64,000 nt of DNA from Planktothrix tepida PCC 9214 (lineage in GTDB: Bacteria; Cyanobacteriota; Cyanobacteriia; Cyanobacteriales; Microcoleaceae), in NCBI RefSeq assembly GCF_900009145.1, contig NZ_LN889803.1, forward strand, positions 27,072-91,071. Direction: 5' to 3'. The first letter of the stretch is position 1. Each line of letters opens with the position of its first letter. A program made the translations under genes and the position numbers. Below the pieces are notes generated by a model. That model was not told where the DNA came from, searched no databases, and saw only the letters and a list, made by a program, of their open reading frames with translations. Below are positions 1 to 64,000 of the stretch, in pieces.

Positions 1-1
1 G

Positions 2-31
2 GCTTTTACTGTTCAATGGTTAGCTACTTAA
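2..31 (+). CDS. C-terminal end of a LecA-like module protein (partial, enters from left edge)
   Basis: Only the last nine codons and a TAA stop are inside the window. They read AFTVQWLAT, identical to the last nine residues of the protein at 151-939, and the DNA differs at only one base over these codons (GCT against GCC). The gene is therefore almost certainly another member of the same modular lectin family, lying immediately upstream in the same orientation. Its N-terminal module cannot be seen. Confidence 0.75.
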   Translation, partial: AFTVQWLAT

Positions 32-150
32 GTTAATTCTCAAACATTAAAAGCGAAGAGTGAGGAAACCCAAAAAAGATTAGATTTCCCATTCTTCTGA
101 TTCCTAAAACGCATTTTTCACTTAATTCAGAATACAAGGAGAAGCAGCAA

Positions 151-939
151 ATGGTTGTTGAATTGCAATTCCGCACACTATTAAATGGTCAAACTTTTGG
201 AACCGGAACCTTTAGTTATAACGGACAATATGCACCGGGTACTATTCTACATCAAGGAGATTTAATTTCCTTTACTTATCAGGATGAAATTGTTGGATCA
301 TTTGACTTAAGCCACTTAGCAAATTTTGATTTTGTCTATCAAAGCGTTGACACAATTTGCGCTTTTAATATTATTGTCGCATCTGGGGATCGGACGCGAT
401 CGCTAACGGCTGGCCCCGCCCAACCTCACCTGACCCGACCCGGAACATCGGCCGATGTCGCTAAACCCCGTTCTCAAGTCGTAGAATTAGAATGGCCGAC
501 TCCCAAAACTCCCGCCCCAACTCCCGCCCCAACTCCCGCCCCAACTCCAATTCCCACACCCCCACCCGCTCCACTATTCGGTCAATTTGAAGTGCTGAGT
601 ACCTCAGAAATTGGTTATAACTTCACAAATACTTATGGTCGGGATCTGACTGTTTTCTTTACCCCGTCAGGAGAATGGAAACCTGCCTATTTCCTCCCCT
701 ACTATACCCCCGCAGGTGCACCTGGTTTTCCCTATCAAGAATATATGGTTTATCCCCAAAATACTTCCTTTGCGCTGTTAGCCATTGACTTAGAAACCAA
801 TACGGTTTTAGCCGAAATTACCGGGACAACTCAATTAGTCATTAAAGCCGGACAAACAATTGCTTTCCGCATCAATGATGTGGTGGGTTGTTATGCGGAT
901 AATTATGGGGCTTTTACTGTTCAATGGTTAGCCACTTAG
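151..939 (+). CDS. Modular protein: unknown N-terminal domain, Pro/Thr linker, C-terminal LecA (PA-IL)-like domain
   Basis: The protein has 262 residues. Residues about 1-115 form a beta-rich domain I do not recognise. Residues about 117-140 are a linker of Pro-Ala-Pro-Thr repeats. Residues about 143-262 look like the galactose-binding lectin LecA/PA-IL of Pseudomonas: the end reads FRINDVVGCYADNYG, matching the LecA calcium/sugar loop (N-D-V-P-G-T-Y-G-N-N), with the calcium-ligand Asp and the last Asn kept. There is no signal peptide, which is also true of LecA. An AAGGAG Shine-Dalgarno lies about 8 bases before the ATG. It belongs to a tandem family with 2-31, 1728, 2725 and 3941. Calcium-dependent glycan binding is inferred; the function of the N-terminal domain is unknown. 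Confidence 0.75.
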   Translation: MVVELQFRTLLNGQTFGTGTFSYNGQYAPGTILHQGDLISFTYQDEIVGSFDLSHLANFDFVYQSVDTICAFNIIVASGDRTRSLTAGPAQPHLTRPGTSADVAKPRSQVVELEWPTPKTPAPTPAPTPAPTPIPTPPPAPLFGQFEVLSTSEIGYNFTNTYGRDLTVFFTPSGEWKPAYFLPYYTPAGAPGFPYQEYMVYPQNTSFALLAIDLETNTVLAEITGTTQLVIKAGQTIAFRINDVVGCYADNYGAFTVQWLAT

Positions 940-1032
940 GTCAACCCTAATCTAGTTTTTGCACTCTTTCATCTTGTGAAGAAAAAGAAAACTAGAGCGA
1001 GGGGATTAAAGTCCAATTTCACAGGAGATTAA

Positions 1033-1375
1033 ATGGCAACACTTTAAAAGAATAATTCCTAATTGATAACGGTTAGTAGGCTCTAGTACAATTCTGTATT
1101 AACAAGAGTTATTTTCTTGATAAAGCAGGATAAAATTGTTCTGGAATTTAATTAAAATTCGTAACAATTATTGATTATTTCTCTTAAAGTGTTGGCAACA
1201 TTTTCGGCTTTATTTAATATAATGAGAAAATCTACTCATCCGATGCGAGCGCTCACCATTAGAACAGTAGAATGTCCCCCTTTTAAAGCAAGCCCATCTA
1301 CAAGTTCCACTCAACCCTGTTCTGGAACTGTGGAATTAGAATAGTCAACTCAGAAATTCCCCCATTATTCACACC
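1033..1375 (+). pseudogene. Decayed copy of the N-terminal part of the 151-939 gene
   Basis: An ATG behind a good Shine-Dalgarno (CAGGAGATTAA) starts a frame that stops after four codons, yet the following DNA can be aligned by eye with 151-500. TTGATAACGG matches TTATAACGG, GTACAATTCTGTATTAACAAG matches GTACTATTCTACATCAAGG, CAGGATAAAATTGTT matches CAGGATGAAATTGTT, and GTGGAATTAGAATAGTCAACTC matches GTAGAATTAGAATGGCCGACTC. Many stops and small indels show that it is dead. The similarity ends at the Pro/Thr linker; no LecA module follows. It is an old tandem duplicate. Confidence 0.75.
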
Positions 1376-1727
1376 AAAACAACAGAATATATCTTAAAAA
1401 TAGATCTTTTGTTTTGCTATATATGCAGAAAAAATTTCAATTGAATTGAAATCAATATGAAATCCCATGATGAAGGCTACGGATAATCCCCCCCAACCCC
1501 CCTTAAAAAGTAGGGAGATGTGTAGCATACATTTAAGGATTTCATATAAGGTGATTTCTACTGAATTAAAAAATCTGTATAAACCGTTGAACTCTGCCTC
1601 AATGAAGTTGTGGTTGATTACTCCGAGAGATGGAGTTTAGCGACGATTAAATAGGAAAGCGCATTCAATTCAATTGTAAGTCTTCGTTCCAGTCTATCCC
1701 TTCATCAATTATCAGGAGTAAAAATCG
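1376..1727. other. Intergenic DNA, no gene seen
   Basis: AT-rich stretch between the decayed paralogue and the pentapeptide-repeat gene. It contains a C-rich tract followed by TTAAAAAG (about 1490-1512), a type of intergenic sequence common in filamentous cyanobacteria. No reading frame or structured RNA was recognised. The last bases (CAGGAG) are the ribosome-binding site of the next gene. Confidence 0.5.
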
Positions 1728-2627
1728 ATGTCTGATGCTCAACAATGGCCTTTCCCATTACCCAATACAAAAGATTTAGTCAGTTTGTTGAATTGGCTGT
1801 ATCTTCAAGGAAAACGGGATTTTCCCTATAGCTATCTGTATGAAGCCAATCTAACCAATGCCAAACTCCCCTCAGTCAATCTTAGCTTTTCCTATTTGTA
1901 CAAAGCGAATTTGTTAGGCGTTGACTTGATGGCAGCTAACTTAGGTTATAGCTTTTTTGCCTATAGCTACTTAGGCTATGCCAATCTCACCTATGCCTAT
2001 TTAGGGTATGCCTATTTAGCTTATTCTAACCTCAGTCATGCCAATTTAAGTTTTGCCAATTTGAGTCATTCTGATTTAAGCTTTGCAGATTTAAGTTATG
2101 CAGATTTAACCAATGCAGATTTAAGTTATGCGGATTTAAGTTTTGTGAATCTGACGGGCGCGAATCTCACCAATACCAAATTGACGGGTGTAACCATTAT
2201 GGGAATTACACTCACCAATATTCAATTGGTTAACACCTATTTTGCCCAAACCCAAGTCATTGCGAGTGGCAAATTTGAAGTTCCAGCTAACTCGGAAGAT
2301 GGCGTCGCATTAATGAATAATAGTAACCGTGATGCCTCCGTTAATATCACGCCATCAGGTTCGTGGAAAAACGGGCCAAATACAGCATCTTTCTCATCGG
2401 CAGGAGATGCTTCTTATGCAAAAGCTGGAATGAAACATCCTCAAAATACAGCTTTTTCGCTATTAGCCATTAATCCCATCACAAATATAGTCCAAGAAAT
2501 TTATACCCCAACAGTCATTGCGATTAAACCGGGCGAATCATTAATTTTCAGAATGAATGATGCCCCTGGAGCTTACGGTAATAACGTTGGCAGTATAACT
2601 GTTAATTGGTCAGAAGTTGGTCGCTAA
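1728..2627 (+). CDS. Pentapeptide-repeat protein with C-terminal LecA-like domain
   Basis: The protein has 299 residues. After about 30 N-terminal residues, residues about 38-172 are pentapeptide repeats of the A(N/D)LxX type (for example YANLT, FADLS, YADLT, GANLT), which fold as a right-handed quadrilateral beta-helix. An unusual run of Tyr/Phe at the repeat positions (YAYLGYAYLAYSNLS) would give the helix an aromatic face. Residues about 180-299 are a LecA-like module ending FRMNDAPGAYGNNVG, the family copy closest to the LecA loop, with both Asn kept. CAGGAG lies 8 bases before the ATG. No signal peptide. Probably a glycan-binding protein with a solenoid spacer or scaffold; this role is inferred. 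Confidence 0.8.
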   Translation: MSDAQQWPFPLPNTKDLVSLLNWLYLQGKRDFPYSYLYEANLTNAKLPSVNLSFSYLYKANLLGVDLMAANLGYSFFAYSYLGYANLTYAYLGYAYLAYSNLSHANLSFANLSHSDLSFADLSYADLTNADLSYADLSFVNLTGANLTNTKLTGVTIMGITLTNIQLVNTYFAQTQVIASGKFEVPANSEDGVALMNNSNRDASVNITPSGSWKNGPNTASFSSAGDASYAKAGMKHPQNTAFSLLAINPITNIVQEIYTPTVIAIKPGESLIFRMNDAPGAYGNNVGSITVNWSEVGR

Positions 2628-2724
2628 TTCAGGCATTATTCAATGGGGGAAATTAGCATTAATTTGTTATTTTCCCCTTGAACAAGGGTAAGTCAGTCTA
2701 ACTTATCGAAAAGGAATTGAAGAT

Positions 2725-3804
2725 ATGACAACCAGTAATTCTCAAACCTCTCTCTTGTGCTTTGATGGTGTTGATGACTGTGTAGAAATTTTACATCAAA
2801 ACAAATTGAATCCTCTCAATTTCACAGTTGAGGCTTGGGTTTTAAATTTGAATACGGCTCAAACAGATTTCTGTATTCTCTCTTCCAATGTCTCTCGGTG
2901 GCCTTATATATATGAGTTTATTCAATACACCAAAGACAATCGCTTACTGTTTGCCCTTTTTAATGGTGCTGGTTATGCCGAGGGACGTTCTATGCCCAAC
3001 AATGTTTGGACTCATCTTGCAGGAACTTACGATCAAGCTTCTCAGATTTGTGTTTATTATATGAATGGTAAGCAGGTATGTAATAAATCTATTACTAATA
3101 GAACCAGACCTTCTAGTACCACTGATGAGATTTTGTACATTGGAACACACTTAGTTAATACGAGTTCCCAGCCTCGGGGACGTTTTTTCAAAGGATACAT
3201 TGACGAAGTTCGCATCTGGAATATCGTTCGTACTGAACAACAAATTCAAGAAAGCTTTAATAAACCATTAACAGGGAAAGAACCCAATTTAGTCGGATAT
3301 TGGCGCTTGAGTAATCTTTCTGGGAATAAAGTTCCTGATTTAACTGGGAATGGTTTAGATGGAATTATTTATGGGAATGCTACCTCTCAATTAATTGATC
3401 ACTCCCCATTTACCACTCCGCAGCCAGAGAAAACAAAAACTTTTGATGTTGATATCAACTCAACCTCTGGTACTCCCTTTAAAAATGATTTTCAACAGGA
3501 AGTTAGCTTCAAAATCTCTGCTACAGGAACCTGGAAACCAGCTACTTGGGCTGACTGTACACCTGCCGGATGGCCCGGTTTTGAATATCAAAGTCAAATG
3601 AAATATCCAAACAATACTTCCTTTGCTTTGTTAGTTGTTGATGCTGACACTAACACGGTTTTAGCCGAATTAGGAAGCGAAATTACTTTAGTTTTAAAAC
3701 CCAGTCAAACGATTACCTTTGTCGTCAATGACGTTCCTGTCAATGATGGCTATCAAGATAATACAGGACATCTCAGCATCACTTCTGTTGCACAGATTCC
3801 TTGA
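2725..3804 (+). CDS. LamG jelly-roll protein with C-terminal LecA-like domain
   Basis: The protein has 359 residues. Residues about 5-220 are a concanavalin-A-like LamG domain: FTVEAWV, NVWTHLAGTYD, GYIDEVRIWNIVRTEQQIQ and LVGYWRL are typical of the LamG_3 family. Residues about 237-359 are the LecA-like module, with the Asp loop VNDVPVNDGYQDNTG (three residues longer than in LecA). The start has AAGGAATTGA upstream. It is a paralogue of 3941-5047: the two LecA modules share a stretch of about 60 identical bases (3569-3630 against 4802-4863), while the LamG halves are more diverged. No signal peptide or membrane segment. Two potential carbohydrate-binding folds in one chain suggest an adhesin or agglutinin; the ligand is unknown. 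Confidence 0.8.
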   Translation: MTTSNSQTSLLCFDGVDDCVEILHQNKLNPLNFTVEAWVLNLNTAQTDFCILSSNVSRWPYIYEFIQYTKDNRLLFALFNGAGYAEGRSMPNNVWTHLAGTYDQASQICVYYMNGKQVCNKSITNRTRPSSTTDEILYIGTHLVNTSSQPRGRFFKGYIDEVRIWNIVRTEQQIQESFNKPLTGKEPNLVGYWRLSNLSGNKVPDLTGNGLDGIIYGNATSQLIDHSPFTTPQPEKTKTFDVDINSTSGTPFKNDFQQEVSFKISATGTWKPATWADCTPAGWPGFEYQSQMKYPNNTSFALLVVDADTNTVLAELGSEITLVLKPSQTITFVVNDVPVNDGYQDNTGHLSITSVAQIP

Positions 3805-3940
3805 AATAGCAATCGGTAAAATTAGATAGGGTTTGGTTCTTGGAGCTAGTTAAATTTTAGCTTTTACCCAACTCTTATCTCGGTCTATTGTTGCCTGTGT
3901 TAACTCAATTGAACTTAATCTCGTTGGAGTTTATATTATT

Positions 3941-5047
3941 ATGATCACTCACAATCCCAAAAGTCCTCTATTTCGATTTGATGGCAATAAAGACTATGCA
4001 GATATTCCCTTTAAAAACGAATTAACCCCACCTAATTTAACCGTTGAACTTTGGGTTTTACAAATAGAAAAGTATAAATATTCGGCGGCGACCCTTCCCC
4101 TCATCAGCACGACCGAACAACAAGAGTTAGGATATACCCTTGGGGAATATAATGCAGCCACAGGCTTACAGATGATCTTTCAAGTCGATACTTTGACCGA
4201 GCGTTATCCACTGTTTGTAAAAACCCCTTTACCCCTCAATGTTTGGACACATTTTGCAGGGACGTATGACCAGAAATCCCAAATTTCCTGTTTCTATATC
4301 AATGGCGAACTCCTGCAAACTTATAATTTCGCAAACACGCACTATAATCCACTTAAACCCCAGACCCCTGCAACTTCTAATATATTGCGACTGGGAGCGC
4401 TAGTCAAAAAGTCAAAAGATGGGAAAAATCTTGTATTTTGTGAATTCAATGGATATATGGATGAAGTTCGCATTTGGGATGTCGTTCGTACTCAACAGCA
4501 AATTCAGGAAACCATCAATCAAGAATTAACCGGAAAAGAACCTAATTTAGTGGGATATTGGCGGTTTAGTAATCTTTCCGATAATAAAGTTCCTGATTTA
4601 ACCGGGAAAGGTTTAGATGGGATAATTATTAAGAATGACAATCCTGTCACGCCTATACCCAAAACCCAAACTTTTGAGGCTGACCTCTGCTCACAAGCGG
4701 GAGTGAACTTTACTAATACTTTTGCTCAGGAAGTTTCATTCAAAATTTCTGCGTCTGGAACCTGGAAACCCGCGAGTTGGGGTGAGTTAACCCCCGGAGG
4801 CTGGCCCGGTTTTGAATATCAAAGTCAAATGAAATATCCAAACAATACTTCCTTTGCTTTGTTAGTCGTTGATGTTGAAACTAAAACGGTTTTAGGTGAA
4901 TTAGGAAGCGAAATTACTTTAGTCTTAAAACCCAGTCAAACGATTACCTTTGTCGTCAATGACGTTCCTATTTCTGAGGGCTATACTGATGGCTATAAAG
5001 ATAATACGGGAAATATCAGCATCACTTGTACTGCACTCATTCCCTAA
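3941..5047 (+). CDS. LamG jelly-roll protein with C-terminal LecA-like domain (paralogue of 2725-3804)
   Basis: The protein has 368 residues and the same architecture as its upstream neighbour. LamG spans residues about 5-228 (LTVELWVL, NVWTHFAGTYDQ, GYMDEVRIWDVVRTQQQIQ, LVGYWRF). The LecA-like module spans about 240-368, with a longer loop, VNDVPISEGYTDGYKDNTG. Last of the tandem run: the next gene is convergent. The LamG domain carries insertions relative to the paralogue (after WVLQIEK and after LRLGALVKK). Lack of a signal peptide means export, if any, would need a leaderless route. Confidence 0.8.
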   Translation: MITHNPKSPLFRFDGNKDYADIPFKNELTPPNLTVELWVLQIEKYKYSAATLPLISTTEQQELGYTLGEYNAATGLQMIFQVDTLTERYPLFVKTPLPLNVWTHFAGTYDQKSQISCFYINGELLQTYNFANTHYNPLKPQTPATSNILRLGALVKKSKDGKNLVFCEFNGYMDEVRIWDVVRTQQQIQETINQELTGKEPNLVGYWRFSNLSDNKVPDLTGKGLDGIIIKNDNPVTPIPKTQTFEADLCSQAGVNFTNTFAQEVSFKISASGTWKPASWGELTPGGWPGFEYQSQMKYPNNTSFALLVVDVETKTVLGELGSEITLVLKPSQTITFVVNDVPISEGYTDGYKDNTGNISITCTALIP

Positions 5048-5070
5048 AATTAGGTTTCAGGTTTCAACTC

Positions 5071-5088
5071 TTGACGGTTAACTGTCAA
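5071..5088. repeat. 18-bp near-palindrome between convergent genes
   Basis: TTGACGGTTAACTGTCAA has 9-base arms with one mismatch and no loop. It lies between the ends of two convergent genes. A related motif forms the arms of the long hairpin at 31194-31242. It may be a protein-binding palindrome or repeat debris; no T-tract follows. Confidence 0.3.
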
Positions 5089-5116
5089 TACCCCTCTTCC
5101 CCTCCCGAACCTTTCT

Positions 5117-5671
5117 CTATTTCAGAGAAACTCGCAGCACATCTTCTGGTATATTTTCAATTAAATAACCGTAGGCAGGATGTTGTTGTTCTAGGGTAGC
5201 AGGAATAGGAGAAACAGAGGTAAGCAACCAAATTTCATCAAACTTGTTCCATAAATCTTGTAACTCTGGATGAATGGCACTATCTGCAAAAAGATTCATC
5301 ACAACTCCATAAATTGCCGTTAAATCTGATAACGTTCCTTGAACATAAATTTGCCCCCGAACAACGGCAGCATCTAACGATAACTTCCCCTGAATAATCG
5401 CCCTTAAGGTTTCAGCATCACTGCGAAAATCGTACTGTAGGGGCGAGGCTCCTTCCCCCCTCCTAATGGGTTCAATTTCAACTTGTAATGGTTCACCCCC
5501 ATGGGCCTGCAATTGTAAAGGAATGCCATCAAGTTCAATGAGGGCGGATTTGTCTGAAACCGCTAGAACAAAGTGATCCCAAGTTGACCCTCCCTGAGTG
5601 CGAATTTGGCAGACTAATTCCTCTAACCATTCCTTTAATTGTTGCTGACGTTCTCTCACAAAATCAACCAT
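5117..5671 (-). CDS. SCP2-like (sterol-carrier-fold) protein
   Basis: The protein has 184 residues and is hydrophilic. The middle (residues about 78-128: FRSDAETLRAIIQGKLSLDAAVVRGQI, then GTLSDLTAIYGVVMNLF) has the pattern of SCP2/lipid-carrier domains: a helix 'LrdIlqGkls...A...G.i.v.G' followed by the hydrophobic lid helix. The N-terminal 35 residues look coiled. It is divergent from the polyprenyl synthase at 5798, with 126 bp between starts, so the two could share a promoter region. A role in binding or presenting a lipid made by the neighbouring genes is inferred from context only. Confidence 0.55.
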   Translation of the reverse strand: MVDFVRERQQQLKEWLEELVCQIRTQGGSTWDHFVLAVSDKSALIELDGIPLQLQAHGGEPLQVEIEPIRRGEGASPLQYDFRSDAETLRAIIQGKLSLDAAVVRGQIYVQGTLSDLTAIYGVVMNLFADSAIHPELQDLWNKFDEIWLLTSVSPIPATLEQQHPAYGYLIENIPEDVLRVSLK

Positions 5672-5797
5672 CTTTAGGAGTTAAAAATGAATTTTATTTA
5701 AACCGAAATCTAAAACCAACATAGCATAAAAATTAATCCAGTTAAACCCCAGTAATCCCTATTAGCTATTCAAATAGCAACGACTGAGTAAGAACCA

Positions 5798-6895
5798 ATG
5801 TTTGATAAAACAATTATTAATGAAGCCTTACAAAATTCCCGTTCTGCTATTGTCAGTAAAATTCAAGAGTTTGTCAATAGCAAACGTCAAGGTACAGGTG
5901 CTTATGAGCCTTTATATGATTTATTAACCGACTATCCCTTTCGAGTGGGAAAAATGCTCAGGCCCACAATTTGTATTAGTGTCGCTCGTGCCGTTGGAGG
6001 AATAGGACAATCTGCCTTAGCAACGGCTGCCGCCTTAGAACTTTATCATAATGCTTTTTTGATTCATGATGATATTGAAGATGGCTCAGAATCTCGACGG
6101 GGAAAAGAAACCTTACATTCTCGAATTGGAATTCCTCGTGCGATTAATGTTGGAGATGCGACTAATGTTTTAGCGGTGGGTTTATTATTAGAAAATTTAT
6201 CATCTTTGGGAGTTACAAAAACCTTAAATATTCTCCATGAAATTGAAGTGATGGCACAACAATCCGTTGAAGGACAGGCAATGGAGTTAGATTGGGTAGC
6301 TGATAATACTTCCAATCTAACAGATCAAGATTATTTTACCATGTGCGTTAAAAAAACCTGTTGGTATTCCTTCATGACCCCTTGCCGGATTGGGTTTATT
6401 GTCGGAAATCCTAATGCTAACGCCAGTGCATTAGTCAAACCTTTAGCCGATTTAACTCGATTTGGAATGCTACTAGGAATTGCTTTTCAAATTCAAGATG
6501 ATCTGTTAAATTTAATTGGAGAAATGGAAGCTTATGGAAAAGAAATTGGGGGAGATATTTATGAGGGAAAACGAACAGTGATGTTAAATCATGTTATTAG
6601 TCATAGTAATCCCGGAGAATCCAAAGAAATTCTTAAAATATTAGCAACTCCCAGAGAAGATAAAACTTCCGATCAAATTGAATTTATTTTGAAATTAATG
6701 CAAAAGTATGGCAGTATAGATCATGGTTGGTGTTTAGCTCGTTCTTATGCAAAACAATCCGCAGAACTATTTGAAACCTTGGATTTTCTTGAGGCTGAAA
6801 CCCCCTTACGTTCAGAGGAAAAATTTATTTCCGAATATCATGACCGACGATTTTTAAAAGAATTGATTAATTATGTAATTTATCGCAATTTATAA
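5798..6895 (+). CDS. trans-polyprenyl diphosphate synthase
   Basis: The protein has 365 residues. It condenses isopentenyl diphosphate with allylic diphosphates. The first Asp-rich motif is HDDIEDGSESRRG (DDxxD intact, about residue 89). The second is QIQDDLLN, where the usual last Asp is Asn. GKMLRPTI is the region-I Lys-Arg motif, and GGDIYEGKRTVML resembles the 'EGKrT.mL.H' type rather than the 'GKTAGKD' motif usual in cyanobacterial CrtE. It is also about 60 residues longer than CrtE, with a C-terminal extension. This suggests a specialised paralogue rather than the housekeeping geranylgeranyl synthase. It starts a rightward run with 6922 and 8505 (26-bp gap, then a 4-bp overlap). Chain length cannot be read reliably by eye. 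Confidence 0.85.
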   Translation: MFDKTIINEALQNSRSAIVSKIQEFVNSKRQGTGAYEPLYDLLTDYPFRVGKMLRPTICISVARAVGGIGQSALATAAALELYHNAFLIHDDIEDGSESRRGKETLHSRIGIPRAINVGDATNVLAVGLLLENLSSLGVTKTLNILHEIEVMAQQSVEGQAMELDWVADNTSNLTDQDYFTMCVKKTCWYSFMTPCRIGFIVGNPNANASALVKPLADLTRFGMLLGIAFQIQDDLLNLIGEMEAYGKEIGGDIYEGKRTVMLNHVISHSNPGESKEILKILATPREDKTSDQIEFILKLMQKYGSIDHGWCLARSYAKQSAELFETLDFLEAETPLRSEEKFISEYHDRRFLKELINYVIYRNL

Positions 6896-6921
6896 TTCCC
6901 TAAAAATAGGATATTATCATA

Positions 6922-8508
6922 ATGAATTTAGATTTAAAACCCACTTCCGATTTCCCGATTTTAATTGAAGGTCAACCTGGATTAACCGTAATTCTGAAGT
7001 TATCCTGTTGTAATGAGCGCTCAGAAAATTTATTAATTCGTCCAATTTTAGAAGATGGATTCACCGATAGCCAACAAGTTGTATCCTGTCATTATCAAGT
7101 CAATCCAGCCTATCTTTACTTATTGCCAAAAAAAGCGGAAAATCTAATTTTAACCTTCCAAATTCCTAAAACTATTTCTGATCAAAATTCGGTGAAAATC
7201 GGGTTAAGATTTCCAGGGATAGAAGCAGAAGCGATTCCAATTCTAATCACTTTGGTATCCCCTCAACCTAGTTCTGAAACCCTATCGCCAGCTAACTCAA
7301 TTGAAAAGTCTCTCAAAGTGACCTTTCCTTTTTCTGATCAAAATCTTCTACCCTCAACTCATCTTTCCCCTCAAAAAACAAGTATAATAGGGAAATTTAC
7401 ATCAAGATTAACCGATTTAGATACAATCCCTTCTCGTTGGTTAATCGTTGAAATCTTAACCCTTTTAGCAATCATTGGAGATGATTATTCTCAAACAAAA
7501 CAAGGAAATAAAACCCTTCAAGACCTTGAAAAAACAGTCTTTTTTCAACAAGGTGCAACAGCATTTAATTCGGGAGGTATTCCTCAATGGATACTCATCA
7601 CTTTATCTACAATTAAAACCTATTTAGGTCAAAAATTGGTATTAGAACTTTGGGAACAGTGGTTATACAGTTTAGGAGCAACCGATTTAGAACATGAAAA
7701 AAATCCAGAAACTATTTTAATGTCTCCCCTGTTCCCTTCCCACTGGATTTCTCAACAAAATAACCAAACAGAACGCTGGTTTTCTAATATTATTTTAGGC
7801 TTAAAACAAATTAATCCGTCTTTTTCTGATCAATTAGAAACCTTGATTTCTCAAACCTCAAAATCGCCAAAAAAACCTGCGTTTGGGCTGGGTTTATTGC
7901 CGTTTATTAACCCGAAAAATAATCAGGAAACCCCCACGATTACACCGGAAAAAAATATCACTTTAATCACAGGATTATCAAGTTTTGATACCTTACCTGC
8001 TCGTTGGCTGGTTGTAGAATTGCTTTTGATAATCGCTGCTCAAGGAAATCAGTATTCAACGGAAAAACTGGGGATAGAATTGAGTTCTAAATTGCAACGT
8101 ACCCGATTTTTCAAAAATGGGATTCTGGCTTTAGCTTCTGCACAATTTCCCCGGTGGTTAATCGTCACCCATCAAGCCACATCAGCCTTTCATACTGATA
8201 CCGGAGGAACCTTAGAAACCCAAGGATTAGTTTATTTTTGGGAAAAATGGTTATGGAGTTTAAATTCTCAGCCATTGCCTAATCTTGTGAATTATCATAC
8301 CTTAACAGAAACCTTAATTCAAAAAAATGGCATGGATGTTGAAAAATGGTTCCTTGATCTGATTCTAGGATTGGGTTTAATCTCACCTAGAATTTCAGCA
8401 TTTATTCAGACTTTAGCCGAGATAGTGCCTATTATTTCCCCAAAACCAGCAATCATTAAAACCTCGCCAGAAGATATTGTTAATTCTAATCTATCTTTAC
8501 AACGATGA
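6922..8508 (+). CDS. Unrecognised protein with a duplicated domain
   Basis: The protein has 528 residues and no family I recognise. Residues about 1-112 look like a beta-sandwich (alternating hydrophobic strands). A domain of about 90 residues then occurs twice: about 163-253 (SRLTDLDTIPSRWLIVEIL, then LWEQWLYSLGA) and about 350-440 (TGLSSFDTLPARWLVVELL, then FWEKWLWSLNS). Both copies share the core (S/A)RWL(I/V)VE, a central FF/RF...F..G segment and a Trp-rich end. It lies between the polyprenyl synthase and a CrtC-like gene and overlaps the latter by 4 bp (ATGA), so the three are very likely co-translated. No catalytic motif and no signal peptide. AGGA lies 10 bases before the ATG. Confidence 0.7.
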   Translation: MNLDLKPTSDFPILIEGQPGLTVILKLSCCNERSENLLIRPILEDGFTDSQQVVSCHYQVNPAYLYLLPKKAENLILTFQIPKTISDQNSVKIGLRFPGIEAEAIPILITLVSPQPSSETLSPANSIEKSLKVTFPFSDQNLLPSTHLSPQKTSIIGKFTSRLTDLDTIPSRWLIVEILTLLAIIGDDYSQTKQGNKTLQDLEKTVFFQQGATAFNSGGIPQWILITLSTIKTYLGQKLVLELWEQWLYSLGATDLEHEKNPETILMSPLFPSHWISQQNNQTERWFSNIILGLKQINPSFSDQLETLISQTSKSPKKPAFGLGLLPFINPKNNQETPTITPEKNITLITGLSSFDTLPARWLVVELLLIIAAQGNQYSTEKLGIELSSKLQRTRFFKNGILALASAQFPRWLIVTHQATSAFHTDTGGTLETQGLVYFWEKWLWSLNSQPLPNLVNYHTLTETLIQKNGMDVEKWFLDLILGLGLISPRISAFIQTLAEIVPIISPKPAIIKTSPEDIVNSNLSLQR

Positions 8509-9572
8509 CTTTAGATCCTTCACTGATTAACCAGATTGAATCTTTACGGATTCCTTTAGATAATCCAGAATCTCCTTTAGATTGGAAAGATTGGTATCAT
8601 TATATTCTGATTCATCCTAAAACCGGGATGCGAATTTTAGTGAATATCACCCTTATGGGTAGACCCCAACGGGGAGAAATTCAAGTCAGTTTGATTATTA
8701 ATAGTCCCAATTCTTTATTACCCCCTTACCTACAAACAAAGGATTTAATAGCGACCTTCGCTACGGCTGTTGCTATTCCTTGGAAAGCTAATTATGTTGG
8801 TTCTCAACCCTTAGAAATTCAAGCAAAAGGAGTTCATTTACAAATTCAGGGAGAACAATCAAAAATTCAAGTTCAGGACAAGCGATCGCAACTTTATATT
8901 GAGTTTAAAACTCAAGTTAAAGCCACTCCTTTATTAGTGACTGAAGATGCTAAATTTGGTAATGGTTTTATCGGCTGGGGATTAATTCCTGGGTTAGAAG
9001 TTTTAGGCAAATTCGACATTGGTGAAACTCAATTTCACTTAAATTCTGATTGGTTGTGTTATCACGATCGCAATTTTGGGCGTTTTCGTTGGGGAGAAGA
9101 TATCGGTTGGGAATGGTTTGTAATTTTTGCCCAAACTGAAACTAAAATTCCCCTGACCCTAATCTTAGACTGGAGAACAAATAAAACCCATACTCAAGGC
9201 GGTTTACCCTATATTTTTATTTATCAAAATCATCAGTTAAGTAAAATCTTTTTAGGGGAAACATTACGCCTAAATTGGCAGTGGTCAACCGTTCCCTATC
9301 AACCTTTACGTTTACCCGGAGTTATGGCATCTTTATTTAGCGATCGCGTCTTAAAAATGCCGCAAAGTTTACAAATTGAAGCTGAAGATGAACAGGATCA
9401 TTTGTTGTTAAATCTTAACTTTGATGCTACCCTAGAACTGATTGTTCCTGATAATCAATCCCGTCAATATACTTTTATTGAAGAACTCTCAGGAACCGTT
9501 GAAACCCACCTAAAAATTAACGAAACCCAATTAATAGCTCAAGGATTTGTTTATGCTGAATATGTGCAGTAA
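8505..9572 (+). CDS. CrtC/AttH-like lipocalin-fold protein (possible carotenoid/terpenoid hydratase or cyclase)
   Basis: The protein has 355 residues. The segment LNSDWLCYHDRNFGRFRWG and then GWEWFVIFAQ resembles the core of the hydroxyneurosporene synthase (CrtC, carotenoid 1,2-hydratase) and AttH-like superfamily, which has two lipocalin-like beta-barrels; the C-terminal end GTVETHLKINETQLIAQGFVYAEYV fits its final strands. Members act on hydrophobic terpenoids by hydration or cyclisation. The start overlaps the stop of 6922-8508 by four bases. Next to a polyprenyl synthase and facing a glycosyltransferase, it is a candidate tailoring enzyme of a terpenoid pathway. Family assignment is moderate; the reaction is unknown. 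Confidence 0.6.
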   Translation: MTLDPSLINQIESLRIPLDNPESPLDWKDWYHYILIHPKTGMRILVNITLMGRPQRGEIQVSLIINSPNSLLPPYLQTKDLIATFATAVAIPWKANYVGSQPLEIQAKGVHLQIQGEQSKIQVQDKRSQLYIEFKTQVKATPLLVTEDAKFGNGFIGWGLIPGLEVLGKFDIGETQFHLNSDWLCYHDRNFGRFRWGEDIGWEWFVIFAQTETKIPLTLILDWRTNKTHTQGGLPYIFIYQNHQLSKIFLGETLRLNWQWSTVPYQPLRLPGVMASLFSDRVLKMPQSLQIEAEDEQDHLLLNLNFDATLELIVPDNQSRQYTFIEELSGTVETHLKINETQLIAQGFVYAEYVQ

Positions 9573-9579
9573 ACAGGTT

Positions 9580-10899
9580 TCAGGTTTCAGGTTTTCTGGT
9601 CATCAGATAAGTTTCCAGGACATCAACGGCTTTGCAGTTTCCCTGTTCAGTTTGGATATAGCTGCTGACTTCAGCCACACGGGTAGCATAACTTGGATCA
9701 CCTAATAACACTTTCAGTTCTGCTAAAACCGTAGACGCTTGATAAAGATGGCGGTCTAATGTTCGCCCAACCCCCATTTGTACAACTCGTGTTGCATTGT
9801 CGGGTTGATCATAATGATAAGGAATGACTAACATCGGATGCCCGGCTCGTAAGGCTTCCGCCGTTGTTCCCATACCCCCATGATGGACAATAGCCGCGGC
9901 GAATGGAAAAATATCGGCATGGGGTGAGTAGTCAATGGCGATGACTCCTGGGGGTAAACCCAAGGCGTTCAATTGGTGTGCCGCTTTTCCCATCATCAAA
10001 ACAGCCCGATATCCTAACTTTTGGGCTGCTATCATCCCCTGTTCATAAAAATTCCCTGGAGTTAAAACAGCCGTTGACCCCAAGGTAAATACAATCGGAG
10101 GTGGCCCAGCGTGCAAAAACTGTTGGAGTTCTGGGGATAACCCCGACTCAGAATTTTGACGGTAAAAGGGAAAACCCGTAATCTGGGTTTGTGGGGGCCA
10201 ATCAGGTTGGACACTGGCAAAGGTTTGGGAAAATAAACCCAACACCAGAGGTGCAAATTGTCCTTCGAACAAAGGATCAAATCTGGCTTCTAACCCTAAT
10301 TCTTCTTGTAATTGTTCCAAAGGCGCACTCCAAAGTTGCATATTGCAGCGAAACAGACGCAGCAAAGAATCCCTAGCCACTACCGCCATTGCTTTTTCAT
10401 AGCGAGATTGAGTGCTTTTTTCCGGGGGGACATCATAGGCAGACATCAAAACACTGGGAGATAAAATTGTAGAAACCCAGGGAATTCCTGTTTTTTCAGC
10501 AACTAAAGAGGCGACTAATGTTAAGGGATGGGTTAAGAGTAAATCTGCTCCTTGTACTGCATTAATTAAGTCAGAATAACTGGTGCGTAAATAGGGCATT
10601 AATAAATAATTGATAATGTATTCCATCCCCCGTTGGGAGTCCATCATCATCGATAAAAATTCTATCTCTCCGGGTTCTTGGGGCAAACCATTGGGTCTGA
10701 GGAGACAAAACTCTATTCCGGCTGTTTCAATGGTTTTTTGATATTGTTCACAGGTAGCAATGCGGGCGGAATACCCTCGATTTTGCAATTCTTGAGCCAG
10801 TGCCATATAGGGATATAAATCTCCTAAAGACCCAAAGGTTGCTAAAACAATTGTTTTTCCTGAACCGTTGGAAGTTTGATGTTTTAATCGTCTGTCCAT
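9580..10899 (-). CDS. GT1-family (UGT/sterol-glucosyltransferase-like) glycosyltransferase
   Basis: The protein has 439 residues. The N-terminal half opens with IVLATFGSLGDLYPYMALAQ, as in MGT/sterol 3-beta-glucosyltransferases, with the GDL(Y/H)P turn and acceptor-side His/Asp region. The C-terminal donor half contains PPIVFTLGSTAV and the signature AAIVHHGGMGTTAEALRAG followed by VIPYHYDQPDNA, the UDP-sugar site. Such enzymes glycosylate lipophilic acceptors, for example carotenoids (CrtX), sterols and macrolides. It ends 7 bp from the end of the CrtC-like gene and is convergent to it, so a shared pathway is plausible but not proven. No membrane segments. Confidence 0.85.
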   Translation of the reverse strand: MDRRLKHQTSNGSGKTIVLATFGSLGDLYPYMALAQELQNRGYSARIATCEQYQKTIETAGIEFCLLRPNGLPQEPGEIEFLSMMMDSQRGMEYIINYLLMPYLRTSYSDLINAVQGADLLLTHPLTLVASLVAEKTGIPWVSTILSPSVLMSAYDVPPEKSTQSRYEKAMAVVARDSLLRLFRCNMQLWSAPLEQLQEELGLEARFDPLFEGQFAPLVLGLFSQTFASVQPDWPPQTQITGFPFYRQNSESGLSPELQQFLHAGPPPIVFTLGSTAVLTPGNFYEQGMIAAQKLGYRAVLMMGKAAHQLNALGLPPGVIAIDYSPHADIFPFAAAIVHHGGMGTTAEALRAGHPMLVIPYHYDQPDNATRVVQMGVGRTLDRHLYQASTVLAELKVLLGDPSYATRVAEVSSYIQTEQGNCKAVDVLETYLMTRKPET

Positions 10900-10938
10900 T
10901 AGATTACAGTTATAAATATCAGATTTTTAATCGCACTC

Positions 10939-10994
10939 AGAAGCCGAGTTTCTGAATCATAATCTCTTAGATAACAACTAGAAACCCGGTTTCT
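10939..10994. repeat. Two copies of a 15-bp palindromic repeat
   Basis: AGAAGCCGAGTTTCT (10939-10953) and AGAAACCCGGTTTCT (10980-10994) are near-palindromes of one consensus, AGAAACCxGGTTTCT, 26 bases apart. They lie between two leftward genes. This is a small dispersed repeat of a kind common in filamentous cyanobacteria; no function is evident. Confidence 0.5.
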
Positions 10995-11015
10995 CAAGTT
11001 TTGAAACTCTTGATT

Positions 11016-12365
11016 TTAAACGGTACAAATTTGGCTTAACGTTGCCACAAAATTCGGATAGGAAATTCCTGCGGCTTCCGCTCGGTGAATGGTGGTTTTT
11101 CCTTGAGCCGTTAAACCCGCAATTGCTAAACTCATGGCAATTCGATGATCCGTATCGCTATCAACTTCTGTTCCCGTTAACGGGAAACCTCCGGTAATTT
11201 CTAAGCCGTCGGAACGTTCAGTAATATTCGCCCCCAGTTGACTCATTTGAGTTGCCATCACGGTAATGCGATCGCTTTCTTTTACCCGTAATTCTTCCGC
11301 ATCTTTAATAATCGTTTTCCCTTCTGCAAACGCCGCAGCCACCGCTAAAATCGGGATTTCATCAATTAATCTAGGAATAATATCCCCGCCAATTTCACAA
11401 GCTTTTAACGTACTATATTTAACTCGAATATCCGCCACAGGTTCCCCCGCAACGACCCGTTGATTTTCTAATTGTAAATTCGCCCCCATTTTTTCTAAAG
11501 CTTCTAATATTCCCGTGCGAGTCGGGTTGACTCCAACATTTTCTACTACTAATTCTGACCCCGGAACAATTGCCGCCGCCACTAACCAAAACGCCGCGGA
11601 ACTAATATCCCCCGGAACTACAACGTGCTGACCGTGCAGTTCTGCTGGCCCATTAACAATCACACTAAAAGTATCAGGTTCAACGGTTAAATTAGCCCCA
11701 AAAGCCTTTAACATTCGTTCACTATGATCCCGTGAAAGAGCGGGTTCTGTTACCGTCGTTTCTCCTTCGGTCATTAACGCAGCTAATAGAATACAGGATT
11801 TTACCTGCGCCGAAGCAATGGGGGAAAAATAATGAATGGGACGTAAAGCTTGACCTTGAACCGCTAAAGGCGCATAAGACCCCCCTTGACGACCCCAAAT
11901 ATTAGCTCCCATCTGTTGTAAGGGTTTCGTGACACGGGACATGGGACGACGGACTAAGGAACTATCCCCGGTAACAGTAAAAAATTTTCCAGGGTGGGAA
12001 GCGAGAATTCCTAACATTAACCGTAGGGTTGTACCGGAATTTCCGGCATCTAAAACTTCAGTGGGTTCTTGAAGATTACCCAGTCCAATGCCTTTGACTT
12101 CTACCCGTTCTGAATTTAACTCCGAAATTTCCGCCCCTAAACAAGTAAAACATTGGGCGGTACTACGGGGGTCTGCCCCTAACAATAAGCCTTCAATGGT
12201 GGTGACACCTTTTGCTAACGCTCCTAACATTAAGGCTCGATGGGAGATGGACTTATCCCCAGGAATGCGAATTCGTCCTTGTAACGATAAGCCCGATTTT
12301 GGGGGTTGTATTGTTAATATTTGCTCAGTTTCTGTATTTTCAGTTGTTACGATAGTCCCTTGCAT
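11016..12365 (-). CDS. aroA: 3-phosphoshikimate 1-carboxyvinyltransferase (EPSP synthase)
   Basis: The protein has 449 residues, normal for the family. It catalyses the sixth step of the shikimate pathway, joining shikimate-3-phosphate and PEP. Visible motifs: [19 protein letters not shown] with the N-terminal Lys-Ser pair, [15 protein letters not shown] (PEP-binding loop), [13 protein letters not shown], and LRVKESDRI near the C-terminus with the catalytic Lys/Glu/Arg. The first about 24 residues ([15 protein letters not shown]...) are a non-conserved leader. Neighbours are unrelated, so it probably stands alone; a pair of palindromic repeats lies just downstream. Confidence 0.96.
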
Positions 12366-12469
12366 TTTATGATTTGAGATAAGGTAAGGATTGCCTTAGT
12401 TATCCTACCGCTTTCTCGACTCTAACCCAATTAGAAACATCGAGAATTTTATCCTATATGAGATGACTT

Positions 12470-12955
12470 ATGTTAACACACTATCGTGTGCCCGTGAGTC
12501 TGTCGTTAGTATCGATAGACTTGCCTATTCGTTCTTTAGTGGAAGGATCGGCAACCCTGTATCAAAAGGATCGAGATCAGTTCCATTTATTGTTACATGA
12601 ACCTGCATTAGTGGAATGGGAGTCTGATTCTTTTCCCCCAGAGAGGATTATTCCTGCCCAGAAACCCCGTCTATTATGGTTAGAGGTTTCTCCCTATCGG
12701 GCGGTGATGACCATGCAGGGTCAGGGAAAATACAGTTATCGTCACCTCTGGCAACAGGGGATGTATGGCTTAAGTCGATATTATCTGCAAACGGATTTAC
12801 AGGCAATGGCAAGTCAACTCCGTCTGCGGAATTTTACCCGTCAATTAGAATTAGTCGGACATCCTCTACCGGAATATATGCGTTTAGAATACGAACTTTG
12901 GTCAGAAAATGTTCAAATGGGTCGTTATGTTTTAAGTTTAGAAATTCATCATTAG
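12470..12955 (+). CDS. Conserved-looking protein of unknown function
   Basis: The protein has 161 residues and is mostly beta-strand in character, with many aromatic residues (LLWLEVSPYRAVMTMQGQGKYSYR, LEYELWSENVQMG). No signal peptide, membrane segment or metal motif. It is divergent from aroA with 104 bp between starts. Codon usage looks like the neighbours, supporting a real gene. I do not recognise the family. Confidence 0.65.
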   Translation: MLTHYRVPVSLSLVSIDLPIRSLVEGSATLYQKDRDQFHLLLHEPALVEWESDSFPPERIIPAQKPRLLWLEVSPYRAVMTMQGQGKYSYRHLWQQGMYGLSRYYLQTDLQAMASQLRLRNFTRQLELVGHPLPEYMRLEYELWSENVQMGRYVLSLEIHH

Positions 12956-13007
12956 GGGGTTTCGGGTTTCGGTGTTCAGGTTTCGGCTGCTGGGGGAAGA
13001 GTCCCCT

Positions 13008-13035
13008 GTAGAGACGCGCCATGGCACGTCTCTAC
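13008..13035. repeat. 28-bp palindromic repeat (GTAGAGACG family), copy 1
   Basis: Arms GTAGAGACG and CGTCTCTAC surround CGCCATGGCA; nearly a perfect palindrome. Other copies lie at 17121, 22539, 39223 and 43649. It lies between the ends of two convergent genes, where it would fold into a long hairpin in RNA from either strand. Confidence 0.8.
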
Positions 13036-13086
13036 GTGGGTTTTTGTTTTCCGTCAGCTAAAGTTGGTCAAATTTATTGATTTTTG

Positions 13087-15405
13087 TTAGTCTATTAATT
13101 TTTCTACAGCTATTAACTGGTTTTCAACTTTGCTCAACAATTCTTGGCTGTCATTGATTGCAAATTCAAGTTTATCTTTGAGCTCTTTCAAAGGTTCTTC
13201 TGATAATTTTTTGGATTCGAGGATTTGCTGCAAAATCGTTGATATTTGATCGATATAATCACTGTAAGAAACATTATTTTCATTTGTAATATATTCTTTA
13301 GATAATTGGTTTTTAATATACTGTTTCATTTCAGATTTCCTATCTTCAAAATTATCTTTCATTAACTTAGTAGCTTCTTGAATATACTGTTGCACATCAA
13401 TGGAATATTTTTCTTGAACAATTGGAATGTTCAATCTCAATAAATTTAGAGGTGAAACAAAAGTATTATGCAATTGACCCCAAATAGAAATTTGTGGCTT
13501 AATACCCATGTTTATATTAGACATTCCATCAGGGATTTCATCAGAAGAAAAACCTGGCAATTGCCACTCATCGGTCAGATCCAAATTAAGTGAAAAATTA
13601 GTTTGTATTCTTGTACGAACTCGTATTACAGACTCTTGTATTTTTGGTAAATATTTGTTAATCAGTTTAGATAATTCCTCCTCAGTCATTGAAATGTACT
13701 CATTAATTTTTTCCTCTTTCTCTGATAGAAGCTTTTCAAAATATTCTTCTGTACACTTTTTTATTCTTTGAGAATATTTATTAGATTCATTCTGACTTGT
13801 ACACTCTAAAATTTTAGGGTTAATACCAAGAGCCGATATCTTTTTCTCTAAATCGCTAGAGCGAATATTAGGAGCCCAATTTTTGAGTACAACAGAATCC
13901 AAGTAATCATTTAAATACTTCAACGGTTCATTGAGTTTTTCTTCTAAAACCTTTTCATTAGTTTCAATCAGGTCTTTTTCGCTTTTAACAAATTTAATAT
14001 CGTCTTGAATTTGGTTAAAATCTCTATTGAAACCACTCTGCCAACATATCAGATCATTATTGAGATTCTTTAAACGATTTTCACTCCGCTTAAGTGAACT
14101 TTTAAGAGAAAGAGGAGCGCTCTTAACTAAAAGTACATTAATGGTATTTTCCAAAAAATCACTGAACCTTGATTTACCCCAGAGCTTTATAGCTTTTTTT
14201 TGAAGTGTATCAATTGTTGTATCCTCTAGTTCTTCTTTCCAGTCCATCCCAAAAACTTCTGCCGCTAAAGGTTCAGCCGTTTTTAGTTCAGATATTTTTA
14301 GTTCAGATATTGCTTCAGGAGAATATTGTTTAATTTCTTGAATAAAATTAGTAGCACAAAAAGCCCTTCTTCCTGAAACTTCAAAAATTTTATTATTTCT
14401 GTTGTTAGAAGAATTTAGATTAAAGCTGGCTATAATTGACTCTCGCAATTGTTCAGAAGTTATTGTGTCATCAGGTTTACGTTGATCGATTTTATTCACT
14501 AAAATGTATAGATTATCTTCACCAATAACCTCTACAATCTCTTTAATCTCAGTTCTGATCTGGTTATCAACTTCAGTATTAAAAACTGTATAATCTAAGA
14601 CAACTAAAACAACTGAACTTTGATTGAGTTGTTTTCTAATCAGTTCCTTTCTAATGTTTTCTTGTGTTTCTCCTATATTGTTTTCTCTGGAATTTGGCCC
14701 AGGTGTATCAATGATGACTAAATTACCGAGCCTTTTTGTTATGTTAATTTTTTCATCTTGTATAAAAGGTGTTTCGATACGAGGTAGATCCTTAATTTTA
14801 CTCCAGATCTGATTAATGCTAGAATCTAATTTGCTACAAAGCCTAACAAAATCATTGATTTCTGTTAGAGATCGTTTAATCTCCTCATATCCTGTAATCT
14901 GCTCTAAAAAAGTGAGTTCTCTTTCTTTAACTTTTTCAGCCAAACTTTGTAGGAGTGGATAATCAGCAATTTTATCTAAAGTATCATCCCATCCTAAAAA
15001 TTCTATTTTATTTCGCAATTTTTCCATTGCAGTATTAAATAAAGATAAAGTACCTTCACTAATCGTTAAAACGGGTTCTGTTAATTCTGCTTTAAACACT
15101 ATTTCTGTCGGATAAGCTGTCATATCAAGAGTACGACTAGGGAGTAACTCTCTCCCAATCATGGCATTGACTAGAGTAGACTTACCAGCACTGGTTGGCG
15201 CAACAATCACAACTCTCAGTTCAAAATTTCTTATGCTTGGAAGTGCCTCATTGATTTGATTCTGAAATTGAATATATTTTTTCTTTTCGCTCTCTATCGT
15301 AAATAAATCGCTGGCACTTCCCATTAACTTGCCTGCCTCTTGCAGTGTTTTTACTACATTCTTCTGTAAATCTTGTATAGACGCTGTGAGAGATTGAGCT
15401 TCCAT
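13087..15405 (-). CDS. Dynamin-like GTPase
   Basis: The protein has about 772 residues. The GTPase domain is at the N-terminus: P-loop APTSAGKST with NAM following (G1), a candidate G2 Thr in LDMTAYPTE, IIDTPGPNSRENN (G3) and LVNKIDQRK (G4). The rest (residues about 430-770) is long helices with strong coiled-coil character (KSEKDLIETNEKVLEEKLNE, LSEKEEKINEYISMTEEELS), as in bacterial dynamin-like proteins that remodel or tether membranes. I chose the ATG at 15405 because AAGGGG lies 7 bases upstream; an ATG 11 codons earlier lacks such a site. Visibly AT-rich compared with aroA. A role in membrane maintenance or phage defence is possible; there is no partner dynamin gene nearby. Confidence 0.85.
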   Translation of the reverse strand: MEAQSLTASIQDLQKNVVKTLQEAGKLMGSASDLFTIESEKKKYIQFQNQINEALPSIRNFELRVVIVAPTSAGKSTLVNAMIGRELLPSRTLDMTAYPTEIVFKAELTEPVLTISEGTLSLFNTAMEKLRNKIEFLGWDDTLDKIADYPLLQSLAEKVKERELTFLEQITGYEEIKRSLTEINDFVRLCSKLDSSINQIWSKIKDLPRIETPFIQDEKINITKRLGNLVIIDTPGPNSRENNIGETQENIRKELIRKQLNQSSVVLVVLDYTVFNTEVDNQIRTEIKEIVEVIGEDNLYILVNKIDQRKPDDTITSEQLRESIIASFNLNSSNNRNNKIFEVSGRRAFCATNFIQEIKQYSPEAISELKISELKTAEPLAAEVFGMDWKEELEDTTIDTLQKKAIKLWGKSRFSDFLENTINVLLVKSAPLSLKSSLKRSENRLKNLNNDLICWQSGFNRDFNQIQDDIKFVKSEKDLIETNEKVLEEKLNEPLKYLNDYLDSVVLKNWAPNIRSSDLEKKISALGINPKILECTSQNESNKYSQRIKKCTEEYFEKLLSEKEEKINEYISMTEEELSKLINKYLPKIQESVIRVRTRIQTNFSLNLDLTDEWQLPGFSSDEIPDGMSNINMGIKPQISIWGQLHNTFVSPLNLLRLNIPIVQEKYSIDVQQYIQEATKLMKDNFEDRKSEMKQYIKNQLSKEYITNENNVSYSDYIDQISTILQQILESKKLSEEPLKELKDKLEFAINDSQELLSKVENQLIAVEKLID

Positions 15406-15953
15406 ATAGTTCCCCTTAATTCGCTTGTTGTCTGGCAAAGAATAGGTTGCTTATCTGTTGTTAGTGCCCCTTAAGCTGGTACTAATATAAGTTTTTTCCA
15501 TTCCTAACTATACTACAACTCGCTCAAAATTACAATAAAAATAATACTATAGGAAAACCAGAACTCTATCTTTGTTGTGGGAGCGTCCCGGCTCCCTACA
15601 ATATACAGTTTAAATGTAAAACAGCTTACCTGAGTTGGAAAACCCAACCCCTACAGGATTTTTTTACACATCCTACACGGATTTTTATAGATAATTTAGC
15701 ACTTAAAAACTACAAAAGGATGGTATTCCTGTGTTTTTATAGATATCATAAGATCTAAAATAGATCTGATAATAATAGTGATTGCTCCTAATTAACACCC
15801 GAAGAAAGACAAAGCCTAGAAAACAAGAATGGATCGGTTGAATGAGGGCTTGATTCAGTAGGCTAGACGGATGAAGCGATCAGATTCTCCGCTTATTAAT
15901 TCTCTAGTTAAAGCTTAATTTGCCAGAAAAATAACGGACTCAACTTCTGAGTA
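15406..15953. other. Intergenic DNA without a recognised gene
   Basis: About 550 bp upstream of the dynamin gene. It holds a short inverted repeat, GGGAGC-GTCCCG-GCTCCC (about 15579-15596), flanked by TGT/ACA, and several AT-rich tracts. No reading frame of note. The right part leads into the WD40 remnant and may be further decayed DNA of that gene. Confidence 0.4.
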
Positions 15954-16214
15954 TTGGGGATGATCCGATATAATAACTTTCAAGTTTTTTCATCTACTTC
16001 TGCCAGGGAATTATTCAGTGTGAGTTGGAGTCCCGACAGCCAAACCATCGCTTCTGGGAGTGATGACAACACTATCAAGTTGTGGTCTTTTGATTTAGAT
16101 CAATTCATGGTATCGGCTTGTGAGTGGATGAAGGATTATCTGGAGAATAGTTCAAGTGTCAGTGAAAAGGACAGATGTTTGTGTGAGGGGGTGAGAGTGA
16201 ATCCGCAACCGTGA
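15954..16214 (+). pseudogene. C-terminal remnant of a WD40-repeat protein
   Basis: This 86-codon frame contains only one blade, FSVSWSPDSQTIASGSDDNTIKLW, followed by the tail CEWMKDYLENSSSVSEKDRCLC, which closes many large cyanobacterial WD40 proteins. A functional propeller needs about seven blades; nothing upstream encodes the others. The first about 20 residues do not look like WD40. I read it as a relic left by deletion of a large WD40 gene. It has no good ribosome-binding site. Confidence 0.7.
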
Positions 16215-16316
16215 GAAATTAAGTGATAGTCAGTCTCAATCCGTTGTCTAAATGTATTAAAATCCAATTCATCGTTAGATAAAGTTTTAAGTTTAATCAA
16301 TCAGGAGAATTTCAAA

Positions 16317-17072
16317 ATGATCGGAGGAACACAAGGGGCGGTGATGGAATCTATTGCACCCCCTAATCTGATGTTACAGGTGTCGGGAGTCAATGTTTAT
16401 TATGGGGAAAGCCATATTTTACGCGATGTGGATTTAAGCGTTGCACCTGGAGAAATGGTGTGTTTAATTGGACGGAATGGTGTGGGCAAAACCACCCTTT
16501 TAAAAAGTATTATGGGGTTACTCAAACCTAAAACAGGGGAGATTTATTTTCAAGGGAAACCCCTGAATAAAGTTTCAACGGATAAACGGGCTAGATTAGG
16601 CATTGGTTATGTTCCCCAAGGGCGGGAAGTGATTCCCCGTGTTACGGTGAAAGAAAATCTATTATTAGGGTTAGAAGCATTACCCGAAGGACGAAAAGGA
16701 AAACCCGAAATACCTGAAGAAATTTTTGAGTTATTTCCCGTTTTAAAAACCATGTTATCTCGGATGGGAGGAGATTTAAGCGGCGGACAACAACAACAGT
16801 TAGCCATCGCAAGGGCGTTAATGGGAAGACCTCAATTATTGGTTTTAGATGAACCCACTGAAGGGATTCAACCCTCGATTATTTTCGAAATTGAAGCCGC
16901 AGTTCGACATATTATCGAAACAACGGGAATTTCGGTTTTATTAGTGGAACAACATTTACATTTTGTCCGCCAAGCTGACCGTTATTATGCCATGCAAAAA
17001 GGGGGAATTGTTGCTTCGGGTGCTACAAAAGATTTAAGTCAAGAAGTGATTCAACAATTTTTAGCCGTGTAA
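16317..17072 (+). CDS. urtE: ABC transporter ATP-binding protein, UrtE-type (urea/branched-chain amino acid)
   Basis: The protein has 251 residues. Walker A is GRNGVGKTTL, the Q-loop is in YVPQGREVIPRVTV, the signature is LSGGQQQQLAIARAL, Walker B is LLVLDEPTEGIQPSI and the H-loop is VEQHL. The phrases YVPQGRE and DEPTEGIQPSII are typical of UrtE/LivF, the second ATPase of urea and branched-chain amino acid importers. AGGAG lies 9 bases before the chosen ATG; an internal ATG ten codons later (MESIAPP) is an alternative. It is isolated: no urtA-D or liv genes occur in the window, so it must serve a transporter encoded elsewhere or be a detached operon end. No NtcA site was obvious. Confidence 0.8.
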   Translation: MIGGTQGAVMESIAPPNLMLQVSGVNVYYGESHILRDVDLSVAPGEMVCLIGRNGVGKTTLLKSIMGLLKPKTGEIYFQGKPLNKVSTDKRARLGIGYVPQGREVIPRVTVKENLLLGLEALPEGRKGKPEIPEEIFELFPVLKTMLSRMGGDLSGGQQQQLAIARALMGRPQLLVLDEPTEGIQPSIIFEIEAAVRHIIETTGISVLLVEQHLHFVRQADRYYAMQKGGIVASGATKDLSQEVIQQFLAV

Positions 17073-17120
17073 ATGTTGACTCTATAGATAGTCATAATGC
17101 CCTGAACTAAAGTTCGGGCT

Positions 17121-17148
17121 GTAGAGACGTGCCATGGCGCGTCTCTAC
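17121..17148. repeat. 28-bp palindromic repeat (GTAGAGACG family), copy 2
   Basis: GTAGAGACG, TGCCATGGCG, CGTCTCTAC (arms overlap at the core): one mismatch from perfect. It lies 49 bp after the urtE stop. Same element as copies 1, 3, 4 and 5. Confidence 0.8.
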
Positions 17149-17181
17149 TTCATCTAAAGATGACTAAGATCATTTTTCATT

Positions 17182-17231
17182 AACCCGTTTTAACGGGTTT
17201 GAGCTTTTAGCCTGAAATTTATTTCAAGGCT
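17182..17231. repeat. Two adjacent inverted repeats between convergent genes
   Basis: AACCCGTTTTAACGGGTT (17182-17199) is a perfect palindrome. AGCCTGAAATTTATTTCAAGGCT (17209-17231) is a near-perfect stem-loop with TTTT after it. The second could act as a terminator for urtE on the + strand (GGCTTTT). Both types are common intergenic repeats in this kind of genome. Confidence 0.5.
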
Positions 17232-17326
17232 TTTGGGGTTATTAACGCTGATTTTTCGTTGGCTATAATCCTTAAAATTCGTTTAATTTCCCAAAAGTTA
17301 CACAAGAGGGATTATGTTTTTTCTTG

Positions 17327-17647
17327 TTAATTATTTCTGCGGATAGCTGCCTCAATTTCTTCTGGATGAGTATCAGCATAAATCCAAGCATTGACTAAAT
17401 TTTCTGCTTTCAAATGAGGAAAATCTTGTAAGATTCGAGCATCAGAAGCACCATTCCGGCGATAATTGATCAATGACCAAACAGGGATACGAGTGTTAGC
17501 AATTCTAGCATCCCCACCGCACACCCCAGGAGTTTTTTCAATTCCTTGCCAAACATTACTTAAACTTTGGACTAGCAATTGAATAGCCTGTGCTTTTTCC
17601 GCTAGACTTAAGGCCAGCAGTTGAGGTTCTAAGTCTTTTAGAGTCAT
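17327..17647 (-). CDS. DUF433 domain protein (antitoxin-like)
   Basis: The protein has 106 residues. Residues about 40-105 fit DUF433: GVCGGDARIANTRIPVWSL, then DARILQDFPHLKAENLVNAWIYADTHPEEI. This domain is found in small DNA-binding antitoxin-like proteins, often next to a DUF5615/PIN-like nuclease. Residues 1-34 are a short helix resembling the leader of cyanobacterial copies. No DUF5615 gene follows within the roughly 250 bp before urtE, so the expected partner is missing. An AGGAGG-like site (AAAGGAGGCAGTAAC) lies before the ATG. Confidence 0.8.
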   Translation of the reverse strand: MTLKDLEPQLLALSLAEKAQAIQLLVQSLSNVWQGIEKTPGVCGGDARIANTRIPVWSLINYRRNGASDARILQDFPHLKAENLVNAWIYADTHPEEIEAAIRRNN

Positions 17648-17766
17648 GTTACTGCCTCCTTTATAATTAGGGTGGATCTAGTTAAGAGTTTAACATCTAG
17701 CTTTCCAAATTCCCGTTTTAGTCTGGGTTTTTCCATAAATATCTGTTTAATTTTTAGTTACAGAAC

Positions 17767-18414
17767 ATGAGTCAATTATCAGCAATCAACCTCGGTCGTA
17801 AAATTAACTCTCGATGGGTTTGGCGTGGGGTAAATTTAGCTTTATCCCCTGGCGTTTGTTTAGGTTTAGTGGGGGCGACAGGAACCGGAAAAACACTCTT
17901 ATTAAGAACATTAGCGGGGTTAGATCCTATTGATAAGGGTGAAATTAAACTGGGAAATCGCCCTTTAAACCAATGTTATATGCCTCAATATCGTTCTTTT
18001 GTGATTTATCTTCATCAACGTCCTATTCTATTAGAAGGAACTGTCGAAACCAACTTAAAAAGCGTTTATAACCTATCAATTCATCGTCAAAAATCTTACA
18101 ATTCTCAACGAGTAGAAAACTGGTTTTTAGACCTAGGGCGATCGCCTAATTTTCTCCAACAATCGGCTCAAAATTTGTCGGGGGGTGAAACTCAACTGGT
18201 TGCTTTAATTCGCGCCTTACAACTTGATCCGTTAGTGTTATTATTAGATGAACCAACGGCATCTTTAGACCCCAGAACAACTGAACAAGTCGAGTCCTTA
18301 ATTCAACGCTGGTTAACTGAAAACCCTGAACGCGCTTGTATTTGGACAAGCCATGATTCTAAACAATTGCATCGAGTAACTCAAGTTCAACAAGAATTAG
18401 TTTCTGTTCATTAA
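17767..18414 (+). CDS. fetA: ABC transporter ATP-binding protein, FetA (YbbL) type
   Basis: The protein has 215 residues. Walker A is GATGTGKTLL, the signature is LSGGETQLVALIRAL, Walker B is VLLLDEPTASLDP, and the H-loop is in IWTSHD. It is short, as is usual for FetA. It lies 22 bp upstream of a FetB-type permease in the same direction, which defines the pair. FetAB of Escherichia coli is reported to export iron and to raise oxidative-stress resistance; whether this pair moves iron is inferred by homology. Confidence 0.85.
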   Translation: MSQLSAINLGRKINSRWVWRGVNLALSPGVCLGLVGATGTGKTLLLRTLAGLDPIDKGEIKLGNRPLNQCYMPQYRSFVIYLHQRPILLEGTVETNLKSVYNLSIHRQKSYNSQRVENWFLDLGRSPNFLQQSAQNLSGGETQLVALIRALQLDPLVLLLDEPTASLDPRTTEQVESLIQRWLTENPERACIWTSHDSKQLHRVTQVQQELVSVH

Positions 18415-18436
18415 TTATATTTCATTTTTTTCTAAA

Positions 18437-19243
18437 ATGTCTAGTTCTTATATTCCAATTAGTTTAGAACAATTAGCCTTATCAGTTTTATTTATTCTGA
18501 TTAATATTGTCCTATCGTTAGGACTCCAATTAGGTCTAGCGCGAACCTTAGTAATTGCTAGTCTGCGAATGGTGGTGCAGTTATTATTAATTGGATATGT
18601 CTTAAATTGGTTGTTTACCTTATCCCATCCTGTCCCGATTATTGCCTTAGCATTGCTGATGACCACTATCGCCGGAATTTCCAGTGTAAATCGCACCTCT
18701 CGCAGATTTGCAGGAATTTATTGGCGGAGTTTATTATCGGTTTTTATCTCCTCATTTTTGATTACCAATTTAACAACCCTTGGTATTATTCAGGTTCAAC
18801 CTTGGTATGATCCGCAATACTTTATTCCCCTCTTAGGAATGGTATTAGGAAATACCTTGACAGGAATTTCTTTAGGATTAGATCGATTCATGGAATCTTT
18901 AGTTAATCAACGTCAAAAAATTGAAACCTTATTAGCTTTAGGAGCCACTCGTTGGGAAGCAACCCATGAAGAAGTTCAAGCGGCAGTTAGAACCGGAATG
19001 ATCCCGATGATTAATTCAATGATGGTGATGGGAATTGTCAGTTTACCGGGTATGATGACGGGGCAAATTTTAGCAGGAGCGAGTCCGTTAGATGCAGTAC
19101 GATATCAGATTATTATTATCTTTGCGATCGCCTCAGCAACAGCATTAGGAACCTTGGGAGTTGTGTTATTAGCATGGCTTTCTCTGCTAAATTCTTCTCA
19201 TCAAATTTGTTTAGATCGCTTAATCAAACAAGACATTTACTGA
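18437..19243 (+). CDS. fetB: ABC transporter permease, FetB (YbbM, UPF0014) type
   Basis: The protein has 268 residues with about six or seven membrane segments (for example LALSVLFILINIVLSLGL, PVPIIALALLMTTIAGISSV, LLSVFISSFLITNLTTLGII, IIIIFAIASATALGTLGVVL). Family hallmarks are the loop GMVLGNTLTGISLGLDR, LALGATRWEAT, and SMMVMGIVSLPGMMTGQILAGASP. Partner of fetA just upstream, probably in one operon. It sits in the plasma membrane. Confidence 0.9.
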   Translation: MSSSYIPISLEQLALSVLFILINIVLSLGLQLGLARTLVIASLRMVVQLLLIGYVLNWLFTLSHPVPIIALALLMTTIAGISSVNRTSRRFAGIYWRSLLSVFISSFLITNLTTLGIIQVQPWYDPQYFIPLLGMVLGNTLTGISLGLDRFMESLVNQRQKIETLLALGATRWEATHEEVQAAVRTGMIPMINSMMVMGIVSLPGMMTGQILAGASPLDAVRYQIIIIFAIASATALGTLGVVLLAWLSLLNSSHQICLDRLIKQDIY

Positions 19244-19393
19244 TTTAATCTACGCCTTAAGATAGTTTTTTTTAGGGAATTAAACCTCATTATTTATCTC
19301 TAATGATAGAGGAAAAATTGCTTTATATATTATTAGATAGAGTGAAAGTTTTTCCAGTTTATAAAACCTTGCAACCCTATCTTAGGAATCATT

Positions 19394-20740
19394 ATGAATA
19401 CCCTCAAAACCCGCGATGTAAATCAATTACGCCTGTTGATAGTCGCAGATAATATATCGCGGAAAATGGGGGGTGAAGCCGGAAAAAATCTGTATTATTT
19501 GCAACTTTTGCAGGAACGGAATGTTGATGTGCATATTATTTGTCATGCACGAGTCCGCGAAGAACTTCAGGAGGAGTTGACAAAAGCAGAGTTTAAAAAA
19601 ATCCGATTTATTGAAGATAGTCCTTTGCAAAGTAATCTTTGGAAAATAACTCAACACTTACCTCCTCGTATTCAAGTGGGAATGATAGAACAATTGATCC
19701 GCCTGAATACTCAACTTCGAGCTAGAAAACTAGCCAAGCAAATCATTCAAGAACACAAGATTAACCTAGTATTTGAACCCTCTCCGATTACCCCAAAAGG
19801 CATTAGTTGCCTCTACGATTTAGGTGTACCTGTTGTGATTGGGCCCTTATCAGGAGGATTAGATTTTCCTCCAGCCTTTCAATACATGGATGGGTCAAAA
19901 ACCCGGACAACAGTTGAGCTTATCAAAGAGTATTCTGAGTTTATTCATCAATTATTGCCAGGAAAACTAAAAGCTGATACTATCATTGTAGCCAATTCCC
20001 AAACTAAAGCTGCTTTACCAAAAGGTTGCAAAGGCAAAATTTATGAAGTCATTGAATGTGGAGTGGATTTAGAGATTTGGCAACCTAAAATCTATACTCA
20101 GCCTGATCCGAATCAACCGATTCGCTTTATTTATACGGGACGATTTGTAGATTGGAAAGGAGTAGAATTTTTACTCGAAGCCTTTAAAATTGTATCCGAA
20201 CAAACCTCTGCTGTTTTAGAATTGGTTGGAGATGGAATATTACGACCCCAATTACAAGCCCAAGTTGAACAATTAAACCTTCAAAATAAGGTTCATTTTC
20301 ACGGTTGGATGAAACGGGAACAGATGGCTACTTTTATCCGTGAGTGTGATATTTTTGTATTGCCTGCGGTACGAGAAGCGGGAGGAAATGTCGTATTAGA
20401 AGCGATGGCATCTGCGTTACCTGTTATTGTTGCCAATTGGGCTGGGCCAGCTAAAACAGTACACTCCAGTTGTGGAATTCTCGTAGACCCCTGTTCTAAA
20501 GCCGGGTTTATTCAAGGGTTAGCCGATGGGATGCTGCGGTTAGCCAACTCCCCCGAATTGCGGTTTCAAATGGGTCAAGCCGGAATAAAACGGGTGAAAC
20601 AGCATTATTTTGATTGGGATGCAAAATGCGATCGCATTTTAGAAATATTCCAAGAAACCCTTCATGATTATGGTGCTGTCAGTGAGCAGATCACCCCATT
20701 ACAACCTACATACAGACCTAAAATTTCTTCAGCGACTTAA
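19394..20740 (+). CDS. GT4-family glycosyltransferase
   Basis: The protein has 448 residues and a GT-B fold. The N-terminal acceptor domain starts RLLIVADNISRKMGGEAG, with the Gly-rich loop. The C-terminal donor domain has IRFIYTGRFVDWKGVEFLLEAF, VHFHGWM, and the E-x7-E motif in VREAGGNVVLEAMASALPVI. This is the usual pattern of retaining GT4 enzymes that build cell-surface polysaccharide or glycolipid. No polysaccharide cluster surrounds it, so the substrate is unknown. It is preceded by about 150 bp without a gene, so it probably has its own promoter. Confidence 0.88.
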   Translation: MNTLKTRDVNQLRLLIVADNISRKMGGEAGKNLYYLQLLQERNVDVHIICHARVREELQEELTKAEFKKIRFIEDSPLQSNLWKITQHLPPRIQVGMIEQLIRLNTQLRARKLAKQIIQEHKINLVFEPSPITPKGISCLYDLGVPVVIGPLSGGLDFPPAFQYMDGSKTRTTVELIKEYSEFIHQLLPGKLKADTIIVANSQTKAALPKGCKGKIYEVIECGVDLEIWQPKIYTQPDPNQPIRFIYTGRFVDWKGVEFLLEAFKIVSEQTSAVLELVGDGILRPQLQAQVEQLNLQNKVHFHGWMKREQMATFIRECDIFVLPAVREAGGNVVLEAMASALPVIVANWAGPAKTVHSSCGILVDPCSKAGFIQGLADGMLRLANSPELRFQMGQAGIKRVKQHYFDWDAKCDRILEIFQETLHDYGAVSEQITPLQPTYRPKISSAT

Positions 20741-20778
20741 GCATTCCCTTGTGAGATGAAATCCTGAAATTAATGCTA

Positions 20779-20840
20779 GAAAAGGGAACAGGGAACAGGG
20801 AACAGGGAACAGGGAAGAGGGAACAGAGGGGAAAAGAAAA
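20779..20840. repeat. Heptamer tandem repeat (GGGAACA) and related purine-rich DNA
   Basis: Four to five direct copies of AGGGAAC followed by degenerate units (GGGAAGA, GGGAACAGAGGGG, ATAGGGAATAGG). The inverse strand of the same repeat occurs at about 29384-29422 (TGTTCCC units). Non-coding, downstream of the GT4 gene. Confidence 0.75.
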
Positions 20841-20989
20841 TAGGGAATAGGAAAAAGTTATTAGCCACCATAGCAATTATGTGTAGCAAACGGGGATAAA
20901 TGTTAAGAATTTGAGATGATGTCAGTGCGATCAGCATCACCTCAAATTTCTATTCGTTTTAAGTAAAACAATTTCATCCCCAAGAGAAA

Positions 20990-21733
20990 CTATAATAAAC
21001 CGTCCATTTCTAAGTCTTCAATAATTTGTAATCCTCGCGGATCACCGACTCTTAATAGAGAGGATTTAGCATCATCTTTAACCCCCATATCTGCATCTTC
21101 TTCCAACGCTTCAATTAAGGCATCAATCGCCACAGCATAAACGACATTGGAAGGCAGTTCTCGACATAATTGTCCTAACGCCCAAGCACAATTACTTCTA
21201 ACCGCCGCGATGGGGTCTTGACGCAAAGCTTCAATCATGGGGGGAATGGCTCGGATCACAATCTCATAACCGACTTTCGCCATTTGACCAAGAGAACTTG
21301 CCGCCCACAAGCGTACCGCCGGAATATCAGTTTTTAGGGCATCTAGTAAGGGTTCTAAGGCTCTGCGATCGCCACAGGTTCCCAAGGCCCAAACAATTCC
21401 TTTACGGACATAACCATTCCAGTCGCGGTTGAGTTGTTCAATTAAAGCTTCAACGGCTTGAGAATTAGAGTTGCGCCCTAAAGCATAGGCGACACTCACC
21501 CGCACCAGGGGGCAAGCATCCTGTAATAAATTAATCAAATCAGGAATAGCACGCCCGTCCTGAATTTCGCAAAATGCCCGTGCTGCGATCATCCGCCCTT
21601 GGGATTCCGGTGATTTTAACAACAGCAACATTTCCTCTGGATCTGGTTTGGCCACTTCGCCATCATCCAATTGATCCAAAGGACTCTCTAACGGGTCTTG
21701 GGTATTGATTACGCTCAGTTCTTCATCCTCCAT
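20990..21733 (-). CDS. HEAT/PBS-lyase-repeat protein
   Basis: The protein has 247 residues. After an acidic leader (residues 1-35), residues about 38-240 are HEAT repeats of the phycobilisome-lyase type: RMIAARAFCEIQDGRAIPDLI, VRVSVAYALGRNSNSQAVEAL, VRKGIVWALGTCGDRRALEPL, VRLWAASSLGQM, VRSNCAWALGQLC. Proteins of this fold attach bilins (CpcE/F, PecE/F) or take part in phycobilisome breakdown (NblB). No phycobiliprotein gene is nearby, so the precise role is open. Confidence 0.8.
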   Translation of the reverse strand: MEDEELSVINTQDPLESPLDQLDDGEVAKPDPEEMLLLLKSPESQGRMIAARAFCEIQDGRAIPDLINLLQDACPLVRVSVAYALGRNSNSQAVEALIEQLNRDWNGYVRKGIVWALGTCGDRRALEPLLDALKTDIPAVRLWAASSLGQMAKVGYEIVIRAIPPMIEALRQDPIAAVRSNCAWALGQLCRELPSNVVYAVAIDALIEALEEDADMGVKDDAKSSLLRVGDPRGLQIIEDLEMDGLL

Positions 21734-21841
21734 ATCATTAATTTACAACAATTTGTAATCGTTGATGCAATTACTCGCAAGGGAGGGGATCACCAGAGCG
21801 CAAAGAAGGTCACAACCCAATCACTCACTCTTAATACGGCT

Positions 21842-22315
21842 TCAAAGCATCTTCTGCATCAATAAAGATTGAGGTTGATAGCCGAGTTTTTTATAGAGGT
21901 TGAGGGCGGGTTGGTTATTCATAAACACTTGCAGGCTAATTTTGCGATCGCCTCGTTGCAGTGCCCACTCTTCCCCTCGCAACACTAACGCCGAACCAAT
22001 TCCCTGTTTGCGGTGTTCTGGAGCCACATACAATAGAAAAATATGGGCTGTGCGTTCTCCATCTGCTTGATCAATGGCATTCCCTAACCATAAACACCCC
22101 ACAGGTTCGGAGATTGAACCATCAGGATGTAATTGCTCTACCCACCATAAGGGGGCTTGAGGAGAGAAATACTGCTCAACGGTTTGGGTCAGATGACTTA
22201 AATCCTGGTTAGGGAACTGTTCCTTATAGGTACGATAGACAAACTTCAGCAATAATGCCCGATCCAACCGTGATCCTTGACGCAGACTATAACCGGGAAT
22301 TAGAACCTCAGACAC
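21842..22315 (-). CDS. GNAT-family N-acetyltransferase
   Basis: The protein has 157 residues. The acetyl-CoA-binding core is AHIFLLYVAPEHRKQGIGSALVL (motif A, Q/RxxGxG/A), followed by ISLQVFMNNQPALNLYKKLGYQ (motif B). The substrate cannot be read. Its start overlaps the end of the small membrane protein gene at 22308 by 8 bases, so the two are translationally coupled. Confidence 0.85.
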   Translation of the reverse strand: MSEVLIPGYSLRQGSRLDRALLLKFVYRTYKEQFPNQDLSHLTQTVEQYFSPQAPLWWVEQLHPDGSISEPVGCLWLGNAIDQADGERTAHIFLLYVAPEHRKQGIGSALVLRGEEWALQRGDRKISLQVFMNNQPALNLYKKLGYQPQSLLMQKML

Positions 22316-22487
22316 GGGGATTATTAACAGAAGATTGAGTCAATATCGGAGAACCTAGAATGGTACTGATGGGTGCAGGAGCCATCATATCTTCTGGGAG
22401 GAAAATTCTCGCACTGACGACAAACAGAGCAAAGAGAAATATTAAAACAACAATCAACGGGGCAATATATTGACGAAAGAAAGCCAT
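22308..22487 (-). CDS. Small single-span membrane protein
   Basis: The protein has 59 residues from the ATG at 22487 (MAFFRQY); a GTG four codons earlier is possible. Residues about 7-27 (IAPLIVVLIFLFALFVVSARIF) form one membrane helix, followed by a Pro/Ser-rich tail. It overlaps the acetyltransferase start by 8 bases, which suggests an operon. Function unknown. Confidence 0.6.
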   Translation of the reverse strand: MAFFRQYIAPLIVVLIFLFALFVVSARIFLPEDMMAPAPISTILGSPILTQSSVNNPRV

Positions 22488-22538
22488 ATTTAGGATCACT
22501 CTGAGAAAACGGATAAACGGTATAGAAGAGATTATTAG

Positions 22539-22566
22539 GTAGAGATGTAAAATATTTCGTCTCTAC
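22539..22566. repeat. 28-bp palindromic repeat (GTAGAGACG family), degenerate copy 3
   Basis: GTAGAGATG, TAAAATATTT, CGTCTCTAC (arms 9 bases, one mismatch, different AT-rich core). It lies just downstream of the lipA stop. Confidence 0.65.
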
Positions 22567-22587
22567 CCAGTGTTATCGAAACTTAAA

Positions 22588-23457
22588 CTAACGCGGATAT
22601 TTTTCCATTAACCCTCGAACTTGTTCTGCGTGGTAGGAACTCCGAGTTAAGGGAGACGCAACAACTTGCAGAAACCCGATAGACTCGCCAAACTCTCGCC
22701 AAGCCTTAAATTGTTCTGGTGGAATAAACTCCACTAGGGGCAAATGTTTAGGACTCGGTTGTAGGTATTGACCCAAGGTTAAGATATCACAATCAACAGT
22801 CCGTAAGTCCTGCATGGTTTCTCGAACCTCTGCATCGGTTTCACCCAGTCCCACCATAATTCCTGATTTGGTATAAACCTCTGGGGTGAGTTGTCGCGAT
22901 CGCTTTAATAATTCCAAACTACGTTGATAATCTCCTTGAGGACGAACTCGACGATACAGCCGTTTAATCGTTTCGGTATTATGGTTGAGAACTTCCGGCT
23001 TCGCTTGTAAAATCAGTTCCAAAGCGTCCCAATTGCCACACAAATCAGGAATTAACACTTCAATGGTGGTTTGGGGAGATACAGCACGCACTTCTTCAAT
23101 ACACCGGACAAATTGAGACGCACCGCCATCGCTTAGGTCATCCCGGTTAACAGACGTGATCACCACATGATTCAGGTTCATGCGTCGTACTGCTTCCGCT
23201 AATCGTTCCGGTTCTGTCGGGTCAAGGGGTTGGGGTTTTTTCTCAAAATCAATATCACAGTAGGGACAGGCACGGGTACAAGCTGGCCCCATAATTAAAA
23301 ATGTGGCAGTTCCGGCGTTGAAGCATTCTCCAATATTAGGACAGGAGGCTTCTTCACAAACGGTGTTTAAGCCGAGATCCCGCAAAATTCCTTTAACGTT
23401 TCCAACGCGCTCCCATTGAGGGGCCTTAACTCGCAACCAGTCTGGCTTGACAACCAC
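22588..23457 (-). CDS. lipA: Lipoyl synthase
   Basis: The protein has 289 residues. This radical-SAM enzyme inserts two sulfurs into protein-bound octanoate to make lipoate. The auxiliary cluster motif [12 protein letters not shown] and the radical-SAM motif [10 protein letters not shown] are intact, and the C-terminal RSSYHAEQ has the third ligand Ser. The start is a GTG at 23457, with AGGAAAAGG about 8 bases upstream. A terminator separates it from the gene upstream, so it has its own promoter. Confidence 0.96.
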
Positions 23458-23522
23458 GCGCTACCTTTTCCTAATTAACTTACATCTTTATTGATCATTT
23501 TAGACGTTTTTCTGTGTGGATA

Positions 23523-23552
23523 TTAAAAACCCCCTGGTGGAATCCAGAGGGT
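23523..23552 (-). terminator. Rho-independent terminator (leftward)
   Basis: On the minus strand ACCCTCTGG, loop ATTCCA, CCAGGGGGT, then TTTTTA. Nine-base stem with one G-T pair and a T-run. It closes the 23569-23910 transcript. Confidence 0.75.
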
Positions 23553-23568
23553 GTTGGTTTATTATTGA

Positions 23569-23910
23569 TTATTTAACAATCTCTTTAAGGAGGGCATCGA
23601 ATAGCATTTCAGCTACTTTGGATATTAAAGAAGCCCTAGCCTTGCTCCGGTGTTTGCCCTTTGAGATTTTTAGTTCCAGGTATCCCCGCAGCTTTTGACC
23701 GAGTTCAGTTCCAAGGAACGGTGAGCGGTTTCGTTCAATGACTCGCAGTGACCATAGGAATAGTTGCTCCCGACAAAGTGCTGAACCTGCCCGCCGGAAT
23801 TTTTTCTGGTCGCCGGAATCCTCTTCCTTGAAAACTTTACGGTAGCTGTCGAATTCCGGTTGCAGCAGGATGCTTTCTAATTCAATCTCAAGTTTCTTGG
23901 CAGCATCCAT
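23569..23910 (-). CDS. Hypothetical helical protein
   Basis: The protein has 113 residues, charged and mostly helical (KKLEIELESILL, SKARASLISKVAEMLFDALLKEIV), with no recognised domain. A terminator directly after its stop supports a real transcript. No good ribosome-binding site is visible. Function unknown. Confidence 0.5.
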   Translation of the reverse strand: MDAAKKLEIELESILLQPEFDSYRKVFKEEDSGDQKKFRRAGSALCREQLFLWSLRVIERNRSPFLGTELGQKLRGYLELKISKGKHRSKARASLISKVAEMLFDALLKEIVK

Positions 23911-24030
23911 ATAATGACAAAAATGATTTGGAAGTCTTGCTCAACCTCCCGAATATTACGGTGTTCAGTTGCCAAGAAAAAGAAGGTTTTGTTATTCTTA
24001 AGTTAGAACTATTAAAGGAATTACACCATT

Positions 24031-24135
24031 CGTTATGAAGAATATATCTATGTTACTGTAGTAAGTGATTTATCAAATGGTTCGTTATTAGAAGTCATTA
24101 ATTCTCATAAAAGTTCAGAGATTATCGAATGGTGA
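24031..24135 (+). pseudogene. Fragment of an ISL3-like transposase
   Basis: Thirty-four codons and a stop read RYEEYIYVTVVSDLSNGSLL then EVINSHKSSEIIEW. This resembles the segment of ISL3-family transposases around 'hyvTvv.dL..G.ll.vi.sH...eiie', near the first catalytic Asp. The frame upstream is interrupted within about six codons. No terminal inverted repeats were found. A very short relic. Confidence 0.45.
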
Positions 24136-24140
24136 AACCC

Positions 24141-25046
24141 TTACAAATTTCCGGTAACAGCTTGTACTTGTGTAGGATTGATGGCATTCAAGGGAGAACT
24201 TAACTGAATTGATAATCCTTCCCGCGCGATTAAACTATTGGGAAACTGTTCGGCAACTTGTTCGCCAATTTTATCCATAAAATCATCATTATGAAGCGGA
24301 TCATGATGAAAAATGACTAACCGTTTTACCTTGGCGGCTTTAGCGATTTTAACAGCTTCTTGCCAAGTGGAATGTCCCCAACCTACCTTACTGGTTTTTT
24401 CGGCATGATATTCTTCATCCGTGTAGGTAGCATCGTAAATTAAAACATCAGCATTCCGAGCTAAAAATAATACATTTTCATCTAAGTGATCGGGAAAATG
24501 TTCTGTATCCGAGACATAAGCGGCTGAATAGTTTCGCCAGTTAACTCGATACCCCACCGCTTCACCTGGATGGTTTAATAACGCTGTTTCGACGGTAATT
24601 TCATTACTAATATTAATCGAATTGCCTACCGAAATATCGACAAATTTTAAGTCGGCTCCCATAATTTGTAACGGAACGGGAAAATTAGGATGGAGCATTT
24701 GATCATTTAAACGATGCTGCACCGTTGAACCATCGGGAGCAATTGTACCATAGATATAAAACGTATTAATTTTAATAAAAGCCGGAACAAAAAAGGGAAA
24801 TCCTTGGATATGATCCCAATGATAATGAGTAAAAAATAAATGGGCAGTAACCGGCATTTGAGCCAGGAGGGATTGTCCCAGGACTCGTAACCCCGTACCT
24901 CCATCAAAAATCAATCGTTCCGTACCCACTCGCATTTCGATACAGGGCGTATTTCCGCCATAGCGCACGGTCTCCGAACCCGGACACGCGATGCTCCCTC
25001 TTACTCCCCAAAAATGAACCGTGAATTGGTTTTGTAGATTAGACAT
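24141..25046 (-). CDS. Metallo-beta-lactamase-fold hydrolase
   Basis: The protein has 301 residues. The metal-binding motif is FFTHYHWDHIQGFPFF (HxHxDH-like, Tyr between the first two). Later ligands are LNHPGEAVGYR, ADVLIYDATYTDEE and VIFHHDP. The start HFWGVRGSIACPG and the order of motifs resemble the phosphoribosyl-1,2-cyclic phosphate phosphodiesterase/PhnP-like and ComA-like branch. The natural substrate is probably a phosphodiester but is not determined. No signal peptide. Confidence 0.85.
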   Translation of the reverse strand: MSNLQNQFTVHFWGVRGSIACPGSETVRYGGNTPCIEMRVGTERLIFDGGTGLRVLGQSLLAQMPVTAHLFFTHYHWDHIQGFPFFVPAFIKINTFYIYGTIAPDGSTVQHRLNDQMLHPNFPVPLQIMGADLKFVDISVGNSINISNEITVETALLNHPGEAVGYRVNWRNYSAAYVSDTEHFPDHLDENVLFLARNADVLIYDATYTDEEYHAEKTSKVGWGHSTWQEAVKIAKAAKVKRLVIFHHDPLHNDDFMDKIGEQVAEQFPNSLIAREGLSIQLSSPLNAINPTQVQAVTGNL

Positions 25047-25284
25047 AGGTGTTATTACTCGTTGGAGTTAGGCGGTTGAGTGGGTTAGGTTGATTCGGAT
25101 TAAGTTTTGGTGGAAAAACTTAATTGAAAGCCTCAAAGTTAAGATCCATCCTATCTTAACCGAGGTTGATCTTGTATCAATCCGAAATGATGCGACAGAA
25201 TGACATAAACTATCGTTAATACCACTCTAATTTTAGATCAAATTTGAGATCACATAATACAATACTTTGGTTTGGATGTTCAGT

Positions 25285-26235
25285 ATGGATAAAGTCAGTA
25301 AAACTCTTGATCATCTTCAGCTAATTCGGATTAGCCTATCAACTCAGAGTCAACACGTCCTGCATCAAGTCCAAAGGCTATTATATTCTAGGAATCGGAC
25401 GGTTATTCCGTCTGAGCATTTTTCCCTGACACCCCCCTTGCAATTCACTCGTCTTGTTAAACCTTGGAAGCGGTTAGGCCAACGTCGGTCTGAACGCTTG
25501 AAAACTTGGTTATTCCTGCTAATAGGTTTCGGGATTTGGGGATGGTGGAATAGTAAACTTTTATTTTCAACGGCTTTGGCTGTGGGGGTAATGGCTTGGG
25601 TTTACCATCTGCGGGAACTTCCGATTAATTTCCAGGGGTGGAACTGGTATCGACGGTTGGAACCTTCTCAGCGTCAGTTGTTCTTGACGGTTGGTAGTGG
25701 GGTCAGTTCTTGTATTTTCTTCTATATTTCTCTATCCCTTTGGACAAGTGCTGAAAGTCCTGAAATGGCTTTAAGTCTAATCGGACAAAATTTAGGGATT
25801 TTGGGAATTTTAAGCTTGATTTTGTGGCAATGGTATCAACAAAAATATAATAACGTTCAATCTCAACTGAACCAATGGTTGGGAGATTTAACTCAAGATA
25901 ATCCCCTGAAACGCTTGATTGCTGTGCATCAAATCACTGATTCCTTTCAGCATTCTCCCCAACGTTCAGGAAATCGACAATTATTATTAGAGGCGCAACG
26001 GTGGCAACCTTTACCGACTCTTCAGTCCTTTCAAGGCATTAATCAAACTCATATTGTTGAGTATTTTCAATTAATGTTATACCAAGAAAATGAACCCCTT
26101 GTGCGTGAAGCGTTATTAGCAGGGTTACAAATTTTGGAACCCGAAAACCACCGAAGGGATTTTGAGGAATTAAGGGTTAGAATTTCACCTGAAGATGATG
26201 TAAAATCAATTGACCATCAAAGGTTTCAAAGATAA
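25285..26235 (+). CDS. Membrane protein of unknown function, ARM-like C-terminus
   Basis: The protein has about 316 residues from the ATG at 25285; TTG (25267) and ATG (25276) starts are possible. Residues about 75-95 and 130-180 hold three or four membrane segments (LFLLIGFGIWGWW, LFSTALAVGVMAWVY, LFLTVGSGVSSCIFFYISLSLW, LGILGILSLILWQW). The C-terminal 120 residues (LTQDNPLKRLIAVHQITDS, then EPLVREALLAGLQIL) look like helical repeats. Its last 59 bases overlap the convergent gene at 26177. Confidence 0.65.
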   Translation: MDKVSKTLDHLQLIRISLSTQSQHVLHQVQRLLYSRNRTVIPSEHFSLTPPLQFTRLVKPWKRLGQRRSERLKTWLFLLIGFGIWGWWNSKLLFSTALAVGVMAWVYHLRELPINFQGWNWYRRLEPSQRQLFLTVGSGVSSCIFFYISLSLWTSAESPEMALSLIGQNLGILGILSLILWQWYQQKYNNVQSQLNQWLGDLTQDNPLKRLIAVHQITDSFQHSPQRSGNRQLLLEAQRWQPLPTLQSFQGINQTHIVEYFQLMLYQENEPLVREALLAGLQILEPENHRRDFEELRVRISPEDDVKSIDHQRFQR

Positions 26236-26824
26236 TTTTGTTAATATTTAATTCGCTTAATTCTAATTGAGCATTAGGGAAATTTAGGGAATCGGTATTG
26301 AGATGAGGAGAGACGTTCATCCGGGTTTCTGCTACTTTGTTACCTTCGGCATCATAGGCGAATAAAACGGTAGCGTGAGAACTGGTAATCAGTCCCAAGA
26401 CTTGCTGAATGGGATATTTAAAGTTAATTTCTAAGACTCCCCCTTTGGGTGCGCCCATAATAACTGTTGTGGCAGGTTTTAAGACAAAAGCGGGATTAGA
26501 GGGTTGTAAAGCGATCGCATTATGAAACGTAATTCCCCAATGTTGGAATTGATTTTCAACAACTTCAAAACAATTTAATTCTTCTAAAGCTAATCGAATT
26601 TCGGTTGAGGCTTTAACGGTAAATTCTGGATCGATATTTTGGTCTTCTCGTTGAGGATAAACAATAATTTCAGATGAATTAGATTCGCAATCCATAGAAG
26701 TTTCTAACTCTAAGGATTGAATAAAATCAACAGCCGGAAAGTCTTCGTCTACCATAAAGTTTTTCATAGTTACCCACAACCAAATAATTGATAGAACAGG
26801 GTTATTGAACCATTCTGGTGTCAA
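26177..26824 (-). CDS. Hypothetical protein
   Basis: The protein has 215 residues, or 196 if translation starts at the internal Met 20 (26767). It is mainly beta-strand in character (GGVLEINFKYPIQQVLGLIT, ATVLFAYDAEGNKVAETR, INKIIFETFDGQLILHHLQV), which might be a jelly-roll or CBM-like fold. The 3' end overlaps the convergent gene at 25285-26235 by 59 bp. No family recognised. Confidence 0.55.
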   Translation of the reverse strand: MTPEWFNNPVLSIIWLWVTMKNFMVDEDFPAVDFIQSLELETSMDCESNSSEIIVYPQREDQNIDPEFTVKASTEIRLALEELNCFEVVENQFQHWGITFHNAIALQPSNPAFVLKPATTVIMGAPKGGVLEINFKYPIQQVLGLITSSHATVLFAYDAEGNKVAETRMNVSPHLNTDSLNFPNAQLELSELNINKIIFETFDGQLILHHLQVKF

Positions 26825-27035
26825 ACTGCTATCTTTTGGGGGAGTACAACTGGATTGACAGACTGAGATCCTTAAATCAGTTGCCCTTAAAAGATGGGTT
26901 TAACCCATGAGGGGTGTCACCCCTCATTATAAACCAGCCCAGACTGTTTGCAAACCCAGATTTAGGATTAACTAGATCCTACAAAGGCTTGGAGGGGAAA
27001 TCAGGAAAAGAGCAGGGGGAGAAGGGGAGAGGGGG

Positions 27036-27083
27036 ACAAGGGGACAAGGGGACAAGGGGACAAGGGGACAAGGGGACAAGGGG
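27036..27083. repeat. Octamer tandem repeat (ACAAGGGG x6)
   Basis: Six perfect direct copies of ACAAGGGG within a longer G-rich, pyrimidine-poor tract (about 27000-27120). A reading frame runs through it (26914-27162) but is only a by-product of the repeat. Confidence 0.9.
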
Positions 27084-27180
27084 AGAGGGGGAGGGGGAAA
27101 AGAGGAGGAGGGGGGAAAGAATCACTGCTGTATTCTGTTTCACCCGACATTCAACGCCGTAATTATTGCAGAGGTCAATT

Positions 27181-28089
27181 ATGTTTGAACCGAATGGATT
27201 TGGTCAGCGTTCAATGGTGACATCTTTAGGCAGAATGGTGTATTACACCGCCGAGGGTTCACCTTGGAATTTGAATGAAGTTTCTGCGACATTACCTCCG
27301 TTAGTCTTTTTACATGGATTTGGGGGAGGTTCTTCTGCTTATGAATGGTCAAAAGTTTATCCGGCTTTTGTAGATGAATACCGAATTTTAGCCCCGGATT
27401 TAATCGGGTGGGGTCGTTCAGAACATCCGGCAAAAACTTATAAAATTGAGGATTATCTCACGACCATTACTGAGTTTTTAGAACAAACCTGTTCACCTCC
27501 AGCTACAGTCATTGCTTCTTCTCTAACGGCAGCATTTACAATTCGAGTCGCCATTCAACGTCCCGACTTGTTCAAATCTTTGATTTTAGTAACTCCTTCA
27601 GGATTATCGGATTTTGGAGAAAATTATGGACGCACATTGTTCAGCCAAATTGTGAAAACACCCATTTTAGATCGGATTTTGTATTTTACGGGAATTGCCA
27701 ATAGTGGCGGAATTCAAAGTTTTCTGCAAAGCCGTCAATTTGCTGAACCCAATCGAATTTATCCCGAAATTGTAGACGCTTATTTAAAATCGGCTCAACA
27801 ACCCAATGCCGAATACGCAGCTTTGTCTTTTGTGGGGGGTGATTTGTGTTTTGATTTATCATTGTATATGACTCAACTGATTACACCAACAGCTATTCTT
27901 TGGGGTGAAAAATCCGCTTTTACCAGTCCCGAAACTGGCCAACGGTTAGCTAACTTAAATCCAACGGCGATTAAAGTTTTTCAAAAAATAGATAATGTTG
28001 GATTAACTCCCCATTTAGAACTTCCGGCGGTCACGATTGGGGTGATTCGTCAATGTCTAAAAATCCTTGAACCCCTTTCAACCCCATGA
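27181..28089 (+). CDS. Alpha/beta-fold hydrolase
   Basis: The protein has 302 residues from the ATG at 27181, chosen because AGAGG lies 7 bases upstream; a TTG 15 bases earlier is less likely. Oxyanion loop: LVFLHGFGGGSSAYEW. The Asp after strand 6 lies in LAPDLIGWGRSEHP. The nucleophile elbow reads VIASSLTAAF, that is A-S-S-L-T in place of G-x-S-x-G, which is unusual. A possible acid loop is LWGEKSAFTSPE, and the His is in LTPHLELP. Similar cyanobacterial enzymes are annotated only as hydrolases. No signal peptide. Confidence 0.8.
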   Translation: MFEPNGFGQRSMVTSLGRMVYYTAEGSPWNLNEVSATLPPLVFLHGFGGGSSAYEWSKVYPAFVDEYRILAPDLIGWGRSEHPAKTYKIEDYLTTITEFLEQTCSPPATVIASSLTAAFTIRVAIQRPDLFKSLILVTPSGLSDFGENYGRTLFSQIVKTPILDRILYFTGIANSGGIQSFLQSRQFAEPNRIYPEIVDAYLKSAQQPNAEYAALSFVGGDLCFDLSLYMTQLITPTAILWGEKSAFTSPETGQRLANLNPTAIKVFQKIDNVGLTPHLELPAVTIGVIRQCLKILEPLSTP

Positions 28090-28128
28090 GTAAAATAAAG
28101 ACATGATCCCAAAGTAACTGTTAAGTTT

Positions 28129-28314
28129 ATGTCTAACGCTGATTATTTCGGTGAACTTCAGTGGCTTCCTGAAGCCAAAGCCAAATTGAAAAATATCCCC
28201 TATTTTGTTCGGACTCAAGCTAGACAACGGATTGAACAACTAGCCAGAGAAGCAGAACAAGGTATTGTTACCGCAGAACTTGTGGAACAAGCCCGATTGG
28301 AATTTGGCCAATAG
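28129..28314 (+). CDS. PCP-reductase-domain micro-protein
   Basis: The protein has 61 residues. [27 protein letters not shown] and then [14 protein letters not shown] match the small helical domain found at the C-terminus of ChlB, the light-independent protochlorophyllide reductase subunit (PCP_red family: 'W...A...l..iP.FvR..aR..iE..A...g...it.e.v..ar..f'). Here it stands alone. It is 39 bp after the hydrolase stop and co-directional. Possible role in tetrapyrrole or FeS enzyme assembly; not known. Confidence 0.75.
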
Positions 28315-28451
28315 GGGGGACGGGGAGATGGGGGGACGGGGAGATGGGGAAAAAGGGAGACGGGGGGACGGGGAGACGGGGAGATGGGGAAATTATTAAC
28401 TTCTGACTCTTTTCTGTGCACTCCGCACTCCGCACTCTACACTCCGCACTC
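28315..28451. repeat. Low-complexity tandem repeats
   Basis: G-rich units GGGGAGAT/GGGGGGACG (about 28315-28390) followed by repeats of CACTCCG / ACACTCCGCACTC (about 28418-28451). Non-coding spacer between the micro-protein and tpiA. Confidence 0.8.
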
Positions 28452-28548
28452 TTGTCTTGACGGTCAAGTTCCGACGATAAAAATGTCCCGTAACGCTTTA
28501 AACTGAAGGGTGACATTTTTATTGTGTTTAAGGTTAATTGCATTAGCG

Positions 28549-29274
28549 GTGAGAAAAGTCATTATTGCGGGTAACTGGAAGATGTTTAAAACCCAAACAG
28601 AAGCTCAAGAGTTTCTGCAAGGGTTTACCAGTCATTTAGATGAAACCTCGGAAGACCGGGAAGTGGTACTTTGTGTACCATTTACCACCTTGGGGATGAT
28701 GTCCAAAAGTTTACATGGGAGTCGAATTCTCCTCGGTGCTCAAAACATACATTGGGAAGATTCTGGAGCTTACACGGGGGAAATTTCTGGCCCGATGTTA
28801 CTAGAATTTGGCATCCGCTATGTTGTTGTGGGTCACAGTGAACGACGTCAATATTTTGGCGAAACTGATGAAACGGTAAATTGGCGACTCAGAGCGGCTC
28901 AACGTCATGGGTTAACGCCAATTTTATGTGTAGGAGAAACGAAACAACAACGAGATGCTGGAGAAACAGAACGTGTGATTTTCTCTCAGTTGGAAAAGGA
29001 TTTAATCGGGGTTGATCAAAACAATTTAGTGATTGCTTATGAACCGATTTGGGCAATAGGAACCGGGGATACTTGTGAAACCACAGAAGCTAATCGTGTG
29101 ATTGGTTTAATTCGCAGTAAATTAATCAATCCTAATGTAACCATTCAATATGGTGGCTCTGTCAAACCGGATAATATTGATGATATTATGGCACAGCCAG
29201 AAATTGATGGGGCATTAGTAGGAGGGGCAAGTTTACAACCTGAAAGTTTTGCCCGAATTGTTAATTATCAGTAA
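28549..29274 (+). CDS. tpiA: Triosephosphate isomerase
   Basis: The protein has 241 residues. It interconverts glyceraldehyde-3-phosphate and dihydroxyacetone phosphate in glycolysis and the Calvin cycle. Catalytic motifs: GNWKM (Lys), VVGHSERR (His) and [11 protein letters not shown] (Glu plus loop 6), then [10 protein letters not shown] place the start at the GTG at 28549 (reading [12 protein letters not shown]) because the family begins just before this strand; the frame is open 13 codons further upstream. The stop codon lies inside the TTATCAGT repeat. Confidence 0.96.
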
Positions 29275-29322
29275 TCAGTTATCAGTCATCAGTTATCAGT
29301 TATCAGTTATCAGTTATCAGTC
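29265..29322. repeat. TTATCAG(T/C) tandem repeat across the tpiA stop
   Basis: About six units of the decamer ATCAGTTATC in direct tandem. The first unit contains the last codons and the stop of tpiA (AAT TAT CAG TAA). Followed about 60 bp later by TGTTCCC repeats (29384-29422). Confidence 0.85.
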
Positions 29323-29434
29323 AAAGCGTTTACCCATTAAATTTATATTTTTCCCATTGCAAGAATGCCTATTCCCCATTTCCTTTTCCCCTCTGTTCCC
29401 TGTTCCCTGTTCCCTATTCTCTATTATAAAAATT

Positions 29435-30316
29435 ATGACGGCTGTTCTTAACCCTTTAACCCTTAGAGAAACTTGTTTTCAATGGGGGAAGCGAACTTAT
29501 ATTATGGGGGTTTTGAATATTACCCCAGATAGTTTTAGTGATGGGGGAGATTTTAATAGTTTAGAGATGGCTTTCAACCAAGCGCAAAAAATGGTGGAAG
29601 CCGGAGTGGATATCATTGATATTGGCGGACAATCTACTCGACCCGGTGCGGAAACTGTTAGTTTAAAGGAAGAATTAAACCGTGTAATTCCCCTGATTCA
29701 AGCGATTAGAAAGAGTTCGGATGAACTGTTAGCTAATATTCCCATTTCTGTTGATACAACTTCCTCCCAAGTTGCTCAAGCAGCCGTTCAAGCCGGAGGA
29801 GATCTGATTAATGATATTTCGGGTGCAATGTTTGATCCGAAGATGTTGTCGGTGGTGGCTCAATTAAACGTTCCTATTATTTTAATGCACCTTCGAGGAA
29901 CACCGAAAACGATGCAAACTTTAACGGATTATCAGGATTTAATCGGAGAATTAAGACAATTTTTAGAAGAACGAATTCAAGCTGCTATTCATCAAGGAAT
30001 CCCTAGAGATTATATTATCATTGATCCGGGAATTGGTTTTGCTAAAACCGGTGTCCAAAATTTAAAAATATTGAGAAATTTAACCCAGTTGCGATCGCTC
30101 GATTGTCCCATTTTAGTGGGAACGTCTCGCAAAAGTTTTATTGGTCATCTTTTAAACCAACCTGACCCGAAACAACGGGTTTGGGGAACGGCGGCAACTT
30201 GTGTGGCAGCTATTGGGAATTCTGCGGATATTTTACGAGTTCATGACGTTAAAGAAATGGTAGATGTCAGTCGAGTTGCTGATGCCATTTATCGGGTGAG
30301 TCTTGAAAAAGAGTAG
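29435..30316 (+). CDS. folP: Dihydropteroate synthase
   Basis: The protein has 293 residues. It condenses p-aminobenzoate with the pterin diphosphate in folate synthesis. Motifs: MGVLNITPDSFSDGG, GVDIIDIGGQSTRPGA (pterin loop 2), PISVDTTSSQVAQAA, NDISGAMFDP, DPGIGFAKT and GTSRKSFIG. The frame is open 62 codons further upstream, but that part translates repeat DNA (SVISYQLSVISYQ); the ATG at 29435 precedes the conserved start. Confidence 0.95.
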   Translation: MTAVLNPLTLRETCFQWGKRTYIMGVLNITPDSFSDGGDFNSLEMAFNQAQKMVEAGVDIIDIGGQSTRPGAETVSLKEELNRVIPLIQAIRKSSDELLANIPISVDTTSSQVAQAAVQAGGDLINDISGAMFDPKMLSVVAQLNVPIILMHLRGTPKTMQTLTDYQDLIGELRQFLEERIQAAIHQGIPRDYIIIDPGIGFAKTGVQNLKILRNLTQLRSLDCPILVGTSRKSFIGHLLNQPDPKQRVWGTAATCVAAIGNSADILRVHDVKEMVDVSRVADAIYRVSLEKE

Positions 30317-30412
30317 GAATTATTATCACAGCAAAAGTAGCTATCTCGGTTAAAATTAAGGTAGATCTGATTTATCAATAAGCCGTATTTAACGTTTAAA
30401 CTCCATATTTCT

Positions 30413-31144
30413 ATGTCTACTCCTGAAAAGCTTTACGAAGGCAAAGCAAAAATTATCTATGCAACGGATGACCCGGAAATCTTACTCGCCTACTTCAAAG
30501 ATGATGCCACGGCTTTTAATGCCCAAAAACGTGGGACAATTCGAGGCAAAGGGGAAATTAACACCGCTATTTCTAGCCATCTGTTTCAACAGTTAGAAGC
30601 TCAAGGCGTTCCCACCCATTATATTGATTGTCCTGCACCTAATGAAATGCGGGTGAAACGGGTAAACATTGTTCCAGTAGAAGTCATTGTTCGGAATATA
30701 GCGGCGGGAAGTTTATGTAAACAAACTGGAATTGCTGTTGGGACAGTGATTGAACCGCCAATAGTAGAATTTTGCTATAAAAATGATGAATTAGGTGATC
30801 CGTTATTAACTCATGAACGCCTGTTATTAATGAAGTTAGCAACGCCAAAGCAATTAGAACAAATCACCCAGTTATCCTTACTAATTAATCAACTTCTCTC
30901 TGACTTTTTTAATGAATGTGGGATTACGTTAGTTGATTTTAAATTAGAATTTGGGATGACCTCGGATGGTCAACTGGTACTGGCCGATGAAATTAGTCCT
31001 GATACCTGTCGATTATGGGATCAATCGGAAACAGACCCCGACCGTCGAGTTTTGGATAAAGACCGTTTTCGTCGAGATTTAGGAAATGTTGAATCTGCCT
31101 ATCAACAAGTTCTTAAACGGGTTTTAGAACATACACCCAACTGA
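30413..31144 (+). CDS. purC: SAICAR synthetase (phosphoribosylaminoimidazole-succinocarboxamide synthase)
   Basis: The protein has 243 residues, the usual bacterial length. It joins CAIR with aspartate in purine synthesis. Motifs: LYEGKAKIIYATDDPE (ATP loop), KRGTIRGKGEINTAIS, VEVIVRNIAAGSLCK, and DEISPDTCRLWD (substrate site). It follows folP after 96 bp; both feed one-carbon/purine metabolism, but co-transcription is not certain. Confidence 0.96.
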   Translation: MSTPEKLYEGKAKIIYATDDPEILLAYFKDDATAFNAQKRGTIRGKGEINTAISSHLFQQLEAQGVPTHYIDCPAPNEMRVKRVNIVPVEVIVRNIAAGSLCKQTGIAVGTVIEPPIVEFCYKNDELGDPLLTHERLLLMKLATPKQLEQITQLSLLINQLLSDFFNECGITLVDFKLEFGMTSDGQLVLADEISPDTCRLWDQSETDPDRRVLDKDRFRRDLGNVESAYQQVLKRVLEHTPN

Positions 31145-31193
31145 TCTTAAAAGGGAGAAGAGGAGAGACAGAGTTCGACTAAGATCACGCCAA

Positions 31194-31242
31194 AGTGTTA
31201 ACTGTTGACCCCTGACTCCTCTTTTGATCAACAGTTAACACT
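31194..31242. terminator. Long hairpin between convergent genes (bidirectional terminator candidate)
   Basis: AGTGTTAACTGTTGA (31194-31208) and its perfect 15-base reverse complement (31228-31242) are separated by 19 bases. It lies between the ends of purC (+) and the methyltransferase (-). No clear T-run beyond the arms, so termination efficiency is uncertain. Confidence 0.6.
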
Positions 31243-31284
31243 TAACCATCAACTTCCCTGTTCTTCAGCAATCGCTAATGGGGT

Positions 31285-32088
31285 TCACTCCTTATTTTTA
31301 GTGGCGACAATGCGAATCCGCTTATAGTCCGCAATCCAAGAGCCATTCTTGAATAATTTGGGGCGCAAGCGAGTTTCGATATCAGTAATAATATTTAGTT
31401 GTTTAGAAAGGGGAATCCCCTCAAAGAAATTTCCGGCAAACATCTTCAGCCAATTTCTTAACCCTTTGTCTCCATCATTTAATGGAGTTGGACGTTCCAT
31501 TAATGTTGCTGACTTGAGTTGAAAGCCTTGTGATTCTAAAAGCATTCCATATTCAGCAATACTCGGAAAATACCAAGGATTTAAGGTTTTGTTTTGAGGA
31601 TATCCAGCCGCATCTAACGCTGCATAAATTGCGGCAATAATGGTATCAATATTCCCTTTGCCTCCAAATTCTGCAACAAAACGCCCGCCGGGTTTTAAGA
31701 CACGCCAAACCCCATCCACAACTTTTTCAGGTTGTTGAATCCAATGTAAAACTGCATTCGAGAAAACTGCATCAAACTGTTCAGTCCAGGTTAAGTTAGC
31801 TCCATCTGCCACTAAAAAATTTAGACCGGGGTAAGTTTGACTAGCGCGTTTAATCATCGTTGAAGCCTTGTCAATTCCGATCACTTCAGCCCCAGTGTTT
31901 GTAATTTTATAGCTCAGATGACCTGTGCCACAACCGAGATCAAGAATCTGCTCTCCTATACGGGGATCAAGCAATTCCAATAGATCTACGGCTAAGTTAG
32001 AGACAAAGCTATGATGACTGTCGTAGAGTTTTGCATCCCAATGAGGCACAGGAGCCATAGGAGCATAGTTTACGGTCTTAGTGTTCAT
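31285..32088 (-). CDS. Class I SAM-dependent methyltransferase
   Basis: The protein has 267 residues. Motif I is ILDLGCGTGHLSYKI, motif II is VIGIDKA, motif post-I/IV is FDAVFSNAVLHWI, and LKPGGRFVAEFGGKG follows. The start APVPHWDAKLYDSHHSFVS resembles trans-aconitate methyltransferase-like and other small-molecule methyltransferases. The acceptor is unknown. It stands alone. Confidence 0.85.
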   Translation of the reverse strand: MNTKTVNYAPMAPVPHWDAKLYDSHHSFVSNLAVDLLELLDPRIGEQILDLGCGTGHLSYKITNTGAEVIGIDKASTMIKRASQTYPGLNFLVADGANLTWTEQFDAVFSNAVLHWIQQPEKVVDGVWRVLKPGGRFVAEFGGKGNIDTIIAAIYAALDAAGYPQNKTLNPWYFPSIAEYGMLLESQGFQLKSATLMERPTPLNDGDKGLRNWLKMFAGNFFEGIPLSKQLNIITDIETRLRPKLFKNGSWIADYKRIRIVATKNKE

Positions 32089-32125
32089 TAGGCAGTCAGG
32101 CAGAATTTGTTTGTCACTTTTTAGT

Positions 32126-32408
32126 ATGCAACATTCTGTTCATGATTTGCTAAAAATTAAGGAAAGTTTAGACTTATTTCAAGAGGGAGAATTTATACTG
32201 ACCCCCAAAGGTAGATTCTACCGATAAAAGGGTCTTTTGACCTCCTTGGGATGGGAAAATAGGAATCTTTTTATACCGTCTCTGAACCCTTATTTCATCT
32301 AGTTAAAGATAGAGATTTACTCAACCCCTTATTTTACTTTTATAAAAGTCTTTAACAGTCTCAGGAAACGGTTATTACCGAGGGGATAGTTTTTTTTAGG
32401 GTTAATTA
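32126..32408 (+). pseudogene. Decayed gene of unknown family
   Basis: An ATG begins a 33-codon frame (MQHSVHDLLKIKESLDLFQE, then FILTPKGRFYR) that stops, continues in frame as KGLLTSLGWENRNLFIPS, then shifts to EPLFHLVKDRDLLNPLFYFY and ends after another stop (QSQETVITEGIVFFRVN). The three pieces read like ordinary protein, so I infer one gene broken by stops and a frameshift. Family not recognised. Confidence 0.4.
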
Positions 32409-32749
32409 GAATTGACAAAATAAACTCAATATGATAAAGCTTGCTGTTCACAAATTTGAGTTAAACAAATCTGTCGTAAACACATTTTTACTTTACATAG
32501 GGGAAACCCTATTAAGCCCTAAGAAGGATGCAATTTTAAAAGGAAATAGTTTGTAGAAGAAATAGGACAAACTGTCATACTGAGATGAACCTCTTGCGTA
32601 CTGAATGTGAGGATTTTGGCGTTCTCTTGCTAATAGGGCTGATAATATTAAAGCTATAATCTAACTCCATCAAGGTTTTCAGAATTTATTATCCCGACAC
32701 TTGTACCAGCAGTTACTTTTGATCCTCAGTACCCAGGACAGCTAAATTT
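32409..32749. other. Upstream region of the BASS-like transporter, no gene seen
   Basis: AT-rich, with no open frame of note and no riboswitch or repeat that I recognise. Probably holds the promoter of the gene at 32750. Confidence 0.35.
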
Positions 32750-34183
32750 ATGTTTTTATGGAAATCCCCTCTTATTTCTAAAAGAGTTTCTCGTCCGGTT
32801 TTTCTGATCCGTTTTCTTGCCCTGTTTACACTGATCTTGGCAGTGACCCTGTACTCAGGGACACTCACATCCTCTGCCATTACTCAGAATGCCTATTCTC
32901 AGGAATTGATCGCCCAGTCTCCAGCACCAACTTCCGATCAACTGCCCCCAAGTGCGTCGCCTCAGATTCCTACCTCAGATACAGCTTTATTGTTTCAAAA
33001 TGACCGTTATGTGGTGAGAGTATTTCGAGAAGAAAATAAAGCTTATGTCAATATCTATGACAAGGAAAACAAAACCCTAACCCTTAAAAAAATACCTGTT
33101 TCTATTACTCTGGCTAAAAACCCTACAAAAGATCCGATTAAATACGTTGCTGTGATCGGTAATCAACAATATATCGTGTTGATTAGTCCGTTGGGTTCTT
33201 CAGAGTTAACTATTGTCAAGGGGGGAACAGTGGTCTATCGCCAAGGAAGTAATCAGGTTGAAGTTGCTCAAAAAGTCCCCGGTGTCTCTGACCAAACTGT
33301 ATCTGTCAATCCCACCGTTGCCCTGATCAAGACAATATTTATTAATTATGCCAAATTAACCCTCTTTGTTCTGATGTTTTCTATGGCAATTCATTGGAAA
33401 ATTGAGGATGTCGTCTGGATCTGGAAGCAACCGTCTCTCCTGTTGCGATCGCTACTCTCGGTGTTAATTGCAGTGCCATTATTGGGAGCCTTAACCGTAT
33501 TCATTCCGGGTTTAACCGTGGCACAACGCATTGGTATTGGGGCAATGATAGCCTGTCCCGGTGCGCCCATGATTCCCTTTAAGAGTATAAAAGCTGGGGG
33601 ACAGCCAAAGTTTATTGCTAGTTTACAGTTTACGGTGTGCGTTCTAGCCATTGTTAGTATCCCCTTAACGGCTGCTATTCTGAGTCAGTTCTATCCGAAT
33701 CAAGCCTGGTTATCCCCACAAGACATTGCTAACCAAGTGTTGTTTGCTCAGGTGTTACCCATGGGAATCGGCGTTTTACTGGCTCAATATGTACCCCAGT
33801 TAGCAGAAGATTGGGTAGAACCCGTCAACAAAATTGCCAAATTGATGCTTTTGCTGGCTCTAATTATCCTGCTCGCCGTCAGCCTAGAAAAAGTTCTCAA
33901 TGCCGGATTTATTGCTTACTTGGTAATGGGTTTGCTCTCGATTGCTTCGCTGGTCTGTGGTCATGTTTTGGGTGGGCCGAAACCGGAAACAAGAACAGTT
34001 CTAGCTTATGCAACCGCAACTCGGAATGCGGGTTTAGCGGTTCTACTGGTTAGCTTGAATTTCCCCAATTTAGATTTTATCAAAAGTGGCATTATCGATA
34101 CGCTGATTACCTATGCCTTAATTGCTGCGATTGTTTCCATTCCTTATACAGCTTGGCGTAAACGAACAATGGTTAAGAATTAG
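32750..34183 (+). CDS. BASS-like (bile acid:sodium symporter family) transporter with an exported N-terminal domain
   Basis: The protein has 477 residues. Residues about 18-45 are a signal or anchor segment (VFLIRFLALFTLILAVTLYSG). Residues about 75-170 form a beta-rich extracytoplasmic domain (NDRYVVRVFREENKAYVNIYD, IKYVAVIGNQQYIVLI). Residues about 195-470 have about nine membrane helices with family-like loops: GAMIACPGAPMIPF, LFAQVLPMGIGVLLAQ, and ATATRNAGLAVLLVSL, the Asn/Ala-rich crossover motif. Bile-acid-symporter relatives move organic anions or arsenite with sodium. The N-terminal domain is not normal for the family. Substrate unknown. Confidence 0.7.
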   Translation: MFLWKSPLISKRVSRPVFLIRFLALFTLILAVTLYSGTLTSSAITQNAYSQELIAQSPAPTSDQLPPSASPQIPTSDTALLFQNDRYVVRVFREENKAYVNIYDKENKTLTLKKIPVSITLAKNPTKDPIKYVAVIGNQQYIVLISPLGSSELTIVKGGTVVYRQGSNQVEVAQKVPGVSDQTVSVNPTVALIKTIFINYAKLTLFVLMFSMAIHWKIEDVVWIWKQPSLLLRSLLSVLIAVPLLGALTVFIPGLTVAQRIGIGAMIACPGAPMIPFKSIKAGGQPKFIASLQFTVCVLAIVSIPLTAAILSQFYPNQAWLSPQDIANQVLFAQVLPMGIGVLLAQYVPQLAEDWVEPVNKIAKLMLLLALIILLAVSLEKVLNAGFIAYLVMGLLSIASLVCGHVLGGPKPETRTVLAYATATRNAGLAVLLVSLNFPNLDFIKSGIIDTLITYALIAAIVSIPYTAWRKRTMVKN

Positions 34184-34289
34184 AGACAATAAAATTAAGC
34201 TTCAGTTAAGGGACATTTAATATTTTGTGGTAGCTCCAGAATGTTCTACCCTAGAACATTGGATCTGTATATTTCCAGGAGAAGTGATT

Positions 34290-35231
34290 ATGTCGGGTAG
34301 TGAACTAAAAGCTGATTTTTGGGTAAGCGAGTATATCACACCTTGGGATATTTATGTACATGGAATTACCCAAGTATTAGCGTATAAAAAAACCCCGTAT
34401 CAAGATATGTATGTTGTGGAAACGGGTGCTTATGGAAAAGCCTTGGTTCTCGATGGTAAATGGCAATCTTGTACGGGAGATGAATTTCTCTATCACGAAC
34501 CCTTAGTTCATGTCGCTTCGGTCTATCACGGTTCTCCCAAAAAAGTTGCGGTTTTGGGGGGAGGAGAAGGGGCAACGATTCGAGAGGTTTTACGTTGGAA
34601 AACTATTGAATGTGTTGCCATGATTGACCTGGATGGAGATGTGGTGGAAGCCTGTAAACAACATCTGCCAGAAATGCACCAAAATGCTTTTGATGATCCC
34701 CGCACCCAACTGATTATCGGGGATGCGATTGACTTTTTAGAGCAGACTCAGGAAAAATGGGATATTGTGATTTCGGATTTATCCGATCCCATTGAAGAGG
34801 GGCCATCCTTCAAATTATTTACCAAAGAATATTTTGAAAAAATTCAGCAAATTTTAACTCCCGATGGTTATGGGGTGATTCAAGCTGGCCCGGTTTCCCC
34901 CAATGAAATGAAACTGCACGTTCGTTTGGTGAATACTCTGAAAACGGTATTTCCCCAGGTTCACTCTTATACCAGTTATATTTCCACCTACGGAAGTCCC
35001 TGGAGTTTCATTATCGTTTCTAACCAACCGATTAATACCCGTCCTGACCCCGACACGGTGGATCAACTGTTGCAAGACCAAACCATCGGAGGATTACGGA
35101 TGTTTGATGGGACAACGATGTTAGGAATGTTACAAGTACCCAAACATTTACGCGATGCGATCGCCTCTGAAACAGAAATTTATACTTTAGCTGAACCTCC
35201 GAAATTCTTTGGCAAAGGAGCCAATGCTTAA
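34290..35231 (+). CDS. speE: Spermidine synthase family aminopropyltransferase
   Basis: The protein has 313 residues. It transfers aminopropyl from decarboxylated SAM to putrescine or a related amine. Motifs: VAVLGGGEGATIREVLRW (nucleotide site), AMIDLDGDVVEACKQHLP, GDAIDFL and ISDLSDPIEEGPSFKLFTKEYF (catalytic Asp). I chose the ATG at 34290 because CAGGAGAAG lies 5 bases upstream; the frame is open 21 codons further. Polyamine specificity cannot be settled by eye (spermidine or thermospermine). Confidence 0.9.
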   Translation: MSGSELKADFWVSEYITPWDIYVHGITQVLAYKKTPYQDMYVVETGAYGKALVLDGKWQSCTGDEFLYHEPLVHVASVYHGSPKKVAVLGGGEGATIREVLRWKTIECVAMIDLDGDVVEACKQHLPEMHQNAFDDPRTQLIIGDAIDFLEQTQEKWDIVISDLSDPIEEGPSFKLFTKEYFEKIQQILTPDGYGVIQAGPVSPNEMKLHVRLVNTLKTVFPQVHSYTSYISTYGSPWSFIIVSNQPINTRPDPDTVDQLLQDQTIGGLRMFDGTTMLGMLQVPKHLRDAIASETEIYTLAEPPKFFGKGANA

Positions 35232-35247
35232 TCAATGATACAAGGAA

Positions 35248-35277
35248 ACAGGAGGGCTCTTCTCGTTGTCCTCCTGT
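35248..35277 (+). terminator. Hairpin after speE
   Basis: ACAGGAGG (35248-35255) pairs with CCTCCTGT (35270-35277) around a 14-base loop. Followed by C/T-rich sequence rather than a pure T-run, so it is only a candidate terminator. Confidence 0.4.
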
Positions 35278-35495
35278 CTCCTGATTCTATTGACGAACTT
35301 TAACCAAAATCTAGTACAATACACCCTGAACCCTCGGCAAATGTTCTCAGTGAGCTTAGAACCAGGGAGCATCTGTTGTATAAAGTATTTAAGTTGAGTT
35401 TTAGTGAACACCCTGAGATAGTGTTTTTTTGAGTGGAAAAATTAGGCAAAATCCGATTAATAAACCCTTCTTGGTGATTGAGGAGTCAAACCTGA

Positions 35496-36092
35496 ATGAC
35501 AAAATCTAAATTCTTGCGTCCCCACACACTTCTGTTATTAGCGGGATTAATGGGTGTGAGTTTGGTAGGGTTGGGATGGAAACAACAGTTCGCCAAAGCT
35601 CAACCGACTGAAGTAGCAACGGGTTTAAACTGGTCAGGAGCATCGTTTCCCGTTGAAAATTTTCAAGAATATACCTCTCCTTTTGGCTATCGGGGGGAAG
35701 GGTTTCACTATGGTTTAGATTTGGCAGCCCCTGAAGGCAGTTATATTCGCAATTGGTGGCAAGGAACGGTTGTGGAAGTGTGGCAAGATGGTCGTTGTGG
35801 TAACGGGATTGCCATTCAGTCTGGCCAATGGGAACATATTTATTGTCACGTTCAAGGGACTGTGGAAAAAACCAGTCAAGGAACTTATTTTATTGACCGA
35901 GAAGGGGGTATTCAACTTTGGGAAGGTCAGCAAGTTCCTTCGGGGACGAGAATTGCCAGAGTGGGAATGACGGGACGGACAACAGGCCCTCACCTTCATT
36001 GGGGTGTCAAATATAGTGGCCGTTGGGTTGATCCCGCTCGTGTGTTACGCTCAATGTACAATCAACAAATTCAACAAGCCAGAGGCAGTTAA
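35496..36092 (+). CDS. M23 (LytM) family peptidase
   Basis: The protein has 198 residues. An N-terminal segment (LLLLAGLMGVSLVGLGW, then AKA) is a signal peptide. The zinc site is complete: FHYGLDLAAPEG (HxxxD), IYCHVQG and GPHLHWGVKY (HxH). Such enzymes cut peptidoglycan cross-bridges or act as inactive activators; with all ligands kept this one should be active in the periplasm. It stands alone. Confidence 0.9.
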   Translation: MTKSKFLRPHTLLLLAGLMGVSLVGLGWKQQFAKAQPTEVATGLNWSGASFPVENFQEYTSPFGYRGEGFHYGLDLAAPEGSYIRNWWQGTVVEVWQDGRCGNGIAIQSGQWEHIYCHVQGTVEKTSQGTYFIDREGGIQLWEGQQVPSGTRIARVGMTGRTTGPHLHWGVKYSGRWVDPARVLRSMYNQQIQQARGS

Positions 36093-36240
36093 GGAGATGG
36101 TTTCAGGGACTTAGTGAAGTTTTGTAAAAAAATCGCGTTATGTTTGATACAATAAAATTGTGAGATTTGAAAATTTATACCCGCAGGCAGATTAAGAAAA
36201 CGGCGTTTAGGTTATTCAAATCGCAACAACAACGGTATTT

Positions 36241-36288
36241 TTGACACTCCCCCGCCAAGCTATGTACTGGGCTGGGGATTCTTTTTTC
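36241..36288. mobile_element. Possible IS200/IS605-type end remnant (or terminator)
   Basis: TTGACACTCCCCCGCC, a short loop, GGCTGGGGATTCTTTTTT. This resembles the GACACTCCCC...GGGGATTCTT hairpin seen at ends of IS200/IS605 elements in cyanobacteria, but no transposase is present. With its stem and T-run it could also work as a terminator for the 35496 gene. Confidence 0.35.
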
Positions 36289-36335
36289 AGCGAATCAATT
36301 TGCTCTGACAAGACGGATTCTACCAAATTTTGGGG

Positions 36336-36800
36336 TTAGGATGAAGGATCACAACGTATCTCGATCATAAAACCATCGGGGTCATAGAAATAAATGCCAC
36401 GTCCAGTGGGTCGGGTGACGGGGCCATGATCAATGAGAATAGAATTTGACTGCAAGACTTCTACCGCTTGCTCAAAAAATTCTGCTGGAATATCAAAGGC
36501 TAAATGATTCACACGGGTAAACGCTTTTTTGGGATCAGGATCAGGGGGGTTTAAATCCGGTTCAGCAAATAAATCAATGACTGTCCCGTCAGGGGTAATA
36601 AAATTAGCGACTTTTCCCGTTTCAACAAGACCTTTTAAGGTACTGGGAACTTCATCCCCAACTAATTCATGTAACCCTAATATTGTACCATAAAAATCGC
36701 GAGATTTTTGTAAGTCAACAACATTTAATGCAAGATGATGAACGCGGCGGAGAAGTCCTGGGGGTAAGATTTTGGGGTATAGGGTTGGCGTAGATTCCAT
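36336..36800 (-). CDS. VOC-superfamily (glyoxalase/dioxygenase-like) protein
   Basis: The protein has 154 residues with two beta-alpha-beta-beta-beta modules. Metal-type ligands: VHHLALNVVDLQKSRDFYG (first His), TRVNHLAFDIPAEFFEQAVE (second His) and FYDPDGFMIEIRCD (Glu). The reaction is unknown. Four bases separate its start from the stop of the membrane protein gene upstream, so they form an operon. Confidence 0.85.
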   Translation of the reverse strand: MESTPTLYPKILPPGLLRRVHHLALNVVDLQKSRDFYGTILGLHELVGDEVPSTLKGLVETGKVANFITPDGTVIDLFAEPDLNPPDPDPKKAFTRVNHLAFDIPAEFFEQAVEVLQSNSILIDHGPVTRPTGRGIYFYDPDGFMIEIRCDPSS

Positions 36801-36804
36801 GAAT

Positions 36805-37182
36805 TTAATTGAAGGCTACAGTTTGAATTCTACCCATAATTTTTTGAACCCATAAAACGATTTGTCCAATAATATATCTTAAACTTTTAGGAAATTGAAC
36901 TGCCCAAATATTAATAATTAAACACGTTGTTCCCAAGAGTAATAAAACATAGGTAGGAATCATCACGACACCAATCATAAACCAGGTGAAAACGTGCAGT
37001 ACCATCAATCCTGAATATAAACTAGCAAACCCAGAAATTAACAAAATTTGAGATGGAGGACGATTTAAACCGATAAAAATTAGGGTTTGTAAGGTAGCCA
37101 GTAAATTAAACGGCACTAAAAAAGCACAAATTCCTAAACAGTTATTTCGAGAGAACTCAGCAATTGTTGTGAAATCCATCAT
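36805..37182 (-). CDS. Small multi-span membrane protein
   Basis: The protein has about 125 residues from the ATG at 37182 (the next codon is also ATG). Three or four hydrophobic segments: LGICAFLVPFNLLATLQTLIFIG, LISGFASLYSGLMVLHVFTWFM, VMIPTYVLLLLGTTCLIINIW. An AAGAAGAG stretch lies about 9 bases before the start. First gene of a pair with the VOC protein. Function unknown. Confidence 0.6.
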   Translation of the reverse strand: MMDFTTIAEFSRNNCLGICAFLVPFNLLATLQTLIFIGLNRPPSQILLISGFASLYSGLMVLHVFTWFMIGVVMIPTYVLLLLGTTCLIINIWAVQFPKSLRYIIGQIVLWVQKIMGRIQTVAFN

Positions 37183-37389
37183 GATCAAAACTCTTCTTTT
37201 TCTGCTGTTTGAGATCGGGAATTGAATAATTTTTCTGTTTTGGGCTTCTACACTATAGCGTCTTTATTGAATTTGTGAAATATTCTGTTCCTTTTGATTT
37301 TACAGAACCGTCACAATTTCTATCAAATGATTGATGAAATGAGTTTTTGGAGATTAATTTCTGTCCTCCTCCTTAATGTCTATGGTTGA

Positions 37390-37515
37390 CTATTTCTTGT
37401 TTTTTAAAGCGGTTGTCCAAAAATTGGTAAACATCATTAAGAAACTACCAATAATAATCAATAAAGCAAGTCCAACGGGGATCGCTGTTTCTAAATCTAT
37501 ACTTTCCATTGTCAT
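37390..37515 (-). CDS. Putative 41-residue single-span membrane protein
   Basis: The frame reads MTMESIDLETAIPVGLALL, then IIIGSFLMMFTNFWTTALKNKK. One membrane helix (about residues 12-32) and a basic tail are like the small subunits of photosynthetic complexes, although I cannot match it to a named Psb/Psa/Pet subunit. The second ATG (37509) would give MESIDLE. The ribosome-binding site is weak. It fills part of a 540-bp gap. Confidence 0.5.
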   Translation of the reverse strand: MTMESIDLETAIPVGLALLIIIGSFLMMFTNFWTTALKNKK

Positions 37516-37722
37516 TGGCTAAATTTATTCAAGAGATACCTTAACACAGATGTTTATTCTTGGGGAAGGTGAAGCTCGTTATTCTCATTTTGGCTATGTA
37601 CCCGCTTTAGTTCCCCTTTTCAAAGACCTTGAGCAACTTTGGCTTTCTTCTGTTACCATTAAATTTGTTACATATCTTAATCTATAACACCAGTTCCTTA
37701 ACAAAATTATACGGAGAAGGCA

Positions 37723-39192
37723 ATGACAGAACCACAAAAAGGACAATGGGATGGGGGTCGGTTCCTGAAAACCCTGGCTTATTTTAAGGTTATTCCCTTT
37801 ATTGGCAATATTAACTGGATACAAAATTTATTAGGGGGAGGGGCAAAAAAACGGCAAGAAAAACCCAATATTATATTAGTCGTGGGTGCCACGGGGGGAG
37901 TGGGAAAACGAGTGGTTCAACGGTTACAACAACAAGGCATTAAAGTGCGTTGTTTAGTTCGGGATGCTAAAAGAGGAAGAACAATCTTAGGAAATTCGGT
38001 AGAATTAATTGAAGCAGATTTAACCCTTCCTGAAACCTTAACGCCTGCTGTCTTTCAAGATATTAATGGGATTATTTGTTGTAGTGGTACAAAAGTCCAA
38101 CCCGTTGAAGGAGATACGCCGAACCGCGAAAAATATTATCAGGGAATTAAGTTTTATATGCCGGAAGTGGTTGATGTACCGGAATTAGTGGAATATAAAG
38201 GCATTCAAAATTTAATTAATGCAGTACCTAGAACCCTGAGAAATGCTGGGGATAAAATTTTGTTTGATTTTACCCAACCTGCTGAAGATGTTAAGGAAAT
38301 TTGGGGGGCATTAGATGATATTGTCATGGGGGGTATTAGTGAAAGTTCGTTAAAGTTAACACCAGATGGCGCATTGTTTACAGGATATGTTTCAACAGCG
38401 AATTCTGGGGGGTTTGTTTCCGTGCGAACCCGCAATTTTGAACCTCCTTTAAATTTATATGATTATCAAGGGATTGAATTACGGGTTAAAGGCGATGGAA
38501 AACGCTATAAATTTATTATTCGCTGTAATGAAGGTTGGGATAGTGTAGGATATTGTTATTCGTTTGATACGGTGTACAATATTCCTATTACCATTCGGAT
38601 TCCTTTTGATAAATTAATTCCGGTGTTTCGTGCTAAAACTTTAAATGAAGGAAAACCTTTTAATGCCAGTCAGGTATTTTCCTTACAATTAATGTTGAGT
38701 AAATTTGAATATGATGGCGCATTAAATCCCAAATTTGAACCCGGACTTTTTCAATTAGAAATTGAATCGATTAAGGCCTACGGTGGAACCGTTTTACCTC
38801 GATTTGTTCAGGTGAGCTCGGCGGGGGTAACTCGTCCAGGAAAACCCGGATTAAATTTAGAAGAAGAACCTCCGGCGGTGCGTTTAAATGAACAATTAGG
38901 GGGGATTTTAACCTGGAAATTACGGGGAGAAGAGGTGATTCGTTCTAGTGGTATTCCCTATACAATTATTCGTCCCTGTGCATTAACAGAACAACCCGGA
39001 GGTTCTGCGTTAATAGTTGACAAAGGAGACACAATTAAAGGACAAGTCAGTCGAGAGGATATTGCTGAATTATGTATCCAAGCTTTAACTCAACCGAAAG
39101 CTTGTAATACGACTTTTGAAGTTAAAGCAGAACTGGATAGTCCAGCATCAAAAAATTGGGATGAGTTATTTTCTCAACTTAAATCTGATTAA
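37723..39192 (+). CDS. Atypical SDR with inserted CIA30 domain (HCF173-like)
   Basis: The protein has 489 residues. A Rossmann domain starts at about residue 50 (ILVVGATGGVGKRVVQRLQQ, RCLVRDAKRG). Residues about 178-350 are an inserted CIA30 domain (LFDFTQPAEDVKEIWGALDD, IVMGGISES, GFVSVRTRNFEPPLNL). The SDR fold resumes at FVQVSSAGVTRPGK and ends with YTIIRPCALTEQPGG. This discontinuous architecture is that of plant HCF173, needed for psbA translation and PSII assembly, and of its cyanobacterial relatives. A role in PSII biogenesis is inferred. GGAGAAGG lies upstream of the start. Confidence 0.8.
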   Translation: MTEPQKGQWDGGRFLKTLAYFKVIPFIGNINWIQNLLGGGAKKRQEKPNIILVVGATGGVGKRVVQRLQQQGIKVRCLVRDAKRGRTILGNSVELIEADLTLPETLTPAVFQDINGIICCSGTKVQPVEGDTPNREKYYQGIKFYMPEVVDVPELVEYKGIQNLINAVPRTLRNAGDKILFDFTQPAEDVKEIWGALDDIVMGGISESSLKLTPDGALFTGYVSTANSGGFVSVRTRNFEPPLNLYDYQGIELRVKGDGKRYKFIIRCNEGWDSVGYCYSFDTVYNIPITIRIPFDKLIPVFRAKTLNEGKPFNASQVFSLQLMLSKFEYDGALNPKFEPGLFQLEIESIKAYGGTVLPRFVQVSSAGVTRPGKPGLNLEEEPPAVRLNEQLGGILTWKLRGEEVIRSSGIPYTIIRPCALTEQPGGSALIVDKGDTIKGQVSREDIAELCIQALTQPKACNTTFEVKAELDSPASKNWDELFSQLKSD

Positions 39193-39222
39193 TAGGGAAT
39201 AGGGAATGAGTTTCAGGATTTG

Positions 39223-39250
39223 GTAGAGACGCGCCATGGCGCGTCTCTAC
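39223..39250. repeat. 28-bp palindromic repeat (GTAGAGACG family), copy 4
   Basis: GTAGAGACG, CGCCATGGCG, CGTCTCTAC: a perfect palindrome. It lies 31 bp after the stop of the HCF173-like gene. Confidence 0.85.
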
Positions 39251-39353
39251 CACTGTAATGCGTAGCACTTAAAATCAAATTATATTTTGACATGAAGCTA
39301 ATAAAGATTTAAACTGCTTCTGGAAACCTAATCTCTTGTCTGTTCCGTACTAT

Positions 39354-40241
39354 ATGCTAAAGTTTAAATCCGTTTTAACGCCTTATTTATTTTTATTTCC
39401 TGCTTTATTAATGCTGACCTTAACCGTATTTTGGCCAGCGTTACAAGCATTTTATTTAAGTTTGTTTAGTTATGACTTACTTACACCGCCAGAATGGGTC
39501 GGGTTAAAGAATTTTCAACAGTTATGGACAGATGAGGTATTTTGGGAAACCTTAAAGAATACCTTGCTTTATTTAATCATCGTTGTTCCGATTTTAGTTT
39601 TTGCACCCTTGGCTTTAGCGATTTTAGTGAATCAAAAATTACGCGGAATTAATGGCTTTAGAACCGCCTATTATGTTCCGGTCGTGATTTCAATGGTGGT
39701 GGCGGGTATTGCGTGGAAATGGTTATATGCAGAAAATGGGTTTTTAAATCAACTTTTAAATGCTATTTCTTTTCCTCCTATTCCTTGGTTAACCAGTCCC
39801 CATGTCGCCTTGTTTAGTGTGATGGCGGTGACGATTTGGAAAGGCTTAGGCTATTATATGGTGATTTATTTAGCAGGATTACAAGGAATTCCATTAGAAC
39901 TGTATGAAGCCGCAACGATTGACGGTTCTGATGGGTTAAAAAAACATTGGGATATTACCTTACCTTTAATGAAACCTTACATGGTTTTAGTGGGGGTCAT
40001 TTCAGCAATATCCTCAACGAAAGTGTTTGAAGAAGTGTATATTATGACCCAAGGAGGGCCAAGAAATAGTTCTAAAACGATTGTTTATTATTTGTATGAA
40101 CAAGGCTTCCAACAATTAGAATTTGGTTATGCTTGTACCATTGGATTAATTTTATTTTTAATCGTTTTAGGATTATCAATTTTACGATTAGGGATTGAAC
40201 GGTTTAGCGAGACTGTTAACAGCAATAGTCCGTTGCTGTAA
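39354..40241 (+). CDS. Sugar ABC transporter permease (MalF/UgpA type)
   Basis: The protein has 295 residues from the ATG at 39354; an upstream TTG in frame is possible. Six membrane segments, for example PYLFLFPALLMLTLTVFWPAL. The EAA loop that docks on the ATPase is ELYEAATIDGSDGLKKHWDI followed by TLPLMKP. The matching MalG-type permease is not adjacent; one is encoded at 48563 on the other strand. Substrate-binding protein and ATPase are not in the window. Confidence 0.88.
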   Translation: MLKFKSVLTPYLFLFPALLMLTLTVFWPALQAFYLSLFSYDLLTPPEWVGLKNFQQLWTDEVFWETLKNTLLYLIIVVPILVFAPLALAILVNQKLRGINGFRTAYYVPVVISMVVAGIAWKWLYAENGFLNQLLNAISFPPIPWLTSPHVALFSVMAVTIWKGLGYYMVIYLAGLQGIPLELYEAATIDGSDGLKKHWDITLPLMKPYMVLVGVISAISSTKVFEEVYIMTQGGPRNSSKTIVYYLYEQGFQQLEFGYACTIGLILFLIVLGLSILRLGIERFSETVNSNSPLL

Positions 40242-40286
40242 CAGACTCGGTACTCGGTACCCGACAGCCAACACCCGACACCGATT

Positions 40287-40682
40287 TTAAAGCTTGATGG
40301 AACAGTGACAGGGTTCTTGCTGTAATAATTGTTCTCCAGCTTGTTTTAAAGCTATTAATACAGGTTGCAGTTGTCGGCCTTTATCGGTTAAGGAATATTC
40401 AACATGAGGGGGTATTTCTGCATAGACCTTCCTTTCAATAATACCATATTTTTCTAATTCTCGGAGGCGAATTGTCAAGGTTTTCGTACTTATTCCGGGT
40501 AAAGCCTCTAAAAATTCATGGGTACGACAATTCCTGATTAGTAACTCCCGCAAAATTGAGACTGACCATTTGCTGCTGATGATTTGCACAATATATTGAA
40601 TCGGGCAAGTATTTTTATTCTGGGAGCTTGCAGAACCGAAATCTGGTTTTTCGAGACAAGGGGTAACATTCATTTGCAACAT
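40287..40682 (-). CDS. HxlR-family winged-helix transcriptional regulator
   Basis: The protein has 131 residues. The HxlR core starts at CPIQYIVQIISSKWSVSIL, continues with LPGISTKTLTIRLRELEKYG (recognition helix and linker) and ends with the wing VEYSLTDKGRQLQPVL. The Cys at the start of the core is the position used for redox sensing in related regulators (for example HypR and QorR), so thiol sensing is possible. Probably a dimeric repressor; the targets are unknown. It is divergent from ppsA with 416 bp between. Confidence 0.88.
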   Translation of the reverse strand: MLQMNVTPCLEKPDFGSASSQNKNTCPIQYIVQIISSKWSVSILRELLIRNCRTHEFLEALPGISTKTLTIRLRELEKYGIIERKVYAEIPPHVEYSLTDKGRQLQPVLIALKQAGEQLLQQEPCHCSIKL

Positions 40683-41098
40683 TTGTTAACATTAATCCCA
40701 AGAGCCTTGAGGATTCAATCTTTTTTAAGAATAGCCTATAATTCCCAGATGGCAACTATCTTTTACTTTTGGTAACTATGTGAGCTAAAGGAACCTATAT
40801 TGAAATCACGATAGAAAGTAGTACGCTTTGAGATAGAGGGAAAACAAACCCTCAGTTGAGACCGAAAGTTCACACCTAGAGAGAAAAAACGGAAAAAAAT
40901 CTTAAGAACTGCCAAGTTCACCGATTCAAGATTCAGAAGTTCTAAACATTCATATTGAGTATCGAGTGATTTAGAGCCAGTTAACTCAGAATGTACGGGT
41001 AAAAATAAATACATTCTGACCTAAGTTTGAACTTAAATAAACAATAAAGATTGACTGAATTCTAACAAAACAGTCATTCCAATTGGAGGAATTTAAAA
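40683..41098. other. Divergent regulatory region between the HxlR gene and ppsA
   Basis: About 416 bp with no convincing gene. TATAAT occurs at 40737-40742 on the + strand without a clear -35. GGAGG at 41085-41089 is the strong ribosome-binding site of ppsA. The length suggests a long ppsA leader or binding sites of the HxlR protein; I see no known riboswitch. Confidence 0.4.
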
Positions 41099-43642
41099 AT
41101 GGTTGACGCTTATGCAACGACGGGAACAGTAAATTCAGAAGCCAAAGAAAAAGCTTTTGTACTTTGGTTTGATGAAGTTGGAATTTCTGATATTCCGTTA
41201 GTCGGTGGGAAAAACGCATCTTTGGGCGAAATGATTCAAGAACTCACCCGCCAAGGTGTAAATGTTCCCAATGGATTTGCGACTACTGCTTATGCTTATC
41301 GTTATTTTATTGAGTCTGCGGGTTTAGAGAAAAAACTACGAGAACTATTTGCAGACCTCGACGTTGAGGATATGCCGAATTTGCGGCAACGCGGCAAACA
41401 AGCTCGTTCATTAATCCTTGACACTCCGTTTCCAGCCGACTTAGAAGAAGCGATTACCAGCGCTTATAAAAAACTTTGTGAACGCTACAGTACAGATGGG
41501 GATTTTTGCAACCAATTTGGCGAAGAATATAAGGAAGAATGCAAACGTTATGCCAACGATGTAGACGTTGCTGTTCGTTCCTCCGCGACGGCTGAAGACT
41601 TACCCGATGCTAGTTTTGCCGGACAACAAGAAACTTATTTAAACGTTTATGGCGAAGAAGGCGTATTAGAATCCTGCCATAAATGCTTTGCTTCGATTTT
41701 CACCGACCGGGCAATTTCCTATCGGACGATTAAAGGCTTTGATCATTTTAACGTAGCTCTCTCCGTTGGTGTACAAAAAATGGTGCGGTCTGACCTCGCC
41801 AGTTCTGGGGTGATGTTCTCCATTGATACCGAAACCGGATTCAAAAATGCCGCGTTAGTAACAGCCGCCTATGGGTTAGGAGAAAACGTTGTTCAAGGTG
41901 CGGTTAACCCCGATGAATATTTCGTGTTCAAACCGACTTTATTACAAGGCTTCCGTCCAATTTTAGAAAAACGCTTAGGAACTAAAGAACTGAAGATGGT
42001 CTATGACATCGGCGGTTCTAAACTGACGAAAAACGTCTCTGTTCCTCAATCTGAGCGGGAAAAATATTGTATTAACGACGATGAAATTCTGCAATTAGCG
42101 AAGTGGGCTTGTATTATTGAAAACCACTATTCGCAAGTTCGGGGTACTTACACTCCGATGGATATTGAATGGGCAAAAGATGGTATTACCGGACAATTAT
42201 TCATCGTCCAAGCTCGTCCTGAAACGGTACAATCGCAAAAATCCGGTTCCGTTCTGAAAAACTTCAAACTCAAAGGAACCAGTAACGTGCTGTCACGGGG
42301 TCGCGCCGTGGGCGAAATGATTGGTCAAGGGAAAGCGCGAGTGATTTTGGATGTTCATAAAATTGATGAATTCCAAGCGGGTGAAGTGTTAGTCACCAAT
42401 AAGACTGACCCCGACTGGGAACCGATTATGAAGAAATCCAGCGCTATTGTTACCAACGCTGGGGGACGGACGTGCCACGCCGCCATTATCGCCCGTGAAA
42501 TGGGAATTCCAGCCATTGTCGGTTGCGGGGATGCCACCTCTGTGATTAAAAACGGACAAGAAATTACCGTTTCCTGTTCCGAAGGAGAAGAAGGTCGCGT
42601 TTATGAAGGCTTAGTTCCCTTTGAAGTTCAAGAAACCGTCCTGGATAATCTGCCGAAAACGCGGACGAAAATTTTAATGAACGTCGGGAACCCGGAAGAA
42701 GCCTTTGGCTTATCCAGTATTCCTTGCGATGGTGTGGGGTTAGCGCGGCTTGAGTTTATTATTGCCAACCATATTAAAGCCCACCCGTTAGCATTGTTGA
42801 AATTTGACCAACTCGAAGACGAATTAGTCAAACGGGAAATTGCCGACCTGACCAAACTTTATCCCAATAAACCCGACTTCTTTGTGGATAAACTGGCTCA
42901 TGGTATCGGCATGATTGCGGCGGCGTTCTATCCCAATCCTGTGATTGTACGGATGTCCGACTTCAAGAGCAACGAATATGCCAACTTGTTAGGCGGTCGT
43001 CAGTTTGAACCGAAAGAAGAAAACCCGATGATTGGCTGGCGGGGTGCGTCTCGTTACTATGACCCCAACTACCGCGAAGCTTATGGGTTAGAATGTGTCG
43101 CCCTGAAACGGGTTCGGGACGAAATGGGCTTAACTAACGTGGTTCCGATGATTCCTTTCTGTCGCACTCCCGATGAAGGTCGCAAAGTGTTAGCGGAAAT
43201 GGAAAAACACGGTCTGAAACGGGGTGAAAATGGGCTGCAAGTCTATGTGATGTGCGAATTGCCCAGTAACGTGATTTTCGCCGATGAATTCGCCCAAGTG
43301 TTTGATGGATTCTCCATTGGGTCTAATGACTTAACCCAATTAACGTTAGGGTTAGACCGTGACTCGGCTTTAGTTGCCCATATCTTCGATGAACGCAACG
43401 AAGCTGTCCGGCGGATGGTCACGATTGCCATTAAAGCGGCTAAAAAATATGGTCGCAAGATTGGGATTTGTGGTCAAGCCCCCAGCGATTATCCAGAGTT
43501 TGCCCGCTTCTTAGTGGAATTGGGAATTGACTCCATGAGTTTGAACCCCGACTCTGTGATTAAAACGATTCTGGATATTGGCAAAATGGAAGAATCTGGC
43601 ACGTTGTTAGATGAAGTCATGGACGTTGCCAAAGCCAAATAA
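41099..43642 (+). CDS. ppsA: Phosphoenolpyruvate synthase
   Basis: The protein has 847 residues. It makes PEP from pyruvate, ATP and water (gluconeogenic). N-terminal ATP-grasp: DIPLVGGKNASLGEM and VAVRSSATAEDLPDASFAGQ. The phospho-His domain has GGRTCHAAIIAREMGIPAIVG. The C-terminal PEP/pyruvate barrel has GVGLARLEF, MIGWRGASRYYD and IGICGQAPSDYPEF. The overall order matches PEP synthase rather than pyruvate phosphate dikinase. GGAGG lies 9 bases before the ATG. Confidence 0.95.
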   Translation: MVDAYATTGTVNSEAKEKAFVLWFDEVGISDIPLVGGKNASLGEMIQELTRQGVNVPNGFATTAYAYRYFIESAGLEKKLRELFADLDVEDMPNLRQRGKQARSLILDTPFPADLEEAITSAYKKLCERYSTDGDFCNQFGEEYKEECKRYANDVDVAVRSSATAEDLPDASFAGQQETYLNVYGEEGVLESCHKCFASIFTDRAISYRTIKGFDHFNVALSVGVQKMVRSDLASSGVMFSIDTETGFKNAALVTAAYGLGENVVQGAVNPDEYFVFKPTLLQGFRPILEKRLGTKELKMVYDIGGSKLTKNVSVPQSEREKYCINDDEILQLAKWACIIENHYSQVRGTYTPMDIEWAKDGITGQLFIVQARPETVQSQKSGSVLKNFKLKGTSNVLSRGRAVGEMIGQGKARVILDVHKIDEFQAGEVLVTNKTDPDWEPIMKKSSAIVTNAGGRTCHAAIIAREMGIPAIVGCGDATSVIKNGQEITVSCSEGEEGRVYEGLVPFEVQETVLDNLPKTRTKILMNVGNPEEAFGLSSIPCDGVGLARLEFIIANHIKAHPLALLKFDQLEDELVKREIADLTKLYPNKPDFFVDKLAHGIGMIAAAFYPNPVIVRMSDFKSNEYANLLGGRQFEPKEENPMIGWRGASRYYDPNYREAYGLECVALKRVRDEMGLTNVVPMIPFCRTPDEGRKVLAEMEKHGLKRGENGLQVYVMCELPSNVIFADEFAQVFDGFSIGSNDLTQLTLGLDRDSALVAHIFDERNEAVRRMVTIAIKAAKKYGRKIGICGQAPSDYPEFARFLVELGIDSMSLNPDSVIKTILDIGKMEESGTLLDEVMDVAKAK

Positions 43643-43648
43643 ATAGTC

Positions 43649-43676
43649 GTAGAGACGTTGTATACAACGTCTCTAC
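43649..43676. repeat. 28-bp palindromic repeat (GTAGAGACG family), copy 5
   Basis: GTAGAGACG, TTGTATACAA, CGTCTCTAC: a perfect palindrome with a different core (TTGTATACAA instead of CGCCATGGCG). It starts 6 bp after the ppsA stop, so the ppsA mRNA would end in this hairpin. Confidence 0.85.
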
Positions 43677-43713
43677 AGGGATAGTTTGCTGAATTTTAAG
43701 GATTAAAATAATG

Positions 43714-43745
43714 AGGGTATGGCGATGCTGTACCCTTTATTTATT
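43714..43745 (+). terminator. Weak terminator after ppsA
   Basis: AGGGTA, loop of 11 bases, TACCCT, followed by TTATTTATT. A six-base stem with a T-rich tail on the + strand. It may back up the palindrome at 43649. Confidence 0.4.
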
Positions 43746-43772
43746 GGAGTTCGGAATAAATGGATGGAAGCT

Positions 43773-44549
43773 TTAATCTAATTGTTCAAATAATTCTGAA
43801 AACTGTTCTAAAAGTTTATAAACCATTGTACCGATTCTTTGAGGAAAATCCTCATCAGTAGGCTGGCACTCTCCTAGTTTTCTAGCTCGTTCAATTGCAG
43901 CAACTAGATACTTACCTTTAATAAATTCTTTATAGTAATTAGATTTAGATTTATCTGGGTGGATATCATCAAGAACCCTCTTACAAAGTTTAGGTCTACC
44001 TTTGATTCCTTCATTTTCAATGGATTCCCTGATTGTAGGTTGTTTGACTTTCCGTTTTTTATTAGTTTTAGATTTTTGGGAATTATTACTTTTCCCCAAT
44101 TGAGTATCAGCATCTACAAAATGGAGAATTAACCAAAGTTCAAAGCAAGGGTTACTCAATCCCATTTTAAAATTTGTGTTGTCGTGACAGAGTTCTATTA
44201 ATTGCTGAATTTTAACTTTACGGTTATTATAATCATCTGTATCAATAATCATCCATAATTCATCATACTCTTGGATATCATATTTTTTAACTAGCTCATC
44301 ATAACATTGCTTTAATTGTGCATAAACAGCAGCAGGAGAAGAGTCTCCAGAATAGGTTTTATCAAGATATTTTAACTTAATATTCTTTCTGTTTAACTGT
44401 AAACAGTATTGTTGAATGAGTTCTTTAAAATAAAAATATTCTGTCTTGTCACCTTCTGCTGCAATAACATAAATTTTCCACTTACCATCCTTGCACTCAT
44501 CTGAAATATCTTGGACTATTCGTTGATAATCATTTCTTTCTCTAGGCAT
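43773..44549 (-). CDS. RloB-like protein (TOPRIM-like, AbiLii type)
   Basis: The protein has 258 residues. IYVIAAEGDKTEYFYFKELIQQY is the 'EGxxTExxYF' start of RloB proteins, and DELWMIIDTDDYNNRK supplies the Asp pair of a TOPRIM-like metal site; NPCFELWLILHF is the next conserved block. A Lys-rich stretch (SQKSKTNKKRKVKQ) may bind nucleic acid. It lies 11 bp downstream of the ATPase gene at 44561, the RloA/RloB pairing, equivalent to lactococcal AbiL. Probably the nuclease arm of an anti-phage system; nuclease activity is inferred. AAGGGAT precedes the start. Confidence 0.8.
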   Translation of the reverse strand: MPRERNDYQRIVQDISDECKDGKWKIYVIAAEGDKTEYFYFKELIQQYCLQLNRKNIKLKYLDKTYSGDSSPAAVYAQLKQCYDELVKKYDIQEYDELWMIIDTDDYNNRKVKIQQLIELCHDNTNFKMGLSNPCFELWLILHFVDADTQLGKSNNSQKSKTNKKRKVKQPTIRESIENEGIKGRPKLCKRVLDDIHPDKSKSNYYKEFIKGKYLVAAIERARKLGECQPTDEDFPQRIGTMVYKLLEQFSELFEQLD

Positions 44550-44560
44550 TCGTTTATCCC

Positions 44561-45964
44561 TTATTTAGCCAAAACTGGTTCTTCATCATTTTTAATCTCT
44601 GGGAAAGAATGGATAGCTCCAAACCGACCGTTAATATAACCTTTAGCTAAATCTAAATTTTCTACCTGGGTGTTTGCAAGAGAATAGGCAATTGATTGTC
44701 CATGTTTATCTTGTTCAATAAACCAAATTTCATCCTTTCTAAAAAGTTCTTTAATATCCAAAAGAATAGCTTGATGTGTTGTAGCAATTAATTGGCTATT
44801 ATGCAATTTATCATTTTGATTTTGATTCTCTATTTCAAAATTGAGAAAAATCTCAAATATTTTCCGTGCTAACAATACATGAAGGCTTCTTTCTATTTCA
44901 TCAATCACAAAAACAGCATCGCCTTGAGACAGTTTAATTAACATTGGGATTAAATCTATAATTCTTTGGGTTCCATCTGATTCTTCTTCAATTTCAAACA
45001 AAACTTCTTTTTTATTTTTATCATACTTAATTATAACCAATTTCATAACTTTTAAAGCTTTTGAACCTGGAATAGATCGAATCATTAAACTGCTCCCTTT
45101 ATTTCTCGATAAAACAAATATTGCATTAGCTGTTTCATCATGATAAGGGAATTCTTCTTGAATCATTTCTTTAACTTCTAGTGGAATTCTCTCATACTTT
45201 TCTAAATCAATCTCATTAATATCTACTCTTTCTATTCCTAAATCCAAAGATTGTAATAATTTATTAAATTTTTTAAAAAAACCTTGGTTCAATAATTTTT
45301 CATTGTCCTTTAACAGTAACGGAAGTGCAAAAGATTTACTTTCAGGGAATAAAATTGTTAATACCTTTGAGAACCAATTATAAATATTTTCAAAATATGT
45401 AATACTCCGCTCTTTAGAATTAGTTAAGAATAATAAATTTTCTCTCGTACTTTTAGATTCATATTTAATTCTGCTTTCTTCTTCACCTTCTATTTTATTA
45501 AATAGAGAATGTTTAAAGTTGAATTGATAATCATTACCATTTCTTTCATAAATGCTTTTTTCTTGATTAATACCTATTTCAAATAACCATTCTTCATAAA
45601 CTTGAGTAGCATCAATGATAAATCCGTAAGCATACTGTTTTTTATCATGTCTAAACTCAAATTCAAACCGAGATGGCTTTTTTAAAGAATCTTGATCACG
45701 TTTAAATGGACTAACTTTTATATTTTTATTTTTATCAACACCATCTACAATAAAATCTTGAGCAAATTTCATCGCTTTAATCAAGTTAGATTTACCAGAA
45801 TTACTAGCTCCATAAATTAAAGAAGTTCTTAATAATCTAATAGATTTTTTGTTATCCTCTTGAACAACATGATCAGGATGATTGTCGTCAGGAGAAGCAA
45901 TCATCGTAAATTCAGTTCTTTCATTAAAGGATAGAAAATTTTCTACAGTAAACCGAATTAACAT
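44561..45964 (-). CDS. RloA-like AAA ATPase (AbiLi type)
   Basis: The protein has 467 residues. The start FTVENFLSFNERTEFTMIAS is that of OLD/RloA-like ABC-fold ATPases. Walker A is YGASNSGKSNLI, the signature-like segment is SDGTQRIIDLIPMLIKLSQG, Walker B is VFVIDEIERSLH, and the switch His is in LIATTHQAILL. In RloA/AbiLi the ATPase partners with the RloB protein encoded just downstream. First gene of the operon. The DNA is clearly AT-richer than ppsA next door, in keeping with horizontal transfer. Confidence 0.85.
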   Translation of the reverse strand: MLIRFTVENFLSFNERTEFTMIASPDDNHPDHVVQEDNKKSIRLLRTSLIYGASNSGKSNLIKAMKFAQDFIVDGVDKNKNIKVSPFKRDQDSLKKPSRFEFEFRHDKKQYAYGFIIDATQVYEEWLFEIGINQEKSIYERNGNDYQFNFKHSLFNKIEGEEESRIKYESKSTRENLLFLTNSKERSITYFENIYNWFSKVLTILFPESKSFALPLLLKDNEKLLNQGFFKKFNKLLQSLDLGIERVDINEIDLEKYERIPLEVKEMIQEEFPYHDETANAIFVLSRNKGSSLMIRSIPGSKALKVMKLVIIKYDKNKKEVLFEIEEESDGTQRIIDLIPMLIKLSQGDAVFVIDEIERSLHVLLARKIFEIFLNFEIENQNQNDKLHNSQLIATTHQAILLDIKELFRKDEIWFIEQDKHGQSIAYSLANTQVENLDLAKGYINGRFGAIHSFPEIKNDEEPVLAK

Positions 45965-46081
45965 TGTTTTATTTTTAATTATATTTAAAGTAAAATCCTA
46001 GAGGATTCAACTTTAAATATAAAGATAGCTTATTAGCTCACAAGTGTCAACCCGATTTCCACATTTTGAACAGGGAAACGG

Positions 46082-46240
46082 TTACTTTTGCTTACGCTGA
46101 GGAATTAAGGGAGATTTAGCAGGTTCATAAGATTGTAATTCCTCATCTCCTGTTAGAATTTTGACCTTATAACCTAACTTAAGCTTCAGGATAGATACCG
46201 CTAACTTATAATGTAGCGTAGCAGTTTGATCTGATTGCAT
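46082..46240 (-). CDS. Possible 52-residue protein
   Basis: The frame reads MQSDQTATLHYKLAVSILKL, then KLGYKVKILTGDEELQSYEP and AKSPLIPQRKQK. It has normal composition and sits alone between the RloA gene and the divergent Mrr gene. No family recognised; no clear ribosome-binding site. It could be a small defence accessory, an antitoxin or a relic. Confidence 0.35.
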   Translation of the reverse strand: MQSDQTATLHYKLAVSILKLKLGYKVKILTGDEELQSYEPAKSPLIPQRKQK

Positions 46241-46318
46241 CAAGCTATAATTTTTCTACAGCCTAATTTTATAGTTGAGAAAAATGTTAAGCTAGATCAT
46301 ATTATTGAAAGTTATTAA

Positions 46319-47251
46319 ATGAGTGCGATCGCAACTTCTCAAACAATGAATCAATCCTTAAATATTCCCTCTCATAACGATTTATTTGAACCCACGATTA
46401 AAGCTCTTAAATCTTTAGGAGGGTCAGGAACGGTGCAAGAAATTCATGATCAAGTCTGTCAAATTCAAAGTTTTTCAGAACAACAACAGAGCATTTTACA
46501 TAAACAAGGGCCACAGACAGAAATTGACTATCGTTTAGGTTGGGTGAGAACTTATTTAAAAGTATATGGAGTTTTAGAAAGTGTAGGACGAGGAGTATGG
46601 TCACTCACGGAGAAAGGTAGAAATCTGCAAGTTATTAATCCTAAAGAAATTAATAGATTTGTCAATCAAACAACCCGAAAAAAAACTGAAAAGGTTATTT
46701 CTGAATCTGTTGAAGATATTAATTTATTACCACAACCTACAATTGAAACAATAGAATCTATTTCAGATCAGGATCAAATTCCTGCTAATTCAGATATTTG
46801 GATAGAAAAATTATTAGAAATTTTACAACAAATTCATCCTGATAGTTTTGAACGGTTATGTCAACGAATTTTAAGAGAATCCGGCTTTATTAAAGTTGAA
46901 GTAATCGGAAGAAAAGGAGATGGGGGAATTGATGGAATTGGAGTCTTAAAAATTGCCCTATTGAGTTTTCAAGTCTTCTTTCAATGTAAACGTTATAAAG
47001 GTTCTGTTGGCCCTTCTGAAATTCGAGATTTCCGAGGTGCTATGGTAGGAAGAACCGATAAAGGTTTATTTCTAACCACAGGAACTTTTACCAGTTCAGC
47101 CAAACAAGAAGCAACCCGTGACGGTGCGCCTGTATTGGATTTAATTGATGGGGAACAACTTTGTCAAATTCTCAAAGATTTGAATTTAGGAGTCGAAACA
47201 AAAATGATTGAAGTCGTTGAAATTGATCAAAATTGGTTTAATCATTTATAA
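46319..47251 (+). CDS. Mrr-type restriction endonuclease (type IV-like)
   Basis: The protein has 310 residues. Residues about 20-105 are the Mrr N-terminal winged helix (ALKSLGGSGTVQEIHDQV, YRLGWVRTYLKVYGVLESVG). Residues about 165-295 are the Mrr catalytic domain: FERLCQRILRESGFIKVEVI, GRKGDGGIDG (catalytic Asp), FQVFFQCKRYKG (Q-x-K) and AKQEATRDGAPVLDLIDGEQL. Such enzymes cut methylated foreign DNA. A linker of about 60 residues joins the domains. No methylase is nearby, as expected for type IV. It starts the rightward pair with the lipase-like gene 64 bp downstream. Confidence 0.9.
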   Translation: MSAIATSQTMNQSLNIPSHNDLFEPTIKALKSLGGSGTVQEIHDQVCQIQSFSEQQQSILHKQGPQTEIDYRLGWVRTYLKVYGVLESVGRGVWSLTEKGRNLQVINPKEINRFVNQTTRKKTEKVISESVEDINLLPQPTIETIESISDQDQIPANSDIWIEKLLEILQQIHPDSFERLCQRILRESGFIKVEVIGRKGDGGIDGIGVLKIALLSFQVFFQCKRYKGSVGPSEIRDFRGAMVGRTDKGLFLTTGTFTSSAKQEATRDGAPVLDLIDGEQLCQILKDLNLGVETKMIEVVEIDQNWFNHL

Positions 47252-47315
47252 TTGCTATACTATAGTTAGCAATAATTGTTTTTTGAGTCATTAAACACTT
47301 TACCAATTCTCGATT

Positions 47316-48533
47316 ATGCTTGTATTTTTTATTCATGGTGTCGCCACAAGAGATGCTTGCTACTCATCAAATTTACAACAACTGATCAAAACAGAATTTA
47401 GTCACCGGGAAGAAAAGAATCCTCATTTTTACGCTGGTTTTTGGGGTTCTGCCTTAACGGATATGGGGAAAATATGGAATGGTATTGATGAAGATTTAGC
47501 AGCCGTTAAAAAGAAATATCCTAAAATTGATACTGAAGAGATTTTTCGATATAGACCGTTTAGAGAAGGTTTATTTTCTCAATTTCTGGGAGATTTCTTT
47601 ACCTATATGAATCTTGATAAGGGTCGAGAAATTCGTAAAACAATCGCGCAACAACTCTATAATTTTATTAAGCAAAATCCTGATGATTCTGAACTTCATA
47701 TTGTTGCCCATTCGTTAGGAACTGTAATTCTATGGGATGTTTTATTTTCAGATCGATTTTCAGCGAAAGACCCCGCTTTATCGATTCGAGCTATGATTCG
47801 AGAATTGGAAAATCAGACAGATGTAAAACTTAAACATCAGGTTAATTTGAAGAGTATCACGATTATGGGTTCGCCCATTTTATTGATTAATATGATGTTA
47901 GATGTACGTCCAGAAAAAGTTAATCAATTGGCTCATTCCTATTCTTCTGAACAGCCTTTAAGATGGCTCAATTTAATTCATGCTTCGGACTTAATTGCTT
48001 ATCCCTTAAAAGCGAGTTTACATTTGGATGAAAATAGTTATCTAAAGTTTGAAGATGAGTATTTATTAGAGGATGTTAACTTAGCTGAAAAAACAGCTAG
48101 AAGTTTAGGTCAAAATGAATTAGCAATGGTTTTGGGTTCCAGTGATGCCCATAAGAGTTATTGGAATTGTCCTCAAACTGCTCGATTAATTACTAATAAT
48201 ATTTTGAATCAACGAAAAGTGATTTTTCAAAATTTATTAAAAACCGTAATTCACCATTTATCTCAAGTTAAGGGGATGACCCCTATATCCGACGAAGTTA
48301 TGGGAATAAAGCTCAATTATCATAGCAAGAATATTCGGAAGGGAGATCTTTATTTGCAATTTCCTGATAAAAGTGGTAAAATTTATTTATATATTAATGC
48401 TATTAACGTGCATCATGTTTATGTCTTAGATAGTGATAATGAACTGCAATTCGGTGGCTATGTGGGTTGGATAGATCAAGAAGGGTTAATGGAAAAACTA
48501 GAGTTAATCAAGGGTTTGATGATAAACCGTTAA
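47316..48533 (+). CDS. Lipase/esterase-like alpha/beta hydrolase with a novel C-terminal domain
   Basis: The protein has 405 residues. MLVFFIHGVATRD opens the fold (His-Gly oxyanion motif). The nucleophile elbow is HIVAHSLGTVILWD (S in A-H-S-L-G). The likely acid is in LNLIHASDLIAYPL and the His in GSSDAHKSYW. The C-terminal about 100 residues (IKLNYHSKNIRKGDLYLQF, IYLYINAINVHHVYVL) are a separate beta-rich domain I do not know. No signal peptide, so it acts in the cytoplasm. Directly behind an Mrr nuclease and close to RloAB, it could be a membrane-attacking effector or simply a resident esterase. Confidence 0.7.
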   Translation: MLVFFIHGVATRDACYSSNLQQLIKTEFSHREEKNPHFYAGFWGSALTDMGKIWNGIDEDLAAVKKKYPKIDTEEIFRYRPFREGLFSQFLGDFFTYMNLDKGREIRKTIAQQLYNFIKQNPDDSELHIVAHSLGTVILWDVLFSDRFSAKDPALSIRAMIRELENQTDVKLKHQVNLKSITIMGSPILLINMMLDVRPEKVNQLAHSYSSEQPLRWLNLIHASDLIAYPLKASLHLDENSYLKFEDEYLLEDVNLAEKTARSLGQNELAMVLGSSDAHKSYWNCPQTARLITNNILNQRKVIFQNLLKTVIHHLSQVKGMTPISDEVMGIKLNYHSKNIRKGDLYLQFPDKSGKIYLYINAINVHHVYVLDSDNELQFGGYVGWIDQEGLMEKLELIKGLMINR

Positions 48534-48562
48534 TGGATATCATATCGCTTCTAAACTATTGC

Positions 48563-49378
48563 TTAATTCTTAATCCCAGTTGTGGCAATCCCTCGAATAA
48601 ATTGTTTTTGCCCGATTAAAAATAATACAATTACAGGAATTGAAGAAATGACAACCGCCGCCATTAATAATTGCCAACTGCTGGTAAATTGTTCTTGAAA
48701 TTCCGCTAAAACTAACTGCACGGTTTTTAATTGGGGTTTAGTGGTAAATACCAGAGGTTTAAATAAATCATTCCATTCCCCAATAAAGGTAAATAAAAAT
48801 AACGTCACTAGGGCAGGTTGAGCTAAAGGTAACATGATTTGCCATAAAATCTGCCATCGATTAGCTCCATCTAAAGCCGCAGATTCTTCTAACTCCACCG
48901 GAATTGTCAGGAAATATTGACGCAGAAGGAAAATTCCAAAGCCATTCACAGCCGTTGGTAAAATTAAAGCCCAATAGGTATTGAGCAGATGTCCCCACTT
49001 CAACACTAAAAAAATCGGAATTACCAATAACTGAAAGGGAATCACCAGCGTTGCCAGAACGAGCAATAATAGAGTTTGTCGTCCGGGGAACTGTAATCGA
49101 GCTAAGGCGTATCCGGCTAAAGCCGAAGTGATCACTTGAAATGCCGTTACTCCTAAAGCTACTAACGTCGAATTGGCAAACGCTAACAGAAAGTTCCCTC
49201 GATGCCAAGCTTGCTGATAGTTAGCAACGCTGAACTGAGTTTCGCCAACAGCGTTGGGAGTTGAGAAGGAAGTCAGCAACACCACCAATAAGGGTAATAA
49301 TACAACCCCAGCCCCCATCAACAACAGACCCCAACTCAATCCCACTAATATTTTTTCCCGTTCAATTGCTGTTTTCAT
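48563..49378 (-). CDS. Sugar ABC transporter permease (MalG/UgpE type)
   Basis: The protein has 271 residues from the ATG at 49378; the frame is open 22 codons further but ACAGG precedes this ATG. Six membrane segments (LSWGLLLMGAGVVLLPLLVVLL, TLLLLVLATLVIPFQLLVIPIF). The EAA loop is ELEESAALDGANRWQILWQI followed by MLPLAQP. The MalF-type partner may be the product of 39354-40241, some 8 kb away. No binding protein or ATPase nearby. Confidence 0.88.
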   Translation of the reverse strand: MKTAIEREKILVGLSWGLLLMGAGVVLLPLLVVLLTSFSTPNAVGETQFSVANYQQAWHRGNFLLAFANSTLVALGVTAFQVITSALAGYALARLQFPGRQTLLLLVLATLVIPFQLLVIPIFLVLKWGHLLNTYWALILPTAVNGFGIFLLRQYFLTIPVELEESAALDGANRWQILWQIMLPLAQPALVTLFLFTFIGEWNDLFKPLVFTTKPQLKTVQLVLAEFQEQFTSSWQLLMAAVVISSIPVIVLFLIGQKQFIRGIATTGIKN

Positions 49379-49618
49379 AAGCCTGTAATGGGTTCTAATC
49401 CTAATGATATCCACTCTCCCTCTTAATTTTGCATCAAAGATCATCCCAGATTGAGAAAAACATCAATCAATTTGAGGGGGAACGATATCCCACGCTGAAA
49501 AGACGCGGGTTTTGTGCGAGAATCGCTATAAGCTTAATTAAGTAGTTTCTCAAAAAATCGACTCTCCAACCCTATCTTAAGGTTGCCCCAACAAGGGGTA
49601 GGGAGTTTGTAAACTAGC

Positions 49619-49624
49619 TATAAT
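49619..49624 (+). promoter_or_regulatory. -10 box candidate upstream of ado
   Basis: TATAAT occurs 31 bases before the ado start codon (49619-49624), followed by GAGGAG (the ribosome-binding site). No good -35 hexamer was found at the usual distance, so a downstream-biased or activated promoter is possible. Confidence 0.35.
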
Positions 49625-49655
49625 AACTCATTTGCGATGAGGAGATTGTAAATCT

Positions 49656-50351
49656 ATGCCACAGCTTGAAGCTATTCCAGCGATTGACTTCCAATCGGAA
49701 ACCTATAAGGATGCTTACAGCCGGATTAATGCCATTGTGATTGAAGGGGAACAGGAAGCTTACGACAATTACATCAAGCTGGGTGAAATGTTACCAGAGC
49801 ATCAAGAAAATTTAGCGCGTTTGGCTAAAATGGAAATGCGCCATCAGAAAGGGTTTCAATCCTGTGGTCGGAATTTAGCCGTGACACCGGACATGGAATT
49901 TGCTCGTGAGTTCTTTTCTTCCTTGCACCAAAATTTTAAGGATGCAGCCACAGAAGGTAAACTGGTCACCTGCTTGCTGATTCAATCTTTAATTATTGAA
50001 TGCTTTGCGATCGCAGCTTACAACATTTACATCCCCGTTGCGGATGATTTTGCCCGCAAAATTACCGAAGGGGTGGTTAAAGATGAGTATCTGCACCTCA
50101 ACTTTGGGGAAGAATGGCTAAAAGCGAATTTTGAAGCCTCCAAAGCGGAACTGGAAGAAGCCAACCGCCAAAATCTTCCGATTATTTGGAGAATGCTCAA
50201 CCAAGTGGCCGATGATGCTCATATTCTGGGCATGGAAAAAGAGGCCTTAGTTGAAGATTTTATGATTGCTTATGGGGAAGCTCTAAGCAATATCGGATTT
50301 TCAACCCGCGATATTATGCGGATGTCCGCCTACGGTCTAACCGCAGCCTAA
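49656..50351 (+). CDS. ado: Aldehyde-deformylating oxygenase
   Basis: The protein has 231 residues, as in other cyanobacteria. It converts fatty aldehydes to alkanes plus formate using a di-iron centre. All six expected ligands are present by count: Glu32, Glu60, His63 (MEMRHQ), Glu115, Glu144 and His147 ([14 protein letters not shown]). It is followed by acyl-ACP reductase 128 bp downstream, which supplies its substrate. GAGGAG lies about 12 bases before the ATG. Confidence 0.97.
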
Positions 50352-50362
50352 AATACCCTTTG

Positions 50363-50448
50363 GATTTTAGAGTAAATTGATGGGAGCATTGGCAGACTGG
50401 AAGCGGAGAACGGTTGTCCACCAGTCTGCGGCTTCTGACGCTAAAATC
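50363..50448. other. Nested inverted repeat between ado and aar
   Basis: An outer pair GATTTTAG / CTAAAATC (50363-50370 and 50441-50448) encloses an inner nine-base stem GCAGACTGG / CCAGTCTGC (50392-50400 and 50421-50429) with a 20-base loop. In mRNA this makes a two-tier hairpin between the two alkane genes. It could attenuate or process the transcript, or separate two transcription units. Confidence 0.55.
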
Positions 50449-50479
50449 TAAAATCTATCTTAAAATCTACAGTTGAATC

Positions 50480-51505
50480 ATGTTTGGTTTAATCGGTCAT
50501 CTTACAAGCCTAGAACACGCCCAAGCCGTAGCCAGAGATTTAGGATATCCTGAATATGCTGACCAAGGGTTAGATTTTTGGTGTAGCGCCCCGCCTCAAA
50601 TCGTTGATGATATTAAAGTCACGAGTATTACCGGCCAAATCATTGAAGGTAAATATGTGGAATCTTGCTTTTTACCGGAAATGTTAGCCAGCCGTCGGAT
50701 TAAATCGGCGACTCGCAAAATCATTAATGCCATGGCTCATGCTCAAAAAAATGGTATTAATATCACGGCTTTAGGGGGATTTTCCTCGATTATTTTTGAA
50801 AATTTTAACTTAGAACAAATTAAGGAAGTTCGTAATATTAAGTTAGAGTTTGAACGGTTTACCACGGGAAATACCCACACTGCTTATATTATCTGTCGTC
50901 AGGTTGAAAATGAAGCGACAAAGTTAGGGATTAATTTAGCCAAAGCAACCGTTGCGATTTGTGGTGCGACTGGAGATATTGGCAGTGCGGTTTGTCGTTG
51001 GCTTAACCGTCTGACAGAAGCCGGAGAATTGTTATTAATTGCCCGTGATAAGGAACGCCTAAATGCTTTACAGGAAGAATTAGGACGGGGAAAAATTATG
51101 GGGTTAGAAGAAGCCTTACCTCAAGCCGATATTATTGTTTGGGTTGCCAGTATGCCCAAAGGGGTAGAAATTGACCCGAATACGTTGAAGAAACCTTGTT
51201 TGCTAATTGACGGCGGCTATCCTAAGAATTTAGCCACAAAAATTCAACATCCTGAAATTTACATTTTAGATGGTGGAATTGTTGAACACTCCCTTGATAT
51301 TGACTGGAAAATTATGAAAATTGTCAATATGAAGTTACCCGGTCGTCAACTGTTTGCCTGTTTTGCCGAATCAATGTTATTGGAATTTGAAAAAATTTAC
51401 ACCAATTTTTCTTGGGGTCGAAATCAAATTACGCTGGAAAAAATGGAACACATTGGCAACGTTTCTGTCAAACATGGATTTAAACCTTTAGCTTTACCTT
51501 TGTAA
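50480..51505 (+). CDS. aar: Long-chain acyl-[acyl-carrier-protein] reductase
   Basis: The protein has 341 residues. It reduces fatty acyl-ACP to the aldehyde with NADPH. The start [20 protein letters not shown] is typical; [18 protein letters not shown] is the NADPH Rossmann motif; [10 protein letters not shown] holds Cys294, the residue that forms the acyl thioester in characterised enzymes. Functions with ADO in alkane synthesis. Confidence 0.97.
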
Positions 51506-51653
51506 GGGGTTGGGACGTTTAAAGCTTTTCAGGTCTTGCTTATCAACTTTTAATCTTAAGGGTTTATAAGCAAGCTAAACTTTTCCCTATAAACAGACAC
51601 CAATATTAATCATCAATTATCAATAAATTTTCCATCTATCTTAATACAGAAAT

Positions 51654-52124
51654 TTAACCGAGGAAACGACTTAAATCAAATTCACCTTCCGGTTGACATG
51701 GGCGATCGCGTTCAGCCATTAAAATTAATAATAATCGATCTGAATAATCAACTGTCCCTCGACATTCCTCTCGTAATATTTCTAACCCGCCATTGGCATA
51801 TTCTTCAAAAATTAATGCTCGTTGTTCTTCGGCTTCGAGTTCAAAGGGAGATAAAATTTTAGGGTTTTGGGTTTCGGCGATCGCCACTAATTTAATCATA
51901 GCATCATATCCCCTGGAAATAAAAACTTCCATTGAAATCGGCCCTGGATCACGTTTAGAAAGTCCATCAACTGGAATTCGTTTTTTTCGTCGTTTTCCTA
52001 ATAATGCAGCAAAAGCGATAACATCAGCATAGGTTTGAAACGGCCCTGTTTTGCCTTCAATTTCTGTCAGCGACCGCACTAATTCTGCTTTATCTTTCGC
52101 AATTCTAATTCGGGTTACTGCCAT
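51654..52124 (-). CDS. Dnd-system-associated protein 4-like
   Basis: The protein has 156 residues. The pattern RIRIAKDKAELVRSLTEIEG, GPFQTYADVIAFAALLGKRR, then LIFEEYANGGLEILREECRG matches what I know of the family named DNA-phosphorothioation (dnd) system-associated protein 4. No dndBCDE, dndFGH or pbe gene is in the window. It is the last gene of a three-gene leftward operon (17-bp gap). The role of the family is poorly defined; it may help target modified DNA. Confidence 0.65.
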   Translation of the reverse strand: MAVTRIRIAKDKAELVRSLTEIEGKTGPFQTYADVIAFAALLGKRRKKRIPVDGLSKRDPGPISMEVFISRGYDAMIKLVAIAETQNPKILSPFELEAEEQRALIFEEYANGGLEILREECRGTVDYSDRLLLILMAERDRPCQPEGEFDLSRFLG

Positions 52125-52141
52125 GACGGTTAGAGTTAAGA

Positions 52142-52897
52142 TTAATCATGAGTTAATAAAGCAGAATCCTGTAATTTTTGTTTGACTTCATCCTTGAGAA
52201 CCGCCATTTTTTTCTTTTCTCCTTGAATACTTTGAGGAATTCCCAACGCTTTTGCTAAAGATTTTGTTCGGTCTAAGGTTAAACGGTTGATATCGTTTAA
52301 TTGAGTAATAGAAAAAGACTGTAATAATTTGATCACTCGTTTGCGATTTTCTGATTTTTGTCGAGGCGAAATCGGAAAAGATGGAGGTGAGGTTTCTGTT
52401 GAAATCGCAGGACTTTCTACCACTTCAACTGTTAATAGGGTCAAGGGTTTTTCCTCAACAGTGTTACGTTGTTCTAAGATCAGGGAAACTTCTGCTTCCG
52501 CTTGGGGAACAATAACAATCGGTTCAACTACGACTGCTGTTTTGGCTATCTCCTCTGCAATTAGGGTAACAACGGGTTCCTCTTCGGAGGTAGAGGGAGA
52601 AGATTTTGGAGATAAATTCGATTTCCAATAAGCTTTCCAGAGTTCGCTGGCATAGATCGAAGGATACACCATTGACCACCCAACCAGTTGGGAATAAACA
52701 ACAGGTAAGGTATAGGAAGCTTTTAACCAGGGTAGGGAATAATAAGTAAACATTAACCGATCTTGAATCAATTGAAATTGACGTTTTCCTGATAATACCG
52801 CATTTTTTTGCAAGAGTACATCAGTCAAAACCCAGAATCCTAACCTGTTGTTTTTTCGGATGATTTTTCTGGAATTGAAAGTCAAGAGTCTTTTCAA
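52142..52897 (-). CDS. Unknown protein, middle gene of a three-gene operon
   Basis: The protein has 251 residues. The N-terminal 90 residues are basic and aromatic (FWVLTDVLLQKNAVLSGKRQ, LMFTYYSLPWLKASYTLPVV). Residues about 97-185 are a low-complexity Pro/Glu/Val/Ser linker. Residues about 188-245 are helical (VIKLLQSFSITQLNDINRLT, LDRTKSLAKALGIPQSIQGE), reminiscent of SAP/Rho-N-type nucleic-acid-binding helices. The start lies 2 bp after the stop of the pyrophosphohydrolase gene. Function unknown. Confidence 0.65.
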   Translation of the reverse strand: MKRLLTFNSRKIIRKNNRLGFWVLTDVLLQKNAVLSGKRQFQLIQDRLMFTYYSLPWLKASYTLPVVYSQLVGWSMVYPSIYASELWKAYWKSNLSPKSSPSTSEEEPVVTLIAEEIAKTAVVVEPIVIVPQAEAEVSLILEQRNTVEEKPLTLLTVEVVESPAISTETSPPSFPISPRQKSENRKRVIKLLQSFSITQLNDINRLTLDRTKSLAKALGIPQSIQGEKKKMAVLKDEVKQKLQDSALLTHD

Positions 52898-52899
52898 AT

Positions 52900-53229
52900 T
52901 TAGGCGATGGCTTCTGTCCAGAGTAATTTAATTTTGTGTTCAAAGCCTCCTTTTTCTGCCCGTTTATGATCTCGTTCTAATAAAATTCGTTCATTTTCAA
53001 TCCCGTAACTTTCCATTAAAGCTTCTACTACCTCTAATAAATCTGCTAATTCCTGAACTAATTCCTGATCAGAAGCTTGGACAACTTCTTGAGCTTCTTC
53101 CAGAATTTTATCGCGTAAAGCTTGACGATATTCAGTTTCCGATAATGTGGTAATATCACACTGATACCCTGATTTTTGAATCAGTTCAGGAATGCGATCA
53201 CGCACTAATTTGTTATAGTCTCGACGCAA
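52900..53229 (-). CDS. MazG-like all-alpha NTP pyrophosphohydrolase
   Basis: The protein has 109 residues. YNKLVRDRIPELIQKSG is the usual start of phosphoribosyl-ATP-pyrophosphohydrolase-like/MazG-like proteins, and DKILEEAQEVVQA with ELVQELADLLEVVEALMES gives the ExxE...ExxD metal site. It would hydrolyse nucleoside triphosphates to monophosphates. The start is a TTG at 53229, supported by AGGAG 9 bases upstream. First gene of the operon with 52142 and 51654. Confidence 0.85.
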   Translation of the reverse strand: MRRDYNKLVRDRIPELIQKSGYQCDITTLSETEYRQALRDKILEEAQEVVQASDQELVQELADLLEVVEALMESYGIENERILLERDHKRAEKGGFEHKIKLLWTEAIA

Positions 53230-53470
53230 GGTATAATTCTCCTATAAAATATGGGGGTTTTAGCTCAATGGAACAGGCATCTTGCCTGTCAACCTGTCAA
53301 ATATTAAATCAAGTATCGGGTGTGGGATTTAAGAAATTAACAATTCCTGATTATTTTCTAGTTCCTAAAACCTAATCTCTCCCACGGGATCTCCAACACC
53401 CAAAACCCATTTAAACAATTGCACCCATTCTTTCTAGTTTAACAACAATTTAAATCGAATGTAAACTACT

Positions 53471-54223
53471 ATGAAACCTGTGTATCAATATTTATCCTTT
53501 ATTATTTGTAGCGTTGCGGTGTTTTTGGGAGGATATTTACTTAACCCCTATGCCACCCTAGCGTTAACGTCTACTCAAGTTACTCCTGTTTACGAATATC
53601 GCACTTTACACAATCCTGATGGTATTGGTAAATTTTATTTAGGTCGGGAAATTGCTCAAGTCATGGGTCATGAAGGCGCAGGATGGTTAGAACGCCCCAG
53701 CCGAGAAACCTCTGAACGCCCTCAACAAGCGATCGCAGCTTTAAATTTAAAACCGACGGATATTGTGGCAGATATCGGCGCAGGAACCGGATATTTTACC
53801 TTTAGAATTAGTTTCTTAGTTCCCCAAGGAAAAGTGTATGCAGTCGATCTACAACCCGAAATGTTAGAGTTAATTAATTTTGTCAAAAATCAGGAAACTA
53901 TTCAAAATGTAGAACCCATATTAGGAACAGTTGATCATCCTAATTTACCCGAATCTACCCTTGATTTAGTGTTAATGGTGGATGCTTATCATGAATTTCA
54001 ATATCCCCAAGAAATGATGCAAGGCATTGTAAAAGCCCTTAAACCAGGCGGACGAGTGGTATTATTAGAATATCGAAAAGAAAATCCTTTTATTTTAATT
54101 AAGGAACTTCATAAAATGTCAGAAAAACAAGTTAAAAAAGAAATGCAAGCCGTTGGTTTAAACTGGCGAGAAACTAGATCTTTTTTGCCTCAACAACATT
54201 TTTTAGTGTTTGAAAAACCTTAA
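53471..54223 (+). CDS. Exported or membrane-anchored SAM methyltransferase
   Basis: The protein has 250 residues. Residues about 7-31 are a signal peptide or anchor (LSFIICSVAVFLGGYLLN, YATLA). The methyltransferase core is DIVADIGAGTGYFTFRIS (motif I), VYAVDLQ (II), LDLVLMVDAYHEFQYP (IV) and LKPGGRVVLLEYR. An N-terminal segment before it (YLGREIAQVMGHEGAGWLER) is common to this periplasm-targeted subgroup of proteobacterial and cyanobacterial enzymes. How SAM would be supplied outside the cytoplasm is unclear, so the segment may only anchor it. Confidence 0.8.
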   Translation: MKPVYQYLSFIICSVAVFLGGYLLNPYATLALTSTQVTPVYEYRTLHNPDGIGKFYLGREIAQVMGHEGAGWLERPSRETSERPQQAIAALNLKPTDIVADIGAGTGYFTFRISFLVPQGKVYAVDLQPEMLELINFVKNQETIQNVEPILGTVDHPNLPESTLDLVLMVDAYHEFQYPQEMMQGIVKALKPGGRVVLLEYRKENPFILIKELHKMSEKQVKKEMQAVGLNWRETRSFLPQQHFLVFEKP

Positions 54224-54347
54224 CCTTTAACTCGCTTTGGAGAAAATTTTGCGCTGAGAGGACTAAATAATGGTAAAATTATAATATCTGTGTATTTTCA
54301 CAACCGATGGGGCAATCCTCCCCTGTTAAATTAAAATTGATATTGAT

Positions 54348-55796
54348 ATGAGTGTTAGAGTTCGTCTTGCCCCAAGTCCAACCGGGAATTTACATATAGG
54401 AACGGCTAGAACTGCGGTGTTTAACTGGTTATTTGCGCGTAACCAAGGAGGTACATTTGTTCTGCGGGTTGAAGATACTGACTTAGAACGGTCTCGCCCT
54501 GAATATACTGAAAACATTCTCACGGGGTTAACGTGGTTAGGCTTAACCTGGGATGAAGGGCCATTTTATCAATCTGATCGTTTAGACTTATATCGTCAAG
54601 CCATCCAAACCTTATTGGAAAAAGGGTTAGCTTATCGTTGCTATTGTACCCCAGAAGAATTAGATGCCATGCGAGAAGCCCAAAAAGCTAATAACGAAGC
54701 GCCTCGCTATGATAACCGTCATCGCCATCTGACTCCCGAACAGCAAGCACAATTTGAAGCCGAAGGTCGTCAAGCGGTAATTCGCTTTAAAATTGATGAT
54801 GATCGAGAAATTAGTTGGACAGATTTAGTACGCGGAAAAGTCACTTGGAAAGGCAGTGATTTAGGCGGAGATATGGTGATTGCTAGAGCTTCTAATCAAG
54901 GTGAAATTGGGCAACCGCTTTATAATTTTGTCGTGGTTGTTGATGATATTGATATGAAAATTACCCAGGTTATTCGGGGTGAAGATCATATTTCTAATAC
55001 GCCTAAACAAATTTTACTTTATGAAGCGTTAAATGCAGCAACTCCTGAATTTGGTCATACACCATTAATTTTGAATGCTGAGGGGCGTAAGTTATCAAAA
55101 CGGGATGGCGTTACCTCGATTTCTGATTTTAAAACAATGGGATATACCCCCGAAGCGTTAGCGAATTATATGACGTTATTGGGTTGGACTCCCCCCGATG
55201 CAACTCAGGAATTATTTACGTTAGAAGAAGCCGCAAAACACTTTAGTTTTGAACGGGTCAATAAAGCCGGAGCAAAATTTGATTGGGATAAATTGAATTG
55301 GATTAATAGCCAATATCTTCATAAAATGCCCATTCCCGAATTAACAGCTTTATTAATTCCCTATTGGCAAGAAGCGGGTTATCAATTTGACCAGAATACA
55401 GATCGAGCTTGGTTAGAACAGCTTACGGCATTAATTGGCCCTAGTTTAACCACCTTAAAAGATGCCGTTGAAATGAGTCAATTATTTTTTACCCAAACCG
55501 TAGAGTTAGACGAAGAAGCAAAAATGCAATTACAACAAGAAGGTGCGATCGCAATTGTGCAGGCAATTCAGGATAAAATAACCCAACAACGGGATCAACC
55601 CTTAACATCAGATGCTGCTAAAGCAATGATTAATAGTGCGATGAAAGAAACAAACGTCAAAAAAGGTTTAGTGATGCGATCGCTCAGAGCAGCTTTGATG
55701 GGAACAATGCACGGCCCAGATTTAATTGAATCTTGGTTACTGTTCCATCAAAAAGGGATTGATTTAATTCGTTTTCAAACTGTTTTACAGGGTTAA
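54348..55796 (+). CDS. gltX: Glutamyl-tRNA synthetase
   Basis: The protein has 482 residues, the normal length without an appended domain. Class I motifs: [15 protein letters not shown] (HIGH-like) and [10 protein letters not shown] (KMSKS-like). In cyanobacteria this enzyme usually charges both tRNA-Glu and tRNA-Gln and so feeds both translation and tetrapyrrole synthesis. A CAAD-domain protein follows after 19 bp. The start has no strong ribosome-binding site. Confidence 0.96.
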
Positions 55797-55815
55797 TTTT
55801 AACGAGGCAGATATC

Positions 55816-56946
55816 ATGGCAAATTCTCCCAGATCTCGCAAATCATCCGATGCTAAAGGCAATTCTTCCCAATCTAAAAAACCTAAGCCTACCGTGAATT
55901 CAACACCCGCCCAAGCATCTGAAGCAGAAACGGGAGCTAATTCCCCCCTATCCCCATCTTCAGAACCTCCGGTTGCTGAAACTCCCGTTGAGGAGTCTGT
56001 CACCCCAGCAGAACCCATCACGGATGAAGCAATTGTAGAGCAGGTGCTTGAAGAGTTACCCCCGGTGGAAGAACCGACATCGGAACCTGTAGCCACCGAA
56101 CATCCGGTTGTGGAAGAACCGACACCGGAACCCGTAGCCACCGAACATCCGGTGGAAGAACCCACATTAGAACCTATAACTGATCAAGCGATAGTGGAAC
56201 AGGTTCTCGAAGAGTTACCGCTTGTAGACGAACCTACGCCGGAACCTATCGTTGAGGAGCCTGTAGCAGTGGAAGAACCCACACCGGAACCTGTCGTTGA
56301 GGAGCCTGTAGCAGTGGAAGAACCCACGCCGGAACCTGTCGTCGAGGAGCCTGTAACTGATGAAACAGTCGTGGAACAGGTTATTGAAGAGTTACCTCCA
56401 GTCATTGAACCGACACCGGAACCTGTGACGGATCAAGCGATAGTAGAACAAGTTCTCGAAGAGTTGCCTCCTATCGTTGAACCAGAACTTGCTGAACCTC
56501 AACCGCAATGGGCTAATACTTCAGCAACGGAGGTTTTATTCAATGCTGAACCCGTGACAACCCCTGCCACTAAAGTTGAGGTGGTTATTGATTCTCCAAC
56601 TTCATTCTCTTATGATTCTGTTAACCAATCTATACAACCTATGAAAGAAGAAATTCTCGCGTTTTTATCTCAACTTCCCGAAAATTTAGGAGGTTTCTTT
56701 AAGGAATACAAGCGTCCTTTAACCACTGTGGGTTTATTAATTGCCCTCTTAGTTACCTTTAAAATTTTAACGGGATTAGTGGAAATTATTAATGAAATTC
56801 CTCTAATTAAACCCACGTTTGAAACCGTTGGTTTGGGATATTCAGCTTGGTTTATTTATCGTTATCTCCTGAAAGCAGAGACTCGTAAGGAACTCAGCAC
56901 CGATTTTAATACCCTCAAAGAAGAAATTCTGGGTAAAAAATCATAA
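55816..56946 (+). CDS. CAAD-domain membrane protein with a Pro/Glu/Val repeat region
   Basis: The protein has 376 residues. Residues about 1-50 are a Ser/Lys/Pro-rich leader. Residues about 60-225 are acidic repeats: four copies of TDxAIVEQVLEELPP (near 69, 122, 181 and 205) mixed with EEPTPEPVVEEPVAV units. Residues about 275-376 are a CAAD domain, with two membrane segments (TTVGLLIALLVTFKILTGLV, TVGLGYSAWFIYRYLL) between amphipathic helices. CAAD domains anchor some cyanobacterial aminoacyl-tRNA synthetases to membranes and resemble plant CURT1 curvature proteins. The gene lies 19 bp behind gltX and probably shares its transcript. Confidence 0.85.
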   Translation: MANSPRSRKSSDAKGNSSQSKKPKPTVNSTPAQASEAETGANSPLSPSSEPPVAETPVEESVTPAEPITDEAIVEQVLEELPPVEEPTSEPVATEHPVVEEPTPEPVATEHPVEEPTLEPITDQAIVEQVLEELPLVDEPTPEPIVEEPVAVEEPTPEPVVEEPVAVEEPTPEPVVEEPVTDETVVEQVIEELPPVIEPTPEPVTDQAIVEQVLEELPPIVEPELAEPQPQWANTSATEVLFNAEPVTTPATKVEVVIDSPTSFSYDSVNQSIQPMKEEILAFLSQLPENLGGFFKEYKRPLTTVGLLIALLVTFKILTGLVEIINEIPLIKPTFETVGLGYSAWFIYRYLLKAETRKELSTDFNTLKEEILGKKS

Positions 56947-56963
56947 ATAAAACAGTTCCAACA

Positions 56964-57461
56964 ATGACTAATGCAACTCTAAAACACTTAGCATTGGGCG
57001 TTGTGATGATGACGGTTGGGGTATTACTGCCTCGTACAGTTCAAGCTCAACCGTTTAACGCCGCATCCACCCCGATGTTTGAAAACATTACCCTAACTCC
57101 TCAGTTTAGCCCTGACCCGATGCTAATTCGAGGATTGAGTGGAGGGCCAGCTTTAGCAAAAGATATCGCCGGACGAGAAGACACTCAAACCGGAACTTGT
57201 CAGGGTTATGTGGATCAACAACCCGATCACACTTTAATTTTAACCAGTTTTTTTGATTATTTAAAACTCCAAGTCCAAAGTAGTGAAGATACGGTTTTAG
57301 TCATTCGCGGGCCTGGAGGAAGTTGGTGTAGCGATGATTCTAAAGATATTAATCCTAGTATTGAAGGTCAATGGTTATCGGGAAAATATGAAATTTGGGT
57401 GGGATCTTATAAACCCAATACCTATCACCCCTATGTGATTTCAATTACAGATAAACAATAG
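56964..57461 (+). CDS. Secreted protein of unknown function
   Basis: The protein has 165 residues. Residues 1-28 are a signal peptide (LALGVVMMTVGVLLPRTVQA, cut after AQA). The mature part has a beta-sandwich look with two Cys (TGTCQGYV and SWCSDDSK) and the pattern VLVIRGPGGSWCSDDS, WLSGKYEIWVGSY. This resembles domains of exported cyanobacterial proteins with calcium/Asp-rich loops; I do not know the family name. It lies 17 bp after the CAAD gene, possibly in the same transcript. Confidence 0.75.
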   Translation: MTNATLKHLALGVVMMTVGVLLPRTVQAQPFNAASTPMFENITLTPQFSPDPMLIRGLSGGPALAKDIAGREDTQTGTCQGYVDQQPDHTLILTSFFDYLKLQVQSSEDTVLVIRGPGGSWCSDDSKDINPSIEGQWLSGKYEIWVGSYKPNTYHPYVISITDKQ

Positions 57462-57479
57462 TGTCGGCTTAAACCCTTG

Positions 57480-57557
57480 TCACTCTAACGATTTCTCGGT
57501 AGGTACATACCATTTAATTAAATCATAGGTCTTCTGGATAATCGGTAATTCACTCAT
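57480..57557 (-). pseudogene. Truncated avd-like gene (DGR accessory protein / four-helix bundle)
   Basis: The frame reads MSELPIIQKTYDLIKWYVP and then ends in TEKSLE and a stop. The first 19 residues match the opening of Avd, the four-helix-bundle accessory protein of diversity-generating retroelements. Just after it the +1 frame reads LPRNR, which is the next conserved piece of Avd ('..WYVP....LPRN.k/r'). So about four codons and the frame have been lost and the remaining about 95 codons are gone. No reverse transcriptase or template repeat is in the window. Confidence 0.65.
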
Positions 57558-57678
57558 TGTCTAATCTGGCATAACAGGAAATCTGTTGTTGATGGGGGTC
57601 AATTCCTAAAGATTGTATTAAATTATTAAAGATAGAATCCAGGTTATGATCGTCGCCATTGTCGAGAGGATTATTCAT
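57550..57678 (-). CDS. Small protein upstream of the avd remnant
   Basis: A frame of 42 residues (MNNPLDNGDDHNLDSIFNNL, then IQSLGIDPHQQQISCYARLDNE). It overlaps the start of the avd remnant by 8 bases (ATGAGTGA), which indicates an old operon with translational coupling. Acidic, with one helix. Function unknown; it may now be a relic like its neighbour. Confidence 0.4.
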   Translation of the reverse strand: MNNPLDNGDDHNLDSIFNNLIQSLGIDPHQQQISCYARLDNE

Positions 57679-57729
57679 GGCTATAATCCAAAATATTTAA
57701 CTTTTTATTATAACGTAGTCATCATTTAT

Positions 57730-58374
57730 TCAACAAGGAATGAACTGTCTAACAAAACTTCTAAAGGCTTTTAACGTTGCAGTTTCTCCATCGATTAAAC
57801 TTTGACGAATATATTGAGGAATGATTTCTAAAGGTAGCCAGGGAAAATGTAAACTTTGAGTGACTTGCTGATAAGATTGAGTCGTTTTATCTAAAATAAA
57901 AACTTCTAGTTTTCTGCCATTATAACGCCACAGTTCAGGAACTCCAAAGGCTGCATAAATCGGACGTTTATCTAAAGAACTGCTGGTGATATCAATTTCT
58001 AAAACTAAATCAGGGGGTGGGTCTGATACTAAATCAATATTCTGTTGATTTCTAACTAACGATTCATTTTCTAAATAATAACAAGAATCCGGTTCTGCAC
58101 CTTTTAAGACTTCTTCTCTTTTTAATGTTAAAGAACCCATTTTTTTAAGATTTAGGTTTAATTCATCAGCTATAGCCCGAATTAAATCATCAATAAACCG
58201 ATTATTATTTTCATGTTCTCCTAATGGGGTCATAATTTCTAATACTCCCTGATCATAATATAACCGAGCCGAGCGATTATTTCCTAAATCGGTTAATAAA
58301 TTGATAAACGTTTTCCAACTTACCTGTTTTAACAGGGTACGTTGTTCCGGTAAAAATAAAGTAGATGTAGTCAT
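57730..58374 (-). CDS. Uma2-family (DUF820) putative endonuclease
   Basis: The protein has 214 residues. Uma2 proteins have a restriction-endonuclease-like PD-(D/E)xK fold and are abundant in cyanobacteria. Seen here: LYYDQGVLEIMTPLGEHENN, EPDSCYYLEN, PPDLVLEIDITSSSLDKRPI (Asp and the E-I-D acidic pair, then Lys), and YAAFGVPELWRYNGRKLEVF. Cellular role unknown. Confidence 0.9.
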   Translation of the reverse strand: MTTSTLFLPEQRTLLKQVSWKTFINLLTDLGNNRSARLYYDQGVLEIMTPLGEHENNNRFIDDLIRAIADELNLNLKKMGSLTLKREEVLKGAEPDSCYYLENESLVRNQQNIDLVSDPPPDLVLEIDITSSSLDKRPIYAAFGVPELWRYNGRKLEVFILDKTTQSYQQVTQSLHFPWLPLEIIPQYIRQSLIDGETATLKAFRSFVRQFIPC

Positions 58375-58534
58375 TGTGGGTTTACCTCCATCTATTTAGG
58401 ATAACCTCAAATCAGGGGTTTGGCAATGGCAGAAATTTTAAGGACGTGATAACGCTTATTTTATCTCCGAGGTTATCAACACCATTTTTATTCCTATTCT
58501 AACAGATCATGAATAAAATTTAGCCTTCCTGCAA

Positions 58535-59980
58535 TTAAAAACCGGACTGTTTTACTACCTGAATTGCCTTTCTCCGAACTTCTAAAATTTGACCAATCTC
58601 ACGCGCAAAACTCGGTTGACGTTCAATCATTTGATTAACAACAGTCGAAGGAATAATCATCACTTCTAAATCTTCAATAGCCGTTACAGAAACTGTACTA
58701 GGTTCACCGGAAAAAAGAGCCATTTCCCCAAAAAATTCTCCTGCTTTCAGTGACAATACTTCGCATTCAGTTCCCCACGCATCCGGGGTTGTTAAAAGGG
58801 CTTTTCCTGAAATAATAATATAGAGATCATTACCTGGATAGCCTTGCTGAATTACTTTTTCTCCTGTACCAAAGTGATGAAGCATAACCCCTTGAGACAG
58901 ATTATCTAGGTTAGTTTGTTCTTTTTTTAGGGGGACAAATACCGGAATTGATTGTAGGGTTTCAGCAAATTTTTTAGAAGGATCTTCTGCTGGAGAATTC
59001 GAGCCACGAACATGATATAACGTCCGAATTGGAAAAGGAATTTTTAAGTTATTGCGTTGGGCTGCATACCAAATTCGAGTCATAAACCGATCTCGAATTT
59101 TTTCCAATTCGCTATAGTTTTCAATAAAAAATTTCACTTCATAAGTTACACTAGAATCATCATAACAAAGGGTAAAAATCTGTGGTTCGGGTTCGCTTAA
59201 AATTCCCTGAGTTGAAAGGGCTGTACTTTTTAAAACTTGTTTGGCTAAATTGGGTGGATCATTATAGGAAAATCCAATTTGAATGCGTTCTGCATGAAGG
59301 CGTAAGGGTTGGCTAAAGTTATGAATGGTTTCTCCACTAATCACTTTATGGGGAATTACAATCATTTCCCGATCAAAGGTTTGTAGGCGAACTGCACGCC
59401 AATTAATATCAATAACTTGTCCGACCGTATCTCCTACTTTTAACCAATCTCCAACGGTAAATGGACGCTCAAATAACAGTGCAATTCCTGACATAATACT
59501 GCCCAATGTATCTTGAAGGGCTAAAGCAATGACGATGGAACTCACCCCCAATGCGGTTGCTAAACCTGCCAGATCCGCATTCCAAACACTTGATAACGCG
59601 ATCGCAGTTCCTACCAAAATCAAAAATAGTCGAGAAAGATCAATCAGAAGTTTAGGAAATCTCGCCCGCCAAGTATCAGCTTCTGCTTGTTCAAACAAGA
59701 TAACATTCAGTAGAGAAAGTGCAGCATGAATCACAAAAACCCATAACAACGTTTGAACTGTTTTGATTAAATTGCTATTAGGATCAAGTTTGAGAACATA
59801 CTGCATAAACAGCATGAACACCAGCACAGGTAAGACTAAATTTCTGACTACCTGTAACGTTGTTGCTAGAGGTTTACCCCGTCTTTTAAGACGATGAATT
59901 ATTTCTCCTAAAACGATGATTAAAAAAGGAAACCCTACAGTAAGGATGATTGACCAAATAAATAAATTACTTTGAATCAT
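58535..59980 (-). CDS. MscS-type channel with C-terminal cyclic-nucleotide-binding domain (bCNG-like)
   Basis: The protein has 481 residues. Four membrane segments lie in residues about 8-165; the pore helix region is GLATALGVSSIVIALALQDT followed by LGSIMSGIALLFERPFTVGD, then the MscS beta domain (REMIVIPHKVISGETIHNFS). Residues about 365-470 are a cNMP-binding fold (GTGEKVIQQGYPGNDLYIII, AGEFFGEMALFSGEPSTVSV). This is the bacterial cyclic-nucleotide-gated (bCNG) layout. The phosphate-cassette Arg expected after GEP is Ser here (GEPSTVSV), so cAMP/cGMP binding may be lost or altered. A class III cyclase is encoded 75 bp upstream on the same strand. Confidence 0.88.
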   Translation of the reverse strand: MIQSNLFIWSIILTVGFPFLIIVLGEIIHRLKRRGKPLATTLQVVRNLVLPVLVFMLFMQYVLKLDPNSNLIKTVQTLLWVFVIHAALSLLNVILFEQAEADTWRARFPKLLIDLSRLFLILVGTAIALSSVWNADLAGLATALGVSSIVIALALQDTLGSIMSGIALLFERPFTVGDWLKVGDTVGQVIDINWRAVRLQTFDREMIVIPHKVISGETIHNFSQPLRLHAERIQIGFSYNDPPNLAKQVLKSTALSTQGILSEPEPQIFTLCYDDSSVTYEVKFFIENYSELEKIRDRFMTRIWYAAQRNNLKIPFPIRTLYHVRGSNSPAEDPSKKFAETLQSIPVFVPLKKEQTNLDNLSQGVMLHHFGTGEKVIQQGYPGNDLYIIISGKALLTTPDAWGTECEVLSLKAGEFFGEMALFSGEPSTVSVTAIEDLEVMIIPSTVVNQMIERQPSFAREIGQILEVRRKAIQVVKQSGF

Positions 59981-60055
59981 TGTAAAGTTAATTGATATCA
60001 GTTATGGGATAGGAAATAGATATAAGTTTAAATTTGTAATAGCGTATCATCTTAT

Positions 60056-62200
60056 TTATAAAATTCCTAAACCCTCAACTTCTATGGCTGAGTGTTTATT
60101 TTTCAATAACCACCCATTCAATTTAGGTTTACCCGTTACTTCTGGCTCAGAGATAGGCTCAAACTGATACAGATCCTGAAGCCGACGATAAACGGTCTGA
60201 GATACTAAAATTCTTCCGGGTGGACAGGCATTTTTGAGGGCTGTAGCCCGGTTGATTGTATCACCCCAAACATCAAAAATACAGCGATTTCGACCCACAA
60301 TTCCCGCAATAATATCTCCAGCGTTAATACCAATTGAAATATTCAAGGATAATCCCCGTTCATGGCTAAATCGACGCACAATAATCAAAATTTCTAAAGC
60401 AACATCAAGGGCGCGTTTATCGTGATCCAGATAAGGAATTGAAAGTCCACAAACGGCTAGATAACTATCTCCAATTGTTTTAATTTTTTCCATCCCATAT
60501 CGTTCAGCAACTTCATCAAATGCAGTGAATAAATCATTTAAAATAGCGACGGATTCATTAGCACTTAAGGAGCTAGATAGTTTAGAAAATCCGGTTAAAT
60601 CGGAGAACAAAACAGCAACATTTGATACATCTTCAGCCATCTCTTTGTTTCCCCGTTGAAACCGTTTTGCGACTGAAGTAGGAAAAATACTTAACAATAA
60701 TTCTTCATTTTCTTGATTTTTTTGTTCTACCAGTAAGGTTTGAGCCTGTAGATTCCGTACAATTTGATTGAAGGATTTTGCTAATTCTCCAAATTCATCT
60801 TCTGTTTCTAAAGGTACGATCGCATCAAGTTGTCCTGCGGAAATTTTGCGGGTTCCCTTAATCAGTTGATTGATCGGGTTCACAAATAAATTGGCTAAAA
60901 CCATTGCAATTAATGTTACTAATAACATGAGTAATGTCGCTGAAATTAGAATTTGATTCCGAAAAGAATAAATCGGAGCATACGCTTCTGATATATCTAT
61001 TTCTGATAAAATTACCCAGTCTAATCCATCAATGCGAAGGGGTGCAAAGGAACTCAAAACCGGAATGTTTCGATAGTCTCTAATAATTCGAGTTCCTTGC
61101 TTACCATTTAACGCATCCGCAACGGCTTCTGTTCTTACATATTGTTGTAAAATAGACGTACCATATTGATTAATTCGGTTGATTTCTGTCTCACTCATTC
61201 CTAATGATCTCAACGCTTTAGCATAGCCTTTTGGATCTTGTACTAAAAACCTTGAAATGGAACGCATTAAGGTATCTCGTCCGACTAAATAGGTTTCCCC
61301 TGTTTGACCTAAACCATCGCTTTCCCAATGCTGATTACCCGTCATCACATTATTAATTTCATTAACCGGAAGTTGAAAAGCTAATACCCCAATTAGCTCA
61401 GATTGATTCAAAATAGGAGCCGCGATAAATGCTGCTGGAGCACCATAGGAAGGAGCATAAGCTTGAAAATCAATGATTGTGGCATAATCTCTTGATTGTG
61501 ATTCTTTTACCTTCTGAAATAGATCAGCGAGATTACTATTTTGATAGGGGCCGTTTTCTAAATTAGTTGTAAAGTCGGTTTCTTTAAAAACGGTATAAAC
61601 GATATTTCCTTGGGGATCAATCAGGAACATATCGTAATAACCAAACTTCTGAATAATATTGCGAAAAATAGGGTGATAGCGAGCATGAATTTTGCTATAT
61701 TGGCTTCCATCTTTGGCATAATCTAAGGCATCTTTTTTACTCACTGGATGGGGATTATCAGCGATATAATAATATTGTAAATAGCGCGAAGCGATTGTTT
61801 TGGGTAGATAGGATTCTAAAATCGGTGAACCTTCTTCAGTTTGGGTGAGGCGGGGAAGAAATTTGTCACGGTAGTAAGTGATTAATTTGGGGTCAAAACT
61901 CTGGGAAATATTAATAGTTTGGAGTTGAGGATAAGCCGTTGCAAATTCTTGCATAGCTGTAATGATTGCTGGATCTTCGCTCAAAGTTTGGGTATGATTG
62001 CGAATATTTTTAAAGTAGGATTCAATTTGGTAAGCTTTGGACGCGCGAACACTCGTTAACTGATTAAAAACTCGGTGTGTGAGATTTAATTTTCCACTCC
62101 GATACCCTAAATAAGCAGTGACTAAAATTGAACAACTGCTGACGGCTAGCAGCATCATGATCAATTTGGATTTGATACTGACAGAGGTAAGCGATCGCAT
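60056..62200 (-). CDS. Receptor-type class III nucleotidyl cyclase (Cache-HAMP-cyclase)
   Basis: The protein has about 714 residues from the ATG at 62200; GGAGGT lies further upstream and could favour an in-frame TTG at 62215. One N-terminal membrane helix (LIMMLLAVSSCSILVTAYL), a periplasmic Cache-type sensor (about residues 45-410), a second helix (ILISATLLMLLVTLIAMVLA), HAMP, then the cyclase domain in the last about 185 residues. FSDLTGFSKLS has the first metal Asp; KIKTIGDSYLAV has the purine Lys and second Asp; DVWGDTIN has the other specificity Asp, together suggesting ATP. The Arg normally four residues after the Asn of this motif is Ala (INRATALK), so activity is doubtful. Confidence 0.88.
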   Translation of the reverse strand: MRSLTSVSIKSKLIMMLLAVSSCSILVTAYLGYRSGKLNLTHRVFNQLTSVRASKAYQIESYFKNIRNHTQTLSEDPAIITAMQEFATAYPQLQTINISQSFDPKLITYYRDKFLPRLTQTEEGSPILESYLPKTIASRYLQYYYIADNPHPVSKKDALDYAKDGSQYSKIHARYHPIFRNIIQKFGYYDMFLIDPQGNIVYTVFKETDFTTNLENGPYQNSNLADLFQKVKESQSRDYATIIDFQAYAPSYGAPAAFIAAPILNQSELIGVLAFQLPVNEINNVMTGNQHWESDGLGQTGETYLVGRDTLMRSISRFLVQDPKGYAKALRSLGMSETEINRINQYGTSILQQYVRTEAVADALNGKQGTRIIRDYRNIPVLSSFAPLRIDGLDWVILSEIDISEAYAPIYSFRNQILISATLLMLLVTLIAMVLANLFVNPINQLIKGTRKISAGQLDAIVPLETEDEFGELAKSFNQIVRNLQAQTLLVEQKNQENEELLLSIFPTSVAKRFQRGNKEMAEDVSNVAVLFSDLTGFSKLSSSLSANESVAILNDLFTAFDEVAERYGMEKIKTIGDSYLAVCGLSIPYLDHDKRALDVALEILIIVRRFSHERGLSLNISIGINAGDIIAGIVGRNRCIFDVWGDTINRATALKNACPPGRILVSQTVYRRLQDLYQFEPISEPEVTGKPKLNGWLLKNKHSAIEVEGLGIL

Positions 62201-62476
62201 AATTAAAAAAGTCAAGATAGAGTTTACCTCCATCAATGGAGTATAACCTAAGATTTCAGAACACAATATGTCTTAATCAAAGCTGACCTATTATTATTGT
62301 TTTTTTTTAAATTATCAGCAGCACAAGCTACAATTAGAGAAGAAATCAGATGATTCTATTTCTCCGTATCGCTATCTGATTAAAAAGCTAATAAATGATT
62401 AAATAGGAAATCAAAAATTATCTGATTATCCCTACCTTCTTTCTCTTCCAGAAAGAAGAATAGGGAATCTATAAAA

Positions 62477-63736
62477 TTAAACTGTTAACTGTTCTAAAGC
62501 ATTTTCAACTGCTTTTAAGGCTGTATTGACTTCCTCCTCCGTCACAATTAATGGGGGAACAAATCGTAACACTTTCGGGCCAGCCGGAACTAATAATAAT
62601 CCCGCTTCCATTACCACTTTTACGACTTCTGGAGACGTTAATTCCACATCTTCTTTTAATTCCAAACCATTAATTAAACCCCATCCTCGCACTTCCGCAA
62701 TTAAATTAGGATATTTTTGAGCAATTTCTGTTAATTTGCTGCGAAGTTGTTCACCTCGTTTTTGTACATTTTCCAGAATATTTTCTCGTTCTAAGGTTTG
62801 ACAAACTGCCAACGCCACCCCACAAACAAAAGGATTTCCGCCAAAGGTAGACGCATGACTTCCGGGTTCAAACACATCACAGAATGCTTTACACATCATC
62901 GCCCCAATGGGAATTCCACCTCCTAAACCCTTGGCTGAGGTGAAAATATCGGGTTCAATTCCTAAGTTTTCATAACCCCATAATTTACCACTGCGACCCA
63001 TGCCAACTTGGACTTCATCTAAGATTAAAAGGATGCCTTTATCATCACAAATTTGACGAATTTTTTGGAAATATTCAATATCCCCAGGACGCACGCCGCC
63101 TTCTCCTTGCAGTGCTTCTAACATAATTGCGGCAACCCGTCGTCCGTCTTTATCAACTTCAGAAATTGTCGCTTCTAAAGCTTCAATATCATTATAAGGA
63201 ATATAAACAAATCCCGGTACTAACGGACTAAAACCTTTTTGATATTTCGGTTGTCCGGTCGCCGTAATTGTAGCTAAAGTCCGACCATGAAAACTCGCAT
63301 GGGCTGTTAAAATAACCGGGTCTTCAATATTGAGTTTTTCATGAGCATATTTCCGGGCTAATTTAATCGCACCTTCGTTTGCTTCCGCCCCAGAATTACA
63401 GAAAAAAGCTTTATCTGCACAAGAATGATTTGTTAACCATTTGGCTAATTCTCCTTGCACGGGAACATAATATAAATTAGAAACATGGTGCAAAGTTTTA
63501 ATTTGCTTTGTCACCGCTTCAATTAACGCAGGATGGGCGTGTCCTAGGGTACAAGTTGCAATTCCGGCGACAAAATCTAAGTATTCTTTACCCTGTGTAT
63601 CCCAAACCCGACACCCTTCTCCCCGCTCTAATGCAATGGGGAAACGGGCGTAAGTATTCATGACATGAGAATTAAAGTCATCAATACTAAAATGATTGGT
63701 AACAGGGGGTTCTTTCACTAAGGTTTCTGGACTCAC
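62477..63736 (-). CDS. argD: Acetylornithine aminotransferase
   Basis: The protein has 419 residues. This class III PLP aminotransferase works in arginine synthesis. Motifs: FCNSGAEANEGAIKLARKYA, ILDEVQVGMGRSG (Asp for PLP nitrogen), TSAKGLGGGIPIGAM (Schiff-base Lys), and HASTFGGNPFVCGVA. Length and motifs favour ArgD over GABA aminotransferase relatives. An AGGAGTGA-type site (TTCAGGAGTGATTTG) lies before the start. Confidence 0.93.
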   Translation of the reverse strand: MSPETLVKEPPVTNHFSIDDFNSHVMNTYARFPIALERGEGCRVWDTQGKEYLDFVAGIATCTLGHAHPALIEAVTKQIKTLHHVSNLYYVPVQGELAKWLTNHSCADKAFFCNSGAEANEGAIKLARKYAHEKLNIEDPVILTAHASFHGRTLATITATGQPKYQKGFSPLVPGFVYIPYNDIEALEATISEVDKDGRRVAAIMLEALQGEGGVRPGDIEYFQKIRQICDDKGILLILDEVQVGMGRSGKLWGYENLGIEPDIFTSAKGLGGGIPIGAMMCKAFCDVFEPGSHASTFGGNPFVCGVALAVCQTLERENILENVQKRGEQLRSKLTEIAQKYPNLIAEVRGWGLINGLELKEDVELTSPEVVKVVMEAGLLLVPAGPKVLRFVPPLIVTEEEVNTALKAVENALEQLTV

Positions 63737-64000
63737 AAATCACTCCTGAATTCGGTTGGTGTTTGATTCTCAATTTTAGGCTAAAATTTCCCGTTTCGGG
63801 GTTATTGTGTTAGCCAATATCTAACTTCGTCAGGGTTTATTAATATTTTTTGCCCGTTCGCCTTAAATAGGAGAATAGACTCTCCTAATTTGGAGTTAAT
63901 ATCCTTAATTTGAGACGCAATAGGGTGCGGACGTTGCCATCTCGTCACCCTGGGATATTACAATTTATATTCTAAGGGTTCACAAAATTCATTAATTCCC

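What the first reader, a model, noticed from the sequence alone, without database searches (positions are those of the whole stretch)
2..5047. Tandem family of modular proteins sharing a LecA (PA-IL)-like module
At least four co-directional genes and one decayed copy end in the same module of about 120 residues, whose C-terminus (NDxxGxYxxNxG) matches the calcium/galactose loop of Pseudomonas LecA. The N-terminal halves are entirely different: an unknown domain with Pro/Thr linker, a pentapeptide beta-helix with an aromatic face, and LamG jelly rolls. This looks like a locus that builds new glycan-binding proteins by swapping front modules onto one lectin base. None has a signal peptide.
Basis: partly seen in the sequence, partly recalled or inferred. 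Interest (0 to 1): 0.75.

Follow-up and report, generated by a model that had tools for sequence, protein, structure and literature searches.

The report
Modular LecA-like lectin gene cluster
A filamentous cyanobacterium carries a row of genes that join different front domains to the same sugar-lectin-like end domain, and in relatives two of these end domains have been copied onto each other, which looks like a natural way of mixing and matching binding proteins.

Summary
The core holds. Four co-directional genes (151-939, 1728-2627, 2725-3804, 3941-5047) end in one module of about 122 residues with a LecA/PA-IL fold: Pfam PA-IL passes its cut-off in gene 2, a family profile finds LecA in the PDB (E 2.2e-5), and the gene 1 model matches LecA best (Foldseek E 1.1e-5). 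Side-chain calcium ligands are kept in 4 of 4 copies; LecA's His50 in 0 of 4, so galactose binding is not implied.

Correction: the "decayed copy" at 2-31 is the tail of a fifth gene cut by an assembly gap; it is intact in two Planktothrix relatives. A truly decayed front lies at about 1108-1362.

New: in both relatives the modules of genes 0 and 1 are homogenised (dS 0.036 and 0.095 within, 0.39-0.49 between genomes) although their fronts are unrelated; the copied tract runs from the Pro/Thr linker to 5 nt past the stop. The gene 1 front is a mobile domain, elsewhere joined to vWA-like and DUF4114 regions. The cluster is deleted in G009, whose flanks nearly match G001's. Binding and function are untested.

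The parts
1..31 (+). 3' end of gene 0 (LamG + Pro/Thr linker + LecA-like module in relatives); its front lies left of the window at L004:9280-9999, cut by an assembly gap (one N)
151..939 (+). gene 1: front domain of unknown fold (about 151-495), Pro/Thr linker (about 496-570), LecA-like module (571-936)
874..909 (+). calcium loop of gene 1, N-D...D-N motif (residues 242-253); side-chain calcium ligands of LecA kept (Asp, Asp for Asn107, Asn)
1108..1362 (+). decayed copy of the gene 1 front domain, with in-frame stops; also present in G002
   Evidence: tblastn E 0.031 in the window, 0.002 in G002; six short stretches searched
1728..2627 (+). gene 2: pentapeptide repeats (25 repeats from residue 35, about 1830-2204; aromatic at position 5 in 14 of 25) and LecA-like module (2256-2624)
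2725..3804 (+). gene 3: LamG front (about 2767-3249) and LecA-like module (3424-3801) with a 2-residue longer calcium loop
3941..5047 (+). gene 4: LamG front (about 3980-4507) and LecA-like module (4652-5044) with a 6-residue longer calcium loop
5117..5671 (-). 184-aa gene of unknown function next to the cluster; in the genus found in 4 of 10 genomes, the same four that hold cluster members (in G004 in two pieces); lost with the cluster in G009

Best explanation
This is a tandem family of leaderless two-domain proteins. Each carries a C-terminal LecA/PA-IL-fold module with an intact set of side-chain calcium ligands (shown by sequence, and by a model for gene 1), joined, in genes 0 and 1 through a Pro/Thr linker, to a front domain of another kind: LamG, pentapeptide repeats, or a new mobile domain. 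I infer that the module binds a sugar diol through calcium and pairs or tetramerises as LecA and PllA do, so that each protein is a two-ended cross-linker: the shared end grips one glycan, the front end a second partner, outside the cell after release without a signal peptide, as for LecA (recalled). Galactose specificity is not assumed. In both relatives with an intact gene 0, the modules of genes 0 and 1 are kept alike by gene conversion or repeated replacement over a tract that begins in the linker and ends 5 nt after the stop (shown by comparison; not testable in the window genome because of the gap). The calcium loops of genes 3 and 4 are longer by 2 and 6 residues, which points to altered ligand preference (inference). 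The cluster is labile: copies decay, lose one domain, or are deleted whole.
For: Fold: Pfam PA-IL E 1.9e-5, above cut-off, for gene 2; 17-row family profile against the PDB, LecA E 2.2e-5, the first five of eight hits all PA-IL family; AlphaFold model of gene 1, module pLDDT about 91, best PDB match LecA 4cp9_A E 1.1e-5, probability 1.00, TM by target 0.75, ranks 1-11 all LecA, PllA or EclA-N. Calcium site: Asp100, Asp/Asn107 and Asn108 in 17 of 17 aligned modules; an Asp, Asp, Asn set binds calcium in EclA-N (PMC11875179, passages). Exchange: gene 0 and 1 modules 97% identical within G002 and within G001, 83-86% between them; dS 0.095 and 0.036 within, 0.39-0.49 between; trees holding gene 0 modules or gene 1 modules together by position rejected (p-AU 1.6e-93 and 2.7e-55); gene 0 fronts form one clade among the LamG fronts; tract 8269-8682/9246-9659 in G002 and 8282-8724/9217-9662 in G001. 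Constraint: dN/dS 0.10-0.30 in 12 of 15 ortholog comparisons of modules or fronts. Cross-linker model: EclA, a LecA domain fused to a second lectin domain (PMC11875179).
Against: No binding data. LecA His50 is Phe or Tyr in 4 of 4 window copies; Gln53 aligns with Gln in 3 of 4 only (alignment; loop region, uncertain). Genes 3 and 4 have no Pfam PA-IL match and gene 1 is below the cut-off. Only gene 1's module was modelled. In the best tree the two G001 modules were not one clade, though that grouping is not rejected (p-AU 0.107; FastTree support 0.353). The three remaining ortholog dN/dS values are 0.00, 0.33 and 0.49, and the pair of modules within G001 has 0.90 on few changes. Secretion route and oligomer state untested. 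In G001 the pentapeptide gene has no module, and in G009 the cluster is gone, so it is not essential.
Confidence: 0.5

Rival explanations
1. The LecA-like module is only an oligomerising, calcium-stabilised base; all ligand binding is done by the fronts, which are thereby made multivalent.
For: EclA keeps the calcium site but lacks the galactose contacts, and no specific ligand was identified for its LecA domain, though it may explain binding to some charged glycans (PMC11875179). Here His50 is kept in 0 of 4. One shared base with varied fronts fits this view as well.
Against: Asp100, Asp/Asn107 and Asn108 are kept in 17 of 17 aligned modules while the loop between them varies, which is easier to explain if the site binds something. 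Stand-alone copies (frames of 139 residues) exist in two other cyanobacteria, G291 and G418, where there is no front to present.
Confidence: 0.3
2. Ordinary birth-and-death of a small paralogous family by unequal crossing-over, without selection for variety; the cluster is a minor, dispensable locus on its way out in the genus.
For: Decayed front at 1108-1362; G002 gene 2 ends early and its gene 3 is reduced to a 45-codon tail; the G001 pentapeptide gene lacks the module; G009, 98.5 and 99.2% identical to G001 in the two longest flanking matches, has the cluster deleted; cluster members in 4 of 10 genus genomes.
Against: dN/dS 0.10-0.30 in 12 of 15 ortholog comparisons shows that intact copies are kept under constraint.
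Confidence: 0.3
3. The proteins act inside the cell as sensors of invading glycosylated molecules, in the way proposed for lectin-fold domains of bacterial conflict systems.
For: No hydrophobic N-terminus; lectin-fold domains in bacterial, also cyanobacterial, conflict systems are proposed in PMC8195603 (passages); the gene 1 front elsewhere sits on vWA-like regions.
Against: No defence family in the four genes and one vWA-like relative (PADLOC 0 of 5 proteins) and no effector or NTPase domain by Pfam; LecA itself lacks a signal peptide yet acts outside (recalled).
Confidence: 0.1

Closest known systems
LecA (PA-IL) of Pseudomonas aeruginosa, Pfam PF07828
   Same: Fold of the module and side-chain calcium ligands Asp100/Asn107(Asp)/Asn108; no signal peptide (for LecA recalled, here)
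   Different: LecA is a single domain of 121 residues; here the module sits C-terminal to another domain; His50 absent; calcium loop longer in genes 3 and 4
EclA of Enterobacter cloacae (LecA domain fused to a fucose-binding domain) and the neighbouring one-domain relatives in E. ludwigii (PMC11875179)
   Same: LecA domain fused to another domain, Asp/Asp/Asn calcium set, related genes side by side in E. ludwigii, partner domain there also found with a vWA domain
   Different: EclA has the LecA domain first, here it is last; fronts here are LamG, pentapeptide and a new domain; exchange of the module between genes is not reported in the parts I read
PllA of Photorhabdus luminescens
   Same: Fold and D..DN calcium motif
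   Different: Single domain, binds galactosides (PMC11875179)
Known cyanobacterial lectins (OAA, microvirin, cyanovirin)
   Same: Cyanobacterial sugar-binding proteins
   Different: Mannose specificity (PMC4390846, passages); other folds (recalled)

Membership tests
PA-IL/LecA family (PF07828) | Score above the Pfam gathering cut-off (22.5 bits) | tested here: inconclusive
   Gene 2 met (25.1); gene 1 not met (14.8); genes 3 and 4 no match at E 1. In 14 control genomes the family rings in 3 and passes the cut-off in 0. Profile of 17 relatives reaches LecA at E 2.2e-5
PA-IL/LecA family (PF07828) | LecA jelly-roll beta-sandwich fold | tested here: met
   Gene 1 module model, Foldseek ranks 1-11 all LecA/PllA/EclA-N. 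Genes 2-4 by sequence alignment only
PA-IL/LecA family (PF07828) | Side-chain calcium ligands Asp100, Asn107 (or Asp), Asn108 (roles recalled; EclA set from PMC11875179) | tested here: met
   4 of 4 window modules, 17 of 17 in alignment A3. Spacing lengthened by 2 (gene 3) and 6 residues (gene 4)
PA-IL/LecA family (PF07828) | Galactose contacts His50 and Gln53 (roles recalled) | tested here: inconclusive
   By the alignment His50 is Phe/Tyr in 4 of 4; Gln53 is Gln in 3 of 4 (not gene 2); loop alignment uncertain
PA-IL/LecA family (PF07828) | Calcium-dependent galactose binding, tetramer | not testable with these tools
   Needs protein
EclA-type LecA fusion lectins | LecA domain N-terminal, followed by the EclA-C domain | tested here: not met
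   Module is C-terminal in 4 of 4. Profile of the gene 1 front found no lectin in the PDB (one hit, E 1.3, a DNA-binding protein); whether EclA-C is in that PDB copy was not checked

The most novel reading that the evidence does not exclude
The Pro/Thr-linker DNA is a recombination seam: a cassette-like locus in which any front with a linker can receive the same lectin base, so that a cyanobacterium renews a set of two-ended, calcium-dependent cross-linkers by gene conversion at the linker. The gene 1 front, which elsewhere is joined to vWA-like and DUF4114 regions, would be part of the same trading pool.
Probability: 0.25. Interest if true: 0.7.

Novelty: new variant of a known kind. Interest (0 to 1): 0.52.

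Why it matters
[quoted passage not shown] A cyanobacterial cluster with three kinds of front on one LecA base, with the base exchanged between genes, offers a small natural system for asking how multi-domain lectins gain new partners, and a set of two-domain proteins in which calcium loop length varies. The cyanobacterial lectin survey I could look into did not search the PA-IL family (PMC10655256, passages: its Pfam list lacks PF07828; 0 occurrences of PA-IL or LecA in the main text).

Tried and rejected
Rejected: (1) 'Decayed gene at the left edge': explained by the assembly gap. (2) Chance resemblance to LecA: rejected by three tests. (3) Phage or plasmid origin: no relative of the module in the viral contigs (53 pattern matches, 0 relatives); tblastn of gene 2 on plasmids gave 88 records, none covering 80% of it, and the 15 listed lie within residues 13-190, the pentapeptide part (73 records not seen). 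Against this, PHROGs matched the LamG front of gene 3 (7 families, best E 1.5e-11, one a virion structural protein) and the linker region of gene 1 (E 8e-4); I take these as the wide spread of LamG and of Pro/Thr-rich sequence. (4) Defence system: PADLOC 0 of 5 proteins. (5) Front of gene 1 as a known fold: no Pfam family above cut-off, no NCBIfam, no PDB relative; the second model was poor (mean pLDDT 47.4), so I ran no fold search on it. NCBIfam matches of genes 2-4 were all below their cut-offs. (6) Promoters and terminators: 20 promoter-like sites against a mean of 19.1 in shuffles and 3 terminator-like against 6.1; uninformative.

Dropped rows: one search used 10 of 12 modules (W_g2 and B_g2 left out); one search's FastTree used all 12. 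Alignment A3 (17 rows) leaves out the partial module of G004, the 45-codon tail in G002 and the distant relatives L032, L033, L034, L038, L040 and L058; by eye the N-D...D-N motif is also in the G002 tail, L032, L033, L034, L038 and L040; L058 was not looked at. In one search the matches in four of the eight genomes (G382, G224, G328, G407) were set aside as chance: weak E-values and unrelated-looking frames (by eye).
Full report
Setting. The window is G000:C47:27072-91071 of a 6.78 Mb genome. G004, of the same genus, has a contig identical to DMPJ01000339.1, Planktothrix sp. UBA8402, so the organism is very likely a Planktothrix. Below, W is the window genome, B is G002, C is G001.

What is there. 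Genes at 151-939, 1728-2627, 2725-3804 and 3941-5047 end in a shared module of about 122 residues with 24 invariant columns among four copies. Pfam gives pentapeptide repeats plus PA-IL above its cut-off for gene 2, LamG for genes 3 and 4, and only a sub-threshold PA-IL match for gene 1. The pentapeptide part has 25 repeats with an aromatic residue at position 5 in 14 of 25. By hydropathy none of 13 proteins or fronts has a hydrophobic N-terminus or a strongly hydrophobic stretch (no signal-peptide predictor was available).

Left edge. The string at 2-31 is the end of a fifth gene. The base before the window is an N, the only N in the 20 kb of L004. To its left lies a LamG front (L004:9280-9999) 98% identical in protein to the front of B gene 0. 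B and C have this gene intact: LamG, Pro/Thr linker, module (390 and 380 aa). The part missing in W is the linker and module, which in B is nearly identical to gene 1's; a repeat collapsed in assembly is the simplest reason (inference). A decayed element is a copy of the gene 1 front at about 1108-1362, with stops; its counterpart in B matches better.

LecA fold. A profile of 17 cyanobacterial modules finds LecA (E 2.2e-5), its variant (2.3e-5), PllA (8.7e-4), EclA-N (0.061) and a further PA-IL lectin (0.081) as the first five of eight PDB hits; the other three are plastocyanins at E 0.34-0.47. The model of gene 1 has a module with pLDDT about 91 and a front below 50. Foldseek ranks 1-11 are LecA, PllA and EclA-N; E is 4.8e-3 at rank 12 with probability 0.57. 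I regard the fold as settled for gene 1 and very likely for the others, which share 40-46% identity with it.

Binding site. Asp100, Asp or Asn at 107, and Asn108 are present in 17 of 17 aligned modules. In EclA-N the calcium is held by the side chains of an Asp, Asp, Asn set (PMC11875179, passages), the same letters as in 15 of those 17 (the other two have Asn at 107). The profile alignment puts LecA's residues 50-53 (His-Pro-Asp-Gln) against Phe-Pro-Tyr-Gln in gene 1, Phe-Glu-Tyr-Gln in genes 3 and 4, and a gapped Tyr-Ala-Lys in gene 2, so His50 is kept in none of the four. The loop between Asp100 and position 107 is 2 residues longer in gene 3 and 6 longer in gene 4. I conclude: calcium binding likely, sugar binding plausible, galactose specificity not supported.

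Exchange of modules. Within B, gene 0 and gene 1 modules are 97% identical in DNA; within C, 97%; across B and C, 83-86%. W cannot be tested because of the gap. dS is 0.095 in B and 0.036 in C against 0.39-0.49 across; in B the paralogous pair (0.095) is closer than the orthologous gene 1 pair W-B (0.149), although the gene 1 fronts of W and B differ by only 0.063. Trees that keep gene 0 modules together (p-AU 1.6e-93) or gene 1 modules together (2.7e-55) are rejected; joining the two C modules is not in the best tree but is not rejected (0.107) (10 of 12 modules used). The gene 0 fronts of W, B, C form one clade (support 99/100) among the LamG fronts. The homologous tract starts in the linker and ends 5 nt after the stop in both B (8269-8682 / 9246-9659, 96.1% identical) and C (8282-8724 / 9217-9662, 93.5%). 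Gene conversion or repeated replacement of the linker-module block is the simplest reading. Of 15 ortholog comparisons of modules or fronts, 12 have dN/dS 0.10-0.30; the others are 0.00, 0.33 and 0.49; the paralog pair within C has 0.90 on few changes.

The new front. The gene 1 front (about 115 residues) has no Pfam family above cut-off, no NCBIfam and no PDB relative. Relatives were found in G087 and G098, each with two neighbouring genes in which it is followed by a linker and a region that looks like a vWA domain (for one of the two genes a weak Pfam VWA_4 match, E 0.035, below cut-off, for the other none; the DSSxSM motif reading is recalled), and in G625, where a 1725-residue open frame holds four copies, the first followed by DUF4114 (E 2.7e-21) and two by the vWA-like region. 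5 of 388 class genomes, the window's own included, match at E 0.001 or better, one of them (G612) weakly and with stops. It is therefore a mobile module in its own right. Its model was too poor for a fold search.

Distribution and loss. Own genome included, the module profile finds 8 of 59 relatives (E 0.01) and 8 of 386 phylum genomes (E 0.001); the wider profile finds 9 of 61 family genomes (E 0.001). In the genus it is 6 of 10, of which W, B, C and G004 hold cluster members and G006 and G008 only distant relatives (E about 2e-4). Other cyanobacterial forms include stand-alone copies (frames of 139 residues, L036, L037), a double module (L031; Pfam E 2.2e-13), copies behind a hydrophobic stretch (L032, L038, by eye) and a 539-residue frame (L040). 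In B, gene 2 ends early and gene 3 survives as a 45-codon tail; C's pentapeptide gene has no module and C has no counterpart of gene 4 in the cluster. G009, 98.5 and 99.2% identical to C in the two longest flanking matches, has a deletion from inside gene 0's LamG to inside the downstream prenyl synthase gene, leaving a 113-residue frame that begins as LamG. The 184-aa gene at 5117-5671 goes with it and is found in 4 of 10 genus genomes, the same four that hold cluster members.

How it probably works. The nearest studied protein, EclA, is a two-domain dimer whose halves face opposite ways, suggesting cross-linking of two partners; no specific ligand of its LecA half is known, though it may bind some charged glycans (PMC11875179, abstract, passages, sections 6 and 7). 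By analogy I propose that these Planktothrix proteins are two-ended cross-linkers of sheath, neighbour or attacker glycans. Microvirin of Microcystis binds the producer's LPS and was proposed to act in colony formation (PMC4390846, passages), and lectin-sugar recognition is discussed for a chytrid parasite of Planktothrix (PMC13391722, passages). Those links are inference.

Literature. Among the rows listed by six searches (20 of 169, 25 of 367, 10 of 56, 10 of 14, 10 of 12 and 7 of 7 papers) I saw no paper on PA-IL domains in cyanobacteria, going by titles and the starts of abstracts; the library holds open-licence papers only. The survey PMC10655256 lists the Pfam families it searched, without PF07828 (passages).

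Verdict. A real, modular LecA-like family with good evidence of exchange of its shared module; binding and role untested. New variant of a known kind.

Noticed in passing
window 1455-1547: A 93-bp stretch is 91% identical to a stretch at another place of the cluster in G002 (between genes 0 and 1, L028:8730-8821), as a small mobile repeat would be.
   Followed up: no
window 5798-9572: Downstream block: a polyprenyl synthetase (Pfam E 5.7e-57), a 528-aa protein and a 355-aa protein without Pfam families above cut-off; in the same order in G001 and G002, and cut into by the G009 deletion. The 355-aa protein is in 5 of 10 genus genomes.
   Followed up: partly
L030:9536-10513: G001 has a further LamG + LecA-like gene far from the cluster, next to a CHAT-domain gene (Pfam E 2.4e-26) on one side and a gene that reads like a sigma factor on the other (label by eye).
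   Followed up: partly
L084 / L078, L081-L083 (G625:C203): A 1725-residue open frame with four copies of the gene 1 front domain, vWA-like regions and DUF4114: a concatemer of what are separate genes elsewhere.
   Followed up: partly
L040:343-1959: A 539-residue frame begins with a LecA-like module and ends with three similar repeats of about 60 residues (by eye); no Pfam match.
   Followed up: no
L030:4308-6095: 595-aa protein without a Pfam match, largely helical by eye; unidentified.
   Followed up: no
L002 / G000:C64:7341-7466: A weak, sub-threshold PA-IL match (E 0.021, 17.2 bits) in a 532-residue frame elsewhere in the window genome, not found by the cluster's own profile.
   Followed up: no
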